Shown: one piece after another, positions 1 to 48,729 of the stretch
How positions within the stretch are numbered: the first letter of the stretch is position 1
How the letters are laid out: each line of letters begins with the position of its first letter
Assembly: GCF_026988555.1 (NCBI RefSeq)
Contig: NZ_JALSLB010000044.1
Span: 1 to 48,729 of the forward strand
Length of the DNA stretch: 48,729 bases
Source of the DNA: Thermococcus sp.
Lineage (GTDB): Archaea; Methanobacteriota_B; Thermococci; Thermococcales; Thermococcaceae
Direction: 5' to 3'
Notes under the pieces: model-generated
Told to the model about the DNA's origin: nothing
Database searches by the model: none
The model's input: only the letters and a program-made list of their open reading frames with translations
Position numbers and translations under genes: made by a program

Positions 1-159
1 GTTGATGCCGACCCCGAGATAAGGCCCTACGATGAGGTTCTGGTGGTGAACGAGCGCGATGAGCTTCTAGCGACCGGGCAGACACTCCTGAGCGGCGAGG
101 AGCTGAAGGTCTTCCGGAGCGGTTTAGCCGTGAAGGTGAGGAGGGGCATTGAAAAGTAG
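1..159 (+). CDS. C-terminal end of a PUA-domain tRNA-modification protein (partial)
   Basis: The window opens inside a reading frame that ends at the TAG at 157-159 and encodes 52 residues. The pattern (IRPYDEVLVVN, ELLATGQ, LLSGEEL, RSGLAVKVRRG) is that of a PUA RNA-binding domain, as found at the C-terminus of archaeal tRNA-guanine transglycosylase, archaeosine synthase and related enzymes. PUA domains dock RNA rather than catalyse, so the catalytic part must lie upstream of the window. I favour an archaeosine-pathway protein because its PUA ends in this way, but other PUA proteins cannot be excluded. It is followed after 38 bases by tRNA-Val on the same strand. Confidence 0.6.
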   Translation, partial: VDADPEIRPYDEVLVVNERDELLATGQTLLSGEELKVFRSGLAVKVRRGIEK

Positions 160-197
160 AAAATTTTATAACTCCATTCCCTTCCCCTATTTCGGGC

Positions 198-274
198 GGG
201 CCCGTGGTCTAGATGGTCATGACGCCACCCTTACAAGGTGGAGGTCCGGGGTTCGAATCCCCGCGGGCCCACCA
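198..274 (+). tRNA. tRNA-Val (anticodon TAC), CCA encoded
   Basis: A complete cloverleaf can be drawn. The acceptor arm GGGCCCG (198-204) pairs with CGGGCCC (264-270), followed by discriminator A271 and an encoded CCA (272-274). The anticodon stem CCACC/GGTGG closes a seven-base loop CTTACAA with anticodon TAC, which reads valine codons. The T loop is TTCGAAT within a GGGG/CCCC stem. No intron is seen. GC-rich stems are as expected for a hyperthermophile. Confidence 0.97.
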
Positions 275-277
275 TAA

Positions 278-301
278 GAAACTTTGCCTGCGCAAAGTTT
301 C
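278..301. repeat. Perfect palindrome, 10-bp arms (GAAACTTTGC / GCAAAGTTTC)
   Basis: The arms GAAACTTTGC and GCAAAGTTTC enclose the spacer CTGC directly downstream of tRNA-Val. The same arms with spacer TGGC occur at 39200-39223, and a degenerate copy with 7-bp arms lies at 820-838. It could be a transcript-ending hairpin, a protein site or the footprint of a small mobile palindrome. Confidence 0.85.
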
Positions 302-388
302 ATCAAAGTTTGCATGTCTTCTTTAATGACCGTTCTCAAGTGGGTTTTACTTTATAAGGGGCGTTTTTACGGTGTTTTAATCCAAGTA

Positions 389-407
389 TAACGCCTGAAG
401 GGCGTTA
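389..407. repeat. Inverted repeat TAACGCC-TGAAG-GGCGTTA
   Basis: Seven-base arms with a five-base loop form a stable hairpin roughly 35 bases downstream of a TATA-like CTTTATAAG. The combination could be the start of a short structured transcript, but no known RNA family is recognised. Confidence 0.5.
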
Positions 408-819
408 AGAGAAGAGTGAAACCATATTGCCCGGGAATTTTTGAGTTAAACCCTTGAAAATTGCCGTTTTGAAAAGACATGCAAACTCATTTCGATCCAT
501 TTGGAGAAAGGTAACCCTCTTGGTCAAGCTTTCTCAAAGCTTGTTTGCAGAGCAAAGGTTTGATCAAAAGAGAGTGATCCTTTTGATTAGCCAAGTTTTA
601 ATGGATTCTCGGTTTCAGCAGGTGGCTTGCAAGTGGATTCACCATACGTTTTAGTGGATTCGCTTTAACTTGCGCTCTAAGGGAGCGCTGAAGGGTTGTG
701 AACCCTTTGAGATTTGCCGTCCCAAGTGAATCCCAACAAAAACTGCACAGTTCAAAAGAGAATCCTCCTTAAATAGCGATTTCATAAGGAATCACAAACT
801 TTGATAAACCTCCTCGGGC

Positions 820-838
820 AACTTTGCTGGACAAAGTT
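820..838. repeat. Degenerate copy of the AACTTTG palindrome
   Basis: AACTTTG-CTGGA-CAAAGTT repeats the core of the palindromes at 278-301 and 39200-39223 with shorter arms. Its spacer shares CTGG with the flank of the copy at 39.2 kb. Confidence 0.6.
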
Positions 839-991
839 TTCTGTACCCTCAAACCCCCGTAATGGAGCTTCGCCCTGTAGCCTCTCTTTTTCTCTAAAAA
901 CTACTGGGACCCTATGCCCCCCGGAAACTTCACTTTTGATATTGAGCTTCGCTCGATTCGATGCAATGAATCAGTTCTGCAATAACCCGCT

Positions 992-2080
992 TTATCTCCT
1001 CAGCGCAAACTCCAGCACGGGGTCGGCTATGTGGTAGGTGATGTTCCTGCCCTCGACCTTTTTCTCTATAAACGAGGCCTTTAGGAGGGCATCAAGGAGC
1101 CTCGCAAGGGTTGCATCCGTTATCTCGCGCTTTTCCGCTTTTTCAAGCTCCCCCTTTAGCTCGCTCCAGGTGTCCCTCCCGCGGGCTATTGCATGGAGAA
1201 CGGTCAGATAACGCTTTCTTGCGAGGGGTCTCTTCTTAAGGAAGCGGTCAAGCTCCCCCAAAGCCATCTTTGACGCTTCTTCAAGAACCCTATCAACCGT
1301 TTTTTTGCTCAGTCCTTCTCTGAGAGAGATTACCCCAAACTTAACGAACCACCCAACTATGCCGTCAAGTCTGTTAACAGCCTCTTCCAAAATCTCAGCA
1401 GGTGCATCAATTCCTGCCTGTTCAAACCCCTTTCTAAGAAAATCCAGGCTTTGTTCACTTGAAAATCTGGAAAGCTCTATCTCGTGAAAAACTCTCCCGT
1501 AAAGGGGGGCACTGGGGTTCTTAATACCTACGAAGTCATAGAGCAGCCCGACCTCACTTCCGGTTAATATGAAGCTCGTCTCTCCGTAGTCGTAGAAATG
1601 GGCTATCAATGAAGCCAGCTCCTTTCCGGCCGGCCCTCTAATCTCCTGAACCTCATCGAACGCTATTAGGAATCCCTCGCTTTCAAGGGCGGAGATCAGG
1701 GAATACAACGTTTCGGGGTTTTTCCACGAGAGCGAGACTCCCACACCGGAAATCCTCACGCCGTCTATGAGCTTTATCCTGTCCTTCAATCTTTTGAGGA
1801 GGGGAGCGTTTTTAGATAGGTATTCGTTGAGTGCCGCCTGGAAGCGGAGGTAGAGGTCACGCCGTGAGTTGGGGTTCACTCCCCTGAGGTCAACTATAAC
1901 GTGAGGGAGTTTCGCTTCGTTGAGGGCCACCCTTAGGAGGGAGGTCTTCCCAAGCCTGCGTATTCCTTTGAGCAGTATGAGGGGCTTTCGTGAGTTTATG
2001 GAGCTCAGTAGCTCTTCCAGCTCCCCCTCCCTGTCATAGAGGTCATCTCTCCTGACCTTGGGTCTTTCATCAAAGTACAA
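992..2080 (-). CDS. Archaeal P-loop ATPase of the AAA superfamily with C-terminal winged helix
   Basis: A 362-residue protein of the archaeal ATPase family (Arch_ATPase type), common in several copies in Thermococcales and of unknown physiological role. The N-terminal FDERPK and YDREGE motifs are typical of the family. The Walker A is KGIRRLGKTS and the Walker B FLIAFDEVQE; an arginine-rich sensor region and a winged-helix-like C-terminus (last about 80 residues) follow. I place the start at TTG 2080 because GGTGG lies four bases upstream and the family usually begins at M-x-FDERPK; a GTG at 2107 is the alternative but lies inside the operator-like repeat. It follows the DUF763 gene on the same strand by a short gap, and may also have its own promoter. 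Confidence 0.8.
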   Translation of the reverse strand: MYFDERPKVRRDDLYDREGELEELLSSINSRKPLILLKGIRRLGKTSLLRVALNEAKLPHVIVDLRGVNPNSRRDLYLRFQAALNEYLSKNAPLLKRLKDRIKLIDGVRISGVGVSLSWKNPETLYSLISALESEGFLIAFDEVQEIRGPAGKELASLIAHFYDYGETSFILTGSEVGLLYDFVGIKNPSAPLYGRVFHEIELSRFSSEQSLDFLRKGFEQAGIDAPAEILEEAVNRLDGIVGWFVKFGVISLREGLSKKTVDRVLEEASKMALGELDRFLKKRPLARKRYLTVLHAIARGRDTWSELKGELEKAEKREITDATLARLLDALLKASFIEKKVEGRNITYHIADPVLEFALRR

Positions 2081-2083
2081 ACT

Positions 2084-2118
2084 ACCACCCCGATAGTATA
2101 CTATCACCCCGATAGTTA
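2084..2118 (-). promoter_or_regulatory. Operator-like repeat at the ATPase promoter
   Basis: On the minus strand the 12-mer ACTATCGGGGTG occurs twice in direct orientation, 19 bases apart, and the overlap region contains the perfect 14-base palindrome GATAGTATACTATC. A TATA-like TTTTAAC lies at 2115-2121, which would put the transcript start inside the repeat. This arrangement suggests a repressor site, possibly autoregulatory. Confidence 0.5.
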
Positions 2119-2125
2119 AAAGGAT

Positions 2126-3274
2126 TTAGGTGGGCCTCTTCTCTTCCTCCGGGAACTTCCAGTTTTTGGTTATCTTCGTTACGTTCCGGACGAGGGCCTT
2201 CTCCTCCGGGTGCCTTGAGACCAGCTCCTCCAAGAAGGAAATAAGCTCGTCGTAGGCAGGCTTGTCTATCGGGAACGGTACTCTATCTTTCCCCCCGACG
2301 GCGTAGGTGAACTTGAAGGGGTCGGGCGGATGCGTTACGGGGTCTTTCCAGCTCGGGTGGACGTCGTAGACCAGCTCAAGGACGAGCGAGAGAGCGCGTA
2401 AAGTGCTCGGGCCGAGGCCCTTCAGGAGGAGGAACTCCTCGTAGTTGCTCACACTAAGCTCGCGGGCAAACTCTAATGCCCTCTTGTTCAGCTCAAACCT
2501 TCCCAGACTTTCGTAGCGCTTCAGGATGGAAACCTCATCGACGTTGCGGGGCTTGTAGTAAACGAGCGGGCGGTAGCCCTTTGCAAGCGCTTTAAGACTC
2601 TCAAGCTCGCGCTCAATTTTGACCGGGCTCTCCTGAATCACATCGAGGAGCGTTTTCTGGTATTCTCTGGCTTCCTTTGAGACGGTGTTGAGGGCGAACT
2701 CCCTCTGCAGGCCCGCTATTGCCTTATGTGGGTCGAGCGTAAAGGTTTCGGCATCGAACCAGTGGAAGCGCCTGGCGAGCTTTTCTTTCTCGTTCATGCC
2801 CTGCTGTATGACCGCCCAGTTGCCTTCCTCATCGAGGAAGAAGACGTGGTGGTAGAGCCCGTAGCCGGTCTGGAGCGCAACCGTGTCAACCTTGGCTACG
2901 AGACGTGATGTTCTGACGTAAGGCTCCAGATCAAGGTCGTAAAGCTCTGCTATCCTCCTAAGCTCCTCCGGTGTAGCACGGCTCTTCTTCCCCTTGCCCC
3001 CGGCGGCTTTAACCCCCAGCTCATCCCTCCAGAGGGCGTCCTTTATCATGCCCGCCGTTACGGTTGTCGAGCCGGAGGAGTCCCAGTCCATCCCGATGAC
3101 GTTGTTAAACGCCTGGAACCAGACCGGGTCGGAGAGCCTCTCAAGGAGGCCCTTCGTCCCATACTCATCAACCGCGAGAATGAGGACTAACCGCGTGAGC
3201 TTTCTCATCCTCTGCGCCAGCCACGCCGGGACGTGGCCGCCGTGGAGGGGCAAATCTGCAACGTTCCTCATCAT
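2126..3274 (-). CDS. DUF763 domain-containing protein
   Basis: A 382-residue protein with the DUF763 hallmarks: an N-terminal ADLPLHGGHVPAWL motif, the central NVIGMDWDSSGSTT block, and a helix-hairpin-helix-like segment (EEFLLLKGLGPSTLRAL) near residues 275-295. DUF763 proteins are found in archaea and some thermophilic bacteria; their function is not established, although the helix-hairpin-helix hints at nucleic-acid contact. No clear ribosome binding site precedes ATG 3274 or ATG 3271. It is transcribed away from serK, and its stop is close to the downstream ATPase gene, so the two may be co-transcribed. Confidence 0.88.
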   Translation of the reverse strand: MMRNVADLPLHGGHVPAWLAQRMRKLTRLVLILAVDEYGTKGLLERLSDPVWFQAFNNVIGMDWDSSGSTTVTAGMIKDALWRDELGVKAAGGKGKKSRATPEELRRIAELYDLDLEPYVRTSRLVAKVDTVALQTGYGLYHHVFFLDEEGNWAVIQQGMNEKEKLARRFHWFDAETFTLDPHKAIAGLQREFALNTVSKEAREYQKTLLDVIQESPVKIERELESLKALAKGYRPLVYYKPRNVDEVSILKRYESLGRFELNKRALEFARELSVSNYEEFLLLKGLGPSTLRALSLVLELVYDVHPSWKDPVTHPPDPFKFTYAVGGKDRVPFPIDKPAYDELISFLEELVSRHPEEKALVRNVTKITKNWKFPEEEKRPT

Positions 3275-3366
3275 TATTTCTTCGTATCAAAACGATTTAA
3301 CCTTTGCCACAACCTTTTTATCCCCCGGCACGTTTACCCCATCGTAAACCCACGGGAGGTATGCTC

Positions 3367-4095
3367 ATGGGAGTTGAAAAGGTTCCGAAGTACGACATTC
3401 CAACTAAGAAGGTTGACTACGTTTTTATCGAACTCGACAAGATGAAGCCCCACGAACAGCTCGTTCAGAAGGAGCTTGAGGCCTTCATCGAGAGCGTTAC
3501 CGGTAGTGGAATCTTCTGGAAGCCCATGCTCCTCGCCAAGGTCCCCGGTGAGGATATGTACCTCATCGTTGACGGTCACCACCGCTGGGCCGGTTTGCAA
3601 AAACTCGGTGCCAAGAAGGCTCCGTCGGTTATCCTCGACTACTTCAGCGACGACGTTAAGGTCTACACCTGGTACCCAGCCTTCAAGGGAAGCCTTGATG
3701 AGGTCATTGAGAGGCTCAAGGCCGAGGGGCTCCAGGTGGTCGAGGATCCCAATGCTGAGGAGAAGGCCGAGAGGGGCGAGATCGCCTTCGCGATAGTGGG
3801 TGAGAAGAGCTTTGCCATACCCGGCGGCCTTGATGAGCAGAAGAAGGTCAGCAAGGTCCTCGACGAGATGAGCGTTGAGGGTAAAATCGAGCTCATCTAC
3901 TACGGCCTCAAAGAGGACGCCCGCGGGGACATGGACAGGGGCGAGATTGACTACGTCTTCATCAGGAAAGCCCCGAGCAAGGAGGAAGTCATGGAGCTCG
4001 TCAAGCGCGGTGAGGTCTTCTCGCCGAAGACAACAAGACACGTCCTGCCCTTCAACCCGGACAAGATTGACGTCAAGCTCGAGGAGCTGTTCTGA
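3367..4095 (+). CDS. serK: ADP-dependent free L-serine kinase SerK (ParB-like fold)
   Basis: A 242-residue protein that closely matches what I recall of the Thermococcus kodakarensis enzyme that phosphorylates free serine to O-phosphoserine with ADP as donor, feeding cysteine synthesis and serine use. The fold is ParB/sulfiredoxin-like. Glu30 (in KPHE) corresponds to the catalytic glutamate reported for the family, and the ParB motif DGHHR sits at residues 69-73. The start is ATG 3367, six bases after GGGAGGT; the nearer ATG 3361 directly abuts that site. A T-rich stretch follows the stop. Such genes are often mislabelled as chromosome partitioning proteins. Confidence 0.93.
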   Translation: MGVEKVPKYDIPTKKVDYVFIELDKMKPHEQLVQKELEAFIESVTGSGIFWKPMLLAKVPGEDMYLIVDGHHRWAGLQKLGAKKAPSVILDYFSDDVKVYTWYPAFKGSLDEVIERLKAEGLQVVEDPNAEEKAERGEIAFAIVGEKSFAIPGGLDEQKKVSKVLDEMSVEGKIELIYYGLKEDARGDMDRGEIDYVFIRKAPSKEEVMELVKRGEVFSPKTTRHVLPFNPDKIDVKLEELF

Positions 4096-4098
4096 AAG

Positions 4099-4120
4099 TT
4101 TTTAACCCCCTTTTTACTTT
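4099..4120 (+). terminator. T-run terminator after serK
   Basis: Two runs of five T residues (4099-4103 and 4111-4115) separated by CCCCC follow the serK stop, as expected for archaeal intrinsic termination. Confidence 0.55.
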
Positions 4121-4180
4121 CTCTGCAGATGATGAGAGGTCAACCGGCTGAGGGTGATGGTAGTTCCAGGAGGCCGGGGC

Positions 4181-4846
4181 ATGCTCAAAGGGCTGATATT
4201 CGACGTTGACGAAACCCTTGTTTACTACGAGGGCTACGATCACAGAAAATGGTACGAGAGGTGGGTTACGCCCGCGCTTCGGGAGCACGGGGTTGAACTG
4301 GACTACGAGACCTACAGAAAGACAGTAACCGGCGAACTTCCCAGGAGCTACGTGAAGCGGTTCGGGATAGACCACGTGGAGTTCTGGAAAATCGTCGATG
4401 AAGTTAACATGAGGTACCGCAGATGGCTCGCCGAACGGGGAAAGATACGGCCCTTCCCGGACGTTGGTGTCCTTGACGAGCTGAAAAAGATGGGCATGAA
4501 GCTCGCCGCGGTGAGCAATGCCTCCCAGGAGTGCACAGAGTTTGTTTTGAACTTATTCGATTTGAGAAAATACTTCGATGCCGTCTATGGAAAGGACTAC
4601 TCCTACCTGGATGGGGTAAAACCAAACCCCCATCTTGTCAACAAGGCGTTGAAAACCCTCGAACTGGAACCGAAGGAAGCGCTGATGGTTGGTGACAGTC
4701 TTCACGATGTTCTGGCGGGAAAGCGCGCCGGCATGAAGGTGGTTAACGTAACGCGCTTTGGTGAAATTGAGGGTGCCGACTACTACGTGAACGACCTGTG
4801 GGAGCTTGTTGAACTGGTAAAAAAGATGGGGATTCATTCCCCGTAG
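4181..4846 (+). CDS. HAD-superfamily phosphatase
   Basis: A 221-residue haloacid-dehalogenase-type hydrolase. Motif I is DVDETLVYYEG (nucleophile and general acid aspartates), motif II is the serine in AVSNAS, motif III the lysine in GVKPNP, and motif IV GDSLHDVLAG. The helical cap between motifs I and II is of the C1 type (KWYERW to RPFPDV). Substrate is not evident; related archaeal proteins act on small phosphate esters. ATG 4181 is preferred because GGAGG lies seven bases upstream; longer starts at 4154-4157 lack this. It runs convergently into the next gene with an overlap of about 13 bases. Confidence 0.87.
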   Translation: MLKGLIFDVDETLVYYEGYDHRKWYERWVTPALREHGVELDYETYRKTVTGELPRSYVKRFGIDHVEFWKIVDEVNMRYRRWLAERGKIRPFPDVGVLDELKKMGMKLAAVSNASQECTEFVLNLFDLRKYFDAVYGKDYSYLDGVKPNPHLVNKALKTLELEPKEALMVGDSLHDVLAGKRAGMKVVNVTRFGEIEGADYYVNDLWELVELVKKMGIHSP

Positions 4847-5607
4847 AATTCCTTCTCAAAGACGTCTATTCCAACTTTCAGGCTTTCAAGCCAGTCGAGG
4901 AACTTGTCAACGTTCTCGTCCCTGAATATCGCCCCGTGCTGTGGGGCTATGACCTTGGGCTTCAGTTTCTTCACCGAGTGAACCCACGCCTTCAGGGCCT
5001 TCGTTGAGCTCATGTAGCGTCTATGAAATCCATCCATATATCCAGCGTGCTCATCAAAATCTTCAACGAAGAGGTACCACTCCCCCTCCGGGAACGCGGC
5101 CGCCCCGATGTCTGTGCTGAACAGTATCCCACTCTTCTCGTCGTAGAACGAGAAGTTGCCGGGACTGTGAAGGTAGTGGGAAGAGATGGCCTTTATTCTG
5201 GAGCTTCCGAGCTGGAAGTCCATTCCATTGTCAGGAATTCCGGTGGTTCTTCCGGCGCTCAGTACGGCCATGTGGGGTATAAAGCGAACCCACAATTCGG
5301 AGATCACAACTTTTGCAAGGGGTGCGTACTCGAACCAGAGGTTCAGCCCCGCAACCACGTCCGGATCTTGATGTGAGTACATCAGGTACTTGAGCTGTGT
5401 CGGCGGAATGAGTGAGGACACGTTCTTTAGAACCCTGGAGAAGACGAAGAACCCACCGGGCTCGATTAAGGCACCCTCGTTTCCGTCGATCACGAGGTAC
5501 TGGTTGGTGAGGATTCCCTTCTCATCCTCGGCCTCTTCGATCCCGAGCCAGTAAACCTTGTGCTCCCCGTCGTCGTAGAGGGGGTAGCTGTTCATGTTCT
5601 TTATCAT
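4834..5607 (-). CDS. Metallo-beta-lactamase-fold protein with flavodiiron-type (ODP-like) iron site
   Basis: A 257-residue single-domain protein resembling the di-iron domain of flavodiiron oxygen/NO reductases without a flavodoxin domain. Ligand candidates are H79, D81 and D83 (SHQDPDVVAG), H144 or H147, D166 and H224, almost the spacing of classical flavodiiron proteins (H79, E81, D83, H146, D165, H226), but with Asp in place of Glu81. Proteins of this kind include oxygen-binding di-iron sensors. The ATG at 5607 directly follows the stop of the upstream gene and is served by GGAGGTG inside that gene, so the pair is translationally linked. Oxygen sensing or detoxification is an inference. 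Confidence 0.8.
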   Translation of the reverse strand: MIKNMNSYPLYDDGEHKVYWLGIEEAEDEKGILTNQYLVIDGNEGALIEPGGFFVFSRVLKNVSSLIPPTQLKYLMYSHQDPDVVAGLNLWFEYAPLAKVVISELWVRFIPHMAVLSAGRTTGIPDNGMDFQLGSSRIKAISSHYLHSPGNFSFYDEKSGILFSTDIGAAAFPEGEWYLFVEDFDEHAGYMDGFHRRYMSSTKALKAWVHSVKKLKPKVIAPQHGAIFRDENVDKFLDWLESLKVGIDVFEKEFYGE

Positions 5608-6411
5608 TTAAACACCTCCAACTGGAACCCAGACGTTTGTCATGTACGTGCCCCTAACCTCTGAGGCAAGCTCAACGGCCTTTTTGGCATCTTCGTCAGA
5701 TTCAACCTTCATGGCGCTGGTGCCCTTCGGGTTTCTGTACTCTATGGCAAGTATCCTGCTTCCCTCGAGGAGAACCTTAAACGAATTAGCGCCGTCGTTC
5801 GTTATGCCCGAGATGTAGAGAACCCGGTCCTTTATCGTCGAGCGGAGCTCGGATATGAGGGAAAGAAGGCCCTCCTCTCCAACTATGTGGAGCCCACTGT
5901 GAACCATCTGAGACTTCGAGAGAAACTCCGCAACGCTCATTGGGTTCGAAAAATCAACCCCTGCGGCTATGCCACCACCGGGAGTGGTCGCGGGCTCTGG
6001 AGCTTTAATCGGCCTGCTCTCAGCGAGTTCCTTAATGGCCTTTCCAACCTTCTCCACGAAATCCTGAAGGATCTTTCCAAGCCAAAATTCGCCTTTACCC
6101 TTGTAGGACAGCTCCAGCACCACATCAACGTACTTCTGCCACTCTTTCAGTGTGACCACAAGCGTGAGATGGCCCTTATTACCCCTTCCATCGTAGATGT
6201 GACTGTTGTAATCTGAATGATACTCAATACTGTAGGTGTCTCTGAACCTGAACACGAAGCGGGGCATCATTATCTCTGCCTTCAGTCCATCCCTCCTGCT
6301 GACCCTCACAACGTATGGCCAGTTGGTGACAAATCCAGGAACGTCCCCAAGAACGGCCTCGATTGACTCCCTCGGGGCTTCTATCTTAACGGATGTGCCC
6401 TTTCTTTTCAT
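5608..6411 (-). CDS. Uncharacterised two-domain protein, N-terminal SRPBCC-like
   Basis: A 267-residue soluble protein. Residues 5-125 (VKIEAPRESIEAVLGDVPGFVTNWPYV, then alternating strands and a final amphipathic helix) look like a START/SRPBCC ligand-binding fold, as in polyketide cyclase or coenzyme-Q-binding proteins. After a Pro/Gly linker (residues 138-150) comes a second domain of about 115 residues containing a HSGLHIVGEEGLLSLISELR helix. I do not recognise the second domain. It lies between a 102-residue protein (overlap ATGA) and the flavodiiron-like gene, so all three probably act together. Confidence 0.7.
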   Translation of the reverse strand: MKRKGTSVKIEAPRESIEAVLGDVPGFVTNWPYVVRVSRRDGLKAEIMMPRFVFRFRDTYSIEYHSDYNSHIYDGRGNKGHLTLVVTLKEWQKYVDVVLELSYKGKGEFWLGKILQDFVEKVGKAIKELAESRPIKAPEPATTPGGGIAAGVDFSNPMSVAEFLSKSQMVHSGLHIVGEEGLLSLISELRSTIKDRVLYISGITNDGANSFKVLLEGSRILAIEYRNPKGTSAMKVESDEDAKKAVELASEVRGTYMTNVWVPVGGV

Positions 6412-6716
6412 CCTTTCTCACCCAGAATTTTGTTGAGCCTGACATATATTCCCTCTATTCCTTCCTCCGGCTTTGCAGGGATTATGAAATACACGTAATC
6501 TCCGTCTTTGAAGGAGAGTTCCGTCTTCGTCTCATGGAGGATAACATTCATCTCAAGCCCCGATACTCTGCCCTTCTCAACCCGGGCCCTGCCGACTACA
6601 TGTGGAATCCCAAGTTGAATTCCCTCAGTGATAGCTTTCCACAGTCTGTAAAGCTCCTCAAAGGGATCGATCTCCCAGGGAGTAGAACCCACACTTCTGC
6701 CAGTTTCCGCTGTCAT
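6408..6716 (-). CDS. Conserved-looking small protein, first gene of the flavodiiron-like operon
   Basis: A 102-residue soluble protein with no family I recognise. It contains an aromatic, acidic helix (PWEIDPFEELYRLWKAI) followed by beta-rich sequence (VVGRARVEKGRVSGLEMNVILHE). The ATG at 6716 has GGTGGT four bases upstream; a GTG at 6725 is less likely. A TATA-like ATAAAAATATAC lies about 25-40 bases upstream on the minus strand. Its stop overlaps the start of the next gene by four bases. Confidence 0.65.
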   Translation of the reverse strand: MTAETGRSVGSTPWEIDPFEELYRLWKAITEGIQLGIPHVVGRARVEKGRVSGLEMNVILHETKTELSFKDGDYVYFIIPAKPEEGIEGIYVRLNKILGEKG

Positions 6717-6725
6717 AAAAACCAC

Positions 6726-7021
6726 CGGTTAGACCTTCCGTATATTTTTATGGTAACCCTAAATTTGTTTGGGTACTATTTTAAACTTCCTATTTGAATT
6801 CCACACCTGAATAAGTTCCTTTTGACAATATATCTGGTTTAAAGAGTAACATGGTTTGAAGTTCAAAATGGGCATATCCACGTACCCAGAGGATGTTAAG
6901 TGTCTTGAGTGCTTTCATTGATTTCGATGTATCCGAGTGCGGGAGATGCGGGGCCCCCTTGAGGTGTCGCCTCGACAAAATTGGAGGAATCCTCTGAGAT
7001 CCACTTGAAGGAAAAAAGAAG
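6726..7021. other. Intergenic stretch with promoter and a doubtful small Cys-rich frame
   Basis: The left part holds the minus-strand promoter of the preceding operon. Between 6868 and 6997 two overlapping plus-strand frames together read like a zinc-ribbon peptide: one frame gives CLEC and ends at 6921; the +1 frame (ATG 6893) gives CGRCGAPLRC and ends at 6997. No good ribosome binding site precedes either. It may be a frameshifted remnant. Confidence 0.35.
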
Positions 7022-8041
7022 TCAACTACCGGACCTGTCTTCAATGTAGGCCCTAATGAGGTTCCTCGTCGCTAGCATGCCCTTAACGTGTGTCCTCTCC
7101 ATGCCGTGGCTAGCGTGGACGCCCTGGCCTATCAAAGCCACGCGAACGTCCCAGCCTGCTCTCAAAGCGGCGGAGCCGTCGGAGCCGTAGTAGGGGAAGA
7201 CATCTACGACGTGGGGAATATTGTGCTTCTCAGCGAGCTCGATGAGTCTGGTCGTCATCTCGTAGTCGTACGGCCCGCTTGAATCCTTGGCCGCTATCGA
7301 CACTGCCGTTTCCTTGCCCGCAACGCCCTCTCCAACGACGCCCATGTCGACGACGAGGAGCTCCCTCATGCTCGAAGGATAACCCGCTGAACCGCCGTGG
7401 CCGACCTCCTCGTAGGGCGAGAAGAAGAACGCCACCGGGAGCTTTTTAAGGGTTTCAGCACCAAGGTCGAGCATCAGGTCTATCATCACCGCGGCACTTG
7501 CCTTGTCGTCGAGGAAGTGGGCCTTAACGAAGCCGTTCACGTACTCGAACTTGGGGTCGAAGGCTATGAAATCCCCGGGCCTTATGCCGAGCTTCTCCGT
7601 CTCCTCTTTCTTCTCCACAAGCTCATCAAGGCGGATGTACATGTTCTCCTCCTTGCGCTCCTTCTTGCTGGCGTCTTTGTTCACGTGGACGCTGGGGTTC
7701 TTGAGGAGGAGCGTTCCCCTGAACTTCTTCCCGGAGCGGGTTATTATCGTGCAGTACTCGCCCTCGAAGGCCGGAAGGTGAAGGCCGCCTATTCTGGTGA
7801 AGCTCAGATGCCCGTTTGGAAGGATGCCCCTGACCATTGCACCGAGGGTGTCAACGTGGCCCGCTATGATGAGTTCAGGCTCCGGATGGTTGTAGGCGAG
7901 TAAGGCTCCCTTGTTGGTGTAGTGAGTATTTATACCCGCTTCGTTGAGTTTCTTTTCGATGTGTGCCAGGACCTCACCCGTGTATCCCGTGGGGGATGGA
8001 ATCTCAAGGATTTCCCTCAGAATCTCAACAACGCGTTCCAT
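7022..8041 (-). CDS. M42-family aminopeptidase (tetrahedral TET type)
   Basis: A 339-residue dinuclear metallo-aminopeptidase that trims peptides released by the proteasome; family members form 12-mer tetrahedra in the cytoplasm. Metal ligand and catalytic candidates: H62 and D64 (AGHVDT), D178 or D179 (FLDDKAS), E211/E212 (SPYEEVGHG), D232 (VVDMG) and H309 or H312 near the C-terminus (GVHASHG). Residues 83-160, between the two parts of the catalytic domain, form the usual PDZ-like dimerisation domain. It is sometimes annotated as endoglucanase M. Which thermococcal TET paralogue this is cannot be fixed from sequence alone. Confidence 0.92.
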   Translation of the reverse strand: MERVVEILREILEIPSPTGYTGEVLAHIEKKLNEAGINTHYTNKGALLAYNHPEPELIIAGHVDTLGAMVRGILPNGHLSFTRIGGLHLPAFEGEYCTIITRSGKKFRGTLLLKNPSVHVNKDASKKERKEENMYIRLDELVEKKEETEKLGIRPGDFIAFDPKFEYVNGFVKAHFLDDKASAAVMIDLMLDLGAETLKKLPVAFFFSPYEEVGHGGSAGYPSSMRELLVVDMGVVGEGVAGKETAVSIAAKDSSGPYDYEMTTRLIELAEKHNIPHVVDVFPYYGSDGSAALRAGWDVRVALIGQGVHASHGMERTHVKGMLATRNLIRAYIEDRSGS

Positions 8042-8087
8042 GATATCACCATTAAGAAATTGCTCGAAGGGTTAAAAAGGTCACCGC

Positions 8088-8966
8088 TTAGAGGCCGACC
8101 GCCTTCAGCGCCGTGAAGAAAGCCAAGGTGATGAGGGTTAGAACGACGGTGACACCTATCCCCTCCTCCGCCTTGAGTCTGTAGTGGGCCAGGAGGACGT
8201 TGGCCATTATCGCGGGGGGCATGGTTGCCTCGACGAGGACGGCGTAGTAGATGTTCCCAGCCCCGTGGAGTGTGAGCAGGACGAAGAGGAATGGGACAAC
8301 ACCCCGGAAGACACCGACTTCAGCCAGATGCTTGGGTCTGAACTCGTGGAGGTTTATTATGGACCCGAAGTAAACCAGGAGGAGGGGAATGCTCCACCAT
8401 CCAATCCATCTGACCGGTCCCGTGAACCAGTTTGGAATCCTTATCCCAGCGAGTACAAGGGCAAGCGCCAACAGGTTCGCGGCCGTCGGTGGAAACTTCA
8501 GGGCCTTGAGCAGGCTTGTTCTGATGGAGGCCTTGCCGCTGGAGTAGTGGGCCGCGATGAACGTCGCCAGTGGCAGGACGATGAGGCTGTTGGTGGTGGA
8601 GTAGAGGATCGCCGGGGTTATGTCACCCATGAAGAGGCTCGCTATCGGGAAGCCCATGGCGGCTGTGTTTGGGTAGGTCGAGAGGATCATAAGCGCCCCG
8701 GCCCAGCGCTCGTCTCTGACGAAGAGGATGGTATACAGGTAGGAGAGGCCGAGGCTGAGAACGATTATCAGGACCACGTAGATGAAGACCGTCTTTATAC
8801 TCATCAAATACTCCAGGTTCTTGCTCGCGACGTTTCCAAAGACGAAGAGGGTGAGCAGAACCTGGGTTGAGAGCACGTTTATTCCCCGGAATAACCGTTC
8901 GCTTCTGATTATACGCTTCAGGACGTAACCGAGTCCGATGAGTGCGAGCATCTCATAGATGTCCAT
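8088..8966 (-). CDS. AEC-family membrane transporter
   Basis: A 292-residue polytopic membrane protein of the auxin efflux carrier family, with about ten hydrophobic segments in the usual two halves. The first half carries the conserved YPNTAAMGFPIASLF segment of the family, and the second half the TLHGAGNIYYAVLVEATMPPAIMA segment. Family members move small organic anions or other metabolites; the substrate cannot be told. It stands alone between the M42 peptidase gene (same strand) and the divergent ArsR operon. Confidence 0.88.
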   Translation of the reverse strand: MDIYEMLALIGLGYVLKRIIRSERLFRGINVLSTQVLLTLFVFGNVASKNLEYLMSIKTVFIYVVLIIVLSLGLSYLYTILFVRDERWAGALMILSTYPNTAAMGFPIASLFMGDITPAILYSTTNSLIVLPLATFIAAHYSSGKASIRTSLLKALKFPPTAANLLALALVLAGIRIPNWFTGPVRWIGWWSIPLLLVYFGSIINLHEFRPKHLAEVGVFRGVVPFLFVLLTLHGAGNIYYAVLVEATMPPAIMANVLLAHYRLKAEEGIGVTVVLTLITLAFFTALKAVGL

Positions 8967-9025
8967 GATTAGAGCTTTGACTTAGCGTTTAAAAGTCTGT
9001 CGAAGTTGACCCGGTGACCGATAAA

Positions 9026-9094
9026 TTTTTATATACCTAGCACGCTAGTTAAGTACAAGAAAATGTACTACAAAAATTTGTACCTGGTGGTAGC
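9026..9094 (+). promoter_or_regulatory. Promoter and operator region of the ArsR-DUF4097-MFS operon
   Basis: A TATA box TTTTTATATA lies at 9026-9035. Immediately downstream are three short inverted repeats: CTAGC-AC-GCTAG (9037-9048), AGTAC-N8-GTACT (9052-9069) and ACAAA-AA-TTTGT (9070-9081). They cover the expected transcript start, so repressor binding there would block RNA polymerase. GGTGGT at 9086-9091 is the ribosome binding site. The regulator encoded next is the obvious candidate ligand. Confidence 0.65.
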
Positions 9095-9508
9095 ATGGAA
9101 AATGACCTGAGGGTTCAACTGGAGGAGTTGAAGAAGAGGCTGGAACTCGTTGAAGAGAGTATAGACCCTGTTGATGAGGTGATGCTCTCCATAAAGGCCC
9201 GTCTCAGGAGAAAGCTCGAAGGCGGAAGCCTGCCCGAGATAGACGAGGAGAAGGCCGCGAAGACACTCAAGGCCCTCGCCAACCCGGACAGGATAAGAAT
9301 CCTGAAGATGCTGTCTGAGGGGCCCGCAGGCTTCAAGGAGATAAAAGAAGCCCTTGGGGTCGAGAGTCCCACGGTCTCGCATCACCTCAAGCTCCTTACG
9401 AAGACGGGAATGGTGAGGAGGGGAACCGTTTATGAGATAACGCCCAACGGACGTTTATTTTTGCGCTTGCTTGAGATCATAACCGCACTTGGGGAGGTGG
9501 AAGAATGA
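9095..9508 (+). CDS. ArsR-type winged-helix transcriptional regulator with N-terminal coiled coil
   Basis: A 137-residue regulator. Residues 1-50 are strongly charged and heptad-like (QLEELKKRLELVEESI), a likely dimerising coiled coil. Residues 58-120 are an ArsR winged helix: LKALANPDRIRILKMLSEGPAGFKEIKEALGVESPTVSHHLKLLTKTGMV. No CxC metal site of classic ArsR proteins is present, so metal sensing by that route is unlikely. It overlaps the next gene by four bases (ATGA) and heads a five-gene operon that ends with two MFS exporters. The operator-like repeats just upstream suggest autoregulation. Confidence 0.88.
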   Translation: MENDLRVQLEELKKRLELVEESIDPVDEVMLSIKARLRRKLEGGSLPEIDEEKAAKTLKALANPDRIRILKMLSEGPAGFKEIKEALGVESPTVSHHLKLLTKTGMVRRGTVYEITPNGRLFLRLLEIITALGEVEE

Positions 9509-10806
9509 GTTTTGGTTGGGGGTATCGGGCCGTCCCGCACCAAGGCCCAAGGTTTAAGCTAGCGGAGTACCTCAAAGCCCTCACAGCAATACTGCTCATT
9601 GCATGGCTCTTCAAGGGGCCGCTGGGACTTGAGGGCTACAACGATCAGATGGTATATATCATAATAGCCCTAATCTTTGCCTTCGAGTTGCTGAGCGTCG
9701 GTAGATGGTTCGGTGTGACTATGAGCGGGGTGGTGTTCGCACTGGCCAAGGGGGCCTTTTGGACGTCGGTCTTCCTGTTCTTTGGAAAGTGGCTCAGCAT
9801 GAGCAGTAAGCTTCACTCCTACGATGGGACGGCCTTCGCCTACGCCGTCATTCTGACCATAGCCGGGCTGCTGCTCGCGAAGTTCGACGAATGGAGGCTT
9901 GATCTAAAGGTTGAAAGGAAAGCCTACGAGTTCAGTGAGGCTGATTTCGGCGATGTCAGGCTATCAGGAAGCGGAAAGGTGTATCCTGTGAGGTTCGGCA
10001 GGAAGAAGATTGGCTGGGTTATCGACGGAGATGTGAGGGTGGATGCAGAGACCCCACTTGGAAGGGTGAGCAAAAAGCTCCTCCCGCCCGTTATCGTTTG
10101 GACGGAGGGAAACCTCGGGGGTAAGAAGATATCTCCCGATCCCTCTTTCGTGGATAGGGTAAACGGACTTGTGAACCCGGAGAGGCTCTATCAAAAGGGC
10201 AAGAGGGACAGCGTGGTCGACCTCGGCTTCATCAAGGTCTATGAGGGTGAAGGCTTCGAGTACGTGAAGCTGCCCTTCATCGAGGTCATAGAGACGCCGG
10301 GCGGAGAGGAAGTCAAGATAGGTCCAATCCACATCAGAGAGGGCAATCCAGAGATGCCCCCGGCTGAGATGCTGACTATCAAAGAACTAAGCAACGGCTT
10401 CCAGCTCACCAAGGTCGGCGAGAGGCTGAAGGTCCAGACCGACGAGTACTCCATTGAGGTTGACGGTGAGAGGGTGACCTACCGGAGCGGAAACGAAACG
10501 CTGAGCCTTGGTGAGACCGTCTCGCTCCGTTCGGGCGATGTCTCGGTCAGCGTTGGCAGAGGAAGGGCCAAAATACGTATCGAGGACATCGTGATCTCCG
10601 CGAGAGATGGGACGGTGCGCATAAGGACGGGGGGCAGAACGTACACCATAGAGAACGGCGACGCTTACAGGCTGGTGGTCAGGAAGGCGAAGGAGGTAGT
10701 GGAGGAGCAGAGCGCCGAGCTGATAGACGGCCTTGGGGTAGACAGGACGCGGCTCAGCAGGCGCGTTAAAGAGCTCCTCGACGAGCTGATGGAGTTCCTG
10801 GGGTGA
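9505..10806 (+). CDS. Membrane protein of unknown family in the ArsR-DUF4097 operon
   Basis: A 433-residue protein. The first 140 residues contain four hydrophobic segments (about 25-42, 48-64, 70-95 and 110-128). The remaining 300 residues are soluble and beta-rich, with a repetitive stretch in the last third (EYSIEVDGERVTYRSGNETLSLGETVSLRSGDVSVSVG) reminiscent of the short-repeat DUF4097 fold, then an acidic/basic helix to the end. I recognise no named family. Overlaps at both ends place it inside a single transcript with the regulator and the DUF4097 protein, suggesting a membrane-anchored partner. Confidence 0.75.
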   Translation: MSFGWGYRAVPHQGPRFKLAEYLKALTAILLIAWLFKGPLGLEGYNDQMVYIIIALIFAFELLSVGRWFGVTMSGVVFALAKGAFWTSVFLFFGKWLSMSSKLHSYDGTAFAYAVILTIAGLLLAKFDEWRLDLKVERKAYEFSEADFGDVRLSGSGKVYPVRFGRKKIGWVIDGDVRVDAETPLGRVSKKLLPPVIVWTEGNLGGKKISPDPSFVDRVNGLVNPERLYQKGKRDSVVDLGFIKVYEGEGFEYVKLPFIEVIETPGGEEVKIGPIHIREGNPEMPPAEMLTIKELSNGFQLTKVGERLKVQTDEYSIEVDGERVTYRSGNETLSLGETVSLRSGDVSVSVGRGRAKIRIEDIVISARDGTVRIRTGGRTYTIENGDAYRLVVRKAKEVVEEQSAELIDGLGVDRTRLSRRVKELLDELMEFLG

Positions 10807-10811
10807 GTCCG

Positions 10812-11465
10812 ATGAGGTTTGAAAACGTCCGGGAAGTGGAGGTAAAGGCCACCAACGGTCGGGTCGAGATTGGGGGCTGGGAAAACGACTACGTCGAGGT
10901 GGGCTACACCGTCCACGGCGAGGTAACCGTTGAAGTCGAGCAGAAGGGAAGCAGGCTCATCATCAGGGAGGAACCGAAGAGGAGGTTCCTGAACCTGCTC
11001 AGGGGAAACGGCTGGGCCGAGATAGTGGTGAGGATTCCGCGGGGCGTTCTGATAAGCGCGAAGGACGTGAACGGCGAGCTTAAGGCCAGGGGCGTGCGCT
11101 TTGAGGACGTCACGACGGTAAACGGCGAAATAAGCATAGAAGACTGCGAGGCCGAAAAGCTTAACACCGTGAACGGCGAGGTAAAGGCCCATCTAGCGGT
11201 TGCCGGCCCCCTGAAGGCCTCAACGGTTAACGGGGAAATCGAGCTTACCATCGAGGAGCTCGAGGGGGACGTTGAAGTGAGCACCGTCAACGGAGACATA
11301 ACGCTTCGCCTGACCGAGTTCTGCGATGCCAGAATTGTCAGCAAGAGGGTTAATGGAGACGTCAAACTGGTCGGCATAGATTCCAACGACCCCGTTATAG
11401 GAACGGGCGAGTTTGAGGTCAGGGTCAGCACCGTGAACGGCGACGTGAGGGTCGAGCTGATTTGA
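10812..11465 (+). CDS. DUF4097-type beta-strand repeat protein
   Basis: A 217-residue protein made of short repeats with the signature T/DVNGE or TVNGD at about 19-25 residue intervals (DVNGELKA, TVNGEISI, TVNGEVKA, TVNGEIEL, TVNGDITL, RVNGDVKL, TVNGDVRV). This is the repeat of the DUF4097 (putative adhesin/LiaX-like) family, predicted to form a beta-solenoid. No signal peptide is visible. ATG 10812 is preferred over GTG 10803 because the GGGGTGA sequence spanning the previous stop lies six bases upstream. In bacteria such proteins accompany membrane-stress regulators, which fits this operon. Confidence 0.85.
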   Translation: MRFENVREVEVKATNGRVEIGGWENDYVEVGYTVHGEVTVEVEQKGSRLIIREEPKRRFLNLLRGNGWAEIVVRIPRGVLISAKDVNGELKARGVRFEDVTTVNGEISIEDCEAEKLNTVNGEVKAHLAVAGPLKASTVNGEIELTIEELEGDVEVSTVNGDITLRLTEFCDARIVSKRVNGDVKLVGIDSNDPVIGTGEFEVRVSTVNGDVRVELI

Positions 11466-11483
11466 TTCTTTAATTCTTCAATT

Positions 11484-11503
11484 ACTTAATTGGGTAATTA
11501 AGT
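11484..11503 (+). promoter_or_regulatory. Perfect inverted repeat before the first MFS gene
   Basis: ACTTAATT-GGGT-AATTAAGT lies between the DUF4097 gene and the first MFS gene. It may be an operator or an RNA hairpin that tunes expression of the exporters relative to the upstream genes. It overlaps GTG 11502, which argues against that codon as the start of the MFS gene. Confidence 0.55.
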
Positions 11504-11528
11504 GGGAGAAACATGGGGGTTAGAGGGG

Positions 11529-12776
11529 ATGTTCGAGGATTTGAGGACGTTGGGGAGGAACTTCTGGCTCTACACCACCGGCAGGTGGATATCGCAGGCG
11601 GGGTGGGTCGTTCAGGATGTTGCCGTTCCACTCTACGTACTGGACAAGACGGGGAGCGGGGCGATGATGAGCGCTTTTGTCCTGGCCGAGTTGATACCCA
11701 GGCTAGTCCTAAATCCGATAGCCGGTGTCATAGGCGACCGATACGACCGGAAGAAGCTCATGTACGGCCTTGACATTGTTAGGGGGATCCTTCTCTTTGG
11801 TCTCCTGGCGTTCAATCTTCTAGGAATTGGGGAGCTCCTGCTCACCCAGGTTGCCATGAGCGTCCTTGGAACCTTCTTCTCAGCGGGGATAGTTGGGATG
11901 TTTCCTGATCTGGTTAGAAAGGAGCAACTCGCACAGGCAAATTCCATTTTGAGGTCCGGCGGACAGGTTCTCAGGATAGTCGGTCCAGTTCTGGGTGGCT
12001 TGATCTACGCGTTCGGAGGGGTTAAGCTCGCTATTCTGGTAAATGCGGTTAGCTTCTTTGGCTCCGGCCTCTTCGAGATCCTGATAGAGTACGAGTGGAA
12101 GACGCGGGAGCTTTCAAGCGTTCGCGAGATCTGGGACGACATGATGGAGGGCTTCCTCTTTATACAGTCCTCCAAAAGTTTGCTCATCCTTGTCAGCCTC
12201 GCAATAGTCCTGAACACCCTCCTCAACCCCGTCTTTGCAGTGGTTCTGCCTTACCTCACGAGGGTCACCCTTGGACTTTCATCGGTGCAGTTCGGGAGTG
12301 TAGAGACCTCTGCGACCCTTGGGGCTTTGGTCGGAAACATTCTCATAGCCGGAAAACTGAAAGAGCACTCAGAGGACCTTCTGTTCAGGGCTGCCTTCCT
12401 TCAGTTTGTCTCACTGTCCCTTCTCGTAGTGGCAGCTTACCCTGCGTTCCGGGAAATTGCCTATCCCCTCCTCCTTGCCACCTTTGTCCTATTCGGCGTC
12501 TTCAACACACTGGTGAACGTCCCCCTCTTCATCAAGCTCCAGAAGGCGGTTCCCGGGGAAGTCCGCTCCCGCTTCTTCACGGCATTTGAGACCGTCGTAA
12601 TGGCAACTACTCCTATTGGAATGGCACTCATCGGTCCGCTTCTGAATGTGTTTCCCGCCTACGCACTTATAACTGCTCTCTTGGCCGTTAGTTTCTCTGT
12701 GAGCGTTTTCTATTACCTGCGGTTCGGCGAAACCATTATGAAGGTCGGAGAGGAGATACCGGAGGTGGTGGTTTGA
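11529..12776 (+). CDS. MFS exporter (EntS/MFS_3-like), first of a tandem pair
   Basis: A 415-residue transporter with twelve predicted membrane segments and the major-facilitator loop motif GDRYDRKKLM between helices 2 and 3. The opening RNFWLYTTGRWISQAGWVVQDVAVPLYVLD is typical of the MFS_3-type drug or siderophore exporters. ATG 11529 (after GGGGGT) is preferred to GTG 11502. It overlaps the second transporter by four bases. The central EYEWKTREL region is almost identical at DNA level to the paralogue although the rest is diverged. Export of a membrane-active compound sensed by the ArsR-type regulator is inferred. Confidence 0.88.
   Translation: MFEDLRTLGRNFWLYTTGRWISQAGWVVQDVAVPLYVLDKTGSGAMMSAFVLAELIPRLVLNPIAGVIGDRYDRKKLMYGLDIVRGILLFGLLAFNLLGIGELLLTQVAMSVLGTFFSAGIVGMFPDLVRKEQLAQANSILRSGGQVLRIVGPVLGGLIYAFGGVKLAILVNAVSFFGSGLFEILIEYEWKTRELSSVREIWDDMMEGFLFIQSSKSLLILVSLAIVLNTLLNPVFAVVLPYLTRVTLGLSSVQFGSVETSATLGALVGNILIAGKLKEHSEDLLFRAAFLQFVSLSLLVVAAYPAFREIAYPLLLATFVLFGVFNTLVNVPLFIKLQKAVPGEVRSRFFTAFETVVMATTPIGMALIGPLLNVFPAYALITALLAVSFSVSVFYYLRFGETIMKVGEEIPEVVV
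12045..12112 (+). repeat. 68-bp exact direct repeat, copy 1 (second copy 13274-13341)
   Basis: The segment coding for NAVSFFGSGLFEILIEYEWKTREL is base-for-base identical in the two MFS genes, including third codon positions, while flanking sequence is clearly diverged. This is the footprint expected of recent gene conversion. Confidence 0.85.
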
Positions 12777-13999
12777 GCCTCAACAGAAACTTCTGGCTCT
12801 TCGCGGTTGGCAGGTTCGTTTCCCAGCTTGGCTGGGCCGTGCAGGACGTTGCCCTGCCGCTCTACGTTCTCGACAAAACACACAGCGGAGGCATGATGAC
12901 CCTCTTCATTCTCGCTGAGATGGTGCCCGTCCTTGTGATCATGCCGATAGCGGGGGTCGTTGGGGATAGGTACAATAGAAAACACCTAATGGTGGGGTTT
13001 GATCTGATTAGGGGTGTTCTTCTTTTCACAGTCATTGCCTTTGGCTTCCTCGGGATACATCAGCTTCTTGTCGTTCAGCTCGCTATGGGTACCATGAGCG
13101 CGTTTTTCGGGGCGGCGACCAACGCTATGTTCCCTGACTTGGTGGAACCCAACGAGCTCGAGAGGGCAAACTCAATAGCAGGTTCCTCGAACATACTGGC
13201 GAGACTCATCGGCCCCGCCCTCGGCGGGTTCATCTACGCAATGGGCGGGATTAGGCTTGCTATTCTGATAAACGCGGTTAGCTTCTTTGGCTCCGGCCTC
13301 TTCGAGATCCTGATAGAGTACGAGTGGAAGACGCGGGAGCTGGAGAGCTTTTCCCAGGTGGTTGAGGATCTGAAGGAGGGTTTCGCATTCTTCCGCTCCA
13401 GCAGGTACCTGACGACGCTCATGTTTTTTGCCCTGTTCATGGTGGCCCTGGGTCAGCCCCTCGGGGCCGTTGTAATGCCCTATGCGTTCAGGGAGGTGCT
13501 GAAATTCTCAAGCTACCAATTCGGTCTCCTGGAGAGCACCTTTATGGCGGGGGCACTGATTGGAAACGGGATAATCGCGGCAAAAGTTGGAAGGAAGGCC
13601 GGGAGGTACCTCTTCTATGCCCTGCTCTTCGATGGGGTGATGATTCTGATCTTCGCCTGGGTGGTGAGTCCCTACTCAGGGCTGTCGCGGGACGTAGCGT
13701 TCTTCCTCCTGGCGGGTGTTAACGTGCTCTGGGGTGCCATCGAGGCCTTTATCAACGTTCCCCTCAACTCAAAGATACAGAGGGCCATCCCAAGTGAGCT
13801 GAGGGGTAGGGTTATGTCCGCTATGATAGTTCTCATGAACCTTTCGGGTCCGCTTGGCCTGGTTCTGATAGGACCCCTATTGGACAGGTTCCCAACTTGG
13901 ATGGTTACCCTGGCCCTGTGGACTGGGATGGGGGTTGTGGTAGCATATTACTGGATTCGTTACTCAGCGGTGCTCGTTGGGGATGGAGAAGCTCAGTAG
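12773..13999 (+). CDS. MFS exporter, second of a tandem pair
   Basis: A 408-residue paralogue of the preceding transporter with the same architecture: twelve membrane segments and the loop motif GDRYNRKHLM. It starts at TTG 12773, overlapping the previous stop (TTGA), with GGAGGTGG seven to ten bases upstream. Apart from one 30-residue block the two proteins look only moderately similar. The coupling suggests either two exporters with different substrates or a heteromeric or redundant arrangement. Confidence 0.88.
   Translation: MSLNRNFWLFAVGRFVSQLGWAVQDVALPLYVLDKTHSGGMMTLFILAEMVPVLVIMPIAGVVGDRYNRKHLMVGFDLIRGVLLFTVIAFGFLGIHQLLVVQLAMGTMSAFFGAATNAMFPDLVEPNELERANSIAGSSNILARLIGPALGGFIYAMGGIRLAILINAVSFFGSGLFEILIEYEWKTRELESFSQVVEDLKEGFAFFRSSRYLTTLMFFALFMVALGQPLGAVVMPYAFREVLKFSSYQFGLLESTFMAGALIGNGIIAAKVGRKAGRYLFYALLFDGVMILIFAWVVSPYSGLSRDVAFFLLAGVNVLWGAIEAFINVPLNSKIQRAIPSELRGRVMSAMIVLMNLSGPLGLVLIGPLLDRFPTWMVTLALWTGMGVVVAYYWIRYSAVLVGDGEAQ
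13274..13341 (+). repeat. 68-bp exact direct repeat, copy 2 (first copy 12045-12112)
   Basis: Identical to 12045-12112 within the first MFS gene. Extending the block 14 bases upstream adds only two mismatches. Confidence 0.85.
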
Positions 14000-14003
14000 G
14001 TGC

Positions 14004-14519
14004 TTACTTAACTTCCTTTAGCTTTCCTTCCCTCTTCTCTATCGCCCTCGCCATTATGAAGAGCAGGTCGCTCAGTCTGTTCAGGTAGACGAGGGCGTTC
14101 TGGCCAAAGCCGTAGTCAAGGACGAGCTTCGCAACCTTCCTCTCAGCCCTTCTGGTTACCGCTCTGCATACGTCGAGCTTTGCACTGCCAAGGGTTGAAC
14201 CCGGCAGGACAAAGACCCGTAGCTGAACCTCTTCCTCGTATCTGTGGATGAGTCCTTCGAGCCATCCAATCTCTCCATCATCAACCTTCGTGTACCTTCC
14301 CCTGCTCGCTATCTCTGCCATGAGGTCGTAGAGCTGGGCCTGGATTCTCTCGAGACTCTCAGCCATTTCCCCTGGAACGTAGTGCTTGGCCTCTCCCAGA
14401 AAGCTGTCGAGCTCGTCGATCGTTCCGTTGGCCTCCATGATCGGCGAGAACTTCGCTACGCGATCGCCGGTGAAGAGGCCGGTCAACCCCCTGTCCCCGG
14501 TTTTTGTGGTAATGGACAT
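14004..14519 (-). CDS. Cob(I)alamin adenosyltransferase, PduO type
   Basis: A 171-residue enzyme that transfers adenosyl from ATP to cob(I)alamin or its precursors. The N-terminal ATP-binding motif TKTGDRGLTGLFTGDRVAK, the central ELDSFLGEAKHYV helix and the C-terminal VCRAVTRRAERKV and NRLSDLLFIMAR motifs are the family hallmarks; the arginines of the last two bind ATP. The start ATG 14519 has GGTGGT four bases upstream; longer frames begin without such a site. It is convergent with the MFS pair, and no other cobalamin gene is visible in the window. Confidence 0.93.
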   Translation of the reverse strand: MSITTKTGDRGLTGLFTGDRVAKFSPIMEANGTIDELDSFLGEAKHYVPGEMAESLERIQAQLYDLMAEIASRGRYTKVDDGEIGWLEGLIHRYEEEVQLRVFVLPGSTLGSAKLDVCRAVTRRAERKVAKLVLDYGFGQNALVYLNRLSDLLFIMARAIEKREGKLKEVK

Positions 14520-14659
14520 TTTGACCACCAATCCCATCATGGACCTCAGGCTTTTAGGGTTTGCGGGCATTAGGGAACACCTTCGATGATAAAGACCTGT
14601 AGTAAATGAAGGAAAAACTTATTTATACATCAACGCCGTTTTTCTTTGGGTGGTTCATT

Positions 14660-16774
14660 ATGAAGAGATGGGCACTAGTTGTGGCAGTCATTTTAGTCCT
14701 GAGTATGGTACCCGTGTGGGCGCTTAAACCGGTTGGTGCCCAGATGGAGTACACAACTAAGACCGTAATCATGAACGCCACGGCGGATACGTGGATAGCG
14801 GAGAGCGGTTATGTGGACCATAAGACATGGAGACTGGCCGTCGGAACGTATTACGGGAAGGAGGAGAGAACGTACGTTAAATTCGACCTGCGCAAGTACA
14901 TCCCGCCCTCGGCGGTGGTCATAAAGGCTACCCTCATACTCCACGCCTACAACCACTACGGAACCCTCCCTCACAACGTAAGCGTTTACGGTGTCTACGA
15001 TGACAACTGGAGCGAGAAATCACTTAGATGGTACAACCAGCCAGCCAACGTGACCGGTCCCCTCTCATGGACTGTTATAAGCCTTCCCAAGGGCAACGTA
15101 AACCACGACTACAGCTGGAACGTTACGGAGTTTGTCGCTGGCCAAGTGCCGGGTGACGGTGTAGTCAGCTTCTACCTCCACTCAAACCTCAGCCACGTTC
15201 ACACCAAGGACTACATATACTTCGCATCCAGAGAGAACAAGTACAACCCAGATCCAAGGCTCGTGGTGGAGTATTACGTGCCTATAAGCATAACTGGACT
15301 CAAGACTTCTAGACCCGCAATAGAGGGTCATCCTGTGACCATAACCGTAACCGTTAAGAACAGTGGAAAAGGTACTCAAAACGCCCCATTACGCATTTAC
15401 GTGGATGATCAGCTCGTCTTCAACAACTCCGTAACACTCTATCCTGGAAAGAGTGAGACTTTTAACTACAAGTGGCTTCCCGCCTCAACCGGGGTCCACA
15501 GGATCCAGGTTAGGATAGGGTCCTACGATCTCAGGTACGGGGACGTGTGGGTTGCTCCCGACCCGAACGTGGTAGCCTACGGCCTCACCCCCTACTACGA
15601 GAGGTTCTACAATGAAGAAATGGCCAACCTCACCCCGCTCTACGAGAACTTCACTGCAACCGTCAACGCCCTCAAACAGTACGGGGTTGATTTCGGGGAC
15701 CTTGCCCCCAGCATCCAGAGGATAGAGAACCTGATGAAAGAGATGGAGAGGCAGTACGGAATATACAACGCCCTCAAGAGGAGCCTTCTTGTCCAGAATC
15801 CCAATCAGATAAGCTACTACTACGCCGTCATGATACACATAAGAAAAGCCGCGTTCATGAGCAGGGAGGTCCTCAAGGAGATCGAGTACGTCATGCCCTA
15901 CCTCACCTCCACCCTTGAGGAGATAGAAGCCACAACGCAGCCGCCTGCTTCCCAGAACCAGACCAACACCACCGGAAATCAGACGAACAGCGGCGGGGCC
16001 CGAAACGGAACCAGCGTTGCGCCTTCCAACCAGAGCAACGTGATGCCCTCCACCAACATCACGATTCATATAACCCGTGTCCTCGTGGACGCAGGCCACG
16101 GTCAGTACTACGTCAACGACGTCGGTGTTGCCAACCTCACCGCAAGGATAAAGAATGAGCTCGGGTGGGAAGTCAACGTTACCCAACTGCCCCTTACCCC
16201 CGACGTCCTCAAGGACTACGACGTTGTTATACTGCTCAACCCCAAGGAGGACCTCACCAGTGGGGAGATAAACGCCCTGAGGGAGTTTGTTGAAAACGGT
16301 GGCGGTCTCTTCATAGCCGGTGACTGGTACAAGTACGTTAACCTTGAGAGTCTCAACGCGCTGGTCAATGGGTACGGTATCAAGTTCAACGACGATGAGC
16401 TCGAGGATGACGATCAGAACAGCGGCCGGTCGTACTATCCGTTCGTTGGGGTATACAACACGGACCACCCGGCGATGAAGTTCATGTCGGACGGATGGAA
16501 GATGTACTATAGTGGGGACACCCTTGATGTGAGCGGAAACGCGGTCTGGCTGGTCAGGGCATACGACACTGCGTACTCCATAGATGCAAGCAAGAACGTC
16601 GTTAACGCCAAGGGAAGCGAGCCCGTTATCGCTGCCGCGGTGGAAGTCGGAAGAGGCAGGGTGATAGCTTACGGTTCCAGTAGGGCGCTCAGCGACAGCT
16701 ACCACGGTAAATACCTAGCCAGCAACTGGCCTTTCATAAAAGGCGCTTTAATGTGGCTTATCCATGAGAACTGA
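14660..16774 (+). CDS. Large secreted surface protein: DNRLRE-type, CARDB and GATase-like domains
   Basis: A 704-residue protein with an N-terminal signal peptide (residues 1 to about 27, ending near VGAQ). Residues about 30-205 are a DNRLRE/CBM96-like beta domain (ADTWIAESG, TYVKFDLRKYIPPSAVV, SLRWYNQP, DPRLVVEYY). Residues about 208-300 are a CARDB adhesion-type domain. A helical region (310-430) and an Asn/Thr/Ser-rich linker with many N-glycosylation sequons (433-475) lead to a C-terminal domain of the DUF4350/class-I-amidotransferase-like type (DYDVVILLNP, ALREFVENGGGLFIAGD). No C-terminal anchor is visible. ATG 14660 follows GGGTGGTT; a TATA-like TTATTTATA lies at 14629-14637. Cell-surface adhesion or polymer binding is inferred. 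Confidence 0.82.
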   Translation: MKRWALVVAVILVLSMVPVWALKPVGAQMEYTTKTVIMNATADTWIAESGYVDHKTWRLAVGTYYGKEERTYVKFDLRKYIPPSAVVIKATLILHAYNHYGTLPHNVSVYGVYDDNWSEKSLRWYNQPANVTGPLSWTVISLPKGNVNHDYSWNVTEFVAGQVPGDGVVSFYLHSNLSHVHTKDYIYFASRENKYNPDPRLVVEYYVPISITGLKTSRPAIEGHPVTITVTVKNSGKGTQNAPLRIYVDDQLVFNNSVTLYPGKSETFNYKWLPASTGVHRIQVRIGSYDLRYGDVWVAPDPNVVAYGLTPYYERFYNEEMANLTPLYENFTATVNALKQYGVDFGDLAPSIQRIENLMKEMERQYGIYNALKRSLLVQNPNQISYYYAVMIHIRKAAFMSREVLKEIEYVMPYLTSTLEEIEATTQPPASQNQTNTTGNQTNSGGARNGTSVAPSNQSNVMPSTNITIHITRVLVDAGHGQYYVNDVGVANLTARIKNELGWEVNVTQLPLTPDVLKDYDVVILLNPKEDLTSGEINALREFVENGGGLFIAGDWYKYVNLESLNALVNGYGIKFNDDELEDDDQNSGRSYYPFVGVYNTDHPAMKFMSDGWKMYYSGDTLDVSGNAVWLVRAYDTAYSIDASKNVVNAKGSEPVIAAAVEVGRGRVIAYGSSRALSDSYHGKYLASNWPFIKGALMWLIHEN

Positions 16775-16849
16775 GGTTTCTTTCTTCCTTTTATGTTTTC
16801 CCTGACTTTTCTGCATCATCTGCCCCGAAGAACCGTCAATTATCCGGGG

Positions 16850-17677
16850 TTAGATCTCTTTTGGAGGTATGAGAACTCCAAACTCCGTTATTATCCCCCT
16901 GACGTACCTCCAAGGGGTCACGTCGAACAGGCGGTTTCTGACCCTGAACCCCTGTCTGGTGTACGATCTCTCAACTATCTCAACCTCATCACCCTTCAGC
17001 TTCGGGTGGAGTTTGAAGCTCTCCGCCGCCACGTAGAACGGAACACCACTGTCGTGACAGGCGAGGGCGAGGGGATACGTCCCGGCCTTGTTCACGACCG
17101 CACCATCCTGGGTAATATTGTCAGCTCCCACCAAGGCCAGGGTCGCGTTTTTGGCGGAGATGCCAAGCTGAGCGTCGGTGATGACCTCAAAAGGTATCTT
17201 CAGACGCTCCAACTCACCAGCTAGTGCAATTCCCTCATAGTCCGGGGCGCTCTCTGTTAGGATTACCCTGAAGGCTTTATCTTTCTTCTTCGCCACCTTG
17301 AGTATCTCCAGAACCGCGGATGAGAAGGAATGCGTTATTACCACCTCATTCTCGTCAATAAGCTCGCTTCCGATGTTTCCTATTTCTGTCCTGGCTTCAT
17401 TCCCTATGCGGATGAACTCCTCGGCTTTCAACCTGACCAGCTCGGGGTCCCCTGTTATCGGGATGAACCTGACCAGGTTGTAGAGAGACGCCATGGTCCT
17501 GTTGATGGCCGGAAGTTTCTCCCTCAACTCTTCCAGTGCCCTCTTCAGTTCGTCCCCTTCGAGGAGCTCCGAAAGGAGAACGTACGTCTCGGCACCTTTT
17601 CTAGCCAGCCAGCTGGCACCCCGTATTCGCTCCGCCTCCATTTCGCTGAGTATCAACTGCACCTCATGGGGAATCAT
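16850..17677 (-). CDS. eIF2B alpha/beta/delta-like sugar isomerase family protein
   Basis: A 275-residue member of the eIF2B-alpha / methylthioribose-1-phosphate isomerase / ribose-1,5-bisphosphate isomerase family. Visible motifs: [60 protein letters not shown] and [17 protein letters not shown]. It is shorter than, and clearly different from, the thermococcal ribose-1,5-bisphosphate isomerase that works with archaeal Rubisco, and the usual catalytic Cys of that enzyme group is not seen (THSFSS in place of THCHS). A paralogue with regulatory or unknown isomerase role is likely. ATG 17677 after GGGGTGCGGTGG is preferred to GTG 17686. Confidence 0.8.
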
Positions 17678-17784
17678 CCACCGCACCCCTGTCGGTTATC
17701 CCGGCCTCATTCTTTTGGATTAATCCCTTATCACCTTTTCGGGCGTCTTCATTGCCGTGGATTTCACCAGGAGTGAAAACAACG

Positions 17785-17820
17785 TTTAAGTATTTTATTG
17801 CGATAAAATTCTCCGGTGGT
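17785..17820 (+). promoter_or_regulatory. Promoter and ribosome binding site of gap
   Basis: An AT-rich TATA-like stretch TTTAAGTATTTTA (17785-17797) precedes GGTGGT (17815-17820), three bases before ATG 17824. The short leader is typical of thermococcal genes. No TGM-type Tgr site was seen. Confidence 0.5.
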
Positions 17821-17823
17821 AGC

Positions 17824-18828
17824 ATGAAGGTGAAGGTTGGAATTAACGGTTACGGGACGATAGGAAAGCGAGTCGCTTACGCCGTCATGAGGCAGGATGA
17901 TATGAAGCTCATGGGCGTTACCAAGACGAGGCCGGACTTTGAGGCTTACCGCGCGAAGGAGCTCGGAATCCCGGTCTACGCCGCTAGCGAGGAGTTCCTG
18001 TTGAGGTTTGAAAAGGCCGATTTTGATGTTGTCGGAACGCTCGGCGATTTGCTCGAAAAGGTTGATGTCATCGTTGACGCCACCCCCGGCGGTATGGGGG
18101 CTAGAAACAAGGCCCTCTACGAGAAGACCGGCGTCAAGGCGATTTTCCAGGGCGGCGAGAAGGCTACCACCGCGGAGGTTTCCTTCGTGGCCCAGGCCAA
18201 CTACGAGAAGGCCCTCGGAAAAGACTACGTCCGCGTCGTCTCCTGCAACACCACGGGCCTTACCAGAACGCTCTCGGCCATTCAGGAGTACGTCGACCAC
18301 GTCTACGCGGTCATGATTCGCCGTGCAGCAGACCCAAACGACACCAGGCGCGGGCCTGTGAACGCGATAACCCCTGGCGTTACCGTTCCCTCGCACCACG
18401 GCCCCGACGTGCAGACGGTGATTCCGATTAACATCGAAACGAGTGCCTTCATCGTTCCAACCACGCTAATGCACGTCCACAGCATCATGGTCGACCTGAA
18501 GAAGCCGGTGGAGGCAAAGGACATCATCGATATCTTCGAGGACACCACACGCGTTCTCCTCTTTGAGAAGGAGAAGGGATTTGAGAGCACGGCACAGCTT
18601 ATAGAGTTCGCCCGCGACCTGCACCGCGAGTGGAACAACCTATACGAGATTGCCGTCTGGAGGGAGAGTGTAAACGTGAGGGGAAACAGGCTCTTCTACA
18701 TCCAGGCGGTCCACCAGGAGAGCGACGTCGTTCCGGAGAACATAGACGCGATAAGGGCGATGTTCGAGATGGCAGAGAAGTGGGATAGCATAAGGAGGAC
18801 GAACGAGAGCCTGGGGATTGTGGGGTAG
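17824..18828 (+). CDS. gap: Glyceraldehyde-3-phosphate dehydrogenase, archaeal type
   Basis: A 334-residue phosphorylating GAPDH of the archaeal class, which in Thermococcales works in gluconeogenesis because glycolysis uses the ferredoxin-dependent enzyme. The N-terminal nucleotide-binding motif is [14 protein letters not shown]. The catalytic cysteine is C141 in [11 protein letters not shown]. The archaeal [17 protein letters not shown] and [11 protein letters not shown] segments follow, the latter supplying the histidines near residues 191-192. The ATG at 17824 has GGTGGT upstream; in-frame sequence from 17752 is upstream leader. It lies alone between the eIF2B-like gene (divergent) and the ABC operon (convergent). 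Confidence 0.97.
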
Positions 18829-18842
18829 CCTCGGTCGTTTTC

Positions 18843-19523
18843 TTATTGAGAGTTAAAGTCCTTCATCTTGAAGCCTAGATATGACAGTAGTATCATCACC
18901 GTGGACAGGGATATGGTTACGGTATAGCCATCCAGAACCGGTATCGGGAGCTTTCCGGTTTCAACTGTAGCCCCGATCGGTGAGAGGAAGTAGGCCAACA
19001 GGCTCACGGCAGTACCGGGGGGGTACGGTTTGGTTAGAATTACAAAAAGGGCCATGGGGACCGCTGAGGTTAATATGTAGAAAGATATGATGGCGCCGAG
19101 GGAATCCATCCAGACCATCAGAACCATCATTATAGCAAGGTACGTGGGCAGTTTGAGGAGAACAGAAACCATCAACAAAGGGTGCCCCTGAACGTAGACT
19201 GTAATGGCCACACTTAGAATGCCAACAAGGAGACCTGCAATTGCGGAAACCAAACGCCCAACGAACACTCCACCGGGCCCGTTGAAAAGGGTAAGCTCGA
19301 AAAGGGTGACCCTTTGTCCTTTAAAAACATGAGAAGCCACCAGGATACCATAAACAGGCAGGAACACCATCTCAGCAATTACTTCGGACTCATAGAACCC
19401 CATTCTCTTAGCGTCCTGTAGAGAATACCACGTGGCCAGAACCATCAGTCCAAGCAGCATTTCAGTCACAGGATGGGGAAACATGTTTTTAATGTGCCAC
19501 TTAACTGCTTTTCGCGTAAGCAT
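18843..19523 (-). CDS. ABC-type exporter permease (ABC-2-like)
   Basis: A 226-residue membrane protein with six hydrophobic segments and short loops, consistent with an ABC-2 permease. It starts 23 bases inside the end of the ATPase gene, so translation is coupled. No sequence motif identifies the substrate. Together with the ATPase, the frameshifted membrane protein and the secreted protein upstream it forms one minus-strand operon. Base composition here is more AT-rich than in the neighbouring housekeeping genes, suggesting an accessory origin. Confidence 0.78.
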   Translation of the reverse strand: MLTRKAVKWHIKNMFPHPVTEMLLGLMVLATWYSLQDAKRMGFYESEVIAEMVFLPVYGILVASHVFKGQRVTLFELTLFNGPGGVFVGRLVSAIAGLLVGILSVAITVYVQGHPLLMVSVLLKLPTYLAIMMVLMVWMDSLGAIISFYILTSAVPMALFVILTKPYPPGTAVSLLAYFLSPIGATVETGKLPIPVLDGYTVTISLSTVMILLSYLGFKMKDFNSQ

Positions 19524-20316
19524 AGCGCAACCCTGCCCGTTTGAATCCAGCTATGATCCCTTTGAACAGCATATCCACCAGCTCATCTCCGTCAGCCTTT
19601 ACGATCAACGTTGCCCCAAAGCGGTAGAGGGTTTTAAACGGCAGTTGCCCCCCTGTTTCAACTAGAGTTACTTCATAAACGTCGTTCGAGAAAAGTTCCC
19701 TTCTTGTTCCCGACCAAACCAGCCTTCCCTCTCTTAGGATTAAAAAGTAGTCGGCCACGGCTTCACCTTCCTCAAAGTCGTGGGTGGCTATTATGACTCC
19801 CTTCTTCTTAGATATCAGCTCATCCACGATACCGGCCCGGTACGAGTCAAGATGAGCCGTAGGTTCATCAAGTACAACGACTTCAGAGTCGCATGAGAGT
19901 GCCACCAGCAGATTGCAGAGCTGTGCCTGTCCACTGGAGAGAGAGTCTATCCGCCCATCAAGGAACTGGATTATCCCAAGGGCTTCAATGAACTCATCTA
20001 CTCGTGGACATCGTGGATTTGTCTGGAGCACCTCCACGAGATCACGCACTTTAACGGGAATTCTGAACTGGGGTTTTTCAAATGAGTACCTTATAGCAAC
20101 CCACTTATCTTTTCGTTCGTATGGTTCCCGCCCATTTATCATAGCTCGTCCAATGGTTGGATGTCTTATTCCAGAAAGAATAGAAAGGAGAGTGGTCTTT
20201 CCGCTTCCGTTATGTCCAATAAGGGCCAGTCTGTCAGTCTTAGCTTTGAAGGTGAGATCCCTTATCCCCCATGTCCCACCATAGCTCACGCCAAGATTCT
20301 CAGCCTCGACGATCAT
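19501..20316 (-). CDS. ABC transporter ATP-binding protein
   Basis: A 271-residue ABC ATPase. Walker A is LIGHNGSGKTT, the signature LSSGQAQ, Walker B VVVLDEPTAHLD and the switch histidine is in IIATHD. Residues beyond about 215 form a C-terminal extension (VYEVTLVETGGQLPFKTLYRFGATLIVKADGDELVDML) of the kind seen in ABC-2 exporter ATPases. The start overlaps the upstream stop (ATGA), with GGGAGGTCC six bases before it. It energises the permease encoded immediately downstream. Confidence 0.92.
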   Translation of the reverse strand: MIVEAENLGVSYGGTWGIRDLTFKAKTDRLALIGHNGSGKTTLLSILSGIRHPTIGRAMINGREPYERKDKWVAIRYSFEKPQFRIPVKVRDLVEVLQTNPRCPRVDEFIEALGIIQFLDGRIDSLSSGQAQLCNLLVALSCDSEVVVLDEPTAHLDSYRAGIVDELISKKKGVIIATHDFEEGEAVADYFLILREGRLVWSGTRRELFSNDVYEVTLVETGGQLPFKTLYRFGATLIVKADGDELVDMLFKGIIAGFKRAGLRYAYAKSS

Positions 20317-21208
20317 TGGCTGGACCTCCCGGCGAATATAAGGAGGATTATCCCCATCAAAACAAGGACATAATCCACCGGGGCGCTGTACTGAGTGAAG
20401 CTATATTTTAGAGCCCCGGTCCAATCCTGATGGACTGGCTGGACGCTGGTTTTGAAGAGGCCAATGTCGGTAATGATTGCATAATTGCGTTCAGCAAAGT
20501 TCCAATCCAACCGGGGTAAGAGTCTGGGCAGGTCGAGTTGTTTTGGATTCACCCCTATCGGTACATGTGTGGGCAGACCGTCTATCACGCTGGTATTTGG
20601 CGCCGGGAATCTGGGACCAATAACCCTTAGAACTCTGGCGAAGTACCTATCCCCTCCACGGTAATAACTTACCCCTACGTACTTGGATAACGGTTCCGGT
20701 AAAGAGGGGCTGTAGATAAATGGGAATCCCACGGAACTGGGACTGAAGTCGGAGGGAAATGGGATTTCCCTAACCGAGAGCTTTGAGGTCTTCGTTCTAT
20801 TTAGGGCCGAGACCGTCACAACACTTGAGGGGAACAGGGTTCTTATGAGAGGATCGTTCTCGTTGAGGACCAGCTTCACTTTCGAGAGCAATTTTAACCG
20901 TCCTTTTATAGTCCCAGGCTTCGAGAGGCTGGAAACGTAGTACATTGAGAGGTTTTTTGTGTTATGTTATACGTGTCAAAGCTCACATTGAATTTGCCGT
21001 TTCCGATGTAAGTTATGTTGTACATAATCAGCATTTTTTGGTACGGGATTATCCCAGCATAAACAAAGTTGTTTCCTGGCTTTAAAACTGCATGAGGATC
21101 GTGGGAGTAATTTGATGCATAATAATTCACGATGGGATACATGGCGACCATAATTCCTAGGGATATAACGATGAAACCAGATAATGTGTAGGTCTTCTTC
21201 CTACCCAT
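20313..21208 (-). pseudogene. Two-TM surface protein of the ABC operon, frame interrupted at an A6 run
   Basis: Two overlapping frames together make one plausible protein of about 298 residues. The first (start 21208, ends 20906) gives a signal anchor (GFIVISLGIMVAMYPIVNYYA) and the beginning of an ectodomain; the second (read through to 20313) gives the remaining ectodomain and a C-terminal membrane helix (VDYVLVLMGIILLIFAG). They join at the run of six A on the minus strand (20953-20958): one more A would give continuous NITQKNLSMYYV, restoring a glycosylation sequon. Sequencing error, phase variation, frameshifting or decay are all possible. The end overlaps the ATPase start, so the intact form belongs to the exporter operon. 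Confidence 0.7.
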
Positions 21209-21264
21209 CTAGTAGCCCCCCCTTATATTTGTATTTAAAAAATTAAAGATTATAACGTGGTGCT

Positions 21265-21843
21265 TTATTCAATATCTATTGGTATCTCAACAGAAGCACC
21301 CACGTTCTCAGTCATATACTTACTAAGTGAGTTTCCTCCATGGCTATCCACATATGCCTCTATAATGATCTCGAAGTGTTCATCCGATGCCGTGGATATA
21401 ACTTGAGTAGACATCCGCCCTATGGGAGCAGGTTTGTTAGCTGTTGGGGCATCTCCGGCTGGTTGCAGATACACCTGAAGTTCACTTGAGCCATCATACG
21501 AGGATTCAGTTAAACCATAGTGCTCAAAGTTGTTTAAGTGCCAAGAGCCTTGCCCGTATATTGAGTGGGGGGTAGTGTACGAATCAGTACTGTACCAGTA
21601 AGCATTTGAACCTGTTCCACTTGAAGATCCAAAATGAACTCGAGTCATTGGTCCCTGCTGGAGCTGATCTCCCTGGAATTCATACTGTGCAGCTATGTAA
21701 ACTCTTGCAGTTGAGAAACTACCATGCAGAATAGTGTCAAGGGTAACAACCCCACTCTGCGTTGCCAACGCGGGTGTTGTGGTTGCCGCTATCACCAACA
21801 CAACTATCCCAAATATGGTGTAGGCCAACTCTCTTTTGTTCAT
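21265..21843 (-). CDS. Secreted protein of unknown family, first gene of the ABC exporter operon
   Basis: A 192-residue protein with a clear N-terminal signal sequence (MNKRELAYTIFGIVVLVIAATTTPALA, likely cleaved near residue 27). The mature part is Ser/Gly/Tyr/Thr-rich, without cysteines or charges clustering, and looks beta-structured (STARVYIAAQYEFQGDQLQQGPMTRVHFGSSS). ATG 21843 follows GGGGGG; ATG 21855 is less likely. A TATA box reading CTATATAAAT on the minus strand lies at 21889-21898. It is probably the cargo or an extracellular partner of the ABC exporter encoded downstream; I know no homologue by sight. Confidence 0.7.
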   Translation of the reverse strand: MNKRELAYTIFGIVVLVIAATTTPALATQSGVVTLDTILHGSFSTARVYIAAQYEFQGDQLQQGPMTRVHFGSSSGTGSNAYWYSTDSYTTPHSIYGQGSWHLNNFEHYGLTESSYDGSSELQVYLQPAGDAPTANKPAPIGRMSTQVISTASDEHFEIIIEAYVDSHGGNSLSKYMTENVGASVEIPIDIE

Positions 21844-21888
21844 CTTCCCCCCCATTTAGTGGTGGGTAATTACATCTCAGAAGTCATC

Positions 21889-21898
21889 ATTTATATAG
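21889..21898 (-). promoter_or_regulatory. TATA box of the ABC exporter operon
   Basis: CTATATAAAT on the minus strand, about 45 bases before ATG 21843, predicts a short leader of roughly 20 bases. It is one of the best TATA matches in the window. Confidence 0.65.
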
Positions 21899-21936
21899 TT
21901 ATTGGTTCAAGTGTTTAATTGTAACTGGCCAGAGTA

Positions 21937-22227
21937 TTATACCCCCATCCTTCTCCTCACTTCATCAATCTTAAGATCCTTAACCACCAGATCCTTCTCC
22001 CTGCTCGTCTCACCCCTGGCGAGCTTAACCTCCGCACCGAGAACCTTTGAGAGGAACTTTACGAGTTCTTTGTTTGCCTTTCCATCTACGGGCGGGGCCT
22101 TGATTTTGACCTTCAAACGCCCGCGCCACTCATCAACGCCTTCAATCTCGTTCCTCTTCGCCTTTGGCTGGACGTAAACGAGTAGAATCGTCCCGTCCTT
22201 GGTCTCCTTCAGGAACTTCGCGCTCAT
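21937..22227 (-). CDS. DUF167 (YggU-like) protein
   Basis: A 96-residue member of the DUF167 family of small alpha/beta proteins of unknown role. Hallmarks: VQPKAKRNEIEG, LKVKIKAPPVDGKANKELVKFLSKVLG and VKLARGETSREKDLVV. ATG 22227 has GGAGGG seven bases upstream; longer frames would overwrite the preceding gene. Even so its first 86 bases overlap the end of the DUF402 gene in another frame, which couples the two. Confidence 0.9.
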   Translation of the reverse strand: MSAKFLKETKDGTILLVYVQPKAKRNEIEGVDEWRGRLKVKIKAPPVDGKANKELVKFLSKVLGAEVKLARGETSREKDLVVKDLKIDEVRRRMGV

Positions 22228-22729
22228 TATCAATCCCTCCAATGTACTCCCACACGATATCGGGCGGGAACTCATTCCGTTTAATCTTTTCGAGGATTTC
22301 CCTCGCAACGCGGTAGGCGAATTCAAACGTTTCTTTGTCAATAACGCCGTAGTTGAGCGCCATCTCAAGCTCCTCTTCATCGAGGAGGAAGGCCTCGCCG
22401 CCCGGGAAGACGAAGATGTCGAGGAAGAGGTCCAGCATCTCAAGGGTATTTCCTTCGCGCCTCGTATAAGCTAGAACGTCGATATAGAGGCCTTTGAAGT
22501 TGCCCTTCTCGTCATAGAGCTTCAGGACGTCGTAGTTCTCTCCGACAAAGGCGAAATAGAGCATATTATAACCGTTATTGATTACCTCGACGCCGTTCAC
22601 CCTCAGCGGGGCGAGCATGCCCTCAAAGCGGGATTTGGCAACTATGACATCTCCCAAATCAGCGACTACCTCATCATCACGCTCAAGAATCCTGTTCGGA
22701 AGGCGGCGGTAGATGAGGTGGATTTTCAT
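22142..22729 (-). CDS. DUF402 domain protein
   Basis: A 195-residue protein of the DUF402 family, whose members include RNA-binding FAU-1/RNase-E/G-like C-terminal domains and nucleoside phosphatases. The core runs VADLGDVIVAKSRFEG, VINNGYNMLYFAFVGENYDVLKLYDEKGNFKGLYIDV and LDLFLDIFVFPGGEAFLLDEEELEMAL. The last 35 residues are unusually charged (EVPEGDQGRDDSTRLRPAKGEEERD) and come from the stretch shared with the DUF167 gene. ATG 22729 follows GGTGTTTCTA. The glyS gene lies upstream on the same strand. Confidence 0.87.
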   Translation of the reverse strand: MKIHLIYRRLPNRILERDDEVVADLGDVIVAKSRFEGMLAPLRVNGVEVINNGYNMLYFAFVGENYDVLKLYDEKGNFKGLYIDVLAYTRREGNTLEMLDLFLDIFVFPGGEAFLLDEEELEMALNYGVIDKETFEFAYRVAREILEKIKRNEFPPDIVWEYIGGIDNEREVPEGDQGRDDSTRLRPAKGEEERD

Positions 22730-22758
22730 TAGAAACACCAAAAAGAGTTAGGGGGAGA

Positions 22759-40137: not shown

Positions 40138-40686
40138 ATGAGGATCGTCGTTGGATTGACGGGGGCCAGCGGTGCCATATACGGCGTCAGACTCGTGGAG
40201 ACACTTAGGTCTCTGGGGCACGATGTCATCACCATAGCCTCCGACGTCGGACTCAGGGTGATAGAGTACGAGCTTGGCATTGAGTTCCGGCCGGACTACG
40301 GGGAAATGGACCTCTTCGCCCCGGTAGCATCGGGTTCCAGCCCCTTCGACGCCATGGTGATAGCTCCCTGCTCCATGAAAACACTGGCAGCAATAGCAAA
40401 CGGCTACGCCGACAACCTGATAACCAGAACTGCGGACGTCGCCCTCAAAGAACGCCGGAAGCTTGTGCTGCTCGTCAGGGAAACTCCACTGAGTTTGGTT
40501 CACCTCCGGAACATGATGAAGGTCGCACAGGCCGGTGCAGTTGTTATGCCGGCATCTCCAGGATTTTACACAAAACCTAAAACATTGGAGGATATAACAA
40601 ACTTTATAATCGGTAAAATCCTAGATATCATTGGAGTTAAACATAACATATACCCACGGTGGGGGAGTGATGGTGTCCCAACTTGA
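40138..40686 (+). CDS. ubiX: UbiX-family flavin prenyltransferase
   Basis: A 182-residue enzyme that attaches a prenyl group to FMN to make the cofactor of UbiD-type decarboxylases. Hallmarks: [18 protein letters not shown] at the N-terminus, a Ser/Cys-containing [28 protein letters not shown], and [34 protein letters not shown]. No ribosome binding site is clear before ATG 40138; a very short leader is possible. It overlaps the following regulator gene by 17 bases. Confidence 0.95.
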
Positions 40687-41155
40687 CGACCTTGATCGGG
40701 CTATACTAAGACTGCTCAAAGAGGACGCCCGATTGACCATATCCGATATAGCCGAGCACCTGCAAAGGCCCGAGTCAACCATACATTTCAGGATCAAGAA
40801 ACTCCAAGAACGGGGGGTTATAGATAAGTACACCATAATCCTTGGAAGGGATCTCTGGCCCAGGGACCTTGCCATCGTATATATCCAGACTGAAACCCCG
40901 ATAATAGAAGACTTCCTTGAGAAGTACGTTAACCACATCATGAAAACGCTCTCCCTTCTGCCAAACGTTCTCGCCGTCGCACGCAGTGGGAAGGACGGAT
41001 TGATTGCCCTAATAGGAGAGGGGGACCGCGAGAAGCTGGATCATTTTATAGATGACACGATAAGAGTGTTGCCGACCCTCAAGCGTGTTGAGGTGTTCTA
41101 CCTCGACGGGTTCACCAAGGGCAGGGATCTGGTAGGATTCTTGGTAGGTGTCTGA
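40670..41155 (+). CDS. Lrp/AsnC-type transcriptional regulator
   Basis: A 161-residue regulator. The helix-turn-helix is [54 protein letters not shown]; the C-terminal RAM-like ligand domain follows (AIVYIQTE ... [28 protein letters not shown]). ATG 40670 follows GGTGGGGG, with GTG 40667 and GTG 40673 possible. It overlaps ubiX and directly abuts the CYTH gene (TGAATG), so the three are one operon. Confidence 0.9.
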
Positions 41156-41656
41156 ATGGAGGTTGAGGTTAAATTCAGGGTAGACTTCAACAGTGTCATG
41201 AGAAGGATAGAGAGAATAGGCGCCGAGTTCGTTCATGAGGAGATCCAGGAGGACCTGTACTTTCTCCTTCCGTATCCCCAGCTTCTCCGTGTCCGCCGGA
41301 TATCAAATTTAGGTCGCTCTTTTCTGACGTATAAGCTCATCAAGGATCCAGGACAGAACGAGGAATTCGACGAGATTGAGGTGGAGGTCTCCGACTTCGA
41401 AACCACCGTTGAGATCCTCAGGAGACTGGGATACGAGGAGGACGTATGGGTTAAGAAATACCGCAGGGTCTATAGGCTTGGTGACGTAACCTTTGAGCTC
41501 AACCGTGTGGAGAACTTAGGGGACTTCCTTGACATTGAGGTCATTACCGAGGACGTCGCGGAGGCCAAGAGAAAGATATGGGAGACCGCTGAAATGCTCG
41601 GGCTCAGTAGAGCGGATGTGGAGCCGAGGCTGTACCAGGAGCTCATGAGGTTGTGA
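41156..41656 (+). CDS. CYTH-domain protein (CyaB class IV adenylate cyclase / triphosphatase type)
   Basis: A 166-residue CYTH tunnel protein. The N-terminal EVEVK (E2, E4, K6) is the ExExK signature, followed by basic and acidic residues of the tunnel (LLRVRRI, LTYKLIK, EEFDEIEVEV, YRRVYRL, TFELNRVENLGDFLDIEV). CYTH enzymes act on triphosphates: some make cAMP, many hydrolyse thiamin triphosphate or tripolyphosphate. Which applies is unknown. It is the third gene of the ubiX-Lrp-CYTH operon. Confidence 0.9.
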   Translation: MEVEVKFRVDFNSVMRRIERIGAEFVHEEIQEDLYFLLPYPQLLRVRRISNLGRSFLTYKLIKDPGQNEEFDEIEVEVSDFETTVEILRRLGYEEDVWVKKYRRVYRLGDVTFELNRVENLGDFLDIEVITEDVAEAKRKIWETAEMLGLSRADVEPRLYQELMRL

Positions 41657-41738
41657 GCATCGGTCCCCCGGTAACGGGCCGTTTGATCTTCTCTGGAGAT
41701 GCCAAAAGGTAGTAGGGGCGGACCCCGCGAAGCTAGGG

Positions 41739-42932
41739 TCACTTCGCGGTGGCCACGATCTTTATCACGTCGTTGAACTCCAGCCTGTAGTCGTCCCCAA
41801 CGCGCCTGTGTGTCTTTGCGTTTACGGCGTACAGGAAGGTTCGGCCGAGATCCGTATGGACCTTAAACGCCAGGTCCCTTGGCGTTGAACCTTCCGGGAG
41901 AAGGTGAACGTGAGGTAGGACGTTCCCAAACCCATCCGTCAGCTTGTGTTCATCCTCGACTGGATACACTGGAATAAGTTTGAGGAGCTCAAAGGTGGCC
42001 CTGTTTATAACGTTCTGGACGCCAGTGGAACCAAACCTCTCAAGAACCCTCTCCCGTATCAGTTCCAAGGCTTTCTCCTGCTTGGGACTCATGCTCTTAA
42101 GGATCTCAAAGTCGCCCGAGCCGGGGATGTAGTCTATGAAACCGGCCTTTGCCGCCTTCCTCAGGGTGAGCTCCGCGGCGGAACTGGTTGGAACCACTAT
42201 ATATCCCCTGCTCTTTCCCTTTTTTACGAGACGCTCTATCTGGGCGTCCGCGGCGGCATCGGCTTTGTTAGCGGCAATTATTATGGGCTTGTTGGTTCTC
42301 CTCAGCTCCCTGACGAAGGTCATTATGTCCTCATCGCTCCATTTCGTAGGATCATCCGGAAGTCCAACACTGTGAAGGGCCTCCCAGACGTCTTCCTCGT
42401 CCACACCTATTCCGGTGAGGTGGTCGGCTATCGCCTGTGCCAGCTTCAGGTGTTGAAGTTTTATCCTCTTCGAGAACTTGTCCCAGCCCCTCTTTAGTAT
42501 ACCGAATACCCAGAAGTTTATCTCCCGCTCAAGGAACTCTATATCTTCAACGGGGTCGTGGTGGTCGGTTGGGTTCCCCTCGACGTCCGTTTTGCCCGTT
42601 GCGTCGACAACGTGAATCAGGGCAGATGCCATTCTAAGGTCGTCGAGGAACTTGTTCCCCAGCCCCTTCCCCTCATGGGCCCCCGGCACGAGGCCGGCGA
42701 CGTCTATCATCTTTATCGGGATCATAGCCAGTTCCGACCGGTACTCGTAATTTTGCGGATCTGGTTTACAACCGAGTTCCTTGCAGGGGTGTCCTGTTAT
42801 TGCATAGGTAACCCCGACGTTGGCGTCTATGGTAGTGAACGGATAGTTGGCGATGTCAACATCAACTAGGGTTGCGGCCGAGAAGAAGGTCGATTTTCCA
42901 ACGTTCGGTTTTCCGACTACTCCTATCTCCAT
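41739..42932 (-). CDS. YchF/Obg-family GTPase with TGS domain
   Basis: A 397-residue P-loop NTPase. G1 is [17 protein letters not shown]3 [19 protein letters not shown], and G4 NKAD; a coiled-coil domain and the C-terminal TGS domain ([41 protein letters not shown]) follow. The conserved DANVGVTYA and [12 protein letters not shown] segments mark the archaeal branch, thought to work with the ribosome. ATG 42932 lies after GGTGAAATGG; ATG 42944 is less likely. Confidence 0.93.
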
Positions 42933-43029
42933 CCATTTCACCATCTCAATTTCAATGCTATGGTTTTAAGGGGTTGCGGTTTCCGAAAACTATAACTTCC
43001 CCTTCGCCCTAATTCTTTCGGTGGGTCTT

Positions 43030-43860
43030 ATGAGGATATACACCCTTGTCGAAGATTATTCGGGCTATGAGAGTCCCTTCCTTGCGCAGCATGGCATCAG
43101 CTTTCTTATCGAGGCCAGAGGAAGGCGGATACTCTTCGATACCGGCCAGAGCGCCGAACCCCTCCTTCACAACATGGAACTGCTCGAACTTGAACCCAGG
43201 AACGTGGACTACGTCTTTCTCTCCCACTGCCATTACGACCACACGGGGGGCCTGAAAGGAGTTCTGGAGAGCATCGGGAGGAGGGTACCGGTAATAGCAC
43301 ATCCCGATATCTTCCGTCCTCATTTCATCACAGAACCCTATCTAAGAAGCGTTGGGATTCCGTTCAGGAGGTCCGAGATCGAGGAGCTGGGCGAGCTCAT
43401 CCTCACCCCAGAACCCCTCGAGATTATCAACGGTACTATCTACTCTACCGGGGAAGTTCGGGAACGTGAGGGGTTTGAGGAGTCCGAGCTCACTGTTTAC
43501 ACCCTTCAGAACGGCAGGCTCGTACGGGACAGCCTTATGGACGATATGAGCCTGGTCATTAGGGGCCCCGACGGATTGGTGGTGGTCAGTGGATGCTCTC
43601 ACGCTGGGATAGTGAGCATAGTCAGGCACGCCATTAAGATGACGGGAGAACGGCACGTGAAAGCCGTCGTTGGTGGGTTCCACCTAATAAACGCTGGAAG
43701 AGCACGGATAGAGAGAACCGTGAAGGCTTTCCTGGAGATGGGTGTTGAACAGGTTTACACCGGCCACTGCACGGGCCTTCGGGCTGAGGCTGCGTTCATG
43801 GACGCCTACGGAAAGGGATTCCACAAGCTCCATTCCGGCATGGTCATTGACCTCGGGTGA
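43030..43860 (+). CDS. Metallo-beta-lactamase-fold hydrolase (MJ0301-like)
   Basis: A 276-residue protein with the metal motif SHCHYDHTGG and later ligands in SGCSHAG and TGHCTG. The overall pattern (YTLVEDYSG, GISFLIEARGRRILFDTG, LNSSP-type insert) is that of the archaeal MBL group named after 7,8-dihydropterin-6-methyl phosphate synthase-like proteins of the methanopterin pathway. Thermococcales do not make methanopterin as methanogens do, so the true reaction is uncertain. ATG 43030 follows GGTGGG. Confidence 0.85.
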   Translation: MRIYTLVEDYSGYESPFLAQHGISFLIEARGRRILFDTGQSAEPLLHNMELLELEPRNVDYVFLSHCHYDHTGGLKGVLESIGRRVPVIAHPDIFRPHFITEPYLRSVGIPFRRSEIEELGELILTPEPLEIINGTIYSTGEVREREGFEESELTVYTLQNGRLVRDSLMDDMSLVIRGPDGLVVVSGCSHAGIVSIVRHAIKMTGERHVKAVVGGFHLINAGRARIERTVKAFLEMGVEQVYTGHCTGLRAEAAFMDAYGKGFHKLHSGMVIDLG

Positions 43861-43865
43861 TCCCC

Positions 43866-44834
43866 ATGGAGAACCCCCCAATAACCATAATGGCCTATTC
43901 AAAGGACTCTTTCATGAGCAGGAAGGTGGCCGGCCCGGAATCCGCTCTCCAGTTCAAAGAATATCCTACAGTCTGGATAAACATAACCGGCTTCTCCGCC
44001 ATTCCAAAACTGGAAAAACTCCTCGACCTCAGGGGATTCCCATCGAGGCTCAGCTCCCGTCCCACGGCGCATCCCCGTGTCGTCATCTTCCCGGACTACG
44101 CTTTTATCCTAATCTACCAGGTGTACGAGACTCAGGGAGGTCTTAGAAGGGAGAAGACGGCACTTATCCTGAGGGACAACTTCGTTATTACAGTTCAGGA
44201 ACGTGAGGGGGACGTCTTCGATCCCGTGAGAGAGGGCATCCGTCAGGGGGAAGGACTCTTCCGTGAGCGCGGTTCGGACTACCTTCTTTTTGCCCTCCTG
44301 GAGGCTGTGATTGGGAATTACGTGCCGATAATTGAGAGGATAAGCTCCCAGATGGAGGAGCTCGAGGGACGGATTCTGGAGAAACCCGATGCGGGGCTCC
44401 TGCGCCGTATCCACGGCCTTCGGCGCGATATACTCTTCATGAGACGCACAATATTTCCCCTACTTGAGGCCTTCAGGAAGCTCCGGCTTGAGGGTGGCTC
44501 CTTCTTCCGCGGGGATGGTGCCAAGCTCATGGAGGAACTGCACGAGCACGTGGCCGAAGTTCTCGATATACTTGAGGGACAGAGGGAACTCGCCAACAGC
44601 CTGGTGGAGCTGTACTATTCCACGCTTTCGACGAAAACCAATGACATAATAAGGATACTGACGGTGATCTCTACGATCTTCATCCCGCTGACCTTCATAA
44701 CAGGAGTTTACGGCATGAACTTCGGGTACATGCCGGAGCTTCACTGGCACTACGGCTACCCAGCGGTTCTGCTTGGGATGCTCGGAATCAGTCTGACCAT
44801 GCTGGGCTACTTCAGGAATAAGGGGTGGATTTAG
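43866..44834 (+). CDS. corA: CorA-family Mg2+/Co2+ transporter
   Basis: A 322-residue CorA transporter. A long cytoplasmic N-terminal part (helical stalk to about residue 255) leads to two C-terminal membrane helices: [20 protein letters not shown] with the selectivity motif GMN, and [22 protein letters not shown] 43866 has GGGTGA upstream and follows the preceding stop by a few bases, so it may be transcribed with the MBL gene. Confidence 0.95.
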
Positions 44835-45529
44835 AAGTCCTCAATTCCCAGTGCAAGCCTCACAGCCCTCTCAGCTATTACGCCCATTGGATCCACAAGG
44901 GGCACCCTAAGGTCCCCGGGCTTCAGCACCAGACTGACCTCGGTGCAGCCTGCTATTATAGCTTCACTCCGCCTTTCCAGCCGTTTTGCAACGGTTAGAA
45001 TCAGCTCACGCCCCTTTGTAAGGTCACCGGCTTTGACACCGTCGTAGATGCCCTCCATAACCATCGCCTGATACTTCTTCGATGGAAGGGCTATTTGAAC
45101 GCCGTGCTTTAACAGCGCCCTGTGGTACACCAGTCCTTTCACGGTTCCGTCAGTAGCGAGCAGGCCAACCTTCCGGATGCCCATTTCTTTAACCCTCTCA
45201 GCAGTCTCCTCCACCATGCTGACGAGGGGGATGCCTATACCCCTCCGTACGGTCTCGGCAAAGAAGTGGGCGGTGTTGCACGGCATTATTATGAAGTCCG
45301 CTCCACATTCCTCGAGCTTCTTTGCAGCGGCCAGGAGCTCCGGTCGGGGATCCTCACCCCTACCGAGGATGAAGTCCGTCCTGTCAGGTATCTTTGAATC
45401 GTTGTAGATGAGCACTCGGGGATGATCCTGATCCCGCTTTGCGGGGGTTTTTTCTATTATTCTCCTGAACAGGTCTGCAGTCGCCAAGGGTCCCATACCA
45501 CCCAGGATACCAATCACGCGCTCGGGCAT
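44831..45529 (-). CDS. Aspartate racemase (Asp/Glu racemase family)
   Basis: A 232-residue PLP-independent racemase. Catalytic cysteine candidates are C84 (MPCNTAHFF) and C195 (AGCTEVSL), with [17 protein letters not shown] at the N-terminus. It interconverts L- and D-aspartate or a related amino acid. Its end overlaps corA convergently by four bases. Confidence 0.93.
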
Positions 45530-45598
45530 GTCCGCACCTTCGGGTGAATGCTATTTAGAAAACACGTCCGTAGTATTTAACGGTTTGGGGGCAAACTC

Positions 45599-46162
45599 TT
45601 AGGTTCGAGCCCTCAGTTCGGTTCCCCTTTCAATAGTTATCATCATAAGGAGCAAAACAGAGGCGAAGTAAAGGAAGCTTGAAAAAACACGGAAACCAAG
45701 AACAAGGGCGACCACTCCTAAGAGTGCAAAACCGCTCGAAAGTGCAAGAGGTTCTGCTACCCCTTCTCCAGCAACTTCGGGGTGTAAATAGACTTTAGCC
45801 ATCATAACCGAGAGAAATAGAAGGGTACCTACACGGAAATATGAGACATCCCCTTTTATATCAACGATCAGGGAGGTAATGATGACGATCAAACCAAACG
45901 TGATATATGAGAACCTTTTACTACCGCTCCTCCTGAGAAACTTTTCTGGTATGGTCATAAAGATCAGCATCGCAAGGAACTCTAAAACCTCAAGATGGAT
46001 TCCTAGGAAAAGCTGGACGGTTGAGCTACTTAAAAAAGTGAGACCTGCAAGTAGGGCAGGATAAAAACCCCCTACAATCGAGTTTTTCCCCTTAAAAAAT
46101 CCAATGATCAGGATGACACCGAGTATCAAATCGGGGAGTTCATAGATAGCTGGACACTCCAT
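45599..46162 (-). CDS. Polytopic membrane protein, fourth gene of the KaiC-like operon
   Basis: A 187-residue protein with six or seven hydrophobic segments and few extramembrane residues except a positively charged loop (PEKFLRRSGSKRF). ATG 46162 overlaps the stop of the preceding gene by one base (TAATG) and has GAGGTGG five bases upstream. I recognise no family. Its transcription with the RecA-like proteins suggests a membrane sensor or anchor. Confidence 0.7.
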   Translation of the reverse strand: MECPAIYELPDLILGVILIIGFFKGKNSIVGGFYPALLAGLTFLSSSTVQLFLGIHLEVLEFLAMLIFMTIPEKFLRRSGSKRFSYITFGLIVIITSLIVDIKGDVSYFRVGTLLFLSVMMAKVYLHPEVAGEGVAEPLALSSGFALLGVVALVLGFRVFSSFLYFASVLLLMMITIERGTELRART

Positions 46163-46806
46163 TACAGCCACCTCGAGAGAATCCAATGTACCATCACCAC
46201 GGAATAGAGCCACATTAAAAGGGCCGAGAGGTACAGTAACATAATCCAGTAATGGGGGCACGTGGCTGATTTCTCTATTCCATAATATCTGACCCATGAA
46301 TGAAGGACTAGGATCCAGGATGCTAGGCGGAGCATGCATCTGCCAAGCGGCATGTTGATCCGGAGGGATAAGGGGATCTTTATCATCAGCATCATTAATA
46401 TTAAGGTTCCAACAACCAGAGTGCCCCAGACAAATCCTCTAAGTTGAGAAGCAGTGAACTGCGAATACAGGACAATGGAAGCACTGATGATCCCTGCCTG
46501 GAGCAGGGTCTCTCTATCCGCGAAAAGGTAGCCCATTCTGGAGAAAGGGAACACTAGCAGGGAAGCCCCGATAAAAGAGATGAGGACTGGAAGAAATATC
46601 CAAGGCCAGTATGGAGAGGTTATCCCTTTCACACTGGTTATTGAGCTCCCCATGATCAGTAGCACCGCGCCGGTTAACTGGGTAGCCTCAAGATACCTGC
46701 TATGGACGGTATAGACGTTAAGCTTATGAAAGAGACCGATAGTGTACGCTACCCCGCATGCCAAGATAGAGCCCATTAGAAGAATAATGAGTGAATACTC
46801 ATTCAA
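46162..46806 (-). CDS. Seven-helix membrane protein, third gene of the KaiC-like operon
   Basis: A 214-residue protein with about seven hydrophobic helices (SLIILLMGSILACGVAYTIGLF, LTGAVLLIMGSSI, IFLPVLISFIGASLLVF, AGIISASIVLYSQF, GFVWGTLVVGTLILMMLMI, LRLASWILVLHSW, MLLYLSALLMWLYSVVMVHWIL). TTG 46806 follows GGTGAG by four bases; GTG 46815 is an alternative without a site. It begins within the end of the preceding gene. No family recognised; the seven-helix layout is compatible with a receptor-like role, which is only an inference. Confidence 0.68.
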   Translation of the reverse strand: MNEYSLIILLMGSILACGVAYTIGLFHKLNVYTVHSRYLEATQLTGAVLLIMGSSITSVKGITSPYWPWIFLPVLISFIGASLLVFPFSRMGYLFADRETLLQAGIISASIVLYSQFTASQLRGFVWGTLVVGTLILMMLMIKIPLSLRINMPLGRCMLRLASWILVLHSWVRYYGIEKSATCPHYWIMLLYLSALLMWLYSVVMVHWILSRWL

Positions 46807-47401
46807 GGGGCTCACCTATATCCGCGTTCCCGTTTTTAACATCCAGTGTGTAAAATCCTGTGATATTGTTGGGTGATTTTTTAATCCTTATCCCCCGCTT
46901 TATATGAAATCCTTCCAGGACCTCGATGATATCAATCACATACGTCGAGAGCTCCTCAAACATTGCCAGGGTTCTGTCGTCAATGAGACGCTTGTCGATT
47001 ATCGTCACAAGCACAAAATCATGGGAGATTGCGATATCAGCGAGTTCTAGGAGGAAACGGTACACCGTGATCGGGGGGTGAAAAATAAGCAACGGTTGAA
47101 GGAAGAGCACTCCAATGAGCTGTTGATGAGGTAGTTCCTTCATAAGATGTGTTACTCTGAAGAGTTCTTGCGGCCCAAAATCCTTCCCGAGGGTTAAATA
47201 CTTGCTGTTTTCAAGCCCAGGCACCCTCTTGAGTTGCTTCTCTAGTCTGGATGTTACAAGGATGACTTTGCCGCCGCTGTTCTTCTTAAGTGCCTGTATA
47301 ACAATGCTTATTCCAAGGTCGCCGACGGTGGATATAAGGATGAGAGCACCGGGTTTAATATCGCCCAGCAGCTTGTCGAGTTTGGGGATGCCAAGTTTCA
47401 A
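46799..47401 (-). CDS. RecA/KaiC-like protein without a P-loop (pseudo-ATPase)
   Basis: A 200-residue protein aligned by eye with KaiC/RadA-type ATPases: it begins LGIPKLDKLLGDIKPGALILIS, the lead-in to Walker A, but continues TVGDLGISIVIQALK, lacking the GK-S/T that binds phosphate. Later strands (KVILVTS, LIGVLFLQP, FVLVTIID) keep the fold. It overlaps the intact ATPase gene by four bases. By analogy with DUF835-type proteins it may be a regulatory partner that dimerises with the active ATPase. Confidence 0.72.
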   Translation of the reverse strand: MKLGIPKLDKLLGDIKPGALILISTVGDLGISIVIQALKKNSGGKVILVTSRLEKQLKRVPGLENSKYLTLGKDFGPQELFRVTHLMKELPHQQLIGVLFLQPLLIFHPPITVYRFLLELADIAISHDFVLVTIIDKRLIDDRTLAMFEELSTYVIDIIEVLEGFHIKRGIRIKKSPNNITGFYTLDVKNGNADIGEPLE

Positions 47402-48108
47402 TACTCCTCCCCCATAAAAAGGGACTCGTTGTGATAAACCTCTACCCCCCTGTTTGTTATCCTATACGGCCGTATCTCCTCGTCAAAGGAGCTTCCTCTG
47501 AACTTGCTTATACCTATCCCTCGTAGAACCTTACCGCGCTCAACAAACTTGAAAAGCTCAATAACCCCATTCGCCAGATACTCTTCGACACCAACCTCGT
47601 CGCTCTCCATTGTCAAGATAATAGTTGCGTCGTTTGAGATGAGGGTGTTAACGAACAGTAGGAACGTCTTTCTGTAAGCGGCTTCGTTGTTAAGGATAAC
47701 CCGGACCATTGTTATCGGATCAATCACGATCCGTGTGTATCGCTCTTCTTTGAGGATGTCTTTTATGCCCGCTATAAGCTTATCAAAACTAATACCGAAC
47801 TCCATGTACCGAATATCTCCCAGTATGTTTGTCTTTGTCCCAGTTGGAGTCGCATCTATTATCTTAAGGTTGGGGTGTTCCACGTTAAACCCAAACTTAC
47901 CCATGTCAGTTTTTATGTGCGCCGCGGGTTCTTCCATGGTTATATACAGGGCTCCCTCTCCCTTTCTAACGCCCTCCATCAAAAAATGCATAGATAGGGT
48001 TGTCTTTCCCATACCCGGACCCCCTTTGACTAGGTATATTCTCCCAGGAATAAGGCCTCCGTGGAGCATTTTATCGAGTCCGGGCACCCCGATAGAAATC
48101 CGTCCCAT
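47398..48108 (-). CDS. KaiC/RadA-type ATPase, first gene of a four-gene operon
   Basis: A 236-residue single KaiC-like domain. Walker A is GGPGMGKTT (residues 29-37) after the usual IGVPGLDKMLHGGLIPGRIYLVKG; Walker B is TRIVIDPIT; EEP after Walker A gives the catalytic glutamates typical of the family (ALYITMEEP). Such ATPases act in archaellum control, circadian clocks and signalling. ATG 48108 (after GGTGGG) is chosen because a TATA box at 48141-48150 lies upstream, whereas ATG 48171 would precede that promoter. Confidence 0.88.
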   Translation of the reverse strand: MGRISIGVPGLDKMLHGGLIPGRIYLVKGGPGMGKTTLSMHFLMEGVRKGEGALYITMEEPAAHIKTDMGKFGFNVEHPNLKIIDATPTGTKTNILGDIRYMEFGISFDKLIAGIKDILKEERYTRIVIDPITMVRVILNNEAAYRKTFLLFVNTLISNDATIILTMESDEVGVEEYLANGVIELFKFVERGKVLRGIGISKFRGSSFDEEIRPYRITNRGVEVYHNESLFMGEEY

Positions 48109-48113
48109 ATTAT

Positions 48114-48150
48114 CCCACCGGTGGGGAATATACTTTGGATCTATATAAAG
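48114..48150 (-). promoter_or_regulatory. Promoter and palindrome of the KaiC-like operon
   Basis: The TATA box CTTTATATAG on the minus strand lies at 48141-48150. The perfect 12-base palindrome CCCACCGGTGGG (48114-48125) spans the expected transcript start and includes the ribosome binding site, so binding or hairpin formation there could control both steps. Confidence 0.6.
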
Positions 48151-48171
48151 ATTACCTGTTCTAATTTCCAT

Positions 48172-48294
48172 GGTTTTAGAATAATCTCAGACAATATCCC
48201 ACAGTTGAATTGATAATAATCACAATTTGTAAAGGGGGTGATACACGTGCCAACTCCCTGCCCCCTGACTGTAAAAGATGCAAAAAGTAAAAGC
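48172..48294. other. Intergenic stretch between the KaiC-like operon and the amylase gene
   Basis: An AT-rich 123-base stretch with no visible gene. The GTG-rich AAAGGGGGTGATACACGTG near 48231-48249 resembles a ribosome binding site on the plus strand but no long frame follows. Confidence 0.4.
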
Positions 48295-48729
48295 TCATTC
48301 TCCGTCTGTCTCCCTGATGAGAACCAGCACGCTCACCGGAGGGACGCTTATTCTCCCTTTAATGGAGCCTTCGACAGTGGGCCAGACCTCCTTCCAGGTT
48401 CCTGCCGGAAGTTTGATTGGAGTTGCGTTGTTTCCATTGTTCGCGATGACGAGCGCCTCGTTCCTGTGTCCCCTGAAAAACGCCAGGACCCCGCCTTTGG
48501 CCGTGTAAAACTCTATCTTGCTGCTGGTCAGTGCGGGAACGCTTTCCCTCAGTTTCGCCAGTTTCCGGTAGTGGTCGACCAGGCTCCAGTTGCACTTGTC
48601 CCACTGGAGGGGATACCGCTGCTCATCGTAGTGGTTCTTGTTTCCAAGGAAGCCACACTCGTCACCCTGGAACGTTACCGGCATTCCGGGGATGGTGTAG
48701 AGCAGTGTCGAGAGAAGCTTCAGCCGTTT
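48295..48729 (-). CDS. C-terminal part of a GH13 amylase-type enzyme (neopullulanase/cyclomaltodextrinase-like; partial)
   Basis: The reading frame is open to the window edge and gives 144 residues. It contains the end of the TIM barrel of a GH13 enzyme (LLYTIPGMPVTFQGDECGFLGNKNHYDEQRYPLQWDKCNWSLVDHYRKLAKLRE) with the usual GDE-x-G strand 8, and a C-terminal beta domain (VLAFFRGHRNEALVIANNG, LPAGTWKEVWP). Such enzymes hydrolyse cyclodextrins, pullulan or maltodextrins. The catalytic Asp/Glu lie upstream of the window. Confidence 0.9.
   Translation of the reverse strand, partial: KRLKLLSTLLYTIPGMPVTFQGDECGFLGNKNHYDEQRYPLQWDKCNWSLVDHYRKLAKLRESVPALTSSKIEFYTAKGGVLAFFRGHRNEALVIANNGNNATPIKLPAGTWKEVWPTVEGSIKGRISVPPVSVLVLIRETDGE

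Follow-up and report, generated by a model that had tools for sequence, protein, structure and literature searches.

A four-gene cluster of Thermococcus encodes a KaiC-like ATPase, a KaiC-like protein without a P-loop and two membrane proteins. It raises the question of whether an ATPase/pseudo-ATPase pair with membrane partners makes up a signalling unit. KaiC hubs are a leading, largely hypothetical, proposal for sensing in archaea without many histidine kinases. Makarova, Galperin and Koonin reportedly described, in 2017, archaeal KaiC ATPases and their inactivated homologues as hubs predicted to regulate membrane-associated complexes. The cluster is compact, with four genes and one promoter, and is found in a genus with genetic tools; it offers a test case of an active/inactive KaiC pair that has membrane partners of its own. 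We regard the structure of the finding reported here as right and robust.

Gene content and promoter of the cluster

The window, i.e. the whole stretch of DNA analysed, comprises positions 1 to 48,729 (48,729 nucleotides) of the forward strand of contig NZ_JALSLB010000044.1, from Thermococcus sp. (GCF_026988555.1). Four tightly packed genes, referred to hereafter as P1 to P4, occupy 45599–48108 on the minus strand behind one archaeal TATA promoter (Table 1). All four minus-strand reading frames claimed in an earlier note on this DNA were found in place. The overlaps between them differ from the 1–8 bases given there: P1 and P2 share 4 bases (TTGA), P2 and P3 share 17, and P3 and P4 share 1 or 10, depending on whether P4 starts at ATG 46162 or GTG 46171. 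Most relatives repeat overlaps of −17 (P2/P3) and −10 (P3/P4), and the GTG start agrees both with the latter overlap and with the MxxMxC start of most relatives (25 homologues aligned). An ATG at 48171 was rejected as the start of P1; it lies upstream of the TATA box, and the N-terminus of the homologues is MxRxSTG.

A TATA-like 6-mer was present 5' of P1 at 18 of 29 loci, as compared with 4 of 31 for P2, 5 of 22 for P3 and 1 of 24 for P4. Since such 6-mers are enriched before P1 and not before the other three genes, it is likely that one promoter drives the operon, in agreement with the earlier note.

Table 1. Positions of the four genes and of the upstream signals in the window.
Feature	Position	Strand	Basis
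P1, single-domain KaiC-like ATPase, 236 aa, ATG start	47398..48108	-	Pfam KaiC PF06745, PDB KaiC chains
P2, pseudo-KaiC, 200 aa, TTG start, without P-loop	46799..47401	-	AF2 model, Foldseek
P3, predicted seven-TM membrane protein, 217 aa, GTG start	46162..46815	-	AF2, positive-inside pattern
P4, predicted seven-TM membrane protein, 187 aa (ATG 46162) or 190 aa (GTG 46171)	45599..46162 or 46171	-	homologue alignment, hydropathy, charge
TATA box TTTATATA, likely single promoter of the operon	48142..48149	-	sequence; homologous-locus comparison
Shine-Dalgarno-like GGTGGGAT, 5' of P1 start 48108	48112..48119	-	sequence; inferred from spacing

A KaiC with intact catalytic motifs and a predicted pseudo-KaiC

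P1 scored over the curated cut-off for the Pfam KaiC family (PF06745; 5e-47, 160.6 bits against a cut-off of 26.6), and its closest solved relatives were KaiC chains in the PDB, with E-values down to 4.7e-42. The Walker A motif GGPGMGKTT (G50..G55-K56-T57), the Walker B motif RIVIDP (D151), the catalytic glutamate pair E80-E81 and the KxRGS loop (K223, R225) each show no or almost no variation across 15 homologues. The intact Walker A and B motifs noted previously are joined by the glutamate pair and, judged by its sequence, the KaiC ATP site of P1 is complete. It was placed in no named KaiC equivalog, every score falling under the NCBIfam cut-off. Cyanobacterial KaiC, which is also the best structural match of P2, has the same fold and motifs as P1, but consists of CI and CII, whereas P1 is one ATPase domain of 236 aa. 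ArlH (FlaH) resembles P1 in being a single-domain KaiC-like protein, and serves a membrane machine; P1, however, reached 31 of 215 bits, far under the NCBIfam ArlH cut-off, and P2 reached 13.9.

Searches of PDB sequences with the P2 sequence and with a P2 profile gave no match, and a fold search was therefore needed. The AlphaFold (AF2) model of P2, built from a 20-sequence alignment (pLDDT 86.4, pTM 0.85), had KaiC 7s65 as its best Foldseek match (E 8.9e-11, TMq 0.80) and FlaH 4yds as the second-ranked structure (E 8e-10), and KaiC made up nearly all of the best 50 PDB matches. The RecA-like fold expected for this 200-residue protein from its sequence is thus present in the model, and TVGDLGIS does stand at the place of the P-loop. 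The P-loop Lys/Thr, the catalytic glutamate pair and the Walker B aspartate are absent from the aligned P2 proteins, and the old P-loop site of the family holds a conserved ETxGxLGxE-type loop (G27 1.00, G30 0.91, T25 0.91). The strongest invariants lie off this site, in D136-K137-R138, F148-E149 and R172-x-K174-K175-S176-P177. The last of these aligns with K223-F-R225-G-S of P1, with the lysine kept and the arginine replaced by proline; we take the P1 segment to be the KaiC loop that enters the ATP site of the neighbouring subunit, i.e. acts in trans. We conclude that P2, in its predicted structure, is a KaiC-fold pseudo-ATPase. Homology between P1 and P2 is suggested by the modelled fold, with profile similarity weak; the profile–profile alignment was collinear, at E 0.015–0.018.

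P2 also matched the core of DUF835 (PF05763) at 2.1e-4. The score of 21.5 bits is under the Pfam gathering score of 33.1, and P2 is therefore a distant DUF835 relative, not a filed member. In turn, the P2 profile detected DUF835 proteins, up to 7e-9 per genome. The motifs of P1, the fold of P2 and the DUF835 match together support the pairing of an active KaiC with a P-loop-less RecA-like protein, and its link to DUF835, as drawn in the earlier note.

DUF835 is tabulated as an inactivated KaiC (‘iKaiC’) domain in response regulators and signalling proteins (PMC5847659); that paper refers to Makarova et al. (2017) on KaiC ATPases acting as signalling hubs in archaea. P1 and P2 share with these hubs the combination, reportedly described for them, of an active KaiC ATPase and inactivated KaiC homologues. 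Each Thermococcus genome sampled contained 5–14 DUF835 (inactive KaiC) proteins (L059–L065 in the genome of the window; L186–L213 in the others), on all of which the logic of P1–P4 would bear. Many of them carry three to seven N-terminal transmembrane helices; L064, from the genome of the window, has seven predicted helices followed by a C-terminal DUF835 domain. Such fusions show, at the level of sequence, that polytopic membrane modules are joined to inactive KaiC domains in nature. By analogy, the P1–P4 operon looks like a separately encoded form of them, active KaiC included. Whereas the fusions carry transmembrane helices, P2 is soluble and keeps the N-terminal KaiC lead-in, and, unlike theirs, its gene is accompanied by those for an active KaiC and for membrane proteins that are not fused to it. 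The DUF835 proteins of Thermococcus constitute an under-described, sensor-like family.

Membrane proteins, distribution and selection

The AF2 model of P3 has seven helices (pLDDT 90.8), and alignment-averaged hydropathy gave seven segments in P3 and seven in P4 (44 and 25 homologues respectively). The last two products are therefore predicted to be membrane-embedded, as the earlier note had it, but the assignment of about seven helices to one of them fell short, seven being predicted for both. The alternation of positive charge along both proteins, cleanest in P3, places the N-terminus outside, and loops 1, 3 and 5 and the C-terminus inside. Seven helices in an N-out/C-in arrangement, here predicted, are held in common with rhodopsins and GPCRs. 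These were also the top structure matches of P3, but they were weak (Foldseek E 0.1 or worse, TM 0.3–0.4); no PDB structure was a significant neighbour of P3, the best having E 0.099 and TM 0.30, and the label ‘receptor’ is thus a topological one. No Pfam family was found for P3 or P4, queried alone or through the 44 P3 and 25 P4 homologues, among which the marginal matches were isolated (Got1, 9.9e-4, in 4 members). G83 and W167 are the only invariant residues of P3, few residues are conserved inside its helices, and no position for a retinal lysine was present among the conserved columns of the receptor-like membrane proteins. P3 and P4 are thus predicted to be receptor-like in topology and to lie outside known receptor families.

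Two further relationships were considered and not accepted: homology between P3 and P4 (hhalign E 0.06 and 0.017), and homology of either to the transmembrane modules of DUF835 proteins (no score above 10 bits). Strong P4 matches occurred solely at P2 loci. A weak one in G026 was put down to chance, since the reading frame concerned resembles an EamA-type transporter. Stand-alone seven-TM proteins of the P3 family were seen in most Thermococcus genomes (L157 6027–6677 in G000:C25, L158–L162, L168–L170), some of them encoded beside an FeS-assembly-like gene (L158) or rubrerythrin (L162).

Of 94 Thermococcales genomes, 33 carry P2 in full-length form, at 34 loci altogether; they represent five of the six genera of a single family, Thermococcaceae. 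P2 was not found outside this family among the genomes of its phylum searched, and the only records recovered by scanning 84,980 named species genomes were those of Thermococcus, Thermococcaceae or Thermococci. An intact P1 adjoins P2 at 29 of the 34 loci; in the remaining cases P1 is cut by a contig end (L035), broken (L033, L037 and L048) or not found (L030). P3 and P4 follow downstream at 24 loci, so that the four genes, which the earlier note expected to stay together in relatives, do so at 23 loci besides that of the window. The other 10 loci hold the ATPase/pseudo-ATPase pair alone, and the four-gene unit is therefore not obligatory.

The gene order is repeated across many chromosomal settings. 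In the window the neighbours are an Asp/Glu racemase and an alpha-amylase, while at L038–L040 they are histidine and proline biosynthesis genes. Because the flanking genes vary so widely, the linkage is not a by-product of general synteny. The trees of P1 to P4 are congruent (for example, P1–P2 r 0.75, 0 of 999 permutations), the comparison being uncorrected for species history. Each of the four genes has a dN/dS ratio well under 1, indicating purifying selection: omega is mostly 0.03–0.15 for P1 and P2, while unsaturated comparisons put it at about 0.1–0.45 for P3 and P4. The pseudo-ATPase is selected about as strongly as the ATPase, and the sequences point to a conserved cytosolic core (P1/P2) with fast-evolving membrane parts (P3/P4). 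Recurrence of the order in varied settings and dN/dS well below 1 indicate, from sequence comparison, that the operon is more than chance. In two genomes of genus g4 the membrane pairs are multiplied while P1 and P2 stay single, giving P1-P2-P3-P4-P3-P4-P3 (L088 and L091), an arrangement that fits several sensors feeding one switch.

Several other features of individual loci were recorded. At L037 (G016, 3520–4743), P2 and P3 lie in one frame of 407 aa. Since P1 is cut to 128 aa at the same locus, this is probably decay, a natural fusion being possible, and it was not used as a fusion-partner clue. At three loci with P1 and P2 only (L044, L046 and L047), a gene of the pyridine nucleotide-disulphide oxidoreductase type (442–472 aa) lies 21–52 bases upstream of P1, perhaps in the same operon. 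In one genus, a LysO lysine exporter (PF03956) lies directly downstream of P1–P4 (L095–L099 and L087, about 6575–8092), and at several of these loci it is preceded by an 81-aa membrane open reading frame. Most of the other loci showed no LysO, which was therefore treated as a neighbour.

Proposed function and rival explanations

In our judgement, there is an even chance that P1–P4 form a membrane-linked KaiC signalling module in which P2 is a regulatory pseudo-subunit coupling the seven-TM module to P1. The earlier note had arrived at a membrane-linked signalling device regulated by a pseudo-ATPase, and this is the best reading of the data, albeit one that we infer. It draws on the fold of P2, the motifs of P1, the linkage, the single promoter, the congruent trees, selection and the seven-TM topology, as well as on the repeated P3/P4 pairs, the membrane–DUF835 fusions and the precedents of ArlH and DUF835. 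Counted against it are the absence of P3 and P4 at 10 loci, the proline that replaces, in P2, the trans arginine of K-x-R, the weak profile similarity of P1 and P2 and the failure of P3 to match any PDB structure significantly.

Complex formation, and the direction and target of signalling, are proposed as follows. P1 would form a ring of the KaiC type, which would either bind and hydrolyse ATP or phosphorylate itself. P2 would dock onto it as a regulatory pseudo-subunit and, as its sequence suggests, may act on P1 through its C-terminal basic loop (R172-x-K174-K175-S-P), which would be placed where KaiC subunits reach the ATP site of a neighbour. P2 would also couple P1 to the cytosolic face of a P3/P4 sensor module, so that a membrane stimulus would alter the P1–P2 assembly and thereby the ATP state or the binding to a downstream target. 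Loci without P3 and P4 would use the same P1–P2 switch with a different input.

The main rival, which we consider possible but rather less than probable, reverses the flow of information: P3 and P4 would be a channel, transporter or assembly platform gated or assembled by P1 and P2, with the signal passing from cytosol to membrane. ArlH, by analogy the nearest experimentally studied counterpart of the module, is a KaiC-like autokinase; both its oligomer and the way it binds a membrane-anchored motor are under the control of its phosphorylation state (PMC8978795). In archaea, KaiC ATPases are also connected with type IV pili and with membrane complexes (PMC4858521). The constant position of P3/P4 downstream of P1/P2, with occasional duplication, would suit such control. 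However, no transporter, TadC/platform, pilin or secretion-ATPase family was detected in P3/P4 or in the adjoining genes scanned; the neighbours scanned beside P1 were metabolic or transport genes, with no archaellum, pilin, ArlI or ArlJ gene seen among them. The receptor-like topology and the scarcity of conserved residues within the helices also speak against it.

It is unlikely that P2 is an independent ligand-binding KaiC-fold protein, not a partner of P1, in an operon that is merely a co-expressed set. P2 does have motifs of its own, in the loop at the old P-loop site and in D136-K137-R138 and F148-E149, but P1, intact or broken, adjoins it everywhere except at L030, the overlaps resemble those of translational coupling and the trees are congruent; signalling proteins, moreover, are already known to include inactive KaiC homologues (PMC5847659). 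Least probable is a mobile, defence or other accessory cassette with a role in conflict, not sensing. Presence in 33 of 94 genomes, the many contexts and the broken copies at L033, L037 and L048 are what such a cassette might leave, yet the only defence-system match was a weak ATPase match to mad8, P2 was not found in the plasmids searched, the neighbours scanned are of the metabolic or transport kind noted above and purifying selection is strong.

The signalling-module reading can be put in a more detailed form, which we regard as doubtful: two seven-TM proteins of GPCR-like topology would report to a hetero-oligomeric KaiC ring in which the trans basic loop of P2 switches the ATP site of P1, making the operon the separately encoded counterpart of the Thermococcales membrane–DUF835 fusions. 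The earlier note knew of no described system of this composition. The exact four-gene composition was indeed not met in the literature searched, whereas the general idea of KaiC hubs is already published. Another adjacent KaiC-family pair was seen in Thermococcus, at L028 (1459–2948) and L029 (311–1827), with a P-loop present in the one whose sequence was inspected.
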